This document shows, piece after piece, positions 1-64,000 of a stretch of DNA of 64,000 nt. The DNA is from Tyzzerella sp. An114 (GTDB lineage Bacteria; Bacillota; Clostridia; Lachnospirales; Anaerotignaceae). A program made the position numbers and the translations under genes. Position 1 is the first letter of the stretch. Every line of letters begins with the position of its first letter. The notes under the pieces are model-generated. The model saw nothing but the letters and a program-made list of their open reading frames with translations, was not told the origin of the DNA and made no database searches. Location: positions 62,001-126,000 of the forward strand of contig NZ_NFLT01000001.1 in the NCBI RefSeq assembly GCF_002161055.1, written 5' to 3'.

Positions 1-50
1 TTTTAACATTTTCAAGTTGTATCAAAAAAATCTTCCTTTCTTAACTCATA

Positions 51-96
51 AAAAGACAGGGAACGCCCCTTTTTTTTAAATTACGCCCCTGTCCTT
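51..96 (-). terminator. Intrinsic terminator after the CdaR-type regulator
   Basis: On the minus strand GACAGGG pairs with CCCTGTC and is followed by a run of five T. It lies just past the stop codon of the regulator at 122. Confidence 0.6.
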
Positions 97-121
97 TGCA
101 TTGTGTATTATTTTTTAAATT

Positions 122-1213
122 TTAATAAGACATCTTGTCCATATAAATCATATATTTGCTTACCATAAGAGTTATTTTGAATATTATGGCATCATCAAAA
201 TTTCTAAGGTCAAGACCTGTCATTTTCTGAAGTTTATCAAGTCTGTATACAAGTGTGTTTCTGTGTATATAGAGCTGTCTTGATGTTTCAGAAACATTAA
301 GATTATTTTCAAAGAATTTATTTACTGTTGCAAGAGTTTCATCGTCAAAATCGTCCATTGTAAGACCATGTAAAACCTCTTTTATGAACATTCTGCAAAG
401 AGGAAGTGGAAGCTGATATATAAGTCTACCTATACCAAGTTTCTCATAGTTTACAATAAATTTATCTCCTTCAAAAATCTTTCCAACTTCAAGAGCCATT
501 TTAGCCTCTTTATAAGAACGGGAAACATCTTTAAGGTCATTTACAACTGTACCGATGGAGATATAAACTTTGCTCTTAATTTCATTATTGAGAGTATCGG
601 CAATCATTTTAGCAATCTTTTCGATTTCGTCCATAGTTTCCTTTTCTCTCAATTCTTTAACGAGTATTATGCTATGCTCGTCAACAGCTGTAACAAAATC
701 TTTTGTCTTTGCTGGGAATATACTTCTTACTATCTCAACAATATTCATATCTTTGTCGATATTAGTTTCTATAAGATATACAATTCTTCTTATATTGTTT
801 TCAATGTGAAGTTTTTTAGCTCTGCTGTAAATATCAACAAGAAGAAGATTGTCAAGAAGAAGATTTTTGATAAAGTTATCTTTGTCGTATCTTTCTTTGT
901 AAGCAACAAGGAGACTCTGAATTTGGAAAGCAGCAATTTTACCTATTCTGTAACCTTCTTCATCCTCACCTTTAACCTGTACAACATATTCAGGAATACC
1001 GTTATCATATATTTTGAAATACTGATAACCGAGTATAAGCTGGCTTTCAGCCTGAGAACCAATAAAATTCTCAATGGCATCAATCTGTCTGCCAATCATG
1101 TTTTCCTCTGTTGTAGCAATAACCTTTCCTTCTTTCTCAACAACACTAAGCTCTTTACGAGTTATGTTCTTAAGACCATCGATTGTGTTTTGTAAAATTT
1201 GATTTGAAATCAT
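122..1213 (-). CDS. CdaR/PucR-family transcriptional regulator (sugar-diacid regulator type)
   Basis: Predicted DNA-binding regulator of about 363 aa. The N-terminus (MISNQILQNTIDGL) matches the putative sugar-diacid recognition domain; the centre resembles the GGDEF-like domain of PucR/CdaR proteins; the C-terminus carries the PucR-type helix-turn-helix (NVSETSRQLYIHRNTLVYRL, about 40 residues before the end). I chose the ATG at 1213 rather than an upstream in-frame ATG at 1267 because a GGTGAGGG ribosome site precedes it and the family begins with this motif. No glycerate or diacid genes flank it, so the effector is unknown. The family is clear; the target genes are not. Confidence 0.85.
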   Translation of the reverse strand: MISNQILQNTIDGLKNITRKELSVVEKEGKVIATTEENMIGRQIDAIENFIGSQAESQLILGYQYFKIYDNGIPEYVVQVKGEDEEGYRIGKIAAFQIQSLLVAYKERYDKDNFIKNLLLDNLLLVDIYSRAKKLHIENNIRRIVYLIETNIDKDMNIVEIVRSIFPAKTKDFVTAVDEHSIILVKELREKETMDEIEKIAKMIADTLNNEIKSKVYISIGTVVNDLKDVSRSYKEAKMALEVGKIFEGDKFIVNYEKLGIGRLIYQLPLPLCRMFIKEVLHGLTMDDFDDETLATVNKFFENNLNVSETSRQLYIHRNTLVYRLDKLQKMTGLDLRNFDDAIIFKITLMVSKYMIYMDKMSY

Positions 1214-1543
1214 ACCCTCACCCCAGAAAAAATTATTTTTTTGTTTCCCCAAATGACTTTTTTGCAAAACCTTAAGCTGTCAATTAGAACAAATTGTACA
1301 TACAAAACATCTTTTTTGCCCTATTACATTTTATAACAAAATACCAAAAAAATAAAGAGAAATATTTAAAAAAAGTACAAACTTTCTTCAAAATATTTAT
1401 TTTTTAATAAAAATAGCAAATTAAATTTGTCTATAAAGTGATTTTTCACTGTCTGAGTTCAAAAAGTGGGCACTTTTTACAATCAAAGTTTTTATATTAC
1501 ACAGTATTGTCATACAGTAAATTTCAACAAAATTATTTTAATA
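1214..1543. other. AT-rich intergenic region
   Basis: About 330 bp between the regulator and the YitT gene. It holds one short hairpin, AAAAAGTG/CACTTTTT at 1461-1478, which may end YitT transcription, and presumably the regulator promoter. I see no gene in it. Confidence 0.5.
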
Positions 1544-2413
1544 TCACAATTTGTATGTGACAAAACCTTCACCCATAACCTCTTTTATGTCTGTTACCAT
1601 CATAAAAGCACTACTGTCAATATTCATAACAATTTCTTTTACAATAGAAATTTCCTTCTGTGAGAAAACACATAAAAGAACATCTTTATCATTATTTGTA
1701 TACATTCCCTTACCTTTAAGAGCAGTAACTCCTCTTTTAAGGTCTTTCATAAGACTTTCTGATATTTCATCGGATTTATCTGATATTATAAAAACAGCCT
1801 TGGCAAATCCTATACCGTCTATTATACCTCCAGCAACCTTAGTACATATAAAAACAGATATTACAGAGTACATAGATTTTTCAATACCAAAAACAAAAAG
1901 TCCCATAGCAATAACAACAGCATCTATAACAAAAAGTATTTTGGATATAGATATATGACTATTATACTTATATATTATAGCGGCCAAAAGGTCTGAACCG
2001 CCAGATGTTGCATGCCCCCTAAGTATAAGACCAGAACCTAATCCAAGAATTGCTCCACCATATATAGCAGAAAGCATTAACTCCCCTTTATATACAGGTA
2101 AAAATTTTGATGTTTCAAGAAATAATGAAAAAAGTATTGTAGAAAATACAGTTTTTCCAATAAAATCTCTGCCCATTACAATGTATGCAGCAACAAGCAG
2201 AGGAACATTTATAAAAAGACTTATTACTGAAAGAGGAAATTCAACACCAAAAAACATTTTTCCCAGTTCTTTTATAACTATGGATATACCCGAAACTCCC
2301 CCAAGTACAAGACCATTAGCGTCAAAAAACATCACAACAGCAACAGCTGTAAGGAATGTTCCAACCATCACTACAAAAAAATCAAAAAACTGTCTTTTGT
2401 CTGTTAAAACCAT
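1544..2413 (-). CDS. YitT family membrane protein
   Basis: A 289-aa protein with five to six hydrophobic segments in the first 200 residues and a soluble C-terminal domain of the DUF2179 type, which is the YitT family layout. The membrane part has the family-typical glycine-rich stretch GLGSGLILRGHATSGGSDLL near residue 130. Start at ATG 2413 after GAAGGGAT. The function of the family is not established. It follows the WecG-type gene on the same strand with only 35 bp between them and may be its last operon member. Confidence 0.85.
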   Translation of the reverse strand: MVLTDKRQFFDFFVVMVGTFLTAVAVVMFFDANGLVLGGVSGISIVIKELGKMFFGVEFPLSVISLFINVPLLVAAYIVMGRDFIGKTVFSTILFSLFLETSKFLPVYKGELMLSAIYGGAILGLGSGLILRGHATSGGSDLLAAIIYKYNSHISISKILFVIDAVVIAMGLFVFGIEKSMYSVISVFICTKVAGGIIDGIGFAKAVFIISDKSDEISESLMKDLKRGVTALKGKGMYTNNDKDVLLCVFSQKEISIVKEIVMNIDSSAFMMVTDIKEVMGEGFVTYKL

Positions 2414-2448
2414 AATGTTATCCCTTCTTTATTCAGTTTTATTTATTT

Positions 2449-3171
2449 TTATTTTTCTTTAAGTACTTTTAAAGCAAACTTTGGAAGTCTCATCATACGT
2501 TTAATTCTTGTAGGCTGTGTTATAAGTCTATAAAACCATTCAAGACCAAGTTTGCAGAATATTTTAGGTGCTCTCTTTACATTTCCAGACATAACATCAA
2601 AACTTCCACCAACACCTATACAAACTTTAGCACCTGTAAAACGCATATTGTCATATATCCATTTTTCCTGTTTAGGTGCTCCAAGACCAACGAGAAGTAT
2701 GTCAGCCTTTGATTTCTTTATATCGTCAATAATTTTAGCTTCATCATTTTTATTAAAATATCCGTTTCGTGTTCCAACAATTTTAAGACCTTCATATTTG
2801 TGCATCATTTTTTTAGCGGCTGCACTGGCAATGCCAGGAGCTCCACCAAAGAAATATACAGTATAATCCATGTCTTTTATTTTATCAAAAACATTCTGTG
2901 TAAGGTCATAGCCTGGAACTCTCTCTTTTATTTTAATTTCGCTGTATTTTGAAGCCCAAACAACACCTATTCCATCAGGAATTACCATGTCAGAAGCCTT
3001 TAATATTTCCATAAGCTCCTTGTCATTCTGTGCTTCCATAACTATTTCAGGGTTTGGAGTACATATTATATGCTGTCCCCCGTCACCAAGAAAAGTCATA
3101 ACTCTACCAACAGCCTCTTTCATTGTATATGTGTCAAAAGGTACCCCTAAAACGTGTGTAATTTTTCTCAT
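2449..3171 (-). CDS. WecG/TagA/CpsF family glycosyltransferase
   Basis: A 240-aa GT26-family enzyme. Family members add N-acetylmannosaminuronate or N-acetylmannosamine to a lipid-linked N-acetylglucosamine, the first committed step of wall teichoic acid or related polymer synthesis. Supporting motifs are CTPNPEIVMEA near residue 38, IPDGIGVVWASK near 85, LLVGLGAPKQEKWI near 160 and the C-terminal GVGGSFDVMSGNVKRAP. Length is normal. It sits 15 bp after the GT4-CsaB fusion on the same strand, so it belongs to the envelope-polymer gene run. The exact sugar cannot be read from sequence. Confidence 0.9.
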   Translation of the reverse strand: MRKITHVLGVPFDTYTMKEAVGRVMTFLGDGGQHIICTPNPEIVMEAQNDKELMEILKASDMVIPDGIGVVWASKYSEIKIKERVPGYDLTQNVFDKIKDMDYTVYFFGGAPGIASAAAKKMMHKYEGLKIVGTRNGYFNKNDEAKIIDDIKKSKADILLVGLGAPKQEKWIYDNMRFTGAKVCIGVGGSFDVMSGNVKRAPKIFCKLGLEWFYRLITQPTRIKRMMRLPKFALKVLKEK

Positions 3172-3186
3172 TTAAAATGCCCCTCC

Positions 3187-5430
3187 TTATTTTTTCAAAA
3201 GCTCCATAAGGTATTTTTCATTATTATGTGCCGCCTCTTCAAGCTCTTTAGCAGACTTGTCAAGTATCTCGGCGTATTTTTCATGATTTACAATCATGTC
3301 ATCTATTATTTCAAGAGTTTTATCCATATCAAAATCATTTATATCTCCACCTGAAGGCATTTGAAGTTTATCAAGATAGTATTTTATTTTAGGGTCATAA
3401 ACAAATCCAACAAGAGGAACTCTCTGTCTTGCTGCAAATATGAGTGTGTGAAGTCTCATACTCACAATAAAACTCATACAACCTATTATACCCATAATCT
3501 CATATGGAGAATAAGAGTCTCTAAGTATATAAGACGGATTTTTCATTTTTTCATGGACTTTTTCGCTTATTCTTATGTCATTAGGAACTTGCATAACTAT
3601 AAACACAATATTTCTATTATATTTTTCATATATTGTGTCACAGAGATAAGCCATCTCCTCAACAAACTCATCTTCATTTCTCCAATGTTTAACATTTCTA
3701 ACAGAAACTCCGACAATTTCTTTATCAGTAGGAATATTAGCTTTTTCAAACAGTTTATATGCTTCATCTTTAGATATACCATCAAGAGTGAAAACAGGGT
3801 CAGCAGTCACAAAAGACTTTGCACTTACACCCATTGATTTTAACTCCTCATAGGAATAGCCTTCTCTTAAAGTTATAAGGTCGGCTTTATTGACAACAGT
3901 TTTAACAATTTGTCTATTGAAATTTTTTGAGACAGGTCCAATTCCGTTAGCATAAAGCATTACTTTTTTTCTCAAAAGTTTTGCAAGAAGTATTATTGAT
4001 AAATAGTACATAAGTGAGCGTGTGCTTGTACTATCCTGAAGGAGACTTCCTCCACCACTTAATACAACATCACAATTTTTAATGGCATTAAAAACCTCTT
4101 TAAAACTGAAACGATACACAACATCAACGCCATATTTAGCCTTTGTCTCCTCCGGTCTATTTGAAAGAACAGTTATATTTATATTATCTCCCATTCTCTC
4201 TATATTTTTATGCATTGAAAGTAAAATAGCCTCATCACCGGAATTATTAAATCCATAATATCCTGACATAATGACATTGTAATGGGTTGAAGCACTGTCT
4301 TTCAATCCTGCTTCATAAGCCTCAATACAGTCTTTTGCCATTCTACTTACAGAGTAGTATTCAAATATAACTTCTCTGCCGTATGCACCAAGTTCTCTTT
4401 TTTCTTCCTCTGGCATTTTTTTGAAGAAATAAAGTATATCTTTAACGAGAGGTTCAACCCTTGTCTCCTCAAAACCTCTACAACAGAAATTGTTATCCCT
4501 TGCATCAACAAGTTTTTTATCATTGAATATTCCCATATATCCGGCATATCCTGCAAGTATTACAACTTTTTCAGCCGCCATAGCTTCCAAAGCCGCACGG
4601 CTAACACCTACAAAAACATCTCCAGCCATGAGAATTTCATTTATATCAGTTCTAGGTCCAAGCATAATTATGCATTTTCTACCCATAACTCTGTTGACTT
4701 CATCAGCCTTTGATTTAAGACTTTTAAAAAGATTTCCACCACCAGCAATAACTATTTTTATATTAGATATTTCTTTTGAAAGTTTATAGGCAGAATCAAT
4801 TAAAACTTCCGCAGCAGTGGCACTTCCACCTTCGTCAAGTCTACTTACATGAACAACAACAGGCTCATCATCAGAAAGACCTAATTCCCTTCTAACTTTA
4901 GCCCCTGAAGTTTTTGGAGAAAACTTGTCTGTGTCTATACCATTTATAGTTATAAAAATATCTTTACTTTTAACTTTATAGCATTTCATAAGATATTCTT
5001 TTATATCTTCACTTACTGCTATAACCTTTTGTCCCCAATTTGTAAGGTATCTCAAGCCCATTTTAGTTGAGTACACACCATGAGTTGATGTTACAAAAGT
5101 AAAATTGTTCATTTTTTTGTGTAATAAACCACATATAAAGCCTGGTATTCTTGCATGGGCATGAACAATGTCAACTTTCTCTTTGATGATTATATCTTTA
5201 AGAAGATAGTATGATTTTATCATCTTAAAAACATTTCTCTGGTGCATAGGCACATTATAATGAGTTATACCAGACTCAAGAAGTTCCTTTTCATACACAC
5301 CGCCATTGCTGGCAACAATTATATTATACCCCTGTTTTTTAAGTTCCTTAGAAAGCTCAACAACATGAGTTTCGGCACCGCCTATTTCAAGGCCCATAAG
5401 GGTCATAAGTATAGTCTGTTTTTCAGCCAT
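3187..5430 (-). CDS. Fusion: GT4 glycosyltransferase + polysaccharide pyruvyltransferase (CsaB-like)
   Basis: A 747-aa two-domain protein. Residues 1 to about 375 form a GT-B fold glycosyltransferase of family 4, with the N-terminal glycine motif (LEIGGAETHV), the nucleotide-binding half (VVHVSRLDEGG) and a donor-site segment near VGVSRAALEAMAAEK. Residues from about 385 to the end form a polysaccharide pyruvyltransferase, with GYYGFNNSGDEAILLSM, LSGGGSLLQD, YANGIGPVSK and SMRLHTLIFA. CsaB-type enzymes put ketal pyruvate on the secondary wall polymer that binds SLH-domain surface proteins. One uninterrupted reading frame spans both, so this is a real fusion and not two genes. Start at ATG 5430 after AGGGAGG. 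Cytosolic. Confidence 0.92.
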   Translation of the reverse strand: MAEKQTILMTLMGLEIGGAETHVVELSKELKKQGYNIIVASNGGVYEKELLESGITHYNVPMHQRNVFKMIKSYYLLKDIIIKEKVDIVHAHARIPGFICGLLHKKMNNFTFVTSTHGVYSTKMGLRYLTNWGQKVIAVSEDIKEYLMKCYKVKSKDIFITINGIDTDKFSPKTSGAKVRRELGLSDDEPVVVHVSRLDEGGSATAAEVLIDSAYKLSKEISNIKIVIAGGGNLFKSLKSKADEVNRVMGRKCIIMLGPRTDINEILMAGDVFVGVSRAALEAMAAEKVVILAGYAGYMGIFNDKKLVDARDNNFCCRGFEETRVEPLVKDILYFFKKMPEEEKRELGAYGREVIFEYYSVSRMAKDCIEAYEAGLKDSASTHYNVIMSGYYGFNNSGDEAILLSMHKNIERMGDNINITVLSNRPEETKAKYGVDVVYRFSFKEVFNAIKNCDVVLSGGGSLLQDSTSTRSLMYYLSIILLAKLLRKKVMLYANGIGPVSKNFNRQIVKTVVNKADLITLREGYSYEELKSMGVSAKSFVTADPVFTLDGISKDEAYKLFEKANIPTDKEIVGVSVRNVKHWRNEDEFVEEMAYLCDTIYEKYNRNIVFIVMQVPNDIRISEKVHEKMKNPSYILRDSYSPYEIMGIIGCMSFIVSMRLHTLIFAARQRVPLVGFVYDPKIKYYLDKLQMPSGGDINDFDMDKTLEIIDDMIVNHEKYAEILDKSAKELEEAAHNNEKYLMELLKK

Positions 5431-5473
5431 ATTATGCCTCCCTGTAAATAATCATATTTTATTTTAAAAACTA

Positions 5474-5971
5474 TTATCTTTCAGATATATCTGTAATAGT
5501 ACCATTACATTCAAAATATTTTGTCATAAATTTCTTTGCAGAGTTTCTTATAACTTCATATGTTCTGTTTATATGATATGTTCCATTAGAAGATTTTACA
5601 GCTTCAGCCTCAACTGTAAATTTAACATCAACCCTATTTTCAACGTCCATAAGAACAGTCTGACCATTAAATGTTGCAGTAGCTTCTTTTGCAGGAGTTC
5701 CCTCAACAGCTACTATTGTTCCAATAGAGTTTCCAGAAGTTTTATCGTATAATATATCCCCTTCTTTTACATTATCGAAAACATAAGGTCTAACTTTTTT
5801 AACTTCAACAGTGTATGTTACAGGAACCATAGCTGCATTAGTGTTTGTCTTTGCAAGACCTTTAAATTTATATACTGTACCAGCTGCAAGTAATATTATA
5901 ACTACAATAACAGCTATATCAACAATGCTTATTTTGCCAAAAAGCAAACCTTTTTTATTACCATTTCTCAT
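5474..5971 (-). CDS. DUF4330-type membrane-anchored protein (second of a pair)
   Basis: A 165-aa protein with a short basic N-terminus, one transmembrane segment at about residues 16-33 and an extracytoplasmic domain containing VKEGDILYDKTSGNSIGTI. It resembles its upstream neighbour in layout and in this motif, so the two are tandem paralogues. The family has no known function. It lies between a GT4 gene and the GT4-CsaB fusion with gaps of 15-45 bp, so it is probably co-transcribed and may act in the polymer pathway. Confidence 0.7.
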   Translation of the reverse strand: MRNGNKKGLLFGKISIVDIAVIVVIILLAAGTVYKFKGLAKTNTNAAMVPVTYTVEVKKVRPYVFDNVKEGDILYDKTSGNSIGTIVAVEGTPAKEATATFNGQTVLMDVENRVDVKFTVEAEAVKSSNGTYHINRTYEVIRNSAKKFMTKYFECNGTITDISER

Positions 5972-5986
5972 AATTCACAGCACCTC

Positions 5987-6451
5987 TCATCTTTCCATTG
6001 AAATTATATAACCGCTTCCGGCATATCCTGGTCCATGAACATTTACTTCAAGACCTGTTTTAACAAGAAAACTTCCGTCAACTTTATAATCTGCTCCAGT
6101 TTCAGTAACATTAGCTTCAACTGTAACAACAGCTCTTTCTTTTCCTGGAACAACGTTTTCTCTTATAGTATTTGTCTCATAGTCTGTTGAGAGAACTGTG
6201 TAATCTGTTTTTTCAACAGCAATTACAGTACCCATATTATAATTTTTCACACCATCAGTAAGTTTGTCCCCTACTTTTATATTTTCTGTAAATCCTTCAG
6301 GAAGACTGTTAAGCTCGAAAGTATAAACAAGTTTTTTTGTCTCAACAACTTTTTCTTTATTAGTAAAGAAATAAATTCCTCCTGCAACTGCAATTATAAC
6401 CACTGCAATCACTATATCAAAAAAGTTTATTCTAAATTTCTTTTTTTCCAT
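5987..6451 (-). CDS. DUF4330-type membrane-anchored protein (first of a pair)
   Basis: A 154-aa protein: N-terminal transmembrane segment at about residues 9-28, then an extracytoplasmic domain with IKVGDKLTDGVKNYNMGTVI, equivalent to the motif in the next gene. Start ATG 6451 after GTGAGGTG. It is 15 bp from both neighbours. I assign the family by overall pattern only and infer no enzymatic role. Confidence 0.7.
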   Translation of the reverse strand: MEKKKFRINFFDIVIAVVIIAVAGGIYFFTNKEKVVETKKLVYTFELNSLPEGFTENIKVGDKLTDGVKNYNMGTVIAVEKTDYTVLSTDYETNTIRENVVPGKERAVVTVEANVTETGADYKVDGSFLVKTGLEVNVHGPGYAGSGYIISMER

Positions 6452-6466
6452 TTTGGCACCTCACTA

Positions 6467-7579
6467 TTATTTTTTAAGTACATCTCTATATACATTTTCT
6501 ATATTTCTTGCATATATATCAGCAGTAAATTTTTTATTGAATATCTCTTTTGATTTATTTTTCATATACTCAAAAGTTTCAGGCTCATTCATTATTTTTT
6601 CAATGTATAAAGCCATGTCTTTACTGTCTTTAAGTTTAAATATATATCCATTTTCACCATGGGATATAACCCCCGGATTTCCGCCGTAATCACTTACAAC
6701 AGCAGGAATACCCATGCTCATTCCCTCAAGTAAAGCAAGGCTTGTTGCCTCCGTTCCATAAGAAGCATTAGCCTGAATATCCATAATACTAAGTATTTCT
6801 CTTACATTCTTTATAAATCCTGTAAATACAACAGTATCATTCATATCTGTTTTATTTACATAATCTCTTATTTTATCTTCTATACCGCCAGTACCTATAA
6901 TAAGTATTTTTATTTTTTTACCTTTTTTCTTAAGTATTCTTCCAGCATCAATAAGATATTTATGTCCCTTTACAGCCTCAAGTCTCGCCATAATTCCAAT
7001 AACAAAATCATCATCATTTATGCCATATTTTTTCTTAGTCTCTGCAATTTCAGAAGGTGTACACTTTTCAACAGTCTCAACACCGTTAAGTATAACTTTT
7101 ATTTTTTTATCTGAAATTCCGCCCTCTGTGAGATTATCTTTTGCCGCCTCAGCAACAGCTATAATATCATTAGAGAAGAACTCATTTACAAGTTTATTAA
7201 CTGTTTTTCCCGGCTGTCTGCTTATTTTTTTACTTACAGGGAAAACAGAATGTCTTGTATATATTATTTTTTTATGACAAAGCTTAGCTGCAATTCTTCC
7301 TGAAAATGTTCCATGGGTATGGACAACATCAGGATTTTCACTTTTTATAATTTTTTTAAGGCTACCTATACATTTTAAGTCAAGAGATTTATCAGCTATA
7401 CCGGAAACTTCAATAACTTTAGCATTAAGTTTTTCAATCTCAGGTATAAGAAGACTTCCTTCCGGCACAACAACACTTATATCAAAATTTTTTCTGTCAT
7501 AGTGCTTTAAGAAATTTAAAACACATCTTCCTGCACCACCGATATTTTTATCACTTATAATATTTAATACTTTTATCAT
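6467..7579 (-). CDS. GT4-family glycosyltransferase
   Basis: A 370-aa GT-B glycosyltransferase with the usual two halves. The N-terminal glycine loop is IGGAGRCVLNFLKHY; the C-terminal half shows FVIGIMARLEAVKGHKYLI and the EX7E-type donor site EATSLALLEGMSMGIPAV near residues 275-292. It probably adds a sugar to a lipid-linked polymer intermediate in the cytoplasm. The gene directly abuts the O-antigen-ligase-like gene (1 bp between stop and start), a sign of co-translation. Sugar specificity is unknown. Confidence 0.9.
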   Translation of the reverse strand: MIKVLNIISDKNIGGAGRCVLNFLKHYDRKNFDISVVVPEGSLLIPEIEKLNAKVIEVSGIADKSLDLKCIGSLKKIIKSENPDVVHTHGTFSGRIAAKLCHKKIIYTRHSVFPVSKKISRQPGKTVNKLVNEFFSNDIIAVAEAAKDNLTEGGISDKKIKVILNGVETVEKCTPSEIAETKKKYGINDDDFVIGIMARLEAVKGHKYLIDAGRILKKKGKKIKILIIGTGGIEDKIRDYVNKTDMNDTVVFTGFIKNVREILSIMDIQANASYGTEATSLALLEGMSMGIPAVVSDYGGNPGVISHGENGYIFKLKDSKDMALYIEKIMNEPETFEYMKNKSKEIFNKKFTADIYARNIENVYRDVLKK

Positions 7580-7580
7580 A

Positions 7581-8993
7581 TTAAGCCTCCTTCATATCAG
7601 AAAACTTTGTAAAGAGTATTCCCACAGCTAAAACAGCCCAGAAAAGGAACATTACTCTGTAATTATAGAATGTATAGTCAGTCATACTCTGAACCATAAA
7701 AGCAGTAACGGCAGAAGCCCCTGCAATATTATAAACTCTAGCTTTTTTGTCTTTTTCCTTTTTAAGAGAAGCAAAAGAGGCTTTATAATACTGATATATA
7801 ACGGCAACAAATATTGCAAAACCGATTACACCTGCATCACATATTATCTGAAGGAAAAGATTATGAGAGTGTGGTGCACTTATTGAGTTAAAAGCATAGG
7901 CAGGGTATACAAGGTTAAAGGCATCAATTCCCGGACCTATACCACAAAGCCAGTAATCTTTTAACATTGCTATTGTACCAAGCCAAATATAAACACGATA
8001 ACTTGTTGATGAGTCAGACATATCACCTATACTCATAAAACGATTTATAATAGTGTCAGGAAGTATAAAAGGCAAAAGTATGAGCCCTATAATTCCAAGC
8101 CATATAAATCTTTTATCATAAAGTACAAGAAATACTGCTGCACCAAAAAGCAAACCTAAATAACAACCTCTTGAGTATGTCAATATAAGGCATATTGTCA
8201 TAATACCTGTACAGCCGGCAAAGAAAAGTTTTCCTATAATACTTTTTGTATTAAAAATATAAGCACAGCCGAAAGGTATAACAAGAAGGAAATACTCTCC
8301 CAAAACATTAGGATTTTCAAGAGTAGAATAAACTCTAAAACTTATATCCTCAAACATATCCTTGTCATGCCATACACCACTAAATTTATCAGGGAACATA
8401 AACTGATAAAATCCGTATAAAGAAACAACAACACCAATGCATATCATAAAAAACATAAGTATATGAAGTTGTCTTTTTGTATTTACAGAATTTACAATAA
8501 CTATAAATGAAAGTATAAATAAAACTGTAAGCATACCTCCTAAAAGACTTCCCGAAACTGTAACAGAAGTTATAGTTGCATATATATAAGCAAAAGCATA
8601 AAGGTATATATACTTATTTATAGCAAAATATTTAAGTTTTCTGTCCTTATTGCATATAAAATCAAGAAATAGAGACAAAACTCCGGCAACACATATTGCC
8701 AAAAGAACCATTGTAGGTATAACAGGAGCTAAAATTACAGCCAAAGCACACCATAAAAATGAAATCCTGTATATACTGCCCTTAAAAAGTTTATCAAGTC
8801 TCAAGGCAGAAAATATTTTTCTAAAAATTCCAATCACACCATAAAACAGTCTATTAAATATACTATTTTCAACATTTTCCTTTTTATCATTCTGTGTAAG
8901 GAAAAAGTTTATAATATGACTGTTTTCAAACTGTGATGAAAACCACATTCCCATACGGGAGAGGATTTTTATAACAACACTATTTTCAAACAC
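7581..8993 (-). CDS. O-antigen ligase / Wzy-like polytopic membrane protein
   Basis: A 470-aa integral membrane protein with about eleven to twelve hydrophobic segments and the Wzy_C (O-antigen ligase) signature in the large loop: RVYIWLGTIAMLKDYWLCGIG followed by PHSHNLFLQIICDAGVIG near residues 380-400. In Gram-positives this family polymerises or transfers glycan repeat units outside the membrane. It sits between MurJ and a GT4 enzyme. The start is probably GTG 8993, preceded by GGAGGGATAAT; an overlapping ATG is out of frame. Whether it polymerises or ligates cannot be decided here. Confidence 0.85.
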   Translation of the reverse strand: MFENSVVIKILSRMGMWFSSQFENSHIINFFLTQNDKKENVENSIFNRLFYGVIGIFRKIFSALRLDKLFKGSIYRISFLWCALAVILAPVIPTMVLLAICVAGVLSLFLDFICNKDRKLKYFAINKYIYLYAFAYIYATITSVTVSGSLLGGMLTVLFILSFIVIVNSVNTKRQLHILMFFMICIGVVVSLYGFYQFMFPDKFSGVWHDKDMFEDISFRVYSTLENPNVLGEYFLLVIPFGCAYIFNTKSIIGKLFFAGCTGIMTICLILTYSRGCYLGLLFGAAVFLVLYDKRFIWLGIIGLILLPFILPDTIINRFMSIGDMSDSSTSYRVYIWLGTIAMLKDYWLCGIGPGIDAFNLVYPAYAFNSISAPHSHNLFLQIICDAGVIGFAIFVAVIYQYYKASFASLKKEKDKKARVYNIAGASAVTAFMVQSMTDYTFYNYRVMFLFWAVLAVGILFTKFSDMKEA

Positions 8994-9007
8994 ATTATCC
9001 CTCCGTA

Positions 9008-10576
9008 CTATTTTTTAAATTTTGATATAAACTTGTTTATAAAGTTAAAAACAAATTGACTTTCCTCAATTTTAAGAATATAAGAAGAAACCATATAAAC
9101 AATAACACCTATAATTGTAGGGACAGCTACAACAATAATTCGCCCTATAATATTATCTGCCACTGAATTGTAAATTATATCTTTAAGAACAATTACAACA
9201 ACAGTCATAAGAATAGCAGAAACAAACATTTTTATTGTGGCAGTCAAAAATCCCTTTCCCATAATATCTTTACTTTTCTTTTTCATAGGTATTATGAGAA
9301 GAACAGCAGAAACTATTGATGATAAAGATGAAGCGAGGGCAAGACCTCCAACGTCCATTCTACCTACAAGTAACTGACAGAATATAACATTAATTCCAAT
9401 AGAAACAACACCTGTTATAAGAGGAGTTTTCCCGTCCTGTAAAGCATAGAAAGCACGACTTAATATTGTCTGTATACCAAAACCAATCATACCAACAGAG
9501 AAGAAGGCTAAAGCTCTACCTGTAAGTAATGTAGCTGTATGGTCAAACTCTTTCCACTCATATATAAGTCTTACAATAGGAGTGCTTAAAGATATAAGAC
9601 CAAACATCATAGGTATAAGAAGGAACAAAAGAACCTTCATAGTTGAGTTTATTGTCTCACCATACTCTTTTTCCTCATTATTAGCAGTCTGTCTTGACAG
9701 TTTTGGAAATATTACATTTGCTATTGATAAAACGAATACACCAACAATAATTGAATATAAATTATTAGCATAATCAACTATTGAAGAACCACTTCCACCA
9801 AAAAGGCCAGAAGCGTATCTTCCATTTATAGCTATATTAATAGGCTGTATCCAAGTACTAACCATAACAGGAAGCATAAGAGCTCCTACTTTTTTAAGTC
9901 CCTCATCTTTAAAATTTATAAAAAATTTAAAACGGTATCCTTTTTTGTAAAGAGGAGGAATTTGTATAGCCATTTGCATAAACCAACCGAAAAGGAAGGC
10001 AACAGCAAGACCTTTAACACCGAATTTTGTTCCAAAAACAAAGTAGTAAAGTATTATTATACCATTTGATACTGTGCTCATTGCAGCTGGAACAGTAAAC
10101 TCATCTAATGACTGTAAAACACCTACATAGGAGAAAGCTACACCTGTAAATATAAGCATTGGGAAAAGTATTCTCAAAAGCTCAGTACAAAGTATAGCTG
10201 TTTCACCCTCAAAACCTCCTGCAAAAAGTCCTTGAAGGAATGAAGCTCCCAAAATTCCAAAAATAGTCATCAAAGCTGTGACAACAATAACAATACTTAC
10301 AAAGTTATTTGAAAAATCAAAAGCTCGTTTTTTACCGTCTTTTTGCAGATACTCATTAAAAACGGGAATAAAACTTGAAGACACTGCCGATGCAAAAACA
10401 GCATCAAAGAAAATACGTGGTATTCTGCTGGCTGATGTAAAAGCATTAGCCTCAACACCTACACCGTAATTCCAAGCAAGAAGCTGGTCTCTAAAAAGCC
10501 CCAAAACTTTTCCCATAAGAGTTATAATCATAATAGAGCTTACCAGTTTTACTGCATTTTTACTTTTTTCAGACAT
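9008..10576 (-). CDS. murJ: Lipid II flippase MurJ (MviN) family protein
   Basis: A 522-aa protein with about 14 transmembrane segments of the MOP superfamily. The MurJ hallmark region near the N-terminus is present (SIMIITLMGKVLGLFRDQLL, and AFTSASRIPRIFFDAVFASA). MurJ flips lipid-linked peptidoglycan precursor; paralogues may move other lipid-linked sugars. Because the gene lies inside a polymer cluster, it could serve the wall polymer rather than lipid II, and copy number elsewhere in the genome would decide. It is 14 bp upstream of the O-antigen-ligase-like gene. Confidence 0.88.
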   Translation of the reverse strand: MSEKSKNAVKLVSSIMIITLMGKVLGLFRDQLLAWNYGVGVEANAFTSASRIPRIFFDAVFASAVSSSFIPVFNEYLQKDGKKRAFDFSNNFVSIVIVVTALMTIFGILGASFLQGLFAGGFEGETAILCTELLRILFPMLIFTGVAFSYVGVLQSLDEFTVPAAMSTVSNGIIILYYFVFGTKFGVKGLAVAFLFGWFMQMAIQIPPLYKKGYRFKFFINFKDEGLKKVGALMLPVMVSTWIQPINIAINGRYASGLFGGSGSSIVDYANNLYSIIVGVFVLSIANVIFPKLSRQTANNEEKEYGETINSTMKVLLFLLIPMMFGLISLSTPIVRLIYEWKEFDHTATLLTGRALAFFSVGMIGFGIQTILSRAFYALQDGKTPLITGVVSIGINVIFCQLLVGRMDVGGLALASSLSSIVSAVLLIIPMKKKSKDIMGKGFLTATIKMFVSAILMTVVVIVLKDIIYNSVADNIIGRIIVVAVPTIIGVIVYMVSSYILKIEESQFVFNFINKFISKFKK

Positions 10577-10709
10577 CTCTATACCTCATTTAAAAATTTT
10601 AATATATATATAAATTCCAGATATTTAAAATCCGCAAAATTATTTTCAACGTCCAAACCATAACAAAAACAATAAAAACATCAAAATAATAAAACTTATT
10701 TACGCACAT

Positions 10710-10742
10710 AAAGCAGGTGACATAAAAATGCCATCTGCTTTA
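10710..10742 (-). terminator. Hairpin in the 213-bp gap between the glycosidase-like gene and murJ
   Basis: An imperfect stem (AAAGCAG...CTGCTTT with flanking pairs) lies after the stop of the gene ending at 10790. There is no good T run, so it may be a weak terminator or a processing site. Confidence 0.35.
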
Positions 10743-10789
10743 GTGCTTTATGTACAATAATAAACCAATGTATATAAATTTACAATATT

Positions 10790-13582
10790 TTATTTAAACT
10801 CATAAACAATATTATCTCCACTAACTTTAAATCTGAGCATTTTGTAATTCTGATTATAAGTTCCATTGCTATTCCAAAGGTCAGGAAGACCAAGATATCT
10901 TATTCCTTCACTTATTTCAGAAACAGCAGTGCTAGTTCCTGTATACACAACAAATACATTCTTTCCACTATTTTTTATATCCTGTAAAACTTCCTCAAAA
11001 AGCTCTTTTTCTCTTGCATCAGTAAAGAGACTAGGAGCTCTATCAAGCATGAATATAACATTTTTGTCATTGCTTGAAATCGCTGAAGTTTTAAAAGATG
11101 TCCACTGAGAAGAATTTGTGTTTGATAAAGTTCCGTTTGCAGCCTGAAGTCTTATAAGTGTGACACCATTTTTATCATATACAGCATAACCGCCTTGACT
11201 TCTCTTTATAGTCTCAACACTATTCTGTAATGCTACATCGTCAGAACCGGCATAAACAGCAAGATTAGAACCGCTCTGAATATTATTATTAACATTCACT
11301 CTTGCAGTTGTATAATCAGAACCTCTCTTATCAGCTGGAGCAGTGACATTTCCTGTCATTGTTATGTAATATGAACCATCAGCAACATATGTTGTGTCGC
11401 CACTGAATTTATCTGCAATTCCTGTATCCTGTGGCATATTTGAAACTGTATTAGGAACAACAGCTCTAAGATTATCAAAACAAAGCTGAGTTGTTGCAGT
11501 ATTTGTATTTGATAAAGCAGCAACATATATTGTCTGAAGGCTTACAGGATAAACAGCACCCTTAGGAATATCGGCTGTAACATCTGACCAACCGTTCCAA
11601 TTTATATTCTTTGTAAAGTCTACAACATACTCATTTCCGGCAGCATCTTTTATTTTACCTCTAAGCCAATGACCGGAATTATTGCCATAGACAGACATTT
11701 TAATTTTTGAAGGTTGTCCCGGTATAGTAACAGGAGTTACAAAGTCCATATAAGCTGCCTGTGTAACTGTACTCTGTGAGAATGTATAATTTAATAAAAG
11801 TGATGTTGCTCCGTCGCTATAAAATGCATTTGAAAGACCGGCAAAGCCTTTTATAAGCTCTGAAGGATATGAGCTAAAGGAAAGAGCCGGACTGTTTTCA
11901 AAAGACGACACAGGAACTTCTGTACCACCAACAGAAACAGCTATATATGTTGAAGCATTGTTATATGTACATTTAATATATCCAGCACCTTCACTCTGAG
12001 CAGTAAACACACCATTTACAAGAGTACCCAAAGCAGGATTTGAAAGTTCATATGTAACACCGCCTGAAATTGTACCTGTATAACCTTCTGTACTTACACC
12101 ACTTACAGTTATTGTACTACTCTCTCCCACAGAAAGAGCTATTGAATTTGTATTAGCCTTTATAGAAGCTGGTGTCATACCATAAATTACAGTTGACTTT
12201 GTAAGACCGTTCCAAGTAGCTGTCACAGGAATAGCACCGTCAATAAGAGGTGTAACAGTTGAACCATTCACAGTAGCAGTCCCTTCTGGAACAGATAACT
12301 GAACCTGTGATGCATCGACAGTCTGTTTATGATAAACACTATCATAAGCCACAAAATCAAAACTTATAGGAGTTCCAACAAAAGCTCTCTCTGTATTAGG
12401 TCTCACAGAAAGCTCCACAGGAGTTCCCATAGTTCCTGTATTAAATACACCAATAGATGTCATTACTTTTCTCTCAGCACCATCAGAAACAGTATTTTTA
12501 ACTTCATTCTGAGTGTCATTTATAGTATTTGCAACCATTGTTGAAGAACCGCCACCGTCAAGGTGCATAGCTTCATAAGCACCATACTCTTTCATAAGCC
12601 AAGCAAGCTCATCATGAGTAGCACCTATACTGGAACCTCTACCATCAACAACCATAAGTATAAGTTTTGTTTTATCCTGTGAAATACCAAGAGCAGTTCT
12701 TGGCTGTCTACCAGATATAACAACACCGTCATTTCTTGCAATCTGACCATTTGTTAAAAGCTTTCCACCGCCACTCATAGCTGTATCAATATTGTTTAAG
12801 TCAAGAGTAGTTTTAAACTCTGTTGTTGCATACTGACCAACAGCAAAACCTGTTGCAATACCGTCATAATAATCACCATTCATAATTATAAGGTATCCGT
12901 CTTCAGGTACAGTGACAATCTCGCCCTTTGATGATATTTTTGTTATTGTATTATTTTGAACAACAACTTTTACAAGATTAGGGAAACGAGCATCAAGAGC
13001 CTGTGTAGTGCTTCCACCATGGCTATCAAAATATATAGGATACTTCATTTCTGTAATTTTATTTACAGAAGCAAGTTCAAGGTCAATAGGACCTGTTTTA
13101 AAGTGTATATCTGCATGAAAGAAATCTATAAAAGGATTTCCACTATTGTCTATAAAAAATGTAGCATACTCATGAGCAGATATATTTTTATCTGTACCAA
13201 CAGATAAAAGTTCTCCATTATCCATAGTAAGACCGAAAGAAGCTGAATGAGTTCCAGCCATACCAAAGAAATCTGAGTTTACACCAGCAACAGCACCACT
13301 ATCATTAAGCATTTTTAAAACAGTGTCTTTTTTACCAATCTCACCTGATGACTCAACAGGTGCAAGCTCAATATTTGGTGAATTAAGGTCTATTGTTAAA
13401 ACATGTATGTCTTGCCAACCTTCAGCATTAAGACGCTGATTATGTTCATATGTAACACCACTAGCTACAATTTCACGAGTAACACTATCATAAAGTTTTG
13501 TTGCACCAAATACATTTACAGATGTACATAAAATGCAGGCAGATATTAAAAGTGCAGCAATTTTTTTAAGTCTGTATTTCAT
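10790..13582 (-). CDS. Secreted phosphodiester glycosidase (NAGPA/DUF2233) domain protein with Ig-like and extra C-terminal domains
   Basis: A 930-aa secreted protein with a signal peptide at residues 1-26. Residues about 75-385 match the phosphodiester glycosidase family: VAGVNSDFFGM, PRTALGISQDKTKLILMVVD and HLDGGGSSTMV are the conserved blocks. Family members cleave or remodel sugar-phosphodiester bonds. Residues about 390-545 look like Ig-like or Big domains, followed by a carbohydrate-binding-like segment near 560-710. The last 210 residues (PAPSLFTDAREKE-type region with FMLDRAPSLF) form a separate domain I do not recognise with certainty. It lies between MurJ and the LCP genes, so a role in wall-polymer trimming is a fair inference. 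Confidence 0.82.
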   Translation of the reverse strand: MKYRLKKIAALLISACILCTSVNVFGATKLYDSVTREIVASGVTYEHNQRLNAEGWQDIHVLTIDLNSPNIELAPVESSGEIGKKDTVLKMLNDSGAVAGVNSDFFGMAGTHSASFGLTMDNGELLSVGTDKNISAHEYATFFIDNSGNPFIDFFHADIHFKTGPIDLELASVNKITEMKYPIYFDSHGGSTTQALDARFPNLVKVVVQNNTITKISSKGEIVTVPEDGYLIIMNGDYYDGIATGFAVGQYATTEFKTTLDLNNIDTAMSGGGKLLTNGQIARNDGVVISGRQPRTALGISQDKTKLILMVVDGRGSSIGATHDELAWLMKEYGAYEAMHLDGGGSSTMVANTINDTQNEVKNTVSDGAERKVMTSIGVFNTGTMGTPVELSVRPNTERAFVGTPISFDFVAYDSVYHKQTVDASQVQLSVPEGTATVNGSTVTPLIDGAIPVTATWNGLTKSTVIYGMTPASIKANTNSIALSVGESSTITVSGVSTEGYTGTISGGVTYELSNPALGTLVNGVFTAQSEGAGYIKCTYNNASTYIAVSVGGTEVPVSSFENSPALSFSSYPSELIKGFAGLSNAFYSDGATSLLLNYTFSQSTVTQAAYMDFVTPVTIPGQPSKIKMSVYGNNSGHWLRGKIKDAAGNEYVVDFTKNINWNGWSDVTADIPKGAVYPVSLQTIYVAALSNTNTATTQLCFDNLRAVVPNTVSNMPQDTGIADKFSGDTTYVADGSYYITMTGNVTAPADKRGSDYTTARVNVNNNIQSGSNLAVYAGSDDVALQNSVETIKRSQGGYAVYDKNGVTLIRLQAANGTLSNTNSSQWTSFKTSAISSNDKNVIFMLDRAPSLFTDAREKELFEEVLQDIKNSGKNVFVVYTGTSTAVSEISEGIRYLGLPDLWNSNGTYNQNYKMLRFKVSGDNIVYEFK

Positions 13583-13607
13583 ATTGTCATTCCTCTCCTA
13601 ATGTGTT

Positions 13608-14171
13608 TCAAACATCAAGGTCTACAATCTGATAACTTCCCTTGATAATGAACCAAGCCTCCTCTGTTGTAACTCTCACGCCCCTGCCATCATTTCTTGG
13701 TACAATGAGGAGATTATTTTTTTCTATATTTGTATCATTAAAAACCTCTGTGCCTTTTGTTGCGTTTACAATGCCGTCAGTACCAGTGCAATATCCCACA
13801 GCCTGACCACTTCTAAGTATAATCTCACTTCCTTCTCCGCCTATAATAACTTGCCCCTTTATAGCACTTACAGGTTTATATGTGGAAGAATCTGTGCCTC
13901 CAGAAAGTCCTGAAAGCTGTTCCATAACGCTATTTACTATTTCTTCCTTATCAGCAGACGAAATAGTTCCTCCGTTTGTTCCTGTTGTGTTGCCATTTCC
14001 GGAATTATTGAATACTCCCATAAGCTCGCTTATTTTTTCATCAACATAGCTTTTTGTAACAACAGGGTCAGCACTAGAACCCGGCTCAGCATTTGCCGCA
14101 TTAACAGAATATAATGTACCGCATATAAGAGCTGCTGTCACAGCAACAGCCGCAATATTTTTCTTACCCAT
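13608..14171 (-). CDS. Exported protein of unknown function, partner of the glycosidase-like gene
   Basis: A 187-aa protein with a signal peptide (residues 1-25, ending in a VNAANA cleavage region). A Gly/Asn/Thr-rich linker follows a short helical stretch, and the C-terminal 80 residues form a compact domain with GGEGSEIILRSGQAVGYC and NNLLIVPRNDGRGVRV. I have seen the pattern of a short helical part plus this type of domain in clostridial exported proteins, but no function is known to me. It is 25 bp upstream of the phosphodiester glycosidase gene on the same strand, so the two are probably co-expressed. Confidence 0.65.
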   Translation of the reverse strand: MGKKNIAAVAVTAALICGTLYSVNAANAEPGSSADPVVTKSYVDEKISELMGVFNNSGNGNTTGTNGGTISSADKEEIVNSVMEQLSGLSGGTDSSTYKPVSAIKGQVIIGGEGSEIILRSGQAVGYCTGTDGIVNATKGTEVFNDTNIEKNNLLIVPRNDGRGVRVTTEEAWFIIKGSYQIVDLDV

Positions 14172-14264
14172 AAAAATTACCTCCGAAAGATTTAATCACT
14201 GTCTCATTTTACCACAAAAACAATGTAATTTATTAATAAATTAAGATTTTTAATAAAATTGTAA

Positions 14265-14289
14265 AAAAGAGGCATATAATGCCTCTTTT
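14265..14289. terminator. Terminator after the LCP gene run
   Basis: AAAAGAGGCAT and ATGCCTCTTTT form an 11-bp stem with a 3-base loop and T-rich flanks. It follows the stop codon at 14299 and separates the LCP genes from the exported-protein gene. Confidence 0.8.
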
Positions 14290-14298
14290 AATTAAAAT

Positions 14299-15603
14299 TT
14301 ATTCTTGTTCTGTTCCTATTATTATTGTTATATCATTGCCTTCACTTATTAAAGACTCATCAACAACAACTCTAGCATCAGAGAAATATTTTTTGAGGTC
14401 TTCACCCATATTTTCTTTAGGAACAACTATTCTTGTATATTCAGTTCTCTCGCCTTTATATGTTGTAGTGGAATTTACAGTAAATCCATCAGCTTGAAGT
14501 TCTTCACTTTTTCTTCCAGCAAGACCGTTTACATCTCCACCGTTTGCCACTTCAATTTTTTTATCTTTACTTGAAATCGTTCCATCTTCAAGGGTTTCAT
14601 CACCTTTTCCATAGAACATTTTATCAACAATTTCTTGAGTTGCTTCTGGGTCATACACATAGTAGGAAACTCCACCTACATATTGACCTTGTCCCGGAAG
14701 TGTCTCAAAAACTGCATTTTCCATGTCTATATCATCAATATATCCGGAATATTTAATAGCATCGACAATATTTATATCTGTCTTAACATATTTAAAGAAT
14801 GTTTTTATATAAGTGTCAATATTGCTCATTATATTTTCTGTGCTTAAAATCTGTTTAGCCGCTTCTTTTAAGAAATCCTGCTGAACCTGAACACGGGCAA
14901 CGTCACCTTCTGCATATCTTCTAAAACGAACAAGCTGTATAGCTTTGTCACCGTCAAGAACTTGCTGACCTTCCTTAAGGTCAATAAGAATATCACCTGT
15001 GTCACGCATATCCCAATACATATCCTGTGGAACATAGAAATCTATACCGCCGATAGCGTCAACAATCTCTCCAAAGCCGTCAATATTTACTTTAACATAA
15101 TGGTCAATATTTATTCCCAAAAGGTCTTCAAGCTGTAATACAGCACATTCAGCACCTTTATCACCACCATAAGCATGAACAGCATTTATTTTTGTAGGTG
15201 TCTGATAATATCTGTCATTTTGTTCATATATCTCTTTAACTTCATCACAAATATCAACCCTTGTATCACGTGGTATTGATAAAAGACCTAACTCTTTTTT
15301 CTTACTGTCAAAATGAACAACAAACATAACATCAGTTCTTGTTTCATCTTTATCAACACCAAATACAGCTACATTAAGTTTTATACCTTTTCCAAGTATA
15401 GAGTCTATAAAGCTATTATTTGATGTGCTCTCAACAGAATTTCCTGTAAGTTTTGTGTAAGCAAAAACAGCCGCAGAAGCCATAACAACAAAAGCAAGAA
15501 CCATACTTATTACTATTTTGAAAAAAGTTCTTATAGGACTTCTTTTTCTTCTTTTTTTAGTTTTCTTTTTTCTTTTGACATATTCATCTCTATCATCATG
15601 CAT
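14299..15603 (-). CDS. LytR-CpsA-Psr (LCP) family wall-polymer ligase, copy 1
   Basis: About 434 aa: short basic cytoplasmic N-terminus, one transmembrane segment near residues 30-50, LCP catalytic domain, C-terminal LytR_C domain (IEVANGGDVNGLAG onwards). LCP enzymes transfer lipid-linked glycopolymers to peptidoglycan. The pyrophosphate-binding signature is intact: LLSIPRDTRVDI, TKINAVHAYGG and VRFRRYAEGDVARVQVQQDF. The start could be TTG 15609 or ATG 15603; AGGAG sits 9 bases before the ATG, which I prefer. It is the last gene of a four-gene tandem array. Confidence 0.92.
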   Translation of the reverse strand: MHDDRDEYVKRKKKTKKRRKRSPIRTFFKIVISMVLAFVVMASAAVFAYTKLTGNSVESTSNNSFIDSILGKGIKLNVAVFGVDKDETRTDVMFVVHFDSKKKELGLLSIPRDTRVDICDEVKEIYEQNDRYYQTPTKINAVHAYGGDKGAECAVLQLEDLLGINIDHYVKVNIDGFGEIVDAIGGIDFYVPQDMYWDMRDTGDILIDLKEGQQVLDGDKAIQLVRFRRYAEGDVARVQVQQDFLKEAAKQILSTENIMSNIDTYIKTFFKYVKTDINIVDAIKYSGYIDDIDMENAVFETLPGQGQYVGGVSYYVYDPEATQEIVDKMFYGKGDETLEDGTISSKDKKIEVANGGDVNGLAGRKSEELQADGFTVNSTTTYKGERTEYTRIVVPKENMGEDLKKYFSDARVVVDESLISEGNDITIIIGTEQE

Positions 15604-15624
15604 ATACAAACACTCCTGTAAATA

Positions 15625-16950
15625 TTATTTTTCATCAAGACCAAGTATTATTTTAACATCATACTCGTTGCCTATAAGGCTGTCATCAACTACTAGTTGG
15701 GCATTATCAAAGTATTTAAGAAGGTCTTCACCAACTCCCTCTTCTCTTACAACAATTCGTGTATTATTTGTTTTATCACCATTGTATGTAGATATTGCCA
15801 CAACATTATACCCCAGTTCTGTAAGCATATCTTTTTTTTCACCAGCAAGACCAGTTGTTGTTCCACCATTAGCTATTTCAATTTTCAAAAAACTACTTTC
15901 ATAAGGAGCTTTTTCAACTTCTTCTTCACCTTCAGGCATTTTATTATAGAATACCTTGTCAATAGTTTCCTTAAGTCCTTCCTCATCCAATATATAATAT
16001 ACTGGCTCCCCTACTCCAGGAACAGTATCCATTGTAACTTTACTTTCAGCAACTTCATTTATATACTTTGAATATTTTATTGCATCTGATACACCTATAT
16101 CTGTTTTGACATATTTTATAGTAGTCATGAGTATATTAGGAAGATTTTTCATTATATTCTCTGTGTTTGTAACTTTTTCAAAAAGTGCATTCATAAAGTT
16201 TTGTTGTGTCTGTATTCTTTCTATATCCTGCTGTGCATAGCCGTGTCTAAATCTTAATAACTGTAAAGCTTTTTCACCATCTATATGCTGCATACCTTCA
16301 TCAAGGTCAATAAGAATATCACCTGTGTCACGCATATCCCAATACATATCCATTGGAACATAAAAATCAACACCGCCAAAAGCGTCAACAAACTCTACAA
16401 CAGAGTCCATATCAAATTTTACATAGTGGTCTATCTCAACTCCAAGCAAATCTTCAAGCTGTAAAATTGCACACTCAACACCATTTTTGCCACCATAAGC
16501 ATGAACAGCATTTATTTTTGTAGGTGATTGATAATATCTATCATTTTCATCATATATTTCTTTAACTTCCGGTGCTATATCAACCTTTGTATCTCTCGGC
16601 ACAGAAAGCAATGAAATTTTCTTAAGCTCACTATCAAAATGAACAACAAAAATAACATCAGTTCTTGTTTCATCTTTATCCACACCAAATATGGCTACAT
16701 TAAGCTCAAGTTTTTCTCTTTTTGTATTATCATCTGTATTTTCTGAATTTTCAGACTGTTGTTTATTTTGGTTTAATCCACCGCCAAATTTACTATAAAC
16801 AAAATCAGCTCCCCATATAACAGCTACAAACAATATAAGGAAAACAAAAAACATTCTAAAAAGTCTTTTTTTCTTTTTTTTAACTTGTCTTTTTTTTCTG
16901 TTACCACCTCTTCGAGGGGCTACATTTTTTTCTTTTTTATCTGAACGCAT
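15625..16950 (-). CDS. LytR-CpsA-Psr (LCP) family wall-polymer ligase, copy 2
   Basis: A 441-aa paralogue with the same plan: very basic N-terminus (KKRQVKKKKKR), one transmembrane segment, LCP domain and LytR_C. The signature arginines are present (LLSVPRDTKVDI; LRFRHGYAQQDIERIQTQQ), as is TKINAVHAYGG. It is closest to copy 1: the stretch YWDMRDTGDILIDL is identical in both, which suggests a fairly recent duplication. The gaps to its neighbours are 20 bp or so. Confidence 0.93.
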   Translation of the reverse strand: MRSDKKEKNVAPRRGGNRKKRQVKKKKKRLFRMFFVFLILFVAVIWGADFVYSKFGGGLNQNKQQSENSENTDDNTKREKLELNVAIFGVDKDETRTDVIFVVHFDSELKKISLLSVPRDTKVDIAPEVKEIYDENDRYYQSPTKINAVHAYGGKNGVECAILQLEDLLGVEIDHYVKFDMDSVVEFVDAFGGVDFYVPMDMYWDMRDTGDILIDLDEGMQHIDGEKALQLLRFRHGYAQQDIERIQTQQNFMNALFEKVTNTENIMKNLPNILMTTIKYVKTDIGVSDAIKYSKYINEVAESKVTMDTVPGVGEPVYYILDEEGLKETIDKVFYNKMPEGEEEVEKAPYESSFLKIEIANGGTTTGLAGEKKDMLTELGYNVVAISTYNGDKTNNTRIVVREEGVGEDLLKYFDNAQLVVDDSLIGNEYDVKIILGLDEK

Positions 16951-16970
16951 ATTAATGTATCTCCCAAAAG

Positions 16971-18176
16971 TTATTTTTCATCAAGCCCTAATATTATTTT
17001 AATGTCATATTCATCAGATACAATATTATTTGTGTCAAGTTCAACATAAGCTCCATCAAAATACTGCACAAGGTCGCTTCCTTGTCCTTCCTGTTTAACA
17101 ACTATTCTTGTTGCTTCCTGTTTATATCCTTCATAGTTAGAAATGCCTGTAACATTATAGCCAAGTCCTATAAGCATATCTCTTGTCTTTGCCGCCAAAC
17201 CGTCTGTTATACCGCCATTAGAAACTTCTATTCTAAGACTTTTACTGTCCGCAGAAGCTGTATCATCAATTTTGCCATGTATATATTTGTCAACCATTTG
17301 AGTTACGCCTTCAGCATTATATACATAGTATAATGTTCCATTTCTTTCTTCATATACACCAGGAACCATTACAAATGAAATTTCTTTGACTTCAAATTTC
17401 TTCATATATTCAATATATCCCAAAGCTTCCTGTCTGTCCATATTTGTATTTACATATTTTTCTGAAATTATATTTTCTTTAGATAATTTATCTTCTTTTA
17501 CACTGGCAAGTATATTTTTGAAAATAACTTCTTGAACAACTATACCATAGTCACTTCCATCATATTTCATAAGTTGACCGGCTGTTTTTCCGTCAATATG
17601 GTGTTCTCCTGCTTCTATATCAAGAACTCCGTCTTCCATTCCCATATCAACATAAATATCTTTTTCTGTATAAAAATCAATACCGCCTAAACTCTCAACA
17701 ACTTTTTCAATTCCCTCAATATTTACAGCAATATATCCGTCAATTTTAACTCCAAACATATTTTCAAGCTCTGCAACAGTAGCATTAAAAGCCCCATCTT
17801 TTGAATAAGATTTAAGGTCTCTAATTTTAATATCTTGATTAATTTCAACTCTACTAGAGTCAATCATATCACTAATATTTTCAGACACAGTAACCATAGT
17901 ATTTTTAGGCATAGACATCATTGAAATTTTTTTGGAACTGTCATCTGTATGTATTAAAGCTATACCGTCAACAGAATTATCATTTTTATCATACACAAAA
18001 AATGCTGTATTTCTACTTCCAGAAACAGAAACTACATTATCATCAGTTTTTTTTGAAAGAAAATTAAAAACTACCACAACAACAGCAGCTACAACCGCTA
18101 TAATAACTACAAATATTAAAATTTTTAATGGCAAACGACTATTGCCTTTATTTTTTCTTCTATCAACTCTGCTCAT
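16971..18176 (-). CDS. Degenerate LytR-CpsA-Psr (LCP) family protein, copy 3
   Basis: A 401-aa member of the array with N-terminal transmembrane segment and LytR_C domain (RIEVSNGGITDGLAAK). The catalytic signature is eroded: PRDT is PKNT (MMSMPKNTMVTV), the TKINAVHAYGG block is replaced by IKIRDLKSYSKDG, and the arginine-rich RxR...R...Q block reads MKYDGSDYGIVVQE. These arginines bind the pyrophosphate of the polyprenyl substrate in known LCP enzymes, so this copy is probably not an active ligase. The reading frame is intact and the domain fold looks retained, so it may have a structural or regulatory role. Confidence 0.85.
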   Translation of the reverse strand: MSRVDRRKNKGNSRLPLKILIFVVIIAVVAAVVVVVFNFLSKKTDDNVVSVSGSRNTAFFVYDKNDNSVDGIALIHTDDSSKKISMMSMPKNTMVTVSENISDMIDSSRVEINQDIKIRDLKSYSKDGAFNATVAELENMFGVKIDGYIAVNIEGIEKVVESLGGIDFYTEKDIYVDMGMEDGVLDIEAGEHHIDGKTAGQLMKYDGSDYGIVVQEVIFKNILASVKEDKLSKENIISEKYVNTNMDRQEALGYIEYMKKFEVKEISFVMVPGVYEERNGTLYYVYNAEGVTQMVDKYIHGKIDDTASADSKSLRIEVSNGGITDGLAAKTRDMLIGLGYNVTGISNYEGYKQEATRIVVKQEGQGSDLVQYFDGAYVELDTNNIVSDEYDIKIILGLDEK

Positions 18177-18197
18177 GAGACAACCCCCCTAAAAACA

Positions 18198-19550
18198 TTA
18201 ATTTTCACTATACCCTACAATTATTTTTATATCACAGCCATCTCCAACAAGCTCACTATCAACTTCAACATTTGCATTAACAAAATATTTAACAAGGTCA
18301 TTTCCTTGACCTTCTTCTTTTACAACTATTCTTGTTGCTTCCTGTTTCTGTCCTTTATATGTTGATATTCCTGAAACAGTATAACCTTCTTTTTCAAGCA
18401 TATCACGCTTTTTACCAGCCATACCATTTGTCATTGTACCGTTAGCAACTTCAATATTAAGATTTTTACTGTCAGAAACCTCTGATAATTCACCTGTTTC
18501 TTCTTGAGCTGTTTCACTTTCTGGTATAATATCATAGAAAATTCTGTCAACAATTTCTTTTACAGCTTCCATATCAGGAGTATAATAAGAACCTCCCTCT
18601 CCTGGAATTGTTTCCATAGTTACATTCTCCATATCAATATCACTTATATATTTTGAATATTTTATGGCATCTGTAATAGATATATCTGTTTTTGTATATT
18701 TTATGGCAGTTGTTATAATTTCAGGTAAATTTTTAATTATATTATCTGTACTTGTAACTTTTTTAAGAAATTCTGAAAGAAAATCCTGTTGAACCTGTAT
18801 TCTCTTAATATCCTTCTGTATATAACCGTCTCTATATCTTACAAGCTGTTCTGCTTTATCGCCGTCAAGATGCTGATAACCAGGATAAAGGTCTATATAC
18901 AAATCCTGAGCTGGGTCTGAATAATAAAGTCTTTCTTGAACAACCATATCCACACCACCAAAAGCGTCAACAATATTTTTAAATCCTTGAAGGTCAACAG
19001 TCACATAATGGTCAATTTCTATACCCAAAAGGTCCTCAATAGCCATTTTAACAAACTGGTCTCTGTAACCATCACCAGCATAAGCATAAACTTCAGTCAA
19101 TTTACACTGTCCCCTAACTCCTTTAGCATTAGGTATAAATTGTTCTCTGTCCCTATCTAAAAGACTTTGTATCATTTCATCTGTCATTACAACTTTTGTA
19201 TCTCTTGGAATAGATAATAAACTCATTTTCTTTGTTTCAGTGTCAAAGGATACAACAAAGTCAACATCTGAATGAAGTCCTACTTTGTCAGTTCCCATAA
19301 CAAGAACATTTATTTTTGTATCTCCTTTTTGAGTTTCATCTTCTATATTTTCAACAATTTCATCTGTATTTTCTTCAGGCTGTGTATTTACAACTTCATT
19401 ATTATTTTGCTGATTATTTTTATTTCCAATTTTAATTTTGCCATTCATAGCAAAAAATACACTTGTCCCTCCAAAAACACATACAATCAACAGAACTAAA
19501 AGGGCTATAAATTTAAAACTTTTAGCCTTTTTTTCCTTTCTGTTTTTCAT
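18198..19550 (-). CDS. LytR-CpsA-Psr (LCP) family wall-polymer ligase, copy 4 (first in the array)
   Basis: About 450 aa; basic N-terminus, transmembrane segment near residues 12-32, an acidic Asn/Glu-rich linker, LCP domain and LytR_C domain. Signature residues are intact (LLSIPRDTKVVM; VRYRDGYIQKDIKRIQVQQDF). An upstream in-frame TTG at 19580 would add 10 residues, but GGAAGGA lies close before ATG 19550 and the sequence after it is typical of the family. It is the promoter-proximal gene of the array and is divergent from the LtaS-like gene. Confidence 0.9.
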   Translation of the reverse strand: MKNRKEKKAKSFKFIALLVLLIVCVFGGTSVFFAMNGKIKIGNKNNQQNNNEVVNTQPEENTDEIVENIEDETQKGDTKINVLVMGTDKVGLHSDVDFVVSFDTETKKMSLLSIPRDTKVVMTDEMIQSLLDRDREQFIPNAKGVRGQCKLTEVYAYAGDGYRDQFVKMAIEDLLGIEIDHYVTVDLQGFKNIVDAFGGVDMVVQERLYYSDPAQDLYIDLYPGYQHLDGDKAEQLVRYRDGYIQKDIKRIQVQQDFLSEFLKKVTSTDNIIKNLPEIITTAIKYTKTDISITDAIKYSKYISDIDMENVTMETIPGEGGSYYTPDMEAVKEIVDRIFYDIIPESETAQEETGELSEVSDSKNLNIEVANGTMTNGMAGKKRDMLEKEGYTVSGISTYKGQKQEATRIVVKEEGQGNDLVKYFVNANVEVDSELVGDGCDIKIIVGYSEN

Positions 19551-19805
19551 TCTTCTTCCTTCCACCAAACCAACTCCCAAAAATATTACATTTTTTTACA
19601 TTATAAACCAAAACATGGCTCTGATTATTATATCAAATACTACATTTTTTTACAATAAACAAACTTCTTAAGATTTTATAAATACAAAAACAAAAGTTTT
19701 TTAATCAAAGTTAACAATTATTAATAAATTTGCGTATATTTCTTTACATTGCCTTAAAAAAGTTATAACATATTTAATCGGATTAGTATTTTTCAGGAGG
19801 TAGAG

Positions 19806-21677
19806 ATGAAAACTTTTTTAAAACAAAAAATACAACTTGGTATAATATCATCAATTTTACTTATAATAGTATTTTCAATCGGAACAGCATATTTTATGAT
19901 TAATGTTGCACCGGAAAATACAAAAGAATTTTTTGCTATGACAGAAAAATATCCTGCTCTTATATGGTTAAATTACATACCAATTCCACTATGCATGATA
20001 CTTTTATATTTTCTTTTTAATAATGCTCTTTTAAGTGTATTTATATGTTCCGGCATATTTTCACTTATGGCCGTTGTTAACAATGTAAAAATACAAATGC
20101 GTCAGGACCCTTTTATTCCTTCTGACATAACTCTTATAAATGAAGTAAAAGCCATATTCACAAGTTTTGACGAAAGCTATATAAAAACTGCAATAACCGC
20201 TATTATTGTTTTTGTAGTTCTAATATTAATATCCATAATACTTTTTAAAGGCAAAAAGATGAATAATACACTGCGTTTTACTTGTTTTGCCTCAACCCTT
20301 GCAATAATGATGTGTATACATTTTTCTGTTTATGCAAGTTCATCATATTATGACTCCTTTGAAATAGAAGGAAATTACTATTTTAAAGTAAATCACTATG
20401 AGTCAAAAGGTTTCCTTTATAGTTTTATCCATGATATACATACTTTAAGTGTCCAAAAACCTGTTGGTTATGACAAAACTGTATATGAAAAAATGGAAAA
20501 GGAAACAAAAATTCCAAATTCATTAAAAACAAAAGAAAAACCTCATATAATAATGATTATGGGTGAAGCTTTCTCTGACCTCTCAGAAAATGAAAACATA
20601 GATTTTAAAGGTTACAGAGACCCTTTAAAAAACTTTAAAGAACTTTCAAAAAGTGACAATGCTGTAAGTGGTCACATAGTTGTACCAAACTTTGGTGGAG
20701 GAACATCCGACACAGAGTTTGACGTTTTTACAGCTTGTTCCACAAGATTTATAGACAACCCTCTTTCTTCATATAGTTTTGTAAGAAAAGATTTTGATGC
20801 TATGCCTTCTATACTTGATACAATAGGCTATGACAGTGTAGCAATTCATCCGGGGTATTCTTGGTTTTACAATCGTTATAATGTTTATAATTATTTCGGT
20901 TTTGACAAATCAATATTCCTTGAAGATAATTTTGAACCTGTAACTCAAAATAAAGGAATGTATATAAGTGATGAAGCCGCAACAGACAAAATAATAGAAA
21001 ATTTTGAGGAACACATTGAAAACAGTGACAATCCTCTTTTTACATTCTGTGTAACAATACAAAACCATGGTCCTTATGAAGAAAAATATGGTTTTGACGG
21101 TAGAAACTTTAACACAGATATGGAACTTACAGACCACCAAACAAGTATAATGGGCAACTATTTTGAGGGCGTAAAAGATGCCGACAAAGAGCTTGGACGT
21201 CTTACAGATTATTTTGAAGACAGTGATGAGCCTGTTGTAATTGTATATTTCGGTGACCATCTTCCAGGATTTTCAAATGGTACTGAAAATTTTGAAGCTC
21301 TTGAATATGATATAAACCTTAACGGAACAAAAGAAGAATATCTTAATGCTTATAAAACTCCTTTCCTCATATGGGAAAATGACAGTGCAAAAGAAATTAC
21401 AAATATCAAAGAAGTAGAAAAAACATTAAATCTTCCTAGTGATATGACTATAAGTTCAAATTATTTAGGTTCTCTTGTAATGGAACTTATGGGTTATGAT
21501 AGCCTCTATCCTTTATGGCAATTTTCAAATAATCTTATGGAGGAAGTTCCTGTTGTGACAGAATATTTCTATGTAAACAACAAGGGTGAAATAACAGAAA
21601 AACTTCCCGAAAAAGAAACGGAAGATGTAAACCTTCTTAAAGGTTGGGCATATTATAAACTTTTTGATGAACAATAA
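19806..21677 (+). CDS. LTA synthase family / sulfatase-fold phosphoglycerol transferase
   Basis: A 623-aa membrane enzyme: about five transmembrane segments in the first 180 residues, then an extracytoplasmic sulfatase-fold domain. LtaS-type hallmarks are the metal-binding glutamate in IIMIMGEAFSD (near 254), the nucleophile threonine in NFGGGTSDTEFD (Thr300) and YFGDHLPG. The family transfers glycerol phosphate from phosphatidylglycerol to lipoteichoic acid or decorates other glycans. It is on the plus strand with AGGAGGT before the ATG, divergent from the LCP array, and ends in a shared terminator. It may be a true LTA polymerase or a glycan-modifying relative. Confidence 0.9.
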   Translation: MKTFLKQKIQLGIISSILLIIVFSIGTAYFMINVAPENTKEFFAMTEKYPALIWLNYIPIPLCMILLYFLFNNALLSVFICSGIFSLMAVVNNVKIQMRQDPFIPSDITLINEVKAIFTSFDESYIKTAITAIIVFVVLILISIILFKGKKMNNTLRFTCFASTLAIMMCIHFSVYASSSYYDSFEIEGNYYFKVNHYESKGFLYSFIHDIHTLSVQKPVGYDKTVYEKMEKETKIPNSLKTKEKPHIIMIMGEAFSDLSENENIDFKGYRDPLKNFKELSKSDNAVSGHIVVPNFGGGTSDTEFDVFTACSTRFIDNPLSSYSFVRKDFDAMPSILDTIGYDSVAIHPGYSWFYNRYNVYNYFGFDKSIFLEDNFEPVTQNKGMYISDEAATDKIIENFEEHIENSDNPLFTFCVTIQNHGPYEEKYGFDGRNFNTDMELTDHQTSIMGNYFEGVKDADKELGRLTDYFEDSDEPVVIVYFGDHLPGFSNGTENFEALEYDINLNGTKEEYLNAYKTPFLIWENDSAKEITNIKEVEKTLNLPSDMTISSNYLGSLVMELMGYDSLYPLWQFSNNLMEEVPVVTEYFYVNNKGEITEKLPEKETEDVNLLKGWAYYKLFDEQ

Positions 21678-21692
21678 AAAATCACTTAAAAT

Positions 21693-21722
21693 AAAAGAGC
21701 GTCAAATAATTGACGCTCTTTT
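21693..21722. terminator. Bidirectional terminator between the LtaS-like and MATE genes
   Basis: AAAAGAGCGTCAA and TTGACGCTCTTTT form a 13-bp stem with a 4-base loop between two convergent genes. Confidence 0.85.
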
Positions 21723-21735
21723 ATTGCAAAAAGTT

Positions 21736-23082
21736 TCAAAGTTTTATTTTTTTATCATTTTTTGCCAAATATAATACATAAACTAATGTATATACAGCCA
21801 TTATAAATGACACAGAAGGAGCAACAGTGCCTATTACACCTAAATTTTCCGGAAAATATTTACACACAATATATATAAGAGGCATTCTCAAAGCCAAAGC
21901 ACCAAAACAACAACTTATCATTGTAAATATAGTTTTTGACCTTCCGTTCAAATATCCATTCATACAGAACACAAACAAAACACATATATAGTCAAAACTA
22001 CAAGTCTTAAAAAATGGAATACCAACGGATATTATATTTTCATCTTTAGAAAAAATTCCTATCATACTTTCCGGTGAAATTTGAGCCCAACCGAAAAAAG
22101 CCAATGAAAATGGTAAAGCCGCCAAAATTCCTATAAATAATGATTTTGTCATTCTGTCATATTTTTCAGCTCCATAATTTTGGGCTACAATAGCAGATAA
22201 AGCAGAAGCAACAGATGTAGCAGGAAGCATTGCAAAAACATCATATTTGCTGGCTATTCCAACAGCTGATGAAGCATTAACTCCTAAACTGTTTGTTACA
22301 GATGTCAAATATAGAAATGAAAGTCTAACCATACACTCTTGAAAGGATACAGGTATACCAACCCATGCTAAAGATTTTAATTTATCCTTTGAAATTTTAA
22401 AATTTGAAAGTTTAAAATCAAATATAAAATTTTTATTTTTAAGATATATAATAGCAAAAACCATGCTTATTCCCTGTGAAAATATAGTTGCTAAAGCTGT
22501 TCCCTTAACACCCATATTAAAATATTTAACAAGCAAAATATCCCCAAAAATATTTATACATCCGGCTATAAAAACAAAAACAAGGGGACTTTTAGAGTCG
22601 CCATAACCTCTCAATATAGCACTTATAGCATTATACCCACATATAAAAATAATTCCACAGGCACATACAGAAACATACTCCTTAGCCTCATCAAAAGCAC
22701 TTTTTGGAGTTTGAAGAAGTGTAAGTATATTGTCAACAAACACAAGCATAACCACAGTAAGTATTATACCTACAATAAAAAATATTGTAAGATTTGTTCC
22801 TATTGTTGTTTTTATATCCTCCTCCCTTTTCATTCCTGCATATCTTCCTACAATAACAGTTCCTCCCAATGTCAAACCAGATATTATACTTGTTATAATC
22901 TGTGTAACCTGAGTTCCTGTTGACACAGCCGAGACACTATCAGGAGTACAATATTTTCCTATAACCATAAGGTCAACAGCTCCATATAATGCTTGTATAA
23001 TATTTGCCAACAAAAAAGGTATTGCAAAAGTTATAACAGTTTTTACAATATTTCCACTGGTAAGGTCTTTTTCATCTGTCAA
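21736..23082 (-). CDS. MATE family efflux transporter
   Basis: A 448-aa protein with twelve predicted transmembrane segments in two similar halves, typical of the NorM/DinF branch of MATE exporters (NIIQALYGAVDLMVIGKY near the N-terminus). It likely exports cationic drugs in exchange for sodium ions or protons. The real start is probably TTG 23082: GGGGGG precedes it at a good distance and the protein then begins LTDEKDLTSGNIVKTV, as in relatives; an in-frame ATG at 23142 overlaps the promoter described here. It is controlled by the MerR-type gene directly upstream. Confidence 0.92.
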   Translation of the reverse strand: MTDEKDLTSGNIVKTVITFAIPFLLANIIQALYGAVDLMVIGKYCTPDSVSAVSTGTQVTQIITSIISGLTLGGTVIVGRYAGMKREEDIKTTIGTNLTIFFIVGIILTVVMLVFVDNILTLLQTPKSAFDEAKEYVSVCACGIIFICGYNAISAILRGYGDSKSPLVFVFIAGCINIFGDILLVKYFNMGVKGTALATIFSQGISMVFAIIYLKNKNFIFDFKLSNFKISKDKLKSLAWVGIPVSFQECMVRLSFLYLTSVTNSLGVNASSAVGIASKYDVFAMLPATSVASALSAIVAQNYGAEKYDRMTKSLFIGILAALPFSLAFFGWAQISPESMIGIFSKDENIISVGIPFFKTCSFDYICVLFVFCMNGYLNGRSKTIFTMISCCFGALALRMPLIYIVCKYFPENLGVIGTVAPSVSFIMAVYTLVYVLYLAKNDKKIKL

Positions 23083-23111
23083 TTTAATCCCCCCTAATAT
23101 TTTATAACAAA

Positions 23112-23142
23112 AAAATAAACCCTCCAGTAATTGGAGAGTCAA
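23112..23142 (-). promoter_or_regulatory. MerR-type promoter with 19-bp spacer and central operator
   Basis: On the minus strand TTGACT (-35) and TATTTT (-10) are separated by 19 bp, longer than the usual 17. The spacer contains the dyad CTCCAATTACTGGAG. This is the hallmark of promoters activated by MerR-family proteins, which twist the over-long spacer. It lies between the MerR gene and the MATE gene. Confidence 0.85.
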
Positions 23143-23163
23143 GTATTTTTAAAAATACTATAA

Positions 23164-23976
23164 TTATAAATAGGGTATCTGTATTTCTGTTACAAACTTA
23201 TCTCTATCATTCGTCATTCCATAATCTATTAAAGTTATCTCAACCGAATTTCCATTTATATTATATCCCTTATTATATATGTATTTTACAACGTCCCTAT
23301 AATAATTTTCAGCCTCACTGTGAGTTCCTTTAAATCTCACTGTCACATAATTTCCCGAAGGTATTGTTCTCATTTTATCACTGCTTATATATTCATCTTC
23401 AAGTATAACGAATATTGATGAAAAAGTTTTAAAAGAACCTTTCTTTATATTCTCCTCAGAAATAGAAACACCAACCTTTCCCAAAAACATTACAGCATCA
23501 AGGTTATTTTCTATTTCAAGCTCCCTTATTTTATATTCAAGATTTTCATTTATAGGAATATTTTTTCTTAAAATAGCCACATTTCTCTCATGTATATATT
23601 TTTCCTCTATAATACCATACTTTGTATTTACAGCATCATTTATCTGTTCAAGTCTTTTATTTATTTTTCTTTCAATAATCTCAAGTTTCTTTCTTTTTCC
23701 TTCAATCTCTTTTTTGTGCATATTAAAAATATTTATTATATTGTCTGTATCTCTATTTTCAATGAAATATTTTATTTTTGGAATAGGCACATCAAGAGTG
23801 CGAAGATATTTTATTGTATTTAAAAGTTCAAATTGATTTACAGAATAGTATCTGTAACCGCTTTCAGGATTAACATACTCAGGTTTTAAAAGTCCTATAT
23901 CATCATAATATCTAAGGGTTCTAACATTTATATTAAAGAGTTTAGATATTTCACCTATCAAAAAAAGCTCTTGCAA
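23164..23976 (-). CDS. MerR family regulator with GyrI-like effector domain (BmrR type)
   Basis: A 270-aa activator. Residues 1-70 are the MerR winged helix (LIGEISKLFNINVRTLRYYDDIGLLKP), then a long dimerisation helix to about residue 120, then a GyrI/BmrR-like ligand-binding domain to the end. Such proteins bind hydrophobic or cationic compounds and turn on an exporter. The start is TTG 23976, supported by GGAGG 9-10 bases upstream. The downstream MATE gene with its 19-bp-spacer promoter is the evident target. Confidence 0.9.
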   Translation of the reverse strand: MQELFLIGEISKLFNINVRTLRYYDDIGLLKPEYVNPESGYRYYSVNQFELLNTIKYLRTLDVPIPKIKYFIENRDTDNIINIFNMHKKEIEGKRKKLEIIERKINKRLEQINDAVNTKYGIIEEKYIHERNVAILRKNIPINENLEYKIRELEIENNLDAVMFLGKVGVSISEENIKKGSFKTFSSIFVILEDEYISSDKMRTIPSGNYVTVRFKGTHSEAENYYRDVVKYIYNKGYNINGNSVEITLIDYGMTNDRDKFVTEIQIPYL

Positions 23977-24009
23977 TTATTTTTCCTCCTCTATATTTTA
24001 ACAAAACAA

Positions 24010-24037
24010 AGGGAAACGGAAAAAAATCCGTCTCCCT
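24010..24037 (-). terminator. Terminator after mazF
   Basis: GGGAAACGGA and TCCGTCTCCC form a stem with one mismatch just after the mazF stop codon. It is the end of the acpS-nnr-ydcC-alr-mazF gene run. Confidence 0.7.
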
Positions 24038-24043
24038 ATAACT

Positions 24044-24391
24044 TTACTTAAATAATCCCAAACTTGTCATAAGAGCTGTGTCAACTTTTCTCATAATAGG
24101 CATATCTAATTGACAAACTTTCTCTCTCAATCTTTTTTTGTCTATTGTTCTTATCTGTTCAAGAAGTATAACAGAGTCTTTCACAAGTCTATATTTTGAG
24201 GCTTCTATCTCTATATGAGTAGGAAGTTTAGCCTTATTTATCTGAGAAGTTACAGCGGCACATATAACAGTTGGACTATATTTATTTCCAACATCATTTT
24301 GCACTATTAAAACAGGTCTAACACCTCCCTGTTCACTTCCCACAACAGGACTTAAATCAGCATAATATATATCTCCTCGTCGTACAATCAC
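24044..24391 (-). CDS. mazF: MazF/EndoA-family endoribonuclease toxin
   Basis: A 115-aa PemK/MazF-fold protein, strongly resembling Bacillus EndoA (NdoA): [20 protein letters not shown] at the start, [10 protein letters not shown] and [16 protein letters not shown] later. EndoA cleaves single-stranded mRNA at short specific sites. I moved the start to GTG 24391 because the family begins MIV(K/R)RGD and ACGGAG lies about 10 bases upstream; an in-frame ATG further upstream gives an unlikely extension. In Bacillus the antitoxin gene lies directly upstream, but here the 164 bp between alr and this gene hold no reading frame of that size. Confidence 0.92.
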
Positions 24392-24555
24392 AATATTCAC
24401 ACTCCGTAAAATTATTTTACAGTCAATGTGAAACAAATAAAAACACTATATAAGGATTACTCTTTTTTTAAATTAATATGTAATATCCATAAAACTGTTT
24501 CACAGACCAAAGTTATATTTTTATTATTGCCTTTAGCCTTATTTTTAATACAGTT

Positions 24556-25716
24556 TTAAATAAAATTTACAGTTTTTATTGTCTTATTATTTTTTATGTA
24601 CTCTCTAGGCACTCTTTTTCCTATCATACACACAACTTCATAGTTTATTGTATCAAGTACCTTAGCAATTTCATCAGCAGTTATTGATATATTTCCGTCA
24701 GAACCCATAAGTATAACATCATCTCCCGGTTTAACATCTGGAATGTCTGTGACATCAATCATAAACTGATCCATACAAACCCTACCTACAATAGGAGCAT
24801 AATGACCATTAACTATAACTCTACCGCCCTTTTGCATTCTTCTAATATATCCATCAGCATATCCAACAGGCACAGTTGCAATAACACTTTCTTTATCTGT
24901 ATAGTATGTTCTTCCATAGCTTAAAGGAACACCAACACCTACATTTTTAACATAACTGATATGAGTTTTTATGCTCATAACAGGTTTAAGGCTTAAATTC
25001 TCTTTTTTAACATCATCAGAAGGATACATTCCATAAAGTATTACACCGGCACGAACCATATTAAAGCCTAAATCCTCCAAATCCATTATGGCCGCACTAT
25101 TAGCACAGTGTTTAACAGGAAGATTTATTCCCCTTTTTTCAATTTCATCTATTGCATACTTAAATCTTTCAATTTGAAGTCTTGTAAAGGATTTATCAGT
25201 CTCATCAGATGTTGAGAAATGAGTAAATATACCATTAATCTCTATATTAGGAAGTTTTGATATTTTTAAAACCTCCTCACCAATATTTTCATCAGGCATA
25301 AAACCAATTCTTCCCATACCTGTATCAACTTTTATATGTATCTTAGCAATTTTATTCTGTTTTACAGCTGCATCAGAAACAAGTTTTGCCATATCATAAG
25401 AAAATACAGTCTGTATAATATCATATCTCACAACATCATCAATTTTTGTTTCAAGAGTATAACCAAGTATGAGTATAGGAACCATAATATTATTCTGTCT
25501 AAGCTGTATAGCCTCATCAATCATGGCAACTCCCAGCCAGTCAGCACCATTATATAAAAGCACCTTTGACACTTCAACAGCACCATGACCATAAGCGTCA
25601 GCCTTTACAATACCCATTATTTTTGAATTTTTATTAACTCTTTCTCTTATGTTTCTTATGTTATATGCAACAGCATCAAGGTCAATTTCTGCTGTCACTC
25701 TCTGGTATTCTGTCAT
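24556..25716 (-). CDS. alr: Alanine racemase
   Basis: A 386-aa PLP-dependent fold-III enzyme that makes D-alanine for peptidoglycan. The PLP lysine is Lys38 in VKADAYGHG. The second catalytic residue, a tyrosine, lies in the C-terminal domain near SYGRTYYT, and VGRVCMDQFMIDV is the conserved block around the substrate entry region. The gene is 11 bp after the YdcC-like lipoprotein gene and upstream of mazF, the same order as in Bacillus. Confidence 0.96.
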   Translation of the reverse strand: MTEYQRVTAEIDLDAVAYNIRNIRERVNKNSKIMGIVKADAYGHGAVEVSKVLLYNGADWLGVAMIDEAIQLRQNNIMVPILILGYTLETKIDDVVRYDIIQTVFSYDMAKLVSDAAVKQNKIAKIHIKVDTGMGRIGFMPDENIGEEVLKISKLPNIEINGIFTHFSTSDETDKSFTRLQIERFKYAIDEIEKRGINLPVKHCANSAAIMDLEDLGFNMVRAGVILYGMYPSDDVKKENLSLKPVMSIKTHISYVKNVGVGVPLSYGRTYYTDKESVIATVPVGYADGYIRRMQKGGRVIVNGHYAPIVGRVCMDQFMIDVTDIPDVKPGDDVILMGSDGNISITADEIAKVLDTINYEVVCMIGKRVPREYIKNNKTIKTVNFI

Positions 25717-25727
25717 TTTACTTCCTC

Positions 25728-26360
25728 CTAAACTTCAGGTATTTTAAAAATATTTTCATCAATATCAATGTTATATTCAAAATCCTTATATTCTATAATA
25801 TATCTTTCTTTACCCTCTGTGTCATAAATGACAAGTTTTAAAGGTTTTAAAGTTTCCTCATCAATCCATAATTTTTCTGTGGCTGTATATTTATTTTCTC
25901 CTGGTATAACCGCCTCAAGAACTGTACTTTTTTGAATATCCATATTTCCCGTCTCTACGGTCACATCTTCAGACTGAAAATAATTTTTTATAAAACAGCC
26001 TAAAAAAAGCTCGTTTCTCATTTGAGATTTAGGAACTCCCTGTATAACTTTACCCTGTATTCTTGGATTATACTGAAAAACAGACTCACCATTATATACA
26101 GTATAATTTCCTGCTACATCTTCAGGAGCTAACATTTCTAATTTATACTCTCCTGTACTTTTATAATACTGTTTTATTTCATATACATTTTCGCTTTTGT
26201 TTGAAATTCTTGTGAGTGTTCCTGTACATTGATAGCTTTCCATATTTTTAAGTTGATTTTGTATTTTTTCCATTGTTGAAACTTCATCTTTTTTAATACT
26301 GCAACCTGAAAATACAGTAATTAAAAAAACTATCAATATAAAACTTTTAAACACCTTCAT
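25728..26360 (-). CDS. LolA-like lipoprotein (YdcC type)
   Basis: A 210-aa lipoprotein with signal peptide and lipobox FSGC at about residues 17-20. The mature part resembles the LolA/YdcC beta-sheet fold (MESYQCTGTLTRISN; YEIKQYYKSTGEYKLEML; MLAPEDVAGNYTVYNGE). In Bacillus, YdcC sits in the same acpS-ydcC-alr neighbourhood and is linked to sporulation. Here the gene follows nnr by 54 bp. The role is inferred from context and fold only. Confidence 0.8.
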   Translation of the reverse strand: MKVFKSFILIVFLITVFSGCSIKKDEVSTMEKIQNQLKNMESYQCTGTLTRISNKSENVYEIKQYYKSTGEYKLEMLAPEDVAGNYTVYNGESVFQYNPRIQGKVIQGVPKSQMRNELFLGCFIKNYFQSEDVTVETGNMDIQKSTVLEAVIPGENKYTATEKLWIDEETLKPLKLVIYDTEGKERYIIEYKDFEYNIDIDENIFKIPEV

Positions 26361-26414
26361 AAAAAACTTCCTTTCAATATATGTTTAAAACATTATATTG
26401 AAAAAAAGTGTAAT

Positions 26415-27953
26415 TTATTCTAATATGCTTTTCAAAGCTTCCGGTATAATATCGGCAAAATCTCCCGAAAGACTACCATAGTTTGTAAATCTTTCACCTG
26501 CAATTTCTCCTGTTATGCCATGTATATAAGCACCTAAAACAGCACTTTCAAAGGTGTCACAGCCTTGAGACACAAGGCTTCCTATTATTCCAGATAAAAC
26601 ATCTCCCGAACCACCTTTTGCCAGTGCAGAACTGCCCCTTGTATTAATATAAAACTCTCCTTTAGGATTTGCAATAACCGTTCTTGAATCTTTTAAAAGA
26701 ACAACACAATTATGTGTTTTTGCAAAATCTAAAGCAACATCAACAGTATTATTTAAAATATCTTTAACAGGAATGCCTGTAAGTCTCTCCATTTCTTTAG
26801 GGTGAGGAGTTATTATAGGCATTTTTTTCATTTTTTTAAGTATATCTGTATCATCAGCAATGGCATTTAAACCGTCAGCATCTATAACAGCTGTAACATC
26901 AATATCAACAAGTATCTGTTTTACAAACTCTGAAACTTGTTTTCTACCTCCAAGTCCCGGACCTATAACAAAAGCTGAAGCCTTATACATTTCATGCTCC
27001 ACATCATCAATGCTATCTTTATATACAAATCCTCCCATATCTTCAAGAGGTATATATACAGCTTCAGGAAGTATACTTTGCATTACACTGACAGCCGAAT
27101 TAACAATACAAGAATGGACAACGCCACAGCCGGTTCTGTAAGCACTCTTACAACAAAGATATGAAGCTCCTGTCATACCCTTTGAACCTGCCACAACAAA
27201 AAGTCTACCATAAGTGCCCTTATTACTTCTCTTAATTCGTTTAGGCATAATTTCAAAGGCTTCTTCCTTAGTCAAAACATTTCCCTTTATATCCATATCA
27301 TTTTCATAAATTATACTAGGCATAGAAATATCAGCCACAGTAAGTTTGCCCGTATATAAAAATGAATTTTCCAAATAAAGACCTCTTTTAGGTAATGCCA
27401 AAGTTACAGTCTCATCAGCAACAACACAAGAACCTAAAATTTCTCCTGTATCACTATCAAGACCAGAAGGAATATCAACACTTATAACATATTTTTCACT
27501 TTTATTTATACTTTCAATAACAGTTTTATAAGGCTCTCTAACTTCACCCTTTAACCCTGTTCCAAGTAATGCATCAACTATAAAATCACATTTAAAAATC
27601 TCTTTTTCAAATATTTCAGGTTTATATGTTTTTATATCTATTCCAATTTTTTCGGCAATTTCAATATTTGTAAGAGCGTCTCCTTTTATATCACTTTTCT
27701 CAGATACAACTATCAAAGAAACACTATATCCTTTATTTTTTAAAAGCCTTGCAACTACAAAGCCATCTCCACCGTTATTTCCTTTTCCTGCAACTATTAA
27801 AACATTACTTTTACCACTTTTAGAAATATAATTTTCACAAACATCAAAAACACATCTTCCCGCATTCTCCATAAGAACAATACCGGGAATACCATATTTT
27901 TCAATAGCTGTTTTATCTATATTTCTCATTTCCGCCCCTGTTGTAACTTTCAA
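26415..27953 (-). CDS. nnr: Bifunctional NAD(P)H-hydrate epimerase / dehydratase (Nnr)
   Basis: A 512-aa repair enzyme. The N-terminal YjeF-type epimerase domain (residues about 1-215; VAGKGNNGGDGFVVARLL, VDALLGTGLKGEV) interconverts R- and S-NADHX. The C-terminal ADP-dependent dehydratase domain (about 225-510; GSKGMTGASYL, VIGPGLGG, DADGLNA, TPHPKEMERLTG, KGGSGDVLSGIIGSL) restores NADH. I place the start at TTG 27953: the acpS stop codon is 2 bases upstream and GGAGGGAGG precedes it, giving the expected MKVTTGAEMRNID beginning. Confidence 0.94.
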   Translation of the reverse strand: MKVTTGAEMRNIDKTAIEKYGIPGIVLMENAGRCVFDVCENYISKSGKSNVLIVAGKGNNGGDGFVVARLLKNKGYSVSLIVVSEKSDIKGDALTNIEIAEKIGIDIKTYKPEIFEKEIFKCDFIVDALLGTGLKGEVREPYKTVIESINKSEKYVISVDIPSGLDSDTGEILGSCVVADETVTLALPKRGLYLENSFLYTGKLTVADISMPSIIYENDMDIKGNVLTKEEAFEIMPKRIKRSNKGTYGRLFVVAGSKGMTGASYLCCKSAYRTGCGVVHSCIVNSAVSVMQSILPEAVYIPLEDMGGFVYKDSIDDVEHEMYKASAFVIGPGLGGRKQVSEFVKQILVDIDVTAVIDADGLNAIADDTDILKKMKKMPIITPHPKEMERLTGIPVKDILNNTVDVALDFAKTHNCVVLLKDSRTVIANPKGEFYINTRGSSALAKGGSGDVLSGIIGSLVSQGCDTFESAVLGAYIHGITGEIAGERFTNYGSLSGDFADIIPEALKSILE

Positions 27954-27954
27954 A

Positions 27955-28329
27955 TCAAAGACCTCCCTCCGCAACAGCGAAACTTTGAGCATAATCTTTA
28001 CAATGGGTTATTGACACATGAATAGCATCAATACCCTTTTTGTCACATATTTCTTTAGCATTATTAAAAACATTAACAAAAGGCTTACCCTTTTCGTCTT
28101 TTAATATTTCTATATCAGAGGAACTAAATCCTGAAAAACCTGTACCCATAGCCTTGACAACAGACTCTTTTGCAGAAAACACTCCAGCTATTGTTTCAGC
28201 CCTATTTTTTTTATCTAAAAACTGCCGTCTCTCATTTTCTGTAAAATATTTAATTAAAAAACTTTCTCTCTCAATAGCTTTTTTAATTCTATTAATCTCT
28301 ATAATGTCAGTACCTATTCCCTTTATCAC
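27955..28329 (-). CDS. acpS: Holo-[acyl-carrier-protein] synthase
   Basis: A 124-aa phosphopantetheinyl transferase that activates the acyl carrier protein of fatty-acid synthesis. The signature motifs are IGTDIIEINRI at the N-terminus, with the metal-binding aspartate, and FSAKESVVKAMG near residues 51-62. The gene ends right at the start of nnr, so translation is coupled. First gene of the acpS-nnr-ydcC-alr-mazF run. Confidence 0.96.
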   Translation of the reverse strand: MIKGIGTDIIEINRIKKAIERESFLIKYFTENERRQFLDKKNRAETIAGVFSAKESVVKAMGTGFSGFSSSDIEILKDEKGKPFVNVFNNAKEICDKKGIDAIHVSITHCKDYAQSFAVAEGGL

Positions 28330-28394
28330 AAAATATCACCTTTTTTATTATTTATTATACTCCCATAAAATTAATAGAACAATATACATAAAAA

Positions 28395-28424
28395 ACAGGT
28401 ATCTGAAAAAAATCAGATACCTGT
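28395..28424. terminator. Terminator between acpS and ilvC
   Basis: ACAGGTATCTGA and TCAGATACCTGT form a perfect 12-bp stem with a 6-base A loop downstream of the ilvC stop codon. Confidence 0.8.
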
Positions 28425-28461
28425 AATTATTATAAACCAATATTAAACAAACTATTATGAA

Positions 28462-29478
<1,017 letters not shown>

Positions 29479-29504
29479 TTATTATATTTTTTACAATCCA
29501 TTAA

Positions 29505-29798
29505 ACAAAAAAACCTTTGTTCTAAAATATTAGAGACAAAGGCAAAACTCTGCGGTACCACTCTGATTGCTTTTTATACCAAAAATATAAAAAGCCACTC
29601 ACTGCCAAATAATTGGCTAACACTTTAACGGGTGTTATGCGTTCAGAGCTTACACAGCAATCATATTGCCTTCAGCCGAATACTCAAAGGTGATTTTTCA
29701 TATACATATTGTACTATCTCTCACTAACCGATAGCTCTCTGAAACAAAAATATATACTACTTTTCCTTGTCAATGTATTTTGTATTTATTACTTTGTG
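29505..29798 (-). ncRNA. T-box leader of ilvC
   Basis: On the minus strand the leader shows T-box parts in order: AGGAAAAGTAG at the base of stem I, AGAGAGC then GGTTAGTGAGA, CACCTTTGAGTAT, and the T-box GTGGTACCGCAG with TGGTACCGC at 29552-29560. A terminator hairpin (CCTTTGT/ACAAAGG then seven T, 29507-29542) follows. The best specifier candidate is ATC (isoleucine) at 29692-29694, placed just before CACCTTTGAG and followed by A. Uncharged cognate tRNA would bind and favour the antiterminator, switching ilvC on during starvation. Confidence 0.9.
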
Positions 29799-29804
29799 AC
29801 ACCA

Positions 29805-29833
29805 ATTATGCACCCATTCACAAAAAAAGGCAA
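29805..29833 (-). promoter_or_regulatory. Candidate promoter of the ilvC T-box transcript
   Basis: TTGCCT and CATAAT are 17 bp apart on the minus strand and lie just upstream of the T-box leader. Proposed by spacing only. Confidence 0.4.
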
Positions 29834-30033
29834 TAGTCAAAGATATACAAAATAATATAAAATTCTTTATGTTTTTTGTATACATACATACCCTTTATAT
29901 AAAACTTTACCAAAGTTTATAGGTTTTTGACCCAAAGACAATGTAAGCCTTTTACATACATATGTCCTTGTCACATTGTACAAAATCAAATACAATTTTA
30001 TACTGTATTCAAAACACAGAATATATTTAAAAT

Positions 30034-30074
30034 AAAAAAACAGAGTGTATGAAAAAAAATACAACTCTGTTTTT
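30034..30074 (-). terminator. Terminator after the threonine aldolase gene
   Basis: AAAACAGAGT and ACTCTGTTTT form a stem with an extra GTAT/ATAC pairing and T-rich tail, immediately after the stop codon at 30087. The 230 bp between it and the T-box promoter hold no gene I can support. Confidence 0.75.
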
Positions 30075-30086
30075 AAAAAAATACAA

Positions 30087-31124
30087 TTATTCAGCTAATT
30101 TCATAAGTTCAATAACTGTATCAATCTCCTCTTTTGAAACATAATAGTTTGTTACAAAACGCATTATACCATTATCTTCACCATTAATTGAAACACCATT
30201 ATCATCAAGGTATCTTACAAGACTATCTGCTGAAAGTCTGTAATCTTTAAGTTTAAAGAATACCATATTAATTTCAACTCTATCTTTAAACACTTCAATT
30301 CCTTTTATCTCTGAAAGTCTTTCTGCAAAATATTTTGCATTTTCATGGTCTTCTTTAAGTCTGTCTGTCATTTCTTCAAGGGCAACAATTCCAGCAGCAG
30401 CAAGTATTCCAGCTTGACGCATTCCACCGCCCAATATTTTTCTTTTTCTTCTTGCTTTTTCAATAAACTCTTTACTTCCTATAAGTACAGAGCCAACAGG
30501 TGCACAAAGTCCCTTTGAGAGACATACAGATATAGTATCAAAATATTTTGAAAGTTCTTTTACATCTGTACCAAGAACACAAGCGGCATTGAAAATTCTT
30601 GCACCGTCCACATGGACAGGTATTCTATAACTATCAGCAAGCTCTTTTATATTTTTCATATACTCAACACTTCTAACACGTCCGTCAGAGTCTGCATTTT
30701 CATATGTAATAAGAGAAGTTCTTGGCTGATGAATATCATCAGGGTCTTTTCTTATAGCATCTTCAACGGCATCAAGAGGCATTTCACCGCCCTTTATAGT
30801 CTGTATACATCTAAGCTGTGCTCCTGCTATTATTGAGGCAGCAGCAGCCTCATGCTGTACAATATGACATCTATCTGGAAGTATAACTTCTGTTCCTCTA
30901 TCAGCATGAACAAATAAAGCTAACTGGTTACTCATTGTACCAGAAGGAACAAATATAGCAGCCTCTTTTCCAAACTTTTCAGCGGCAAGTTTTTCAAGTT
31001 TATTTATTGTAGGGTCTTCACCGTAAACATCATCACCCACAGGTGCTTCAAACATAGCTTTACGCATTTTTTCAGTAGGTATTGTTACAGTGTCACTTCT
31101 AAGATTGATTTTTCCGTTTATCAT
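30087..31124 (-). CDS. Low-specificity L-threonine aldolase
   Basis: A 345-aa PLP enzyme of the beta-eliminating lyase family that splits L-threonine or L-allo-threonine to glycine and acetaldehyde. The N-terminal LRSDTVTIPTEKM, VGDDVYGEDPT and FVPSGTMSNQLA blocks are family-typical. The PLP-binding lysine is Lys204 in SVCLSKGLCAPVG, and HVDGARIFNA carries the aspartate that contacts the cofactor ring. The length is normal. It stands alone on the minus strand. Confidence 0.94.
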   Translation of the reverse strand: MINGKINLRSDTVTIPTEKMRKAMFEAPVGDDVYGEDPTINKLEKLAAEKFGKEAAIFVPSGTMSNQLALFVHADRGTEVILPDRCHIVQHEAAAASIIAGAQLRCIQTIKGGEMPLDAVEDAIRKDPDDIHQPRTSLITYENADSDGRVRSVEYMKNIKELADSYRIPVHVDGARIFNAACVLGTDVKELSKYFDTISVCLSKGLCAPVGSVLIGSKEFIEKARRKRKILGGGMRQAGILAAAGIVALEEMTDRLKEDHENAKYFAERLSEIKGIEVFKDRVEINMVFFKLKDYRLSADSLVRYLDDNGVSINGEDNGIMRFVTNYYVSKEEIDTVIELMKLAE

Positions 31125-31163
31125 AATAATTACACCTCTTAATATAAATTAAATATAAAAAAT

Positions 31164-31219
31164 AAGGCTGTCCCTTTTTCTCTGATAAATATATCATAAC
31201 TATAAAAAAGGAACAACCT
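31164..31219 (-). terminator. Terminator after the ABC-F gene
   Basis: AAGGCTGTCCCTTTTT and AAAAAGGAACAACCT pair with two mismatches over a roughly 25-base loop, downstream of the stop codon at 31240. Confidence 0.55.
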
Positions 31220-31239
31220 ATTTTAATTATTTATATAAA

Positions 31240-32859
31240 TTAGCTGAGTTTAGCTCTCATAGCGTCAACGTCCTCATTGTCGATATACTCGTCAAATGTT
31301 TCACGTCTGTCAATAATTCCATTAGGAAGTATTTCGATAATTCTGTTTGCTATTGTTTGAACAAACTGGTGGTCATGGGAGTCAAAGAGAAGTGTTCCCT
31401 TATAATCACAAAGACCTTCATTTAATGCTGTAATTGACTCAAGGTCAAGGTGGTTAGTTGGCTCATCAAGTATAAGTACATTAGCTCCTGACATCATCAT
31501 TTTACAGAGCATACAACGAACTTTTTCTCCTCCTGAAAGTACATTAGCAGCTTTTAAAGCCTCCTCACCAGAGAAAAGCATTCTACCAAGCCAGCCTCTT
31601 ATGTCTGAGTCGTACTGTTCGCCTGGTTTAGCGTATGGTCTAAGCCATTCTATAAGAGACTCTGTAAAGTTGTCGAAATATTCGCTGTTATCTTTAGGGA
31701 AATAAGCTGTTGATGTTGTTATACCCCACTTAAATGTTCCTTCGTCTGGCTCCATTTCACCCATAAGTATTTTAAAGAGTGTTGTTCTTGCAATTTCATC
31801 ATCACCAACAAAAGCGATTTTATCGTTAGGTGAAACAATAAAGCTTACATCATTTAAAACTTTTCTGTCACCTATTGTTTTTGAAATTCCACTAACTTCA
31901 AGAACGTCATTTCCAACTTCTCTATCCTGTTTAAAGTTTACAAAAGGATATTTTCTTGAAGAAGGTTTAATATTATTCATCTGAAGGTTATCAAGAAGTT
32001 TCTTTCTTGATGTAGCCTGTTTTGATTTTGACGCATTAGCACTGAAACGCTGAATGAACTCTTGAAGTTCTTTCATTTTCTGTTCAATTCTCTTATTCTC
32101 GTCTCTAAGCTGTCTCTGTGTCATCTGTGTATACTGATACCAGAAATCATAGTTACCTACATACATAGTAATTGCACCGTAGTCAATATCCGCAATATGA
32201 GTACATACTTTATTGAGGAAATGACGGTCATGAGAAACTACTATAACAGTGTTTTCAAAGTCCATAAGGAAGTTTTCAAGCCATTTTATAGATGCAAGGT
32301 CAAGGTGGTTAGTAGGCTCGTCAAGAAGAAGTATATCAGGGTTTCCAAAAAGAGCCTGTGCAAGAAGAACTTTAACCTTCTGATTACCTGTAAGTTCACT
32401 CATTGGAACATAATGAAATTCATTTGTAATTCCAAGACCATTTAAGAGTATTTCAGCATTAGACTCAGCAGTCCAACCGTCAAGCTCTGCAAATTCAGCT
32501 TCAAGCTCAGAAACTTTTATACCGTCCTCATCATTGAAATCAGGTTTTGCATAGAGAGCTTCTTTTTCTTTCATAATATCAAAAAGTCTCTTATGTCCAT
32601 AAAGAACCGCATCAACAACTATAAAATCATCAAACATGAAGTGGTCCTGTTTTAAAACTGCAAGTCTCTCACCTGGTGTAATTGAAACTTCACCTTTGTT
32701 AGGCTCAATATCTCCTGCAAGTATTTTTAAGAAAGTTGATTTTCCTGTGCCATTTGCACCTATAAGACCGTAACAGTTACCCTTTGTAAAAGTAACATTA
32801 ACATCTTTAAAAAGTGTTCTACCTCCATACTGGAGTGAAACGCCATGTGCTCCTATCAT
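31240..32859 (-). CDS. ABC-F family ATPase (YbiT/YkpA-like)
   Basis: A 539-aa soluble protein with two ABC ATPase domains joined by a charged linker (QRQLRDENKRIEQKMKELQE) and no membrane segments. ABC-F proteins bind the ribosomal E site and act as translation factors or, in some branches, in antibiotic protection. The first domain has a normal P-loop, GANGTGKST near residue 36, and signature plus Walker B (ILLLDEPTNHLDL). The second has an intact LSGGEKVRC and LILDEPTNHLDL but a degenerate P-loop, GDDEIARTT, lacking the lysine. The pattern fits a housekeeping translation factor more than a resistance gene. Confidence 0.92.
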   Translation of the reverse strand: MIGAHGVSLQYGGRTLFKDVNVTFTKGNCYGLIGANGTGKSTFLKILAGDIEPNKGEVSITPGERLAVLKQDHFMFDDFIVVDAVLYGHKRLFDIMKEKEALYAKPDFNDEDGIKVSELEAEFAELDGWTAESNAEILLNGLGITNEFHYVPMSELTGNQKVKVLLAQALFGNPDILLLDEPTNHLDLASIKWLENFLMDFENTVIVVSHDRHFLNKVCTHIADIDYGAITMYVGNYDFWYQYTQMTQRQLRDENKRIEQKMKELQEFIQRFSANASKSKQATSRKKLLDNLQMNNIKPSSRKYPFVNFKQDREVGNDVLEVSGISKTIGDRKVLNDVSFIVSPNDKIAFVGDDEIARTTLFKILMGEMEPDEGTFKWGITTSTAYFPKDNSEYFDNFTESLIEWLRPYAKPGEQYDSDIRGWLGRMLFSGEEALKAANVLSGGEKVRCMLCKMMMSGANVLILDEPTNHLDLESITALNEGLCDYKGTLLFDSHDHQFVQTIANRIIEILPNGIIDRRETFDEYIDNEDVDAMRAKLS

Positions 32860-32901
32860 TTATAAATTCTCCTTTTTAAAATATATATTTATTTTTCCAA
32901 T

Positions 32902-32931
32902 AAAAAACCGCTGCAAAGGCAGTGGTTTTTT
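32902..32931 (-). terminator. Terminator after the DUF6612-type lipoprotein gene
   Basis: AAAAAACCGCTGC and GCAGTGGTTTTTT form a stem with a short AAAG loop, followed by T on the minus strand. Confidence 0.8.
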
Positions 32932-32947
32932 AATTATTAATTATTGA

Positions 32948-33826
32948 TTATGAACCGAAAACAGCTGTTGAAAGAGCTGCCTCTGGTATTTCTGTCATTT
33001 CCACAGAGTTATAGTTTGACATAACAATGTCTATTGTATATTTCTCTGCTGTAAGCTTTGTAACTCCTGAACCTTCAGGGAAACTTGCTATTATATTATC
33101 TATAAGAGTTTGAAGTGTTTTTTCAAGATTGCAATTTATTTCAGCAATATTTCCTGTCTCAGAGTCAACATACATTGTGAATTCAATAGGCTCAACACCT
33201 TCATAGGACTCCTCTGAATAACCTGAAAAACCTACATATGAAAATGCATTAAGCTCATTTATAAGCTCTGAAATTTTTTCTGCTGGTATTGTAGCAGTAA
33301 GTTTTATTCTATCATCATTTTTTGTATTCTCGTCCATTGTAATATTATCAGCAAGTGTGAGAATTGTCTCTATATCTTTTCTAATGTCTTCATTGTCATA
33401 AGACTCTGCATACTGTTCAATAGTTTTTTTCTGGTGTGTCCACTGTCCACCATTAGTATTATAAGTATGAACATCATCACCTTCAACAGTTACATAAGTC
33501 TCTGAAGTTGTAGCCTGTCCTGTTCCCTCATCAGCTGATACAGTCTTTTTAATATAAAGAGGGTCTGCAATAAAATCTATATTTGACTCAACTAAAACAT
33601 TTGAATCAACTCCGCCTCCTGTAAGAGTACCGTCAACTTTTGTTGTAGCTGTATAGCTTGATGTATTTTTAATATTTTCCAAAGCCTTGTCAAATACACT
33701 TTCTGCTGTTACAGTTTCTGTTGTCATAGTGCTTTTGCTATCATTTTTATCATTATTACAAGCAGTGAAAGAAACTGCCATAATACCTATCATAATAGCT
33801 GCTGCAAATCTCTTAAAAGTCTTCAT
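32948..33826 (-). CDS. DUF6612-like lipoprotein
   Basis: A 292-aa lipoprotein: signal peptide with lipobox FTAC (cysteine at residue 23), a short polar linker, then a soluble domain with repeated beta strands (YTATTKVDGTLTGGG; YTIDIVMSNYNSVEM). The pattern resembles the LolA/LppX-like lipoproteins common in Clostridia, often labelled DUF6612. Substrate and role are unknown. It is a single-gene unit with its own terminator. Confidence 0.7.
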   Translation of the reverse strand: MKTFKRFAAAIMIGIMAVSFTACNNDKNDSKSTMTTETVTAESVFDKALENIKNTSSYTATTKVDGTLTGGGVDSNVLVESNIDFIADPLYIKKTVSADEGTGQATTSETYVTVEGDDVHTYNTNGGQWTHQKKTIEQYAESYDNEDIRKDIETILTLADNITMDENTKNDDRIKLTATIPAEKISELINELNAFSYVGFSGYSEESYEGVEPIEFTMYVDSETGNIAEINCNLEKTLQTLIDNIIASFPEGSGVTKLTAEKYTIDIVMSNYNSVEMTEIPEAALSTAVFGS

Positions 33827-34012
33827 ATTTCATTCCTCCTTGTATTTCTCTCAAACATATAATTAATGCTGAAATAATACTTTAAATATTCTATATTATA
33901 AATTAATATATTTCAAGAAAATTTTAACTTAAATACAGTTAATTTATATATATATTATAACACAGGAAATATAAAAATAAAATTTTATAAATTCTTACAA
34001 TTTACCTACTTT

Positions 34013-34567
34013 TTAATAAAGTTTTTTACCTTTATTAATTTGCTTTACAAGTTTTCTTGCATAATCAAGAGTGTATTTTTCGCCTTTTTTAGAAAGCATA
34101 CAGAGAAGCTTTTCCAAAAGTTTTTGAGCCTTAGGGTGCATTATCACAAAATCCCTTCCCTGCATATAGTATTCCAAAGGGCTACTATCTGTATACATTT
34201 CTTTTTGGTAAACTTTACAAGCTGCAATTCTATCTGCAAGCATTTCTATGACATACTTTTCAGGTATTTTCATACCTGTTAAAGGTGCGTCTTTTCTTCC
34301 GCTGTAATCTATCCAATACTCATAATGATGTTTGTTTCTGCCTTTGTGATGTAACCATGAAGAAGAATATCCTATATCCTCCCTCTCTGCATTATTAGGG
34401 CTTCTATTCCCTTGAAAATATTTAGCTCCCACAATAAACTCTGTATAAGAATACTTTGACATATCATGTAAAATTCCTTGTTTAAAAAGTCCCATTTTAA
34501 AGCAGTATTGCATTACAAGCCATTTATGGTATGTTATTGTCTTAAAATGTCCTATAAATTTATTCAT
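34013..34567 (-). CDS. DUF5662 family protein
   Basis: A 184-aa soluble protein with many His, Tyr and Trp residues (LHDMSKYSYTEFIVGAKYF; SSSWLHHKGRNKHHYEYWID). This pattern resembles the DUF5662 family found in Firmicutes, where His and Asp clusters hint at an HD-like metal site; no activity is established as far as I know. I prefer ATG 34567, preceded by AGAGGG, over the ATG at 34594. It lies just upstream of, and divergent from, the split tRNA gene. Confidence 0.7.
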   Translation of the reverse strand: MNKFIGHFKTITYHKWLVMQYCFKMGLFKQGILHDMSKYSYTEFIVGAKYFQGNRSPNNAEREDIGYSSSWLHHKGRNKHHYEYWIDYSGRKDAPLTGMKIPEKYVIEMLADRIAACKVYQKEMYTDSSPLEYYMQGRDFVIMHPKAQKLLEKLLCMLSKKGEKYTLDYARKLVKQINKGKKLY

Positions 34568-34649
34568 AAAAATTCCCTCTATTCCTATAATCAATCCTAA
34601 CTATATTATCACAAAAAACTCTATAAATACAGGGTAAATTGCATTTTTC

Positions 34650-34678
34650 TTGACAATGTATTAATATACATTTATTAT
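34650..34678 (+). promoter_or_regulatory. Promoter of the host tRNA-Ser(CGA) gene
   Basis: A consensus TTGACA is followed after 17 bp by TATTAT, 19 bp upstream of the first tRNA base. This is the strongest promoter-like pair near either tRNA copy. Confidence 0.75.
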
Positions 34679-34697
34679 ATAATGTAGTCTAATTAAT

Positions 34698-34739
34698 GGA
34701 GACGTATCGAAGTGGTCATAACGAGGCTGACTCGAAATC
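34698..34739 (+). pseudogene. 5' half of the host tRNA-Ser(CGA), split by the element
   Basis: The sequence begins GGAGACG (acceptor stem), continues through a D-arm (GAAGTGGTCATAACGA) and stops after the anticodon loop CTCGAAA. Its missing half is at 48260-48314, where CGTCTCC closes the acceptor stem perfectly. Joined at the shared core, the two give an 86-nt class II serine tRNA with anticodon CGA. The split is the left junction of an integrated element. Confidence 0.93.
34729..34739 (+). repeat. attL core of the integrated element
   Basis: GACTCGAAATC occurs here and at 48260-48270 as a direct repeat. It covers the anticodon loop of the host tRNA-Ser gene. The element between the copies is 13,531 bp including one core. 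Confidence 0.88.
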
Positions 34740-34823
34740 CAATAGGTATATTTAATAACAGATGCCTGAAAATAGCTAAATATAAGGCTTTCAGCAAATA
34801 TATTAAATAGAAAAAAGCTAAAA

Positions 34824-34842
34824 TGCTAACAAATTGCTAACA
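34824..34842 (+). repeat. Candidate left arm sites for the integrase
   Basis: Two GCTAACA words 11 bp apart (TGCTAACAAATTGCTAACA) lie about 85 bp inside attL. The same spaced pair occurs near attR. This matches the direct-repeat arm sites of tyrosine integrases in layout. Confidence 0.6.
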
Positions 34843-34885
34843 GAATAATTTTTCTGATTTTTTAAAAATAATTTAATATTAATAT

Positions 34886-34974
34886 GGAGATGTACCGAAG
34901 TGGTTGTAACGGGTCTGATTCGAAATCAGTTTGTCGTTAATAGCGGCACGTGGGTTCGAATCCCACCATCTCCG
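34886..34974 (+). tRNA. tRNA-Ser(CGA), intact, carried by the element
   Basis: An 89-nt class II tRNA: acceptor stem GGAGATG/CATCTCC, D-arm, anticodon loop TTCGAAA with anticodon CGA, long variable arm, and T-arm GTGGGTTCGAATCCCAC. No CCA is encoded. Its 5' half differs from the split host gene at 7 of 42 positions and its variable arm is different, while the T-arm is identical. The first anticodon-stem pair (position 27-43) is T-T, a small flaw. I see no good promoter of its own in the 146 bp after attL; it lies on the same strand as the host tRNA promoter. Confidence 0.93.
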
Positions 34975-34980
34975 CTTATT

Positions 34981-35010
34981 GAAACCTTGATAATTCAAGG
35001 TTTCTTTTTT
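34981..35010. terminator. Terminator after the element-borne tRNA
   Basis: GAAACCTTGA and TCAAGGTTTC form a 10-bp stem with a 4-base loop and six T. It ends the tRNA transcript and, in the other direction, the integrase gene. Confidence 0.85.
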
Positions 35011-35031
35011 ATTTCAATCTATATTAATAAT

Positions 35032-36192
35032 TTATTTACTTTTTAATGCATTACCAATAGCATCAGCAGACAGTTGTTTTGAATGATAATCAATATGAGA
35101 ATATACGTCTGCTGTTGTAGAAAAGTTAGAATGTCCAAGCCATTCTTGAATTGATTTCATAGATATTCCTTCTGATACAAGCATACTGGCACAACTATGT
35201 CTTAATTCTTTAAAGGTTATTTTCTTTAATCCATATTTTTTCAATAATATTCTGAAATGGTCACTTACAAAATTAGGACGAAAAAGTTTTCCCATTTCAT
35301 TTACACAAACATAGTCTAAATATTCTGTACAAAAACTGTTTCCAAATAAGTTCCTGTTACGCTCAAGCTTTGCTTTATGCTTCAAAAGATTTTCTTCAAC
35401 AACTGGAATTAATGGAAGTGTTCGGTAACTAGATTTTGTTTTCAGCTTGTCCTCAGCATAAACAATTGTTTTTCCGTTTTCAGTAAGCTCTATAACTTTA
35501 TGATTTACTGTAATTGTTTTATTTTCAAAGTCAATAGCACTCCAACGCATACCAATAGTTTCACTTCTACGAAATCCATAATATGCACTTAAAATTATTG
35601 GTATGTAAATAGGGTCGTCTTTTGCAACATCTAACAAAGTCAAAATTTCTTCCTTGGTATAAAAACTTGCAATGTGCTTATTTTTCTTAGGACGTTTTAC
35701 ACGTTCAACAGGATTACTTGGTATATAATCATTTTTCACAGCATAGGCAAGTGCCTGATGAAGTACAGCATGATAATGAATTACTGTATTTGTTGTATAT
35801 CCCTGTTCTAAAATTTCATCATAAAGCATTTTTATGTGTTTAGGTTCAACTTCTGTTAAAAGCAAGTTTAATTTCTTAAAATGAGGTTTTATTCGTGCTT
35901 CAATCATATTGCTGTAACTTTTATATGTGGCACGTTCCACTAAAGGCTTTATAATTTTAAGCCACTCATCTAAGTAATCATTTATAAAAATTCTACTGCC
36001 GTCCATATTTTCCATTGACTCTTGTGTTTCGTATGTGCGTTTCATATTCTCCAAAAATTCTAAAGCACGTCTTTTATTTCCCTTTATAGATAAACCTGTA
36101 CTTGCAGATTTTTGTTTTCTTTTGCCATTAACATAATAGCTGACAACAGCATAATAAATTCCGTTTCTTTCATAAATACTTCCTGTTACCAT
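35032..36192 (-). CDS. int: Tyrosine recombinase / integrase
   Basis: A 386-aa phage-type integrase. Residues 1-60 form the arm-binding domain (GSIYERNGIYYAVVSYYVNG), about 70-165 the SAM-like core-binding domain, and about 175-375 the catalytic domain. Catalytic residues: Arg208 (YYGFRRSETIGMRW), Arg331 in FKELRHSCAS, His354 in WLGHSN and Tyr364 in ADVYSHID. The usual first His of HxxR is Lys328 here. The gene lies next to attL, as expected, and probably integrates and excises the element at the tRNA-Ser anticodon loop. Confidence 0.96.
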   Translation of the reverse strand: MVTGSIYERNGIYYAVVSYYVNGKRKQKSASTGLSIKGNKRRALEFLENMKRTYETQESMENMDGSRIFINDYLDEWLKIIKPLVERATYKSYSNMIEARIKPHFKKLNLLLTEVEPKHIKMLYDEILEQGYTTNTVIHYHAVLHQALAYAVKNDYIPSNPVERVKRPKKNKHIASFYTKEEILTLLDVAKDDPIYIPIILSAYYGFRRSETIGMRWSAIDFENKTITVNHKVIELTENGKTIVYAEDKLKTKSSYRTLPLIPVVEENLLKHKAKLERNRNLFGNSFCTEYLDYVCVNEMGKLFRPNFVSDHFRILLKKYGLKKITFKELRHSCASMLVSEGISMKSIQEWLGHSNFSTTADVYSHIDYHSKQLSADAIGNALKSK

Positions 36193-36287
36193 AAAAATTC
36201 TCCTTTCTTTAAAAATCGTCCATCTAAGGTGTTTTGGTATATTACCATAGTCGGATAGTTTTTAACAGTCTTTTTTATTGTTTCTTT

Positions 36288-36506
36288 TTATTTATTGTTT
36301 TCATATAGAAATTTAATGATATTGACTTTTGGAATTAAATACATACGTCCTATTTTCACAGATTGCATTTTTCCACTTTTTAAAAGAGCATAAGCAGTAG
36401 TTCTACCAATCCCCCCAAGCATTTTTCGCATATCTTCTACATGAACTACATCAGGATATGAGCGAAACATTTTAAAATAATCATTTTTTGATGAAATTTG
36501 CGTCAT
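36288..36506 (-). CDS. xis: Excisionase-like HTH protein
   Basis: A 72-aa protein with a MerR-like winged helix of the excisionase type (VVHVEDMRKMLGGIGRTTAYA; GKMQSVKIGRMYLIPKVNII). Such proteins bend the attachment sites and favour excision. It lies 95 bp upstream of the integrase gene on the same strand. The size and HTH_17-like pattern support the call; I use xis only as a role label. Confidence 0.85.
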   Translation of the reverse strand: MTQISSKNDYFKMFRSYPDVVHVEDMRKMLGGIGRTTAYALLKSGKMQSVKIGRMYLIPKVNIIKFLYENNK

Positions 36507-36547
36507 ATTATATCCCCCACTTTACGTTTTGTGTTATAATATTAAAA

Positions 36548-36580
36548 AAGTAATAGTATAACTGCTTAAAACTATTACTT
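36548..36580. repeat. Perfect inverted repeat between xis and the sigma-like gene
   Basis: AAGTAATAGT and ACTATTACTT are separated by 13 bp, between two divergent genes of the element. It could be an operator controlling both directions or a hairpin. No protein is assigned. Confidence 0.55.
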
Positions 36581-36642
36581 ATATAATAAAGACGGTGAAA
36601 ATATAAAAAACGGTATCACGTATCGAAACATTTTAAAAGAAG

Positions 36643-37116
36643 GTGATTATTATTGATACATACAATGATTTAATGAACCAAGAAATACTTACAAATCAAG
36701 ATAAACTGTTGATTGAAAAATGGAAAACTGTATTAGATGAACTTGACAACACTGAAAAATGTAATGAACGCCGACACAAGGAAAAACGTGATATGCTTGA
36801 TATAACTTTGTGTCAATGCCAAAATGATAATGATGACTATATTTCATCAAAAATAAAACTTAAATTGAGCACCACTGATGAAAACTGGATAGATTGGATT
36901 TTTTCAAAAAGCTCTGCTGATTTATATCAGCTGACAGAAAGTAAAGAGCTGTCAAAATCATTGATGACTCTAACAACAATGCAAAGAAAAGTTGTTTTTT
37001 TATTTTATATCCATGGTTTTTCAGTAAGGGATATTGCTAGAATATTTGGTAGCAGTGAAAGAAATATCCGTAAAATACGTGAGAGAGCAAAAAGTCATAT
37101 GAAAATATCAATTTAA
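36643..37116 (+). CDS. Sigma-70 region 4-like regulator of the element
   Basis: A protein of up to 157 aa. The C-terminal 60 residues form a sigma region 4 helix-turn-helix (MTLTTMQRKVVFLFYIHGFS, DIARIFGSSERNIRKIRE). The N-terminal part is charged and helical. Related small proteins regulate transfer or excision in Tn916-like elements and other IMEs. The start is uncertain: GTG 36643 overlaps the AGAAGG ribosome site, and ATG 36673 is an alternative. It is divergent from xis. Confidence 0.75.
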   Translation: MIIIDTYNDLMNQEILTNQDKLLIEKWKTVLDELDNTEKCNERRHKEKRDMLDITLCQCQNDNDDYISSKIKLKLSTTDENWIDWIFSKSSADLYQLTESKELSKSLMTLTTMQRKVVFLFYIHGFSVRDIARIFGSSERNIRKIRERAKSHMKISI

Positions 37117-37133
37117 GAAAGGACATAGCAATA

Positions 37134-38000
37134 ATGAAAAAGATAAAAGAAATATATGAAAATAGAATTTCAAAGTGGAAAAAATATTCATCTTATGAAA
37201 TTATTAAAATAAAAAATTGTGATTATATTGTGCCAAGTAAAAATTCAGTAGCTGAATGGTATGACCCTATTGAAAATGAAGAAGAATTAATATCTGATGT
37301 TTTAAATATGGGAAAGATAGTTGCCGATACTGAAAAATATGAAAAAATTAAAAAAACTGTTTTTGATTTTGTATCAAAGTATGGTTTATTAGGCTGGATA
37401 ATGTATCTACCTGTAAATGAAAATTTTTACTTAGAAAGTACTGTTTTTCTTACAGAAAATGAATACTTTATTTTTTCAAACACCACAATGGACACAAAAA
37501 AATATATTGAACAATTTCAAATAGAACCAAGTAAAGAAAATATTTTTGGAACAGCCAAAACTTTGGGGCGTTCTCCTGTATATGAATTGATATTTTCAAA
37601 AAATTATTGTGAACCTGTTGACTGGGCTATTTGTTTTTTACAAGAAATGTATGAACATTTCCGTGCAAAAGAAATGATATATGACCCTAAATATAATCCA
37701 CTAGAAAAATTTATGTTAATGAAAAAAATAGAAAACTTTCATCATGTTGGTGTTCCATATGTGATAAAGTATTATCCCACACTAGGAACCTATTGGATAT
37801 TTAATAGTCTAACAATGATAATAGAAACAGCTTGTTTGATTGCATTAGGTCAGAAAGAAAGTCCCATAGCTATATGTAAACATTGTGGAAAATATTTTTA
37901 TCGTGAAGATATAAGAATTGAATACTGCTCACATAAGTGTAGAAACCGTTATCATGTTTATAAAAGCAGAAATAAAAATAAAAAACAATTAGAAAAATAA
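37134..38000 (+). CDS. DUF6076/CGNR-like zinc-finger protein of the element
   Basis: A 288-aa protein. The last 35 residues carry a zinc-binding motif, CKHCGKYF then YCSHKCRNRYHVYKSR, typical of proteins found on Gram-positive IMEs and ICEs. The N-terminal 240 residues are Tyr/Phe-rich with no motif I recognise. It starts 17 bp after the sigma-like gene and is probably co-transcribed. DNA binding is an inference from the finger. Confidence 0.65.
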   Translation: MKKIKEIYENRISKWKKYSSYEIIKIKNCDYIVPSKNSVAEWYDPIENEEELISDVLNMGKIVADTEKYEKIKKTVFDFVSKYGLLGWIMYLPVNENFYLESTVFLTENEYFIFSNTTMDTKKYIEQFQIEPSKENIFGTAKTLGRSPVYELIFSKNYCEPVDWAICFLQEMYEHFRAKEMIYDPKYNPLEKFMLMKKIENFHHVGVPYVIKYYPTLGTYWIFNSLTMIIETACLIALGQKESPIAICKHCGKYFYREDIRIEYCSHKCRNRYHVYKSRNKNKKQLEK

Positions 38001-38377
38001 TTAATCATGCACATTTACCCCGTTGTTTGCCCCTGTGTGGCGTTTTATTCAGACTATGGAGTAAATAGCCGATTAGATGTAAAAGCCACAGAAAAACGGG
38101 AATTTAGAAATAGTTGAAAATATGAAAAGTAAATAGACAATATCTATGCTCCAAAAAGATTGCAGGTTAAAGTGGCGGTGTCTTGTTCCGCCACAAATTC
38201 CTCAAATCACCGCAGTGCGGAGATTTATTGCCACCGAAATTTGGTGTCATAAATAAGTTACAGACTCCAAAAACAGCACTTTATTATAGAAAAAATTAGG
38301 TTTTACCTTAGGAAATAGGGACTTTATGCCCGACATCGTTACCGACGTCAAATGTTTTTCAAAAGGAGTGAAGAAAA
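38001..38377 (+). other. Structured non-coding region, probable oriT
   Basis: A 377-bp stretch upstream of the mobilization genes, less AT-rich than its surroundings. It holds several hairpins: GTGGCGG/CCGCCAC at about 38171-38193, CCGCAGTGCGG near 38205, CACCGAAATTTGGTG near 38233, and GACATCGTTACCGACGTC near 38332. The position directly before an RHH-like gene and a relaxase gene is where MobP-type elements keep the origin of transfer. The nick site cannot be named. Confidence 0.55.
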
Positions 38378-38782
38378 TTGCAAAAAGATAATATAAAACA
38401 TACATTTACTGTTAGACTTTCGGAAGAAACAGCCAATATTTGTGCTGCCGGTATGGCAATAGATGATTGCCGAAGCCGAAATGAATTTATTGAAAAGGCC
38501 ATAAAATATTATGTTGGATATCTTTCCGCAGATAAAGATAAATTAGTATTAGGAGAACAAATTCAAAAATTAGTAGAGTCATCAGTAAAATCTTCTGAGA
38601 GCAGACTCTCAAACCAGACATTCAGAATAGCAGTAGAACTAGCAAAACTACAAAGAATACTTTCTTTTTACTGTCAGATAGACGAAGAAACGCTGACTCA
38701 ACTTCATAGAGTATGTGAAAAGGAAGTCAAAAATATAAATGGTGCTTTATCTTTAGAAGATATAATAAGACATGAAAAATAA
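38378..38782 (+). CDS. RHH-like mobilization accessory protein
   Basis: A 134-aa protein starting at TTG 38378 behind AAAAGGAGTG. Residues about 8-45 (HTFTVRLSEETANICAAGMA, SRNEFIEKAIKYYV) form a ribbon-helix-helix-like DNA-binding segment; the rest is helical. This type of protein helps a relaxase bind oriT. It lies 21 bp upstream of the relaxase gene. Called by context and pattern. Confidence 0.7.
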   Translation: MQKDNIKHTFTVRLSEETANICAAGMAIDDCRSRNEFIEKAIKYYVGYLSADKDKLVLGEQIQKLVESSVKSSESRLSNQTFRIAVELAKLQRILSFYCQIDEETLTQLHRVCEKEVKNINGALSLEDIIRHEK

Positions 38783-38803
38783 TAGAAATGAGGTTGTATA
38801 CTT

Positions 38804-40114
38804 ATGGCAAAAATCATTTTTACTGCAAGGTATATGAAAAATATTTCTCAGGGAAAAATCAAAAACTATGTAAAATATATCGCCACAAGACCAAACTCAG
38901 AAAGATACTCCCACCCTATCTCCCATGAAGTTTCAGAACTACAAAAGGAATGGATAGAAAAAGAACTAAAAAAATCTGTAAAACTTAAAGAAGAATGTAC
39001 ACAGGAATATCAGGCTTATAAAATAAATCCTAACTGTCATACAGCAGAAAATCTCATTCATAAAATTGCTGAAACTAATATATACCATGGAAATGATATA
39101 AAAAAATATATTGCTTACTTGGCTAAACGTCCTGGAGCAGAGTTTACAGAACAAGGACACGCCCTTTGGAATGATAGTAATGAAAAAATCCATTTACAAA
39201 AAGTACAAAAGAAAGCCGCAGAATATCAGGGACGTATTTGGAACTTTGTTGTTTCACTAAAACGAGAAGATGCTCAAAGATTAGGGTATGATAATGCTAA
39301 AACTTGGAGAAATTTAATCATACAAAAATCTTTATCAATAGCAAAAGAAATGAGAATTAAACCTGAAAATCTTGTTTGGTATGGTGCATTTCATAACGAA
39401 GGTCATCACCCTCATGTACATATTATGTGCTATTCCAAAAATCCAAAAGAAGGTTATCTGACCAAAAAAGGTATTGAAAACTTGAGAAGTACCTTTGCTC
39501 ACGAGATTTTTCACGATGAATTTTATCATCTCTATGAGCAGAAAGATGAGATGCGTAAATGTATTCGTGATAACTGTAAAAACTTTCTGGAAAAATCGTT
39601 ATCTTTGGAAAGTGGGGAAAATGCTTATGTACAGGCATTGTTATTAGCCTTGGCAAAGAACCTTAAGACAGCAAAACATAAAAAAGTCTATGGTCGTCTC
39701 GCCAAAGAAAATAAACTTTTGGTAGATGAAATCATTTCTGAAATCAGCAAAGATAAAAAAATAGATTCTCTTTATCAATCGTGGTTGGAATTAAAAGACG
39801 AAATCTTATCTTTCTATGACGGTAAAAACTATGCAAGACACTCTTTTTCTGATGAGCCTGAGTTTATAAATATCAAAAATCTTGTACTTAAAACTGCATT
39901 AGAAATTAGTAATATGCAAAATGAAACACAAAATCATAATAATCAAATAAAAAATGATATAATCAAAAATCATTTTATACAGTTGATTAAAGAAGTTAGT
40001 AATATAATTGAAGAAGATTACAAAAAACAAGATGCAGATATAGATATTATAGAACATAAGTTACGACAGAAAATACAAGAAAAGAAAAAAGCTCAAGGAA
40101 TAAAAATGGGATAA
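38804..40114 (+). CDS. MobP-type (MobP3-like) relaxase
   Basis: A 436-aa relaxase that would nick oriT and lead the strand during mobilization. The metal-binding histidine motif is clear: GAFHNEGHHPHVHI at about residues 194-207. The N-terminus (IIFTARYMKN) and the double YIATRP/YLAKRP blocks are typical of this group; the catalytic tyrosine is not certain to me. The C-terminal 130 residues are helical and charged. No type IV secretion genes are present, so the element would use the transfer apparatus of another plasmid or ICE. Confidence 0.88.
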   Translation: MAKIIFTARYMKNISQGKIKNYVKYIATRPNSERYSHPISHEVSELQKEWIEKELKKSVKLKEECTQEYQAYKINPNCHTAENLIHKIAETNIYHGNDIKKYIAYLAKRPGAEFTEQGHALWNDSNEKIHLQKVQKKAAEYQGRIWNFVVSLKREDAQRLGYDNAKTWRNLIIQKSLSIAKEMRIKPENLVWYGAFHNEGHHPHVHIMCYSKNPKEGYLTKKGIENLRSTFAHEIFHDEFYHLYEQKDEMRKCIRDNCKNFLEKSLSLESGENAYVQALLLALAKNLKTAKHKKVYGRLAKENKLLVDEIISEISKDKKIDSLYQSWLELKDEILSFYDGKNYARHSFSDEPEFINIKNLVLKTALEISNMQNETQNHNNQIKNDIIKNHFIQLIKEVSNIIEEDYKKQDADIDIIEHKLRQKIQEKKKAQGIKMG

Positions 40115-40164
40115 AAACAGAAAATACTTTATAAAAATATAATAAATTTGAATTATTAAAAAAT

Positions 40165-40201
40165 TACTCTTACCAACAATTATAAATTATTGGTAAGAGT
40201 A
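40165..40201. terminator. Hairpin between the convergent relaxase and helicase genes
   Basis: TACTCTTACCAA and TTGGTAAGAGTA form a 12-bp stem. It has no strong T run but lies between convergent genes. Confidence 0.6.
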
Positions 40202-40256
40202 CAATAATAATTATCTATCCTTACTATATTTAAAAAACAGCTTTGTATTTATTATT

Positions 40257-43200
40257 TTACATGTCTATTTCATCAAAAATAAAATCACCAATCATATAAT
40301 TCTTAGGGTCTAATGCCGCAGAAATGACATGATTTTGAAAAGTGTCATCTGATATATCAGATAAAATTTCATGGGCACGCTGTTTTATTTTTAATAATAA
40401 ATCTGTTCTATTTTTATTGTTTTCCTCAGAAGTCATATATGTTTCCGGTTCAATATCTAATTCTTTTAATTGACGAATAACTCTTTCCATTGTACCATCC
40501 GGATTTCTATAATACTCACTACCTCTAATACGAATAAACTGCCAACCAAGACGTTCTAAAACAGTTTGTCTTTCCATATCTTCTCTAATTTTTGCCTCTC
40601 CGCTATGATAACGCTCTCCATCACATTCTATTGCAATTTTTTTATCTTTACATACAACAACCATATCTAAACGGTAAGCACCAACTTGCCATTGTTGTAC
40701 TAAGTGATAATTTCTTGCAGAAAGATATTTTGCAACTTCAGCTTCAAATGGAGATTCTGATTTTTTCTCAATTTGTGCTTGAAGTTCTGTTATTGCCTCA
40801 GGGTGTAATGAATACTCAATCAATTCTTTACGAATATCTCCAGGCTTTAAGTCATTAGCAGGGTCAATAGAATCAACAACCCATAATTGGTCTTTAGCAC
40901 GACTAGTTGCAACATTATATCGTTTTCGATAAGAATCTTCTGTGCCATATCCCTGTTTTGTCAAAGGACCATTTCCATTTGAACAATCTACTAAACTAAG
41001 GAATATAACATCACGTTCATCACCTTGAAAGTTAGAGGCATTGCCACATAAAATACGACGTTTATTACATTCCTTTATATCAATATTATTATATATTTCT
41101 TCTTGAATTTTTTTTACTTGTTCATCTCCTAATAAAGAAATAACACCAAAAGTTTTATCACAGTATTCTGGCTGTTCCATACATGCTTTCATAAGTGCCA
41201 CAATAGCTTTAGCCTCATTTGGATTTGTTTTTCCAACACGCTCACCATTCTCTACACGATAATTTATTACAGCAGGTTTCAACAAGTTTTTACTACCATC
41301 ACGAAGTGGTTTTATCTTGAAATCATAAGAAAATTTATTTGAAAACCCAATAATTTCCGGTACACAACGAAAATGTTCTCGTAACATTAAAGGTTGAAAT
41401 GTTGTAGCTGCAATATCATAAATAGAAGTTTTAGCATCATATAAATGTGCATTTGGAATTTTGTCAGTTATATACATATCTTTTAAGCTATTAATTTTTT
41501 CTATATCAACTCCTACAGCCATAGGACTTACCTGTTTATCATCACCTACAATAACAAGTTTTTTTCCCATATATAATATTGCTAGAGACGAAATATCTGA
41601 TTGACTAGCTTCATCAATAATTACTACATCAAACTTATTCTCTTTCGGATTAAGATTTTCTAAGGCTTTACTAATCGGCATAATCCAAGCTGGAACAGCA
41701 TTTTGACATTTTATCATGAGTTTTCTTGCCTCAGCACGGTACATAGGTGCATTTTTACCTGTTCCTTTACCAATTTTTTTTACAGTCTGTTTCCACCCTA
41801 TTAAAGCTTGTTTCATGTCAATATCATGCTCTGTTCTTTTTAAAAGCTGATACCAAGCACATTTTTCTGCATATTTTGCTGTAATATCTCTGTACTCTTT
41901 ACTTAAAAAAAGACTTTTCTTTTGCAATTCTTCAAAAGGTTCTGAGGTAATTTCCTCAATTATGCCATAATATTGCTTCCATTTCCAAGCTTCTTCCAAA
42001 TCTGAAGGCATAACTTCAAGACCATGAATTCCGGTTCGATTTCGAATAGCTTCTGCCCACTCAAAAGCAATAGGTGATAATTTATTCAAATATTCTTCTC
42101 TCTTTCTTTGTAAATCATATTTTACATAAATTTGTTCCAAAACCCTATATGCATTACGATACATAGAAATATCACCATTTTCTATGGCTTTTAAAATATC
42201 TTTACAAATATTTGATGCCACTCTCTTATCAAGTGTCAAAATATTTTTATTTTTTTCTAATTGTTGATATATATGGTCAATAGTATTTATTTCATCAAAT
42301 ACATCACAAATAGAAGGAATTATATAATTCATTGAGTGTAAAATCTTTTCTGTTGCAACTATTTCTGAATCCAATGGATTTTTTTTGAAAACTATATCAC
42401 AAGGAATGTTGACACCATTAATATAATCTACTAAATCTGTATATTCGTTATCATACCAATCAAGATATCTCTTTATCCAAGATATATAATTTGCTGCCAC
42501 ACGTTCTGGTTCATTAATATCTAAATCATAAAACAATGGTACACCGTATTTTCCAATCAAATTATTCCAATAAGAAGCACATTGCTCTCTTATTGTGTTC
42601 ATCTCTATAGTTTGAATAATAAGATTACAGTCTTCTACATTTTGAGGTTTATGTCTATCAACGGTTGCACCATCTAACGCAATTCCTAAATTTTTATTTA
42701 GAAAAAGTGTTAATTTACTGATTTTACTATTTTGTTTATACTTTTCATGTAACTGTTTTACTGCTTCAACATACTCAGGGTCTTTATTTAAAATTCTTAT
42801 ATCTTTACCAAATCTTTCTGCTAATATTTTTTCTGCATATTCACATGTTTTTTCAATCTGTTCTATTAAAATAAGCCATAATTGTCTATACTGACCACCT
42901 TTTTTTCCGTCAACTGCACAATGTAACTTCCACGGTTCAAAGCCAGAAAAGGTACTAATATAAGATTTTAACTTTTTAACAGCTTCTTGATTTGGATAAT
43001 TTAAGTTTAATTCAATATCTTCCCCTTTTATAGAAACCGTTCTTTCTCTTATTAAATTTTCTATTTTCCATATATTTTTCTTAGATATATTATCCAAATT
43101 TCTATTAGCATCGTGCAAATGCTGCATAACCTCTTCAAATTCAATTATAGACATTAATTCATTTGGATTAGGCAAATTTGCACTTAACTCCATTTCATCT

Positions 43201-44912
43201 ATAGAGCTTATTTCGCCATTACTTCGGTATAAGTCATTTAATTCCGCAAAATTAAGTGGTAATGGTTCATATAAACGAACTTTACCTGGTATATAAGATA
43301 ATTTTTCTTGATGTTCTAACACATAAGCAGCAGCTTCAGAAGGAGAAACACTTTCTCCTTGATACACAATACAATTACATTCTTTATAAATCATAGCAAA
43401 TAATTTTTTTCGAACATCAGCAAGGTCATTAATTACTTTTGTTCGTTCCTGTGCTAACTTTTCCATGTCATTCTTTAGTTCATATGATGTAAAATGTGAC
43501 ATGTATTCTGTAATACCATCAATAGATTTTTCCATATCTATATTTGAATCATCTAACATTGAAACACAAAGACTCTGTAAACCTGGTACCAATTTTTCTT
43601 TTAATACACTTAAAGCCTTCTGTGTATGACTTGTTACCAAAATACTTTTTCCCTGTGCTAGAAAATGTCCCATTAAGTTTGCAATAGTATGTGTTTTGCC
43701 AGTACCTGGTGGTCCCTGAACTAACACAGCATTGTATCTCTCTATACGTTGAGCAATTTCCAACTGTTCTTTGTTTGCTTCCTTAGACAATAAAATATTG
43801 ACACTCTCCCCACCAACAGCTGCTAACTGTTCTTCAACAGAAACTTCTCCTGTTTCTTCCAGAATATCAATTTTACCACCATCTACAATATCTTTAATTG
43901 GATTAGGAATAACATCTGTTTCTTCTATATTTTCAATAATTTGTTCAATAGTTTTTAATGCACCATCTAATTTTTTTCGTAAAATATAACAAGGATTTCT
44001 ATACATTAATAAACGCTCTTGTTCTTCCCATTCTTTTGGAATTCCTTCGTCTGAATAAATACTTTCTCCTGAAAGTTGATGAATAAATCTCTGAAAAAAT
44101 ACTGGTAATTCGTTTCTATCCAAAGGGTGATAATCATTTTGTCTTAAGTATTCATTCATATAATTTATTGTTCCAAGATTTATATCTTCCATATTTTGAA
44201 AAAGAACAGTATATAATTCTGTTGTCACATCTGTATCTTTAATATAAATAGTATTTTCCATATCATCATAATAGATTTTTACACGTTTTGTTAAAATAGG
44301 ATGGTCAATTTCAGGATTATTTTTATCACGAATAAATCCATCTGCAACTACTAGTTCTAAAGTTTCTGAGTCTCGTTCTAAATCCACAGAAATTTTATAT
44401 AATTCTGTAAAAAAACTTCTCGTATCATCATAAGTTTTTTGTTTTGTTGCCCAAACTTTTCTATCTTCCAACCATTTATGAAAATCTTCTACACGCTTAG
44501 GATTGTCATAGAAATTCTCTAAAGGTTCTTCTTCTGTGTCTTCTTCACTTAATACAGGATTAATATTATTATATTCTTTTATGGAAACTTCTATATGATA
44601 ATCATTCCAACCATCATTTAACCATTTTAAAATATCTTCACTTGGTTTAGGACAATGTTGAAATTCTGGTTTATGCACAGCTAATAAAATATCCATAGGC
44701 TGTTCTGTGTCGTTTTCCTGTACATAATCACGATAATATACTTTTATATTTTCAGAGTCCTTTGGAAAAGATGCAATAGAACGATACCACTGATAATCTT
44801 TTGCTTTTAATACCACTTTTTGTTTTAACTTATTAAGTTCTGCAATAAATTGAAACAGAGAAATTACTTTATCATGTTTTGTTATTTCTTCTGTACCCCC
44901 GTTTTCAATCAA
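40257..44912 (-). CDS. Very large SF1 helicase with C-terminal Vsr/DUF559-like nuclease domain
   Basis: A 1551-aa cargo protein. Residues 1 to about 370 are unrecognised. The Upf1-like superfamily 1 helicase has Walker A GPPGTGKT at 400-407, a long helical insert, Walker B DEAS at 1100-1103 with VGDDKQVSP soon after, and a motif VI-like NVATSRAKDQLWVV. The last 150 residues are an MTES_1575/Vsr-like endonuclease: FEAEVAKYL, RLDMVVV, and IECDGERYH around 1429. DUF4011-helicase-Vsr proteins of similar build have been reported as anti-phage defence. Start is TTG 44912 behind AAGGGGGT. A defence role is inference. Confidence 0.85.
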   Translation of the reverse strand: MIENGGTEEITKHDKVISLFQFIAELNKLKQKVVLKAKDYQWYRSIASFPKDSENIKVYYRDYVQENDTEQPMDILLAVHKPEFQHCPKPSEDILKWLNDGWNDYHIEVSIKEYNNINPVLSEEDTEEEPLENFYDNPKRVEDFHKWLEDRKVWATKQKTYDDTRSFFTELYKISVDLERDSETLELVVADGFIRDKNNPEIDHPILTKRVKIYYDDMENTIYIKDTDVTTELYTVLFQNMEDINLGTINYMNEYLRQNDYHPLDRNELPVFFQRFIHQLSGESIYSDEGIPKEWEEQERLLMYRNPCYILRKKLDGALKTIEQIIENIEETDVIPNPIKDIVDGGKIDILEETGEVSVEEQLAAVGGESVNILLSKEANKEQLEIAQRIERYNAVLVQGPPGTGKTHTIANLMGHFLAQGKSILVTSHTQKALSVLKEKLVPGLQSLCVSMLDDSNIDMEKSIDGITEYMSHFTSYELKNDMEKLAQERTKVINDLADVRKKLFAMIYKECNCIVYQGESVSPSEAAAYVLEHQEKLSYIPGKVRLYEPLPLNFAELNDLYRSNGEISSIDEMELSANLPNPNELMSIIEFEEVMQHLHDANRNLDNISKKNIWKIENLIRERTVSIKGEDIELNLNYPNQEAVKKLKSYISTFSGFEPWKLHCAVDGKKGGQYRQLWLILIEQIEKTCEYAEKILAERFGKDIRILNKDPEYVEAVKQLHEKYKQNSKISKLTLFLNKNLGIALDGATVDRHKPQNVEDCNLIIQTIEMNTIREQCASYWNNLIGKYGVPLFYDLDINEPERVAANYISWIKRYLDWYDNEYTDLVDYINGVNIPCDIVFKKNPLDSEIVATEKILHSMNYIIPSICDVFDEINTIDHIYQQLEKNKNILTLDKRVASNICKDILKAIENGDISMYRNAYRVLEQIYVKYDLQRKREEYLNKLSPIAFEWAEAIRNRTGIHGLEVMPSDLEEAWKWKQYYGIIEEITSEPFEELQKKSLFLSKEYRDITAKYAEKCAWYQLLKRTEHDIDMKQALIGWKQTVKKIGKGTGKNAPMYRAEARKLMIKCQNAVPAWIMPISKALENLNPKENKFDVVIIDEASQSDISSLAILYMGKKLVIVGDDKQVSPMAVGVDIEKINSLKDMYITDKIPNAHLYDAKTSIYDIAATTFQPLMLREHFRCVPEIIGFSNKFSYDFKIKPLRDGSKNLLKPAVINYRVENGERVGKTNPNEAKAIVALMKACMEQPEYCDKTFGVISLLGDEQVKKIQEEIYNNIDIKECNKRRILCGNASNFQGDERDVIFLSLVDCSNGNGPLTKQGYGTEDSYRKRYNVATSRAKDQLWVVDSIDPANDLKPGDIRKELIEYSLHPEAITELQAQIEKKSESPFEAEVAKYLSARNYHLVQQWQVGAYRLDMVVVCKDKKIAIECDGERYHSGEAKIREDMERQTVLERLGWQFIRIRGSEYYRNPDGTMERVIRQLKELDIEPETYMTSEENNKNRTDLLLKIKQRAHEILSDISDDTFQNHVISAALDPKNYMIGDFIFDEIDM

Positions 44913-45334
44913 AATAATACCCCCTTATATTACTTTAATATGATATAAACAATATCTCTAATCTAATCCATATTATTTATCTAATTAAATTTAGTTTCGT
45001 ATTCTCAAAATATCAATTAACTTTATATAAAACTTTATAATCATATTTTTTATTAAATTATGTTATATATCCATTACAAACATATTCTTTTATGTAACTA
45101 ATCGAGTATTATATTAGCATAAATTAACTTATTTTTCAAATTTATGGTATCTAAAAACTTAAAATTAGATGTTAACTCAAATTTCAATAAATTAAGTTTT
45201 AGATTTTTATTATATCTTTAGTAATTCAGAGTAAAAGCAAAAATATAATAATATCAATATTTTTCTTTTGTAAAAATATATTATATTGTTTTTTAAAAGC
45301 TATGATATAATTAGAAAAAACGGAGTTGATGGAA
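44913..45334. other. AT-rich divergent intergenic region
   Basis: About 420 bp between the helicase and the DUF2971-like gene, very AT-rich. It should hold both promoters. I see no gene, repeat or hairpin of note. Confidence 0.5.
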
Positions 45335-46051
45335 ATGAATAGTTCTAACAATTTTTTAATTGCAAAATTTGGAAATAAAAATCATTTAGAACAGCTTCAA
45401 AACGGCAATATATTTTTTAATTCAATTCAGGCATATCGAAATGACGGAACTGATTATAGAGGAGATTCAATGGAAGGGAAAATTCCTATTAATCCAACAG
45501 ATATTAAAATATTTAATAGCGAAGGTAAGAATATTTTTGAAACACTTCCATATCCTGATATAGCAATAGAATCAATATTAGATGATGAAAATCTTATGAT
45601 GTTCTGTGCTGCAATGATTAACATAGAAATTTTGGATAATGTTAAGAATAACAAATGGCATTTTAAAGATATATTTAAGTCATCAATTAAAGACTTTGGA
45701 GATTATGTTTTATTACTTTGGTCTACAGAATTATTAGATCATATAAAATCATCAACAGATTTGAACAAACAGAAAATAGTATATGATTCAAGACCTATTC
45801 TTTATAGAAATCTCTATGATTTTGATAATACAGAAGAATATAGAACAACTGGAAGTTGGATTGATAGATATTTTGTAAAAGGTTTATCTTATAAAAATCA
45901 AAATGAATGGAGAATTATTATCGATGGTGAAAAAGAACCTTTAAAGGCAAACTGTGGAAACGGTTTTTTATTACAAACATCTCCATTTAAGTATAGTACA
46001 CTTATGAAAACAACTGAATTACTCAATGGAGAAATAGAGATCAAAAATTAG
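45335..46051 (+). CDS. DUF2971-like protein of unknown function (element cargo)
   Basis: A protein of about 238 aa. The pattern fits DUF2971-like proteins: an N-terminal LIAKFGNKNHLEQLQNGNIF with FFNSIQAYRND, an inner FCAAMIN region and, near the C-terminus, the hallmark YKNQNEWRII. The family is seen on mobile elements and has no established activity. I prefer ATG 45335 (GGAG nine bases upstream) over TTG 45326. It lies between two minus-strand cargo genes on its own transcript and ends in a strong terminator. Confidence 0.55.
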   Translation: MNSSNNFLIAKFGNKNHLEQLQNGNIFFNSIQAYRNDGTDYRGDSMEGKIPINPTDIKIFNSEGKNIFETLPYPDIAIESILDDENLMMFCAAMINIEILDNVKNNKWHFKDIFKSSIKDFGDYVLLLWSTELLDHIKSSTDLNKQKIVYDSRPILYRNLYDFDNTEEYRTTGSWIDRYFVKGLSYKNQNEWRIIIDGEKEPLKANCGNGFLLQTSPFKYSTLMKTTELLNGEIEIKN

Positions 46052-46062
46052 AAATATAAACT

Positions 46063-46105
46063 AACAAAAGTGGTGGTTATCTCTTAAAATACCACCACTT
46101 TTGTT
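46063..46105. terminator. Strong bidirectional terminator
   Basis: AACAAAAGTGGTGGT and ACCACCACTTTTGTT form a perfect 15-bp stem with a 13-base loop, just after the DUF2971-like gene. Confidence 0.88.
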
Positions 46106-46299
46106 ATATAATAGACCTATCACTAGCAATATAGACTTTTATAACTTGTATTTTAAGTTCTTTGTTATAACGTACTGATATAACATATCCTTCTTGAATA
46201 ATTATAATATTAATATGTTCATATTATTCTAACAATGTGTTGCAATTATATTATACTAGTAAACTATAATTTTCCCATGATTATAAACTTTTATTCTTA

Positions 46300-46809
46300 T
46301 TATCCATATGTTTCAAACATATACTGTGCACGTTCAGCAGTAAATTCCCACCCTTCTGGAATACGGTCTATTGTTCCACTTCCAGCGGCACGAGATCCCC
46401 ATTTGTGATATTCATAAAGAATTGTATCACCACGACCACCAGCAGAAACATTTAACACTTCTGCAAATTCAACAGGAGATGCAAGATACATTCGTGGCAT
46501 TTCATCATCCCTTATTCCTTTAAACTGCACCAAACAGAATATAGTCTTTTTATTATGACTATCTAACCATTTTTGAACTGCTTCATGATAATCACAACCT
46601 TTTTTGTAGTTTTGAGTCAACCCCCAACTACCATCTTGACTACCCTTTACCGAAATTTTTAACATTTTATCTCCAGAAACAGCAATCAAATCATACTCTG
46701 GTTGATTTGCTCCATATTGAACAGATACATCGTAACACAATCTTGCAAATTGTGCAGCAACAAACGCCTCTGCAGCTATACCAACGTGCCATGATGACAT
46801 TTTTCCCAT
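46300..46809 (-). CDS. PD-(D/E)XK nuclease-like protein (element cargo)
   Basis: A 169-aa protein. An acidic helix residue (Glu14 in IAAEAFVAAQFA), Asp40 in PEYDLIAVSG and the strand ISVKGSQ with Lys55 make the D-x(n)-(S)xK pattern of the PD-(D/E)XK fold seen in resolvase-like and restriction-like nucleases. The second half is unrecognised. ATG 46809 follows GAAGAGGT. It could be a small nuclease or a protein with the fold but no activity. Confidence 0.6.
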   Translation of the reverse strand: MGKMSSWHVGIAAEAFVAAQFARLCYDVSVQYGANQPEYDLIAVSGDKMLKISVKGSQDGSWGLTQNYKKGCDYHEAVQKWLDSHNKKTIFCLVQFKGIRDDEMPRMYLASPVEFAEVLNVSAGGRGDTILYEYHKWGSRAAGSGTIDRIPEGWEFTAERAQYMFETYG

Positions 46810-47301
46810 TTATATTACCTCTTCTATACAAATTATCAATTTCAATTTCTTTAACGCTTTTAAATACCCAACTTTAATTTCAAAACATTAATAACTTTTT
46901 ACAGGTTTAGAATAAATCAAACTTCAAACTTAACTTCATAAATCCCCTTATCTATGTATTTGTCCAATAATAATTTCAATAATTCACAAACAAAAGCTTT
47001 AGATTTCTCTTCTCTATGAGAATTTTCCATAATTTATTGTAACAAACAGGCATGATATTTTTTCTTATTTTATGTTTCTATTGTTTTTATTATATCAAAA
47101 ACCAAATTACACTTCAATTTACAATTAATTATACCAATATTTAGAAATTAAACCGCCCTTTCATTTTACTTTCTAGTATAATTAATACATCCATATTGTG
47201 TAAACATTACACTACACTTGTTTCCTACGTTCACCTCACTTGTTTCCCATATTCACCCAAACTATACTAAATAACTATAAACATATAACTATACTCATCT
47301 A
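46810..47301. other. AT-rich region with little content
   Basis: About 490 bp on the element between the nuclease-like and replication-type genes. It contains one short open frame (listed separately) and otherwise only AT-rich sequence. Confidence 0.5.
46917..47030 (-). CDS. Possible 37-aa small ORF
   Basis: Reads MENSHREEKSKAFVCELLKL and continues to end KGIYEVKFEV. The charged, helix-like composition is protein-like, but no ribosome binding site precedes it. It may be a remnant or chance frame. Confidence 0.22.
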   Translation of the reverse strand: MENSHREEKSKAFVCELLKLLLDKYIDKGIYEVKFEV

Positions 47302-47991
47302 TCATATCTTCGGATAGACAGCTGTTGAAATAAGCAATTTTTCAGTCTGTAAATATTCCATAAACATCGTTTTCAAATATGCTTTTAAATTCTTTTTATC
47401 AGAATAATTTCTACAAGCAATATGCTGTAAAAATCCCAATATATCTAAACTGCTAACTTCTTTCAATAATTTCTTATCTTCTGAAGAAGATTTATTATAA
47501 AGCTCAGGAATACACCTACAAATAAAATCAACCATATAAATGTTATCTGGCATATTCTCAACAAAATATTCATAATCAATTTGTTCTTTTATTTCCTCTA
47601 ACTTATAATCATATTCAACTTGTTTTTTCGATTTAGAGTTTTCAGAAGAAGTAGTTGATGTATATTCATTTTTTATTTGGCTATTTGGTGAACTTATATT
47701 TTCTGATTTCTTAGAAAGAAAATATATATTACTTTTGTGACCTCCATTTTTTGTACGTTGTTGTTTTTTCTGTATCCACCCCTTTTCACACAAAGAAGAA
47801 ACACACTGTATGACAGTCTTTTTAGAACAGCCAACTTTCTCAGCTATAGTATTATAAGACGGATAGCATGTACGTGTGTCATTATCAGAAAAGGCACACA
47901 AAATACAATAAACTAATTTTTCAAGATAAGTTAATTCTGAATCAAAGAGAACATCTCTTTCCACCATAACAAAAGGTCGTGTTAATTTCAT
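47302..47991 (-). CDS. Replication-type winged-helix protein (DUF6017-like)
   Basis: A 229-aa protein. Residues about 1-85 form a winged helix of the HTH_36 type (TYLEKLVYCILCAFSDND; YPSYNTIAEKVGCSKKTVIQ) as in plasmid initiators. A Ser/Asn-rich linker follows, and the last 90 residues resemble the DUF6017 domain common on Firmicute mobile elements. It likely helps replicate the excised circle. ATG 47991 has GGAGG seven bases upstream, better than ATG 47997. Confidence 0.72.
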   Translation of the reverse strand: MKLTRPFVMVERDVLFDSELTYLEKLVYCILCAFSDNDTRTCYPSYNTIAEKVGCSKKTVIQCVSSLCEKGWIQKKQQRTKNGGHKSNIYFLSKKSENISSPNSQIKNEYTSTTSSENSKSKKQVEYDYKLEEIKEQIDYEYFVENMPDNIYMVDFICRCIPELYNKSSSEDKKLLKEVSSLDILGFLQHIACRNYSDKKNLKAYLKTMFMEYLQTEKLLISTAVYPKI

Positions 47992-48010
47992 AAGCATTCC
48001 TCCAGACAGA

Positions 48011-48056
48011 AAAAGACCATACAGTAAGAGGTTTTACTCTTTCTGTATGGTCTTTT
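48011..48056. terminator. Large hairpin just upstream of the replication-type gene
   Basis: AAAAGACCATACAG and CTGTATGGTCTTTT form a 14-bp stem around an inner AAGAG/CTCTT hairpin. T runs flank both sides, so it can terminate in both directions. On the minus strand it lies right before the ribosome site of the replication-type gene and could act as an attenuator. Confidence 0.75.
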
Positions 48057-48088
48057 GACCTAAGATAGACGATTTAATAAATAATATC

Positions 48089-48108
48089 TGCTAACAAAAT
48101 GCTAACAA
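48089..48108 (+). repeat. Candidate right arm sites for the integrase
   Basis: TGCTAACAAAATGCTAACA contains two GCTAACA words 11 bp apart, in the same orientation as the left pair at 34824. About 150 bp from attR. Confidence 0.6.
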
Positions 48109-48259
48109 AACAATATGAAATCAGCTTTTTTCTATGGTTGGATAAAAGTCTAATTTTCCGCTGTTTTTTGCCTTAAAAGCCAGTATTTTCAAGGGTTTTA
48201 GCTATCACTTATTAACACAAACCAACACATAAAAACACTAGAAACAACTCAATTTTAAA

Positions 48260-48314
48260 GACTCGAAATCAGTTTGTCCGAAAGGGCACGTGGGTTCGAA
48301 TCCCACCGTCTCCG
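48260..48314 (+). pseudogene. 3' half of the host tRNA-Ser(CGA), with attR core
   Basis: GACTCGAAATC (48260-48270, the attR core) is followed by the variable arm, T-arm GTGGGTTCGAATCCCAC, acceptor strand CGTCTCC and discriminator G. It pairs with the 5' half at 34698. No promoter faces it, so it should be silent while the element is present. Confidence 0.93.
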
Positions 48315-48340
48315 TTTTGTGTTTTATATTTTTGTATTTT

Positions 48341-48374
48341 AAAGGTCGCTTATTTTCAAAAAGCGACCTTTTTT
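48341..48374. terminator. Original terminator of the host tRNA-Ser gene
   Basis: AAAGGTCGCTT and AAGCGACCTTTTTT form a stem 26 bp after the tRNA 3' half. It also serves the convergent lipoprotein gene. Confidence 0.85.
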
Positions 48375-48379
48375 AATTA

Positions 48380-49027
48380 TTATTCAGTTTCAATAACAGG
48401 TGGAAATATAGCAACTCCGTTTCTGTAATCATTAATTTCATCAACAATTTTATTTATATCTTTTACCTCATTTTCTGTCAAAATTTTTTCTGAATAATCG
48501 GTATTATATCCAAAATAATATGTATTCCCCTCATAGGTTCCCAACACTTCTATATTATCATAAATCCCCGCAAATATAGTGTAATAATACTCCGCCTGAG
48601 TATTATTTTCAGGCTTACAAAAAACACCGAAAATATCAAAAACAGATTGTTGAGCTGAGTCAATATACTCTTGCTGTTCCTCAACAGTAAAATTTTTTTC
48701 ATTAGCTTTAAGTATTGAAAATATATTATTGCTACTCTCTGTTATATATGATGTTCTAACAAAGTAAGGCGAAACTGTACCACTAACTTTTTTGTCAATT
48801 ATAAATTGTTGAAGGGTTTCTGTAACAGTAATACCTATTCCATATTCCTTAGCTGTCATAGTTTCGCTTTTATCCTCAACATCATACTTTGAATTATTAA
48901 GAGTTATCATATTTTTATCACTGTATAAATTATTTATATATGTATTATCACTAAGTTGTGTTTTGCCATAACTACATCCTGTAAGTGATATAAATATCAA
49001 AATAGCAATACACAATATTTTTTTCAT
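48380..49027 (-). CDS. Lipoprotein of unknown function
   Basis: A 215-aa lipoprotein. From ATG 49027 (GGGGGGAG upstream) it begins MKKILCIAILIFISLTGCSY, a signal peptide ending in the lipobox LTGC. An ATG further upstream would push the signal peptide inside and is rejected. The mature domain has an early Thr/Glu-rich part and a C-terminal YYTIFAGIYDNIEVLGTYEG stretch. I recognise no family. It is the first host gene beyond the element. Confidence 0.65.
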   Translation of the reverse strand: MKKILCIAILIFISLTGCSYGKTQLSDNTYINNLYSDKNMITLNNSKYDVEDKSETMTAKEYGIGITVTETLQQFIIDKKVSGTVSPYFVRTSYITESSNNIFSILKANEKNFTVEEQQEYIDSAQQSVFDIFGVFCKPENNTQAEYYYTIFAGIYDNIEVLGTYEGNTYYFGYNTDYSEKILTENEVKDINKIVDEINDYRNGVAIFPPVIETE

Positions 49028-49118
49028 AAACTCTCCCCCCTTTAATTTATATAATATTATAACCAATAATATTAATATTGCAAAATTTTTTATATTAAAA
49101 TAATGTTAAAATAAAAAA

Positions 49119-49146
49119 GTGCAGACAAATGTCTGCACAATTTTTT
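49119..49146 (-). terminator. Terminator after the PepSY protein gene
   Basis: GTGCAGAC and GTCTGCAC form an 8-bp stem with T-rich flanks just past the stop codon at 49158. Confidence 0.75.
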
Positions 49147-49157
49147 AATACATTTAA

Positions 49158-50609
49158 TTAATCATCATAATCTGCTTCCCACTCAATTATTGTTCCATTT
49201 GTGGCATTAACTTTAAATTCATATTCCATATTGCCCTTACGGATTTCACCTTCATAAACAGCTTTGCCGTCATCGTAATCAAATTCAATTTCTTTAACTG
49301 TTCCACCAGGAACTTTTGCAAGAACTATGCTTTTAATTTCATCATAAGTTTTATAAGATGTACTACTTACAGTATAATAATCGTCATAGTCGTCATCATA
49401 ATAGTCATCATCATATTTATCATCATAATCATCATGCCAATCATCATATCCGTCAACGTCCCAATCTGTAATATTTCCTGTAACAGCATCTATCTCAAAA
49501 TCATACTCAAAATTTTCTTTATACATTTCACCTTCATATACAGCTCTGCCGTCATCATATTCAAATTTGATTTTTGTTATATTTGCATTAGGTACTTTTC
49601 CAAGGGCTATTGATTTTGCTTTCTCTAAAGTTATATATTTTGTTGAACTGTTTTCAACAGCACCTTTTTCCCAAGATATAATATTACCTGTTATAGCATT
49701 TATTGAAAATGTATAATTAACACTATCTTTTTCAACTACACCATAATAAACAGAATTTTCATCATCAAAATTAAAGTTTATTGTTTTTATATTGCCATTA
49801 GGAAGTTTTTTAGCAACAATATTTCTTGCTTCACTATAAGTAATATACTGTGTATAATTATTATTTCCATAATTTATATCATCGTCATAATCATCTTCAA
49901 TGCCTTTCCAGAGTATATTTCCGTTTTGTCCATCTACTACAACAACATATTCAATATTGTTTGTTGGATAAAAAAGTTCAACCTCATAATATATTGAACC
50001 ATTATTATGTTCAAGATTTATATCTTTAACAACTGAATTAGGTAAAACTTTTAAAACAGCATTTTTTGCCTCTGAAAATGTTATTATATTTCCTATGCCT
50101 TTTACAATATTTATATCTCTCTCAATAATAACTCCTGTTGACGGATTTATTTTATATTCTCCATAAGCATCATTTGATTTAAACTCAACTTCATATTTAT
50201 ATTTTTTGTCATCATCATCAAAATCTGTTTTTGTGGAAAGTATTGTTGCATTAGGCCATTCAGATTTTACTATTTCCATAGCCTTTTCTTTTGTTATTTT
50301 AACATTAGCATCTCCATCATCATAAATTTTTTCTGTATCTATTGAAGTTATGCTTTTTGTATTTTTATTAACTTCTATTTCATGGTATTCATAATTTTTT
50401 TCATCATAGAAACGAACTTCAAAATCTTCATAATCATTTTCTGTAAACATATGAACACTAGTTTCAGATAATTTATAAGGAATTTGTTCCTTTGCAATTT
50501 TTAATGCCTCATCAGCTGTGAGAGAGGAGCTTTCACCAAAAACATGGTAAGAACCAAAAGCTGTAATAATTAATGTTGTAGCTAAAGCTATTGATAATAA
50601 TTTTTTCAT
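49158..50609 (-). CDS. Secreted protein with six PepSY repeats
   Basis: A 483-aa exported protein with a signal peptide (residues 1-25). The rest is six PepSY-like units of about 65 residues, each with an (S/K)(E/A)A(K/R)xIxxxxxP helix, then YxxExxxxxxxYxFxINxxTGxIxxW strands. The last two are most alike (KIKFEYDDGRAVYEGEM and EIEFDYDDGKAVYEGEI). Between units 5 and 6 lies a linker of Asp and Tyr only with one His and Lys pair (DDYDDKYDDDYYDDDYDD). PepSY domains are linked to inhibition of proteases or sensing at the cell surface. It lies next to a two-component system. Confidence 0.85.
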   Translation of the reverse strand: MKKLLSIALATTLIITAFGSYHVFGESSSLTADEALKIAKEQIPYKLSETSVHMFTENDYEDFEVRFYDEKNYEYHEIEVNKNTKSITSIDTEKIYDDGDANVKITKEKAMEIVKSEWPNATILSTKTDFDDDDKKYKYEVEFKSNDAYGEYKINPSTGVIIERDINIVKGIGNIITFSEAKNAVLKVLPNSVVKDINLEHNNGSIYYEVELFYPTNNIEYVVVVDGQNGNILWKGIEDDYDDDINYGNNNYTQYITYSEARNIVAKKLPNGNIKTINFNFDDENSVYYGVVEKDSVNYTFSINAITGNIISWEKGAVENSSTKYITLEKAKSIALGKVPNANITKIKFEYDDGRAVYEGEMYKENFEYDFEIDAVTGNITDWDVDGYDDWHDDYDDKYDDDYYDDDYDDYYTVSSTSYKTYDEIKSIVLAKVPGGTVKEIEFDYDDGKAVYEGEIRKGNMEYEFKVNATNGTIIEWEADYDD

Positions 50610-50707
50610 AATATATACCCCCTTAATGGATTAATTTTTTCAACCTTTATTGTAATTTGAGTATATATTTGAAATATTAAAGGAACATTAAAAAATAAAT
50701 TAATATT

Positions 50708-52066
50708 TTAATTTTTAATATCAATAGGTATTTTAACTGTAAACTGACTTCCTATGCCAAAAACACTATCAACAGAAACATTTCCCCCATGTATTTGAGC
50801 TATCCATTTAACCATTGATAAGCCTAAACCTGTACCTTCTCCACTTCTTGATGTATCAACCCTATAAAATCTATTCCATATATCTTCCAAGTTTTCTTTT
50901 TTTATGCCTATACCTGTGTCACTTACATTTATAATAACAAAGTCATCATCACAATCTAATGAAAGTTTAACACTTCCTGAAGGCTTATTATATCTTATAC
51001 CATTAGAAATAAGATTTGTTATAAGTCTAGCAATTAAAACTTCATCACAGACAGCATAGACATCTTTTTTAATATCACTTTCGCATTTTATACCTGCTTT
51101 CTCTGCCATAACCTCCATATCAAGTATTATCATTTCACACAAACTTGTAATATCTGTTTTCTCCATATGAGGTTTAAACTTTCCATTTTCCGCTCTAACA
51201 AACATTAAAAGTTGAGAAACCATATCAGACATTCTTTTTGAATTTTTTAATACAGCCTCCCAAGCCTCCTCCTTCTCATCATTAGAGGCTTTTCCAGAGA
51301 GAGCATACTCACACTGTGAAATCATAACAGCAATAGGTGTTCTAAGTTCGTGGGATACATCTGAAGTAAACTGTTTTTCAGTTTCAAAGGATTGTTGTAA
51401 TCTCGATAACATATCATTCATTGTTCTTACAAGGTGGGAAAGTTCATCCTTTGAATTCATGTTTTCAATTTTTATACGACTTGAAAGGTCATTTCCAGAG
51501 TTTATTGTGTCGGCAGTCTCAGCAATATTTTTTATAGGTTCAAAAGCCTTTTTTGTTATTTTAAATCCTCCAAAAGCTATGATAAATACAAACACAGGAA
51601 GTATTGCCAATGCTGCAAAACTCATATAACTTAAAGTCTGTCTTGTGCCTGACATTGACACTATTCCCCTTACCCAAAAATTTGTATTTTCTTTAGCAGC
51701 AAAAAGGTCATATACAAGCCATTTTTCTCCTATACTATCAACAATCTTAACTGTTTGGTCCTCAAGGAGAGAGTCCACTTGTATACCTTTATTCACTCTA
51801 GGTGCAATTAAATAACCGTCTATATCATATATAAAAAGAGACACACCATTATTATAAAAATCCATATCAGTATCCATAACACCATTATGAAAATTTACAT
51901 TTTGTACTGTATCGGTAACTATATCAATAACTTTTTCTTGAAGTTGTTTTTTTGAAAATTGTTGTGAAAAAGATATTAAAAAAACTACAACAAGACTTGT
52001 TATTATAAGCATTGAAAAAGTATACCACATTGTAACTCTTGCTTTTATTGACAAAAATTTTTTCAT
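50708..52066 (-). CDS. Sensor histidine kinase
   Basis: A 452-aa membrane kinase. Transmembrane segments at about 12-33 and 148-170 enclose an extracellular sensor domain of about 115 residues. Then come a HAMP domain, the phospho-acceptor block DVSHELRTPIAVM (His239), and the ATPase domain with NLISNGIRYN, DTGIGI and GTGLGLSMVKW. The start codon overlaps the stop of the response-regulator gene by 4 bp (ATGA), so the two are translationally coupled. The neighbouring PepSY protein is a likely target or sensor partner. Confidence 0.95.
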   Translation of the reverse strand: MKKFLSIKARVTMWYTFSMLIITSLVVVFLISFSQQFSKKQLQEKVIDIVTDTVQNVNFHNGVMDTDMDFYNNGVSLFIYDIDGYLIAPRVNKGIQVDSLLEDQTVKIVDSIGEKWLVYDLFAAKENTNFWVRGIVSMSGTRQTLSYMSFAALAILPVFVFIIAFGGFKITKKAFEPIKNIAETADTINSGNDLSSRIKIENMNSKDELSHLVRTMNDMLSRLQQSFETEKQFTSDVSHELRTPIAVMISQCEYALSGKASNDEKEEAWEAVLKNSKRMSDMVSQLLMFVRAENGKFKPHMEKTDITSLCEMIILDMEVMAEKAGIKCESDIKKDVYAVCDEVLIARLITNLISNGIRYNKPSGSVKLSLDCDDDFVIINVSDTGIGIKKENLEDIWNRFYRVDTSRSGEGTGLGLSMVKWIAQIHGGNVSVDSVFGIGSQFTVKIPIDIKN

Positions 52067-52737
52067 AAAACCTCCCTTATGGTATATCCCATACCTCTTA
52101 TAGTATGTATAAGTTTTACTTCAAAAGGCTCATCAATTTTCTTTCTCAAATATCTTATATATACATCAACTATATTACTTCCACCTTCAAAGCCATAATC
52201 CCAAACATGATTTTCAAGCTGTCCCCTTGACAATACAGCCCCTTTATTTCTCATAAGATATTCCAAAAGTGAAAATTCTTTGGCAGAAAGTACAATCTCT
52301 TTTCCTCCTCTTGACACTTTTTTTGTAGAAAGCTCTATTATAAGGTCTGCAACTTTTAAAACATCAGTTTTTTCAGTTGAATTTCGTCTTAAAAGGGCTC
52401 TTATTCTAGCTATAAGCTCATCATAGGCAAAAGGTTTTATTAAATAATCATCAGCACCAGAATTAAGTCCTTCAACTCTGTCACTTATAGAGTCTTTAGC
52501 TGTCAAAAGCAAGACAGGTATAGCATTTCCCCTTGCTCTCAATGTTTTTAAAACAGTCAAACCATCAATTTTAGGCATCATTATATCAAGAACAGCCATA
52601 TCATATTTTGTATTTTCTATATAATAGAGAGCGTCCTCTCCATTTTCACAACCGTCAACACCAAAGCCGTCAGATTTAAGTCTTTTAACAGTAATTTCAA
52701 GAAGGTCTCTTTCATCCTCCGCAACTAAAATTCTCAA
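52063..52737 (-). CDS. OmpR/PhoB-family response regulator
   Basis: A 224-aa regulator: receiver domain with acidic pocket (VAEDE) and phospho-acceptor Asp51 in AVLDIMMPK, Thr and Lys switch residues (LLLTAKD, YLIKPFA), then an OmpR-type winged helix (ILSAKEFSLLEYLMRNKGAV, IVDVYIRYLRKKID). The start is TTG 52737, with AAAGGAGG seven bases upstream; the ATG 30 bases further up is not used. It is transcribed away from the lipoprotein gene at 52814, so one short region holds both promoters. Confidence 0.95.
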   Translation of the reverse strand: MRILVAEDERDLLEITVKRLKSDGFGVDGCENGEDALYYIENTKYDMAVLDIMMPKIDGLTVLKTLRARGNAIPVLLLTAKDSISDRVEGLNSGADDYLIKPFAYDELIARIRALLRRNSTEKTDVLKVADLIIELSTKKVSRGGKEIVLSAKEFSLLEYLMRNKGAVLSRGQLENHVWDYGFEGGSNIVDVYIRYLRKKIDEPFEVKLIHTIRGMGYTIREVL

Positions 52738-52813
52738 AAAAATTCCTCCTTTTAATGTTTTTCTCATATTTTAATTGTATAATAATTAAAAAGGTTTATA
52801 GGAGGATTTTATC

Positions 52814-53524
52814 ATGAAAGGATATTTATTAACAAGTATAACAATATTACTTCTCATTACAGGTTGTCAAAATTCCAGCGGAACTAAAATGACTCAAAAA
52901 ATATCTGAAAATAGTCTTATATCATCACAGGAAAATAATGAAAATACAACAGATACATCCAATACATCTAACACAGATGATACAATAAATACATCTGATA
53001 CTTCTAATACTTCTAATACATCTAACACAAACAATACAACAAACACACAAAATACCCAGAACACTTCATCAGAAACACAACAAAATAAATCATATGAAGA
53101 TGTAAAAGCTGAAAAAAATGCTGTGGAAGCTGAAATTGATGCTCTTGAAGCTGATTATAGAGTTGGTAAAATAGGTACAGATGAATTTAAAAATGCAAAA
53201 AAAGAATTGGAAATTAAAAAAGATGCCTTAGATGATATGGAAGATGATATTGAAGACCATATGGAAGAAAATTACTCTCAAAATAACAACTTTGTTTTAG
53301 GAACAACAGTTGAAGAACTTTTAAATCAAAAAAGACAGATAGAAATAGAAGAAGAATATCTTGATGACCAAGAAGATATTATTGAAAATGAATATAAAGC
53401 TGGAAAAATAACAAGAGATGAGTTTGTGGAAAAACAAAAACAAATATCAACAAGAGATGAGGAACTTGATGTTCTTGATGACATGGTTGATGATGCTCTT
53501 GATAGATTAGGCTATGACGATTAA
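52814..53524 (+). CDS. Lipoprotein with Asn/Thr-rich linker and two SHOCT-like motifs
   Basis: A 236-aa lipoprotein with lipobox ITGC (Cys18). Residues about 35-95 are a low-complexity Asn-Thr-Ser linker (repeats of NTSNTSNT). The mature end has acidic, coiled-coil-like helices and two SHOCT-like units: LEADYRVGKIGTDEFKNAKK and IENEYKAGKITRDEFVEKQK. SHOCT motifs are short helical units seen in diverse proteins. It is divergent from the two-component system, with the promoters in 76 bp, so it is probably a member of that regulon. Confidence 0.65.
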   Translation: MKGYLLTSITILLLITGCQNSSGTKMTQKISENSLISSQENNENTTDTSNTSNTDDTINTSDTSNTSNTSNTNNTTNTQNTQNTSSETQQNKSYEDVKAEKNAVEAEIDALEADYRVGKIGTDEFKNAKKELEIKKDALDDMEDDIEDHMEENYSQNNNFVLGTTVEELLNQKRQIEIEEEYLDDQEDIIENEYKAGKITRDEFVEKQKQISTRDEELDVLDDMVDDALDRLGYDD

Positions 53525-53534
53525 ACATAAAAGT

Positions 53535-53564
53535 AAAAAAGGTGTCCAAAAAGACACCTTTTTT
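53535..53564. terminator. Bidirectional terminator
   Basis: AAAAAAGGTGTC and GACACCTTTTTT form a 12-bp stem between two convergent genes. Confidence 0.87.
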
Positions 53565-53569
53565 ATATA

Positions 53570-55507
53570 TTAAGCTATAAACATTCTAAGGAAAAGTTCA
53601 AAGCCATCTTTAAGAGCTTTTTCAGCATCTCTCACATAATCACTGTCACCTATTATTGAATAAGATATTCTTTCATTCATAAGTTCTTCTGCAATAGTTG
53701 AACTTACAGGCTCAGAACCTGTTGCAATTATAATATTATCGTATTCAATCTCTTTATCATTAGAAAGAACTATACTATTTTCTTTAACTTCAATAACTTC
53801 AGTATCTGTAAACATTTTAACATCATTATTCAATAAGCCATTTATAACAGTTTCTCTTGTTGAATTAAGCTCAAAGCCAAGAATTGGAAGTTTTTCAATT
53901 ATAGTTATATCTGGCTTTTTATACATATCTGACAAAGGTATATCAGTATATTTTGATAAAACATCTATGTTTTCATCACAGATACAACATTTATCATTTA
54001 TAAACTCCGCCAATTCAAGACCGAGAGAACCTCCACCTATAATTACAGTTTTACCTCTCTTTATATTTTCAATAACTTTGTTTGAACCAAAGAAAACATC
54101 TTTTGCAAGTATATATTTTTTATCCTTAAAAACATCAGGAACAACAGGAACACTTCCCATAGCCAAAACAACAAAATAAGGCTCATAGGATTTTATTTTC
54201 TCAAAATCTGCAAAAGTATCATAAACAATATTAACATCAAGGGCTTTAAGGTCATTTTCAAGATTTTCTATAAATTTAAAAATATCATCTTTTTTAGGTG
54301 GAAGACCTGCCATATTAAGCTGACCTCCCAAACGACTTTCATTTGTTATAAGTATTGTTTTGTATCCTCTCTCAGCAGATTTTTTAGCTGCCATCATTCC
54401 CGCAGGGCCTCCACCGACAACTACAATTTTCTTTGCTGTTGCAATTCTTCTGTGAGTATTTTCAATATACTCAAAACCAGCTTCAGGGTTATATGAACAG
54501 TAAAGCTCCTCACCTCTCATAATACTTTCAATACATTTATTACAGCCTTGACAGACATTATAAGTTTTCTTTTCCAAAATCTTTATAGCTATATCATAGT
54601 CAGCCAAAAAGCTTTTACCAATAGCTAAAAAGTCTGTCATAGTGTTTTCAATCATTTTTTCACCCATTGTTACACTATTTAATCTTCCCTCTGTTATAAC
54701 AGGAATATTTAAGTTTCTCTTTATACTGTCTGAAATAGCTCCAATTGTTTCAAAAGGCACAAAATATGTTTCACAAGGCACTTTTGAATTATACCAACCA
54801 CCTGAAACTTTTACAGCATTTATAAGACCTTCTTTTTCAGCCTTTTCACAGAGTTTAACCATATCAGAAACAGTATATCCGCCCTCTGTCATTTGTGCAC
54901 CTGACACACTCAATATAACAGGTATTTCAGCCCCAACAGCCTCTCTGACAGATTTCATAACATTAAATACTATATTTACTCTATTATCAAAAGAGTCTCC
55001 ATACTGGTCATCTCTGTCATTTGTAATAGGTGATATAAATTCTGATAATAAAAATCCTTTTCCTGCCTCTATCTCTAAAGCATCAGCACCATTTTCAACA
55101 GAAATTTCAGCCGCTTTTTTAAAACTTTCAACTATATGTTTTATATCTTCAACAGACATATTTTTTGGAATAAATTCTTCTCTTTTTTCTCCCTGAAAAG
55201 TTGAACCACTTCCATAATGAAAAAGTTGTACAATATGTTTACATTCATATTCTTTAAGCATATTTGACATTTTATTACAAAAAACATCAAAGCCTTCACC
55301 ATTAAAAGGCATATTATTAAAACTACCTTCTTTATTAACAGCACATATTGTAGTTATAGCAGCAGCTCCACCCTTTGCCCTTTTTTTATAAAATTCAGAA
55401 ACTTTATCTGAAAATTCATTATCAATAACAAAACCTGTGTTTAACGCTGACATTATAAGTCTGTTTTTAAATTCTTTTCCGTTAATTTTAAAAGGTGTGA
55501 ATATCAT
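53570..55507 (-). CDS. Old yellow enzyme / 2,4-dienoyl-CoA reductase-type flavoprotein
   Basis: A 645-aa NADH:flavin oxidoreductase of the FadH type. Residues about 1-320 form the FMN TIM barrel (FTPFKINGKEFKNRLIMSAL). A [4Fe-4S] cluster is bound by CQGCNKCIESI with a further CSYNP cysteine near 325-345. From about 365 a FAD/NAD half follows with VVVGGGPAGMMAAKK and a second Rossmann loop, VIIGGGSLGLELAEF. Family members reduce enoates or enoyl-CoAs. Its place next to the acrylate pathway is suggestive, but the substrate cannot be told from sequence. Confidence 0.88.
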   Translation of the reverse strand: MIFTPFKINGKEFKNRLIMSALNTGFVIDNEFSDKVSEFYKKRAKGGAAAITTICAVNKEGSFNNMPFNGEGFDVFCNKMSNMLKEYECKHIVQLFHYGSGSTFQGEKREEFIPKNMSVEDIKHIVESFKKAAEISVENGADALEIEAGKGFLLSEFISPITNDRDDQYGDSFDNRVNIVFNVMKSVREAVGAEIPVILSVSGAQMTEGGYTVSDMVKLCEKAEKEGLINAVKVSGGWYNSKVPCETYFVPFETIGAISDSIKRNLNIPVITEGRLNSVTMGEKMIENTMTDFLAIGKSFLADYDIAIKILEKKTYNVCQGCNKCIESIMRGEELYCSYNPEAGFEYIENTHRRIATAKKIVVVGGGPAGMMAAKKSAERGYKTILITNESRLGGQLNMAGLPPKKDDIFKFIENLENDLKALDVNIVYDTFADFEKIKSYEPYFVVLAMGSVPVVPDVFKDKKYILAKDVFFGSNKVIENIKRGKTVIIGGGSLGLELAEFINDKCCICDENIDVLSKYTDIPLSDMYKKPDITIIEKLPILGFELNSTRETVINGLLNNDVKMFTDTEVIEVKENSIVLSNDKEIEYDNIIIATGSEPVSSTIAEELMNERISYSIIGDSDYVRDAEKALKDGFELFLRMFIA

Positions 55508-55593
55508 AAATCTTTACTCCTTTATTGATAAATTATGCTGATTAAAGCATAACATAATTAAAGAATAAAATCTATGAAATACACACCTATAAA

Positions 55594-56730
55594 TTATTTT
55601 TTAACGCCGTTTTCGGCTAACCATTTTTTATTTTTATAATGTCCTATTGTAAGAACAGGAATAACAACTACAACAACACTTAAATATCCGCTGTAAACAT
55701 AGGCATATTTTATAATATTTGTAAGACCTGCCATAGATACAAGAGTTGAAAGTATAAGTCCTGAAAGGGAAATTATCATACGTCTTCTATTAACATCAAA
55801 TTTCTGAAGTATTTTTGTATTTTCAAATCTTGGAACAAGACCAAATATACATGAAACACCTGTTGATATAAAACATAAGAAAAGTGATATTGTATAACAA
55901 TAATAAAGGAAAGGATATCCCAACTGATTACATATATAAAGAGTTGGAAGTTCTGTTCCTGTTACACTGTAATCAGAATACCAACCTAAAAGCATAAGGC
56001 ATGATAAACCAAGAGCAAGAGCATTCATAATAAAACCTATTATAGTTGCTTTTGTTGCATTTTCTTTTGTCTTTAATAAGAATGAACAACTTATCAAAGC
56101 TGGAGCACAGAGAACCTGAAAACCTGCATATGATAATACTTTTAATATAGGCTGTAATATTCCTGTGCCGGCAGTCTCTCTTGCAGCTATAACTGTTTGA
56201 ATTTCCATTCCTTTTGTTTTAATACCTAAGAAAAATATAATAGCACAGCAAACAAGTATACATACAGACATTACTGTGGAAGCCTTAGCCACAAGACTTG
56301 CACCAAAAATTGTAAGTATAAAAAGTATAACACTTACACCTATAACAGCAACTCCATAATTAACTCCATAATCTGTAAATAATGTAGCAGCTCCTGCAAT
56401 AGCAGCACCTGTTGCACTTAAAGCTATAATATAATTAAAGATTTCAAAAAGAATTTCTATTTTTGTGTATGGATAAAATAATTCCTCAAAAACCTGTTTA
56501 TAGTTAGTAAAGCCATGGTTATTTGTCATTATAACAATCTCTCTTAATACAAGAGCAAGTATAGCCATTGAAATTACAGCCATTAAAGGACCATACCAAC
56601 CATATTGAACAAAATACTGTGTCGCCTGATTTCCCGTAGCAAATCCACCGCCGGCATGAGAACCAAACCAAACAGAGGCAACAGAAAATATACTGGCAAA
56701 ACTAACTTTTCTGATAACTTCTTTAGACAT
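55594..56730 (-). CDS. YkvI-like membrane transporter
   Basis: A 378-aa protein with about ten transmembrane segments, related to the YkvI family of the APC/LeuT-like superfamily. The N-terminus SVWFGSHAGGGFATGNQATQ has the broken-helix glycine pattern of sodium-coupled transporters. The substrate is unknown. It is the last gene before the pct terminator region. Confidence 0.75.
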   Translation of the reverse strand: MSKEVIRKVSFASIFSVASVWFGSHAGGGFATGNQATQYFVQYGWYGPLMAVISMAILALVLREIVIMTNNHGFTNYKQVFEELFYPYTKIEILFEIFNYIIALSATGAAIAGAATLFTDYGVNYGVAVIGVSVILFILTIFGASLVAKASTVMSVCILVCCAIIFFLGIKTKGMEIQTVIAARETAGTGILQPILKVLSYAGFQVLCAPALISCSFLLKTKENATKATIIGFIMNALALGLSCLMLLGWYSDYSVTGTELPTLYICNQLGYPFLYYCYTISLFLCFISTGVSCIFGLVPRFENTKILQKFDVNRRRMIISLSGLILSTLVSMAGLTNIIKYAYVYSGYLSVVVVVIPVLTIGHYKNKKWLAENGVKK

Positions 56731-57096
56731 TTAAAATTTACCCTCCCTATTTTCAAAATACATAAATTTTCAAAAAAGGGTCATGACCATAAAGTGATAA
56801 ATTTTTTCACTTTTAAATGTACATTTTTAAAAACAAGAGCTCTTTTTTATGTCAATGATGTATATTAATATATTTATCGTTAACAGGTTATATTATACTA
56901 ATATTAGACAATAAATTCAATATATTTTTATTGATAATTTATATCTGATTTACTTTTAACAGTATTACTTGAAAAAACTGTAATTTATCTATTATTATTG
57001 TATAGTTAAAGTGTACATAAATAAAAACATAAATTTATGTACACTTAGTTTATGCAAAAATGTTCAATGTTAAACAACCAAATTAATACATAAAAA
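56731..57096 (-). other. Upstream region of the YkvI-like gene with inverted repeats
   Basis: About 370 bp without a gene. It holds a perfect 13-bp inverted repeat, AGTGTACATAAAT/ATTTATGTACACT at 57010-57045 (10-base loop), and a short palindrome AAATGTACATTT at 56815-56826. Both share a TGTACA core. These may be operator sites. Confidence 0.5.
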
Positions 57097-57123
57097 AAGG
57101 ACTTCGATATAATCGAAGTCCTT
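57097..57123 (-). terminator. Terminator of the acrylate-pathway operon
   Basis: AAGGACTTCGAT and ATCGAAGTCCTT form a 12-bp stem with a 3-base loop and A/T runs, just past the pct stop codon. Confidence 0.85.
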
Positions 57124-57140
57124 AAAAAAATTATATATTA

Positions 57141-58706
57141 TCAGTCTTTTAATCCCATAGGAGCTTCAGCGAAAATTCTTGCGTCCATAAGTTTGATTTC
57201 GCCGTCAACTCTGTCAATCTTAGGCTCAAAGTCCATCATATCAAGAATTTGTGTCTGAAGGTCGATACCAGGAGCTATTTCTGTAAGGTGTAATCCGTCT
57301 TCTTTAAGAGTGAATACACATCTTTCAGTAATATACATTACCTGCTGACCATTTTTATTAGCTATATCGCCATTGAATGTAATCTGTTCAACAGCTTTGA
57401 TGAATTTTTTCTTTTTACCTTCCTGAGCGATAACAACTTTACCGTCTTCAACTTTAACTTTTAATCCACCTGCTGTAAATGTACCACAGAAGAATACTTT
57501 AGGTGTGTTCTGAGTAATGTTGATAAATCCGCCACAACCAGCAATCATTGGGCCGAAACGGCTAACGTTAATATGACCATTTTCGTCACATTCAGCAAGA
57601 CCAAGGAAAGCAAGGTCAAGTCCGCCACCGTCATAGAAGTCAAACTGATATCCCTGGTCAAGGATAGCATCAGCATTCATTGTAGCACCAAATCTTGGGC
57701 CACCCTGAGGAATACCACCAACTGGACCACCTTCAACTGTAAGTGTCATGTAGTCACCAATGCCTTCTTCACAAGCAACAGAAGCAACATATTCAGGAGC
57801 ACCAACACCAAGGTTTACAGCAACGTCTTTTTCAAGCTCTAAAGCACCACGTCTACCGATGATTTTTTTAGCATCGAGAGGAAGTACAGCAGCACTGTTT
57901 GTTTCAGGAGCACGTTTTTCTCCTGAAAGAGTTGGGTCGTATGGACAACCTAATGACTGTTCATGGTCAGCAGGGTCTGCAACTACTACATAGTCTACAT
58001 AAATTCCAGGTATTTTAACAAGACGAGGGTCAAGTGTTCCTGCTTTAACAACTCTTTCAACCTGAACAACAACGATACCACCGCTGTTTTTTGTGGCCTG
58101 AGCAACAGATGTTCCTTCAAGTGTAGCAACTTCTTTTTCTAATGTAATATTACCACTCTCGTCAGCATATGTACCTCTAAGGAATGCAACATTGATAGGG
58201 AATGCAGGATAGAAAAGATATTCCTGTCCTTTAATAGTCATAAGTTCAACGATATCTTCTTTTGTAATATCGTTAATCTTTCCACCGCCGTTTCTAGGGT
58301 CGATAAATGTACCAAGACCTACTTTTGTAAATGTACCTGGTTTGTGAGCAGCTATATCTCTGAAAAGGTGACATAAAGCACCCTGAGAAACATTGTATGC
58401 TTCCATTTCATTGTTCATAGCCATTTTACCGATAGCAGGGATTGTTGCCCAATGTCCGGCAATAAATCTTTTCATAAGTCCTTTGTGTGCATAGTGTTCA
58501 GCACCACGACCATCTTTATTTCCCTGTGAACCAGCGTAAACATATGTTATGTTGTTAGGTTCTCCAGTTTCAAGGAATCTTTTTTCAACAGCTTTATTAA
58601 GTGCTTCAGGAATAGCACTTGCAACGAAACCACTTGTTGTAAATGTGTCGCCATTTTTAATAAGTTTAGCAGCTTCATCGGCAGTAATAATTTTAACCTG
58701 TCTCAT
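57141..58706 (-). CDS. pct: Propionate CoA-transferase
   Basis: A 521-aa family I CoA-transferase that moves CoA between propionyl-CoA or acetyl-CoA and (R)-lactate, forming lactoyl-CoA. Blocks shared with the A. propionicum enzyme include DGDTxTTSGFV, VSQGALCHLFRDIA, GTFIDPRNGGGK and GVGAPEYVASV. The catalytic glutamate should lie in the EEGIGDYM region near 325. I use ATG 58706 after AGGAGGAGA, where the family starts MR(K/Q)V; the earlier ATG would add 19 odd residues. Last gene of the operon, behind an intercistronic hairpin. Confidence 0.96.
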   Translation of the reverse strand: MRQVKIITADEAAKLIKNGDTFTTSGFVASAIPEALNKAVEKRFLETGEPNNITYVYAGSQGNKDGRGAEHYAHKGLMKRFIAGHWATIPAIGKMAMNNEMEAYNVSQGALCHLFRDIAAHKPGTFTKVGLGTFIDPRNGGGKINDITKEDIVELMTIKGQEYLFYPAFPINVAFLRGTYADESGNITLEKEVATLEGTSVAQATKNSGGIVVVQVERVVKAGTLDPRLVKIPGIYVDYVVVADPADHEQSLGCPYDPTLSGEKRAPETNSAAVLPLDAKKIIGRRGALELEKDVAVNLGVGAPEYVASVACEEGIGDYMTLTVEGGPVGGIPQGGPRFGATMNADAILDQGYQFDFYDGGGLDLAFLGLAECDENGHINVSRFGPMIAGCGGFINITQNTPKVFFCGTFTAGGLKVKVEDGKVVIAQEGKKKKFIKAVEQITFNGDIANKNGQQVMYITERCVFTLKEDGLHLTEIAPGIDLQTQILDMMDFEPKIDRVDGEIKLMDARIFAEAPMGLKD

Positions 58707-58741
58707 TATTATTCTCCTCCTACTTGCATTTATTAAAAACA

Positions 58742-58777
58742 CAGGCTCTAAAATAATATACATTATCCTAGAGCCTG
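58742..58777 (-). promoter_or_regulatory. Intercistronic hairpin between lcdB and pct
   Basis: CAGGCTCTA and TAGAGCCTG form a 9-bp stem with an 18-base loop in the 114-bp gap. A T-rich but interrupted tail follows. It may be a partial terminator or an RNA-processing site that sets pct expression. Confidence 0.6.
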
Positions 58778-58820
58778 GTTGTACTCATTCAAAACCCGTC
58801 GGGATTTTCAACAAAATATA

Positions 58821-59942
58821 TTACATCATTTCAACGAAGCTCTGAATTCTTGTTCTAGCCTGCTCGAAAGCTGTAGCTTCCTGGTCTACTTCTATCATGA
58901 TGTTTTTGATACCTTTTTCTTCGAACTGTCTGTACATTACTGGGTAATCCCATTCTTCTGGGTCACAGAATTTCATCATAGCAACTATGATAGCATCTGC
59001 TCCTGTCTGCTCAACCATATCCATGAGCATTTTTCCTCTGTATTTCTTTGTATCTGTTGCTACTGAACATCCATACATTCTCTGCCATACTTTAGCAAGT
59101 CTGTATAATGGAGCTTCTTCTCCGTCAAGAACGTCAACTCTAATCTGTCTTGATTCCTGAGCAAGGTCGTCAGCAACAATAGCGATACCGTTTTCTTTAA
59201 AGATGTCAAGTAATTCGTTAGGCTCAACAAGGATACCTGTAACAACTGCTTTCTTACCTGTCCAAGGCTCAACAGGCATAGCTTTGATTTCTTCGATAAG
59301 TTCTTTAACAAGTGCAGTATGTTTTGATTTTTCCATAAACATTCTTGATTTGAATACTGCATGACGAGAAACTGGGTCGATAATCTGTGGATAATCAGCT
59401 GCTACTTTAACGAATTCACGCATAACTGCTCTGTTTTCATTGTAAACTTTGATAGAAGCTTCGATGTCAGCGTTTGTTATAGGAGCTCCAACGATTTCTT
59501 CAAGTTTTCTCTTAACGATTTTGTATTCTTCTACTAAGAATTTGTTAGCTGCTTCAAGTCCTCTGTTCTGAGGGTGTGTAAATACGATTACAGGTGATGT
59601 TCCTTTCCATTTCTGGCTTAAACATTTTAATGTATCACAAGGAACTGAAATAAGTACAGCTGCTAATTCATCATAAGCACCTTCACACTGTAATTCCATA
59701 ACCTGCTGCATTATTGAACATGCGAAAGCTGGAAGGTATGTACGAGCTTTTGTGATTGTTTTCTGTCCACCCCAGATACCCATTGGAAGGTAACCTGTTG
59801 CGTGTACTAATTCTTCAGGAGCGTAAAGTGGTAAAATACCGATAGCACCTTTACCTGTTTCTGCTTTATAATCATCCATTGCTTTTTTAGGATTTGCTGC
59901 AACGTCTTTTAACTGGCTTAAAATTGTTTCATATTTACTCAT
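58821..59942 (-). CDS. lcdB: Lactoyl-CoA dehydratase beta subunit
   Basis: A 373-aa subunit of the 2-hydroxyacyl-CoA dehydratase family (HgdB/FldC type). With the alpha subunit it removes water from (R)-lactoyl-CoA to give acryloyl-CoA by a ketyl-radical mechanism. The sequence matches A. propionicum LcdB in long blocks such as CDTLKCLSQKWKGTSPVIVF and ESRQIRVDVLDGE. Cysteines for the [4Fe-4S] cluster are in the AFACSIMQQ, CDTLKC and KFCDPEEWDY segments. Fourteen bases separate it from the alpha-subunit gene. Confidence 0.96.
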   Translation of the reverse strand: MSKYETILSQLKDVAANPKKAMDDYKAETGKGAIGILPLYAPEELVHATGYLPMGIWGGQKTITKARTYLPAFACSIMQQVMELQCEGAYDELAAVLISVPCDTLKCLSQKWKGTSPVIVFTHPQNRGLEAANKFLVEEYKIVKRKLEEIVGAPITNADIEASIKVYNENRAVMREFVKVAADYPQIIDPVSRHAVFKSRMFMEKSKHTALVKELIEEIKAMPVEPWTGKKAVVTGILVEPNELLDIFKENGIAIVADDLAQESRQIRVDVLDGEEAPLYRLAKVWQRMYGCSVATDTKKYRGKMLMDMVEQTGADAIIVAMMKFCDPEEWDYPVMYRQFEEKGIKNIMIEVDQEATAFEQARTRIQSFVEMM

Positions 59943-59956
59943 TGTATTTCTCCCCC

Positions 59957-61228
59957 TTATTCTGCTTCTCCAGCAATCTGCTGTTCCATCATTTCTGCTA
60001 ATGCCTGAACACGTGTATCGAACTGTGCAGGTGCAAAGTTACGAGGGTCTGTCTGGTCACCATCAAAGCTTACATATGGTTTTCCTGTTTTCTCTTTGAT
60101 GATTTCAGCTGTTTCAACGTTAAGGAAGCTCATTAACTTACAGCTTCTGTTAAGGTGGTAAGCAACACCGTCACACTGTCCGCCATTAACAATATCAAGA
60201 AGAACATTTACTTTATTTTCAAGGCAAGTGTTGATGTAAATTCTTGTGTATGCTTCAGCCATTCCGTGTAATGACTCGTCATTAGCATCATATGAAAGGT
60301 TCCAAAGTCCTGGGTAAGCTGAACCTGTCATTATTGAACCAAGAGCTTTGAGTGATTTGAAAGTATGTCCTAAGTAAGGCCATACAGCGATACCTTCCCA
60401 AGTGATACGTGTTTTTTCAGCACCTTTGAATGCATAAACACCATTTTTAAGGTTTTCTTCGATTTCATCAGCAAATTTCTTGAATGTGATTTCAGCATAG
60501 TCACGGCTTCTTGCACAAACGATAAGAGCCATGTAGTTGAATAAGTCGAAGCAGTTAAGTGGAGATGGTTTGTAGTGTGATAAAGCTGCAATTCTATTCC
60601 ACTGAGCAACTGAACGCTGTGTCTGCTCTCTAACTTCTTTAAATTTCTTATAATCAAATGGTTTTCCACAAATAACTTCAAGCTGAGCAATAGCATTTCT
60701 GAACTGGTCAGCAATGTATTCTTTAGCATATTCAGGGATAGGCATTGTGTGGTTAAATGGTACGTCGATTACGATACATGGAATATCTAATTCAACTGCA
60801 AGGTTTTCATACCATTTAAGAAGTGTATTACAGATGTTGTTACATGTGATAACAAGGTCTGGAAGTGGAACTCTTGCTGCTGGAGAATTAGCAAGTGTCT
60901 CAGGAGTTTTTCCTGTGATAGCTTCTTCTTTTAATAATTCCATATAACCCATGTTTACACGGCCATATGAACAACAGTCAAGTGAGTAGCCTTTTCTGTC
61001 TGCCACTTCAAGAAGGTCTAAAGCACCTTTTCTAGCACCGATACCAGCAGCGTGTGTTTCAGGATATACCATAGCAATATCCATAGTTACACAGAACTCA
61101 GATGGTGCAACTGAAGCTGACCAACAAACGAGTTTGCCGTTCTTTTTAGCTTCTCTTGCTTCTTCGTCTAATTTTGCCTGATAGTACGCTAACAATTCCT
61201 TTGCTTTTTTGCCTGTAGTTTCGAACAT
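59957..61228 (-). CDS. lcdA: Lactoyl-CoA dehydratase alpha subunit
   Basis: A 423-aa partner of the beta subunit, of the same family. Recognised by VCWSASVAPSEFCVTMDIAM, DCCSYGRVNMGYMELLKEE, NNICNTLLKWYENLA, IDVPFNHTMP and FLNVETAEIIKEK, all shared with A. propionicum LcdA. Cluster cysteines lie in CNNICN and LNRSCKLMSF segments. The start is ATG 61228 with GAGGGA seven bases before; the TTG two codons upstream is less likely. Confidence 0.96.
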   Translation of the reverse strand: MFETTGKKAKELLAYYQAKLDEEAREAKKNGKLVCWSASVAPSEFCVTMDIAMVYPETHAAGIGARKGALDLLEVADRKGYSLDCCSYGRVNMGYMELLKEEAITGKTPETLANSPAARVPLPDLVITCNNICNTLLKWYENLAVELDIPCIVIDVPFNHTMPIPEYAKEYIADQFRNAIAQLEVICGKPFDYKKFKEVREQTQRSVAQWNRIAALSHYKPSPLNCFDLFNYMALIVCARSRDYAEITFKKFADEIEENLKNGVYAFKGAEKTRITWEGIAVWPYLGHTFKSLKALGSIMTGSAYPGLWNLSYDANDESLHGMAEAYTRIYINTCLENKVNVLLDIVNGGQCDGVAYHLNRSCKLMSFLNVETAEIIKEKTGKPYVSFDGDQTDPRNFAPAQFDTRVQALAEMMEQQIAGEAE

Positions 61229-61245
61229 CTTCAATCCCTCTTTCT

Positions 61246-62022
61246 TTATCTTTTTGCTTCTTCGTATGCAAATAATGCAGCACCGAGAGCACCTGTTGTT
61301 TGTGGGTTTGGAGCCACAATAACTTCCCTATCTAATTCTCTACTTATTGCTCTTACAACACCGGCATTTTTTGCAACACCGCCTGTCATAACAACAGCAT
61401 GTTCAAGTCCGCCTCTGTAAGCAAGACCGCAAGCCTTACTTGCAACGGACTGATGTACACCTGCAATGATGTTTTCTTTAGAAACACCTTTTGATAACTG
61501 AGAAATAACTTCTGACTCGGCAAAAACAGTACATGTACTGCTTATAGAAGCAATCTCTGTTGCACGACTGTCATATTCAGCCATATCATCAATAGTTATC
61601 TCAAGAACTCTTGCCATAACGTCAAGAAATCTTCCTGTTCCGGCAGCACATTTGTCATTCATAAAGAACTGTTTAACATATCCTTTATTATCAAGACGTA
61701 TAGCTTTGGCATCCTGACCGCCAATATCTATAATTGTTCTAGCCTCCGGTACTAAGAAGAAAATACCTTTTGCATGGCAGCTTATTTCACTGACCTGCTT
61801 GTCAGCTTCTTTAAGAGCAAAACGTCCATATCCTGTTGCTACAATTTTAGTCATATCTTCCATTTTAAGTCCGCTAACTTCAAAAGCTTTTTCAAGAGCA
61901 CGCTGAGGACCGGAAGAACCAGTACCAACCTGAATGACTTCTGCTGCAACGATGTTTTTTCCGTCTTCAAGAATAACTACTTTAGAAGATGCTGAGCCAA
62001 CATCTATTCCCATTGTGTACAT
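61246..62022 (-). CDS. lcdC: Lactoyl-CoA dehydratase activator (ATP-dependent electron transferase)
   Basis: A 258-aa ASKHA-fold ATPase that injects one electron into the dehydratase at the expense of ATP. A [4Fe-4S] cluster is shared between two copies through Cys in NDKCAAGTGRFL and SSTCTVFAESE. The ATP-binding loops are GIDVGSASSKVV, DIGGQDAKAI and VMTGGVAKNAGV. The ATG at 62022 follows AAAGGAGG, and the protein then starts MYTMGIDVGSASSK as in the homologues; the longer frame to 62049 is not used. First gene of the operon. Confidence 0.95.
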   Translation of the reverse strand: MYTMGIDVGSASSKVVILEDGKNIVAAEVIQVGTGSSGPQRALEKAFEVSGLKMEDMTKIVATGYGRFALKEADKQVSEISCHAKGIFFLVPEARTIIDIGGQDAKAIRLDNKGYVKQFFMNDKCAAGTGRFLDVMARVLEITIDDMAEYDSRATEIASISSTCTVFAESEVISQLSKGVSKENIIAGVHQSVASKACGLAYRGGLEHAVVMTGGVAKNAGVVRAISRELDREVIVAPNPQTTGALGAALFAYEEAKR

Positions 62023-62532
62023 TAGAAATCCTCCTTTAAAATAATGCATTTAAAAATTTGCAATACAAATTGTAAACATAATGCATTGCAATTATTTAAA
62101 AACGAAAGACTGTTGTAAAAAGCAGCTGTCGTATAATTGCCAAAAAATAAAACTATAACATTTATTTATAATTAATAGTCAAAACACAGTCTTTTTTATC
62201 AATTTTTAATTATTATAACATTTTTATCTTTCATATGCAACACATATTGTTAAAAAATTATTTTTTTAAAATAAAATTCAAAATTCAAAATTCTTTTCAA
62301 ATTTTATATGATATAACTATTAAAAAGGGACATATTGCATACAAATATAAACAATACATCACAATTAATTTAATATAACAAAATAAATATAGTACTTTTT
62401 AACATTAACCTTATTTTTATCAATAATACTAACGATATTCAATAAAAAGATATTTGATTAGTTTTTAACACAATCCATACTGTTTTATAATAATATGGTA
62501 TGTTTATTAACAATCTTTTATTATAAAAAAAT
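62023..62532 (-). other. Leader and promoter region of the lcd operon
   Basis: About 510 bp of AT-rich sequence. Contains the candidate promoter at 62153-62182, the inverted repeat TTGCAAT/ATTGCAA at 62058-62091, and AAAGACTGTTGT/ACACAGTCTTT flanking the promoter. Beyond about 62200 it is plain AT-rich sequence with no gene. Confidence 0.5.
62153..62182 (-). promoter_or_regulatory. Candidate promoter of the lcd-pct operon
   Basis: TTGACT and TTATAG are 18 bp apart on the minus strand, about 130 bp upstream of the lcdC start. It is flanked by the inverted words AAAGACTGTTGT (62105) and ACACAGTCTTT (62184). Confidence 0.45.
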
Positions 62533-62564
62533 AAGGACATACAGTTTTATAACTGTATATCCTT
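62533..62564 (-). terminator. Terminator after the phosphoglycerate mutase gene
   Basis: AAGGACATACAGTT and AACTGTATATCCTT form a stem with one mismatch and a TTAT loop, followed by T-rich sequence on the minus strand. Confidence 0.75.
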
Positions 62565-62569
62565 TAACT

Positions 62570-63769
62570 TTAACCTATAAAATAAGACATAAGTTTATAT
62601 CCTTCATCAAACATTAAGTCAGATTTTGATATTTCTTTCTCACTATATGCCTTTATATCTGAACTTTTATTATTTCTACTATCATATATAGCAAAAGGTA
62701 TAGGGTCAGAAACATGAGTTTTAAGAGAAATAGGTGTAGGGTGGTCTGGAAGAACCATTATTTTAAAATCCTCTCCCATATTTTTAAGACCTTCCATAAC
62801 AGGTTTTACAATCTCACTATCTATAAGCTCTATTGACTTAATTTTATTTTCAATCTCTCCCCTATGACCACATTCGTCTGGAGCTTCAACATGGATATAA
62901 ACAAAATCATTTCCATTTTTAAGAGCAGAAAGAGCAGCTTCTCCCTTTCCTTTAAAGTTTGTATCTACATTTCCTGTTGCTCCTAAAACCTCTATAACTT
63001 CCATTCCAGCACATATTCCTATTCCTTTTATAAGGTCAACAGCTGAAATGACAGCACCCTTAAGACCTGTCATTTTTTCAAAGTTTCCTATTGCTGGTTT
63101 AGTTCCCTCTCCCCAAAGCCATATTGAATTGGCAGGATTAAGACCTTTTTCAATTCTCTTTTTATTTATAGGGTGGTCTTTTAAAATGTCTCTGCTTTTT
63201 TCCATAAGTGAAAATATAAGTTTATTTTCAGGCAGATAATTTGTTACTTTTCTGTCAGAAATATCGTGGGGAGGTGTTAAATTAAGGTCAGTTTTTCCTC
63301 CATGCCATATAAGACAATGACGATAACTTATACCAGAAAAAAACTCAAGTTCATCTGTTGACAATGCTTCATTTACAGCTTTTATAAGTTCTGCCGCTTC
63401 CTCTGTTGATATTTCTCCAGCACTATAATCAACCATTGTTCTATCTCTTATATCTTCTTCATCAGAAAGTGTAACAAGATTACATCTAAAAGCAACATCA
63501 TCATCTTTCATGTCAATTCCTATACTTACAGCCTCAAGAGGTGAACGACCTGTATAACAAGAAACAGGATTATATCCCATAGCAGAAAGATTTGCCACAT
63601 CACTTCCCGGTTTCATTCCATTAGGTACAGTTTTTACCATACCACACACACCATTTTTTGCAATAAAATCTATTGTATCTTTTTTTGCAACTTCAAGAGG
63701 TGTTCTATCATTAAGTTCTTTTATTGGGTAATCGGCCATACCGTCTCCCAGCATAACAACATATTTCAT
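62570..63769 (-). CDS. apgM: Cofactor-independent phosphoglycerate mutase (archaeal/ApgM type)
   Basis: A 399-aa metalloenzyme of the alkaline-phosphatase superfamily converting 3- and 2-phosphoglycerate in glycolysis. MLGDGMADYPIKEL at the N-terminus carries the first metal aspartate; GSDVANLSAMGYNP the nucleophile serine; YVHVEAPDECGHRG and VLPDHPTPI the second metal site. It is the shorter aPGAM form, not the 510-aa bacterial iPGM. The closest bacterial relatives were also discussed as homoserine-kinase-like (ThrH/HSK) enzymes, but glycolysis is the simplest call. Confidence 0.9.
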   Translation of the reverse strand: MKYVVMLGDGMADYPIKELNDRTPLEVAKKDTIDFIAKNGVCGMVKTVPNGMKPGSDVANLSAMGYNPVSCYTGRSPLEAVSIGIDMKDDDVAFRCNLVTLSDEEDIRDRTMVDYSAGEISTEEAAELIKAVNEALSTDELEFFSGISYRHCLIWHGGKTDLNLTPPHDISDRKVTNYLPENKLIFSLMEKSRDILKDHPINKKRIEKGLNPANSIWLWGEGTKPAIGNFEKMTGLKGAVISAVDLIKGIGICAGMEVIEVLGATGNVDTNFKGKGEAALSALKNGNDFVYIHVEAPDECGHRGEIENKIKSIELIDSEIVKPVMEGLKNMGEDFKIMVLPDHPTPISLKTHVSDPIPFAIYDSRNNKSSDIKAYSEKEISKSDLMFDEGYKLMSYFIG

Positions 63770-63873
63770 ATTAAATACATCTCCTTACTTTCATAGAAAA
63801 ACATTTGTCTTTGCAACAAATACTTTTCTATTATAATCAAAATAGTTAAATATGTAAAGTTTATTTTTAATAC

Positions 63874-63904
63874 AAAAAACAGCCCCTAAAAAGGGACTGT
63901 TTTT
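63874..63904 (-). terminator. Terminator after the partial permease gene
   Basis: AAAAACAGCCCCT and AGGGACTGTTTTT form a stem with one mismatch and a 4-base loop, just past the stop codon at 63915. Confidence 0.75.
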
Positions 63905-63914
63905 AAATTAAAAA

Positions 63915-64000
63915 TTATTCTGTTTTTATAGCTGTTAAAGCTGAAAGTTTCATGGCACGTTTTGCTGGAAGATATCCTGAAGCAACTCCAACCAAAGTTG
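63915..64000 (-). CDS. 3' end of an FtsX/MacB-type ABC transporter permease (partial)
   Basis: Only the last 28 codons are inside the window. The minus strand reads LVGVASGYLPAKRAMKLSAL followed by TAIKTE and a stop. This is the usual C-terminus of FtsX/MacB-like permeases (GYLPAxRAxxLxPxxALRxE), the last membrane helix plus a short cytoplasmic tail. The rest of the gene, and probably its ATPase partner, lie beyond the right edge. Confidence 0.8.
   Translation of the reverse strand, partial: TLVGVASGYLPAKRAMKLSALTAIKTE

Follow-up and report, generated by a model that had tools for sequence, protein, structure and literature searches.

An integrative mobilizable element (IME) of Clostridia splits the tRNA-Ser(CGA) gene of its host and quite probably supplies, behind the host promoter, a tRNA with the same anticodon, which later arrivals would split and replace again. 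We observed the split gene, the empty site in a relative, a complete tRNA carried by the element, concordance of anticodons between split and carried tRNAs, transfer of the carried tRNA between genera and stacks of split tRNAs. The element lies in a stretch of 64,000 nucleotides from Tyzzerella sp. An114 (contig NZ_NFLT01000001.1), hereafter the window, and its features are collected in Table 1.

Table 1. Features of the element and of the split tRNA gene (positions within the window)
Feature	Position	Strand	Basis or remark
Host promoter TTGACA-17-TATTAT	34650-34678	+	11/12 match; upstream of dead half and element tRNA
Host tRNA 5' half (attL)	34698-34739; core 34729-34739	+	Sequence comparison; intact orthologue in L072
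Leader (left end of element)	34740-34885	+	Two TGCTAACA direct repeats (34824, 34835)
Complete element-borne replacement tRNA-Ser(CGA)	34886-34974/5	+	Sequence analysis, stem check
Intrinsic terminator after replacement tRNA	34981-35004	+	Sequence scan
Tyrosine integrase	35032-36192	-	Pfam PF00589, 6.7e-22
Excisionase-like HTH protein	36288-36506	-	HTH_17; TIGR01764 27.1 bits, just below cutoff 28.8
Sigma region-4-like regulator	36643-37116	+	Pfam profile
Conserved element protein	37134-38000	+	62-64% identical in three related elements
Small protein before relaxase	38378-38782	+	Putative mobilization accessory, from its position
MobP3/MobL relaxase	38804-40114	+	PF18555, 5.3e-27; NF041499, 7.9e-81, above cutoff
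SF1 helicase with C-terminal REase_MTES_1575 nuclease	40257-44912	-	Candidate defence cargo
Replication-initiation/DnaD-like protein	47302-47997	-	Profile matches
Right-end TGCTAACA, two copies	48089-48107	+	Repeat search
attR (core and host tRNA-Ser(CGA) 3' half)	48260-48314; core 48260-48270	+	Sequence comparison

The element is 13.5 kb long, between copies of GACTCGAAATC at 34729 and 48260. This 11-bp core is common to both tRNA halves, lies over the anticodon loop, and was found only at 34729-34739 and 48260-48270 on both strands of the whole window. The original prediction was of a tRNA-Ser(CGA) gene split at the anticodon loop, with halves that make up an intact tRNA and no 3' identity block to rebuild the gene. 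The joined halves indeed gave an 86-nt tRNA-Ser(CGA) that was accepted by ARAGORN, with full pairing of the acceptor (7/7), T- (5/5) and anticodon (5/5) stems, and just the 11 bp are common to the two ends, leaving the halves separate. The proposed look for an empty site in relatives also succeeded, as a genome of the same genus (L072) joins both halves in an uninterrupted gene with 95% identity over 86 nt. The neighbours of this gene are orthologous to those in the window, the protein identities being 80% and 42% for the two genes upstream and 53% for the one downstream, and this syntenic uninterrupted gene settles the element boundaries. At the level of sequence, the splitting of the host tRNA-Ser(CGA) gene by the element, without rebuilding, is confirmed. 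No other tRNA-Ser(CGA) was found in the genome of the window by BLAST and pattern search (assembly 98.75% complete), and tRNA-Ser(UGA) and tRNA-Ser(GGA) were both found.

Inside the element, we found the complete, diverged tRNA-Ser(CGA) that had been predicted 146 bp inside attL on the strand of the split gene, 83% identical with the host gene, and the terminator expected behind it. The carried tRNA holds the core with one mismatch (GATTCGAAATC at 34917), and its anticodon stem is 4/5 paired with one position unpaired. All four + strand copies of TGCTAACA in the window belong to the pairs at the two ends, against 1.3 copies expected from shuffles, and paired repeats lie close to the ends of related elements too; they are probable arm-type integrase sites.

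The carried tRNA had further been said to have no clear promoter of its own and to lie downstream of the host TTGACA-17-TATTAT. Both statements held: the host site matched at 11/12, and no + strand promoter-like site of at least 9/12 was found between the dead half and 34886. In the region 34560-35060, the only + strand sites at this threshold were at 34563 (10/12) and 34650 (11/12), and six sites were observed on both strands against 3.1 expected. Among the 19 loci of this arrangement described below, nine had a match of at least 9/12 upstream of the outermost half, and no leader had one. Thus the host promoter is the best candidate for driving the element tRNA, and its capture is likely rather than proven, because in the other ten loci no match of this quality stands in either position, and the loci are not independent of one another. 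Alternatively, the carried tRNA may use a promoter in its own leader, as the tRNA of phage Fionnbharth does (PMC10865867). The 146-bp leader in the window has sufficient length for this, AT-rich TTAATAT-like motifs immediately precede several of the tRNAs, and reporter expression is obtained from a 136-bp fragment that precedes the Fionnbharth tRNA (PMC10865867). However, the lack of a match in all 19 leaders, four of which measure 31-45 bp with little or no space for a full promoter, makes this alternative possible but doubtful, and capture of the host promoter is preferred.

The gene content suggests that the element is an IME, with its own integrase, an excisionase-like protein (slightly under the cutoff of its model) and its own relaxase. 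No type IV secretion family was detected with Pfam among the ten main ORFs, and no complete conjugation apparatus was found there. Phage structural families were absent from the ten ORFs tested with Pfam and the nine tested with PHROGs; together with the relaxase, this speaks against a temperate phage as the carrier. The element also differs from a classical tRNA island, as the 11 bp in common do not form a tRNA-rebuilding identity block. The small protein before the relaxase matched no family in Pfam, PHROGs or other profile models.

We then compared related loci. Scanning species genomes for the pattern yielded 58 loci, which with the window and nine family rows made a set of 68 rows and 66 distinct loci (L122/L135 and L125/L143 are doubled; L066 has no usable integrase match). 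The search for the same type of integrase beside a tRNA elsewhere, recommended in the original prediction, was productive: at 19 loci including the window, a complete tRNA is preceded by a dead 5' half of the same orientation, with a related integrase near. L022, where a half lies ~30 bp before a full tRNA-Leu(CAA) at 2.5 kb from the integrase, was kept outside this group. Classical rebuilding, in which a complete tRNA is accompanied by a displaced 3' half of 45-57 aligned bases, was seen in L023, L025, L044 and L054, and L031 and L034 have a displaced 3' half with no complete tRNA seen in the available DNA. No tRNA was present within 1.5 kb in 16 rows with at least 1.4 kb available downstream of the integrase (e.g. 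L015, L019 and L041), and the remaining rows have a full tRNA with no half in the available DNA or are cut by a contig end. Related elements lacking the tRNA had been named as evidence against the proposal; the proposal stood for the two closest integrase relatives (88% and 64% identity), both of which carry the tRNA, but not for the more distant rows, with the 16 that lack it and the four that rebuild. On an integrase tree of 57 rows, the split-and-replace label required 12 changes, of which well-supported branches make nine or more unavoidable. The modes of integration appear to interchange on this tree, the labels of which are noisy: several F and N rows end at contig ends, the C label includes L031 and L034, and L122/L135 is doubled under two labels. 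Mixed integration modes have been reported for phage integrases too (PMC10865867).

When viral contigs were scanned for the pattern with the window integrase, no relative came up. The integrase matched 161 phage records at E<=1e-20, all with <60% identity among the best 25 of the 161. One record (L172) combines a full tRNA-Ser(CGA) with a 5' half, whereas another (L171) has a full tRNA-Ser(CGA) and the core without the half; no terminal overlap of at least 15 bp was found in L171, leaving a circle unsupported. In a third record (L173), a Ser tRNA was not found.

The anticodon of the dead half was that of the complete tRNA in 18/18 readable halves compared by eye, the dead half's anticodon lying in or beside the core with its final bases partly dependent on the element; the decayed half of L009 was excluded from this count. 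These 18 loci cover the anticodons CGA and UGA (Ser), UAA and CAA (Leu), and UCU, UCG and ACG (Arg). Although the stems differ in sequence, the acceptor stem was paired at 7/7 positions in all 19 replacement tRNAs checked, the T-stem was full in 18 and the anticodon stem also in 18, the window's own tRNA being the exception for the anticodon stem. Agreement with the split gene would be unneeded if the tRNA served mainly as a decoy against tRNA-cutting defence, or for translation of the element genes, rather than as a replacement. Such roles have been proposed for phage tRNAs (PMC10865867), and TCG is slightly commoner in the element than in the host ORFs (1.31 compared with 0.79 per 1000); but the codon counts are tiny (4 and 11), and given the concordance we consider these roles highly improbable as the main explanation.

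The host value was obtained from 33 host ORFs in the window, where 11 of the 13,950 codons are UCG. UCG could be decoded by tRNA-Ser(UGA) through wobble. Since tRNA-Ser(UGA) exists and UCG is rare, the carried tRNA may be non-essential to the host. Of the claim that the element swaps a host tRNA for its own and makes the host depend on it, the swap was upheld at the level of sequence and the dependence was not. A CGA-tRNA pattern was found in 46/58 family genomes and in 32 of the 37 good ones, counts in which a few matches are not tRNAs and variants are missed, including the intact gene of G002.

Identical carried tRNAs were found in different genera. The 87-nt element tRNA of A. lactatifermentans An390 is identical in G006, which belongs to another genus and has a host half that differs from that of An390 or is decayed. 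The current tRNA of A. lactatifermentans DSM 14214 recurs unchanged in two further genera, in G031 over 86 nt and in G082 over the 80 nt present, and in these three genomes it stands behind three different halves and a similar short leader. In G006, G031 and G082 the contigs end near the tRNA, and the adjoining integrase would lie outside the available sequence. The presence of identical copies behind different halves in different genera indicates that the carried tRNA travels between genera. An alternative explanation is that the full tRNA is a passenger, left by an older element or by duplication of a host gene, which the present element merely adjoins. The stacks described below show that tRNA fragments build up at these sites, and the rarity of UCG and the existence of tRNA-Ser(UGA) would also agree with such a passenger. 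Nevertheless, we regard it as very unlikely in view of the identical tRNA with a matching leader behind different halves, the 18/18 concordance over seven anticodons and the pairing kept in the carried stems, and a tRNA that moves with the element remains the preferred explanation.

Several loci contain more than one dead half. In DSM 14214, four dead 5' halves of three distinct sequences precede one intact tRNA; the halves of layers 1 and 3 do not differ in sequence, the CGA-tRNA pattern is matched by the intact gene only, and the genome has one integrase at E<=1e-40. Two halves in a row were found in UC5.1-1D10, G014, L012, L033 (the outer half of which is decayed), L053 and L058, and G066 has a row of halves too. 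The first 41 nt of the An390 element tRNA are the same as a dead half in both DSM 14214 and UC5.1-1D10. In G014, the outermost 5' half is matched in the acceptor and anticodon stems (by eye) by a 3' half from a different contig, as would be expected under nested insertion. An inner 3' half was not found for any stack. In Papillibacter, the acceptor strand of a 3' half lying 148 kb away (L180) fits neither stacked half, and this 3' half was set aside. At the right end of the elements in DSM 14214 and UC5.1-1D10 the core is present and a recognisable 3' half is absent, so simple excision would be unable to restore the host gene.

Serial insertion of each newcomer into the tRNA of its predecessor, with loss of the older body, would be the best account of the stacks. 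They could instead be tandem duplications that arose by slippage or by homologous recombination between leaders, as the leaders are alike, layers 1 and 3 of DSM 14214 share a half sequence, a single integrase at this threshold is left there and no inner 3' half was found. The remaining halves differ, however, one being the 5' 41 nt of the element tRNA in An390, and other genera have the innermost short leader as well, which makes duplication unlikely. Whether serial succession is a general course of events in this Clostridia lineage, the newcomer using its predecessor's tRNA as attachment site, relying on the host promoter and supplying the next tRNA, is to us an evenly balanced question; the body of the older element and the host 3' half would be lost in the process. 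If it is true, the chromosome irreversibly hands over decoding by an isoacceptor to one mobile element after another, and an ordered row of dead 5' halves is the record of the succession.

Taken together, we propose the following mechanism. The tyrosine integrase would recombine a short core over the anticodon loop of tRNA-Ser(CGA), and integration would cut the host gene and leave it unrebuilt, while just inside attL the element brings an entire tRNA of identical anticodon. Transcription from the host promoter would pass the dead 5' half, then the leader and the element tRNA, and end at the terminator, so that the element tRNA may complement the lost host tRNA. Because the core barely exceeds the anticodon loop, the carried tRNA could itself be a target for related elements, and later arrivals would split and replace it, leaving ordered dead halves. 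Such serial integration probably causes the stacks, and the older element bodies may have been lost via recombination at the right ends.

These stacks may offer a readable order of past invasions at a single site, and they suggest that mobile elements can deprive a host of one of its chromosomal tRNA genes. Annotation calls for caution as well: next to an integrase of this kind, a complete tRNA can be a gene of the element and a half can be a fossil.

The principle of splitting a host tRNA gene and replacing it has already been published for phages. As far as PMC10865867 describes it, tRNA-dependent lysogeny is known in actinobacteriophages such as Fionnbharth, LeBron, Gaia and others, and the element in the window agrees with that description in having a tyrosine integrase, an attB over a host tRNA gene and a common core (11 bp) too short to rebuild the tRNA; as in Gaia, the tRNA lies downstream of the integrase gene. 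In contrast with those phages, the carrier here is a mobilizable element with no phage structural matches, in Clostridia, the tRNAs are those for Ser, Leu and Arg, and split tRNAs form stacks. Furthermore, the carried tRNA has the orientation of the split gene and closely follows the host promoter, whereas the Fionnbharth tRNA has its own promoter (PMC10865867). The Lj965 prophage of Lactobacillus johnsonii, as reported in PMC10865867, is a Firmicutes element that encodes a cognate tRNA and reportedly leaves the host tRNA unrebuilt; it differs in being a prophage, and its description there does not mention stacking. Islander-type islands, as presented in PMC4383910, likewise have a tyrosine integrase adjoining attL in a tRNA gene, but their 3' block restores the gene, whereas here only 11 bp are common and the gene is broken. 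In the Caldiarchaeum tRNA-Thr disruption, as outlined in PMC3293823, a 5' tRNA fragment also lies close to a complete tRNA and a recombinase, although that case is archaeal, with an intron-bearing tRNA and a 1.8-kb element. Neither stacks nor mobilizable elements with replacement tRNAs were found in print among the open-licence literature matches listed. What appears to be new is that the carrier is mobilizable and occurs in Clostridia, that the isoacceptors cover such a range, that the host promoter is probably used and that stacks form. The finding bears on how prevalent tRNA-dependent integration is elsewhere, a question left by PMC10865867, and takes such integration beyond phages and Actinobacteria, to a mobilizable element in Clostridia.

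The terminator following the tRNA-Ser(CGA) 3' half at L186 (a locus on contig 58 of genome G063) closely resembles the terminator found 3' of the tRNA in the Anaerotignum elements, hinting that the tRNA-terminator cassette could have been derived from a host gene like that at L186. The genome of A. lactatifermentans An390 contains a second integrase of the same family as that of the window (locus L126 / L187), which is adjoined by a full tRNA-Leu(CAA) and by a dead 5' half with CAA in its anticodon loop.

The integrase of the UC5.1-1D10 element (L011 / L130) was interrupted and matched as two overlapping pieces, suggesting that this element may be stranded; in G064, the same genome as judged by contig coordinates, the integrase has one TAA. 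The phage-collection record MT836946 (L171) has a full tRNA-Ser(CGA). Its core is bordered on either side by non-tRNA sequence, with ORFs resembling, by eye, ParA/ParB on the far side, and is perhaps the attP of a circular form, or else a secondary site.

The window element itself encodes a helicase-nuclease that is likely to be anti-phage cargo. Its top match in PADLOC was PDC-S37 (3.8e-66), followed by Hhe (2.5e-42).

Helicase-nuclease gene of the window element
Feature	Position	Length
Helicase with REase_MTES_1575 nuclease end	40257-44912	1551 aa
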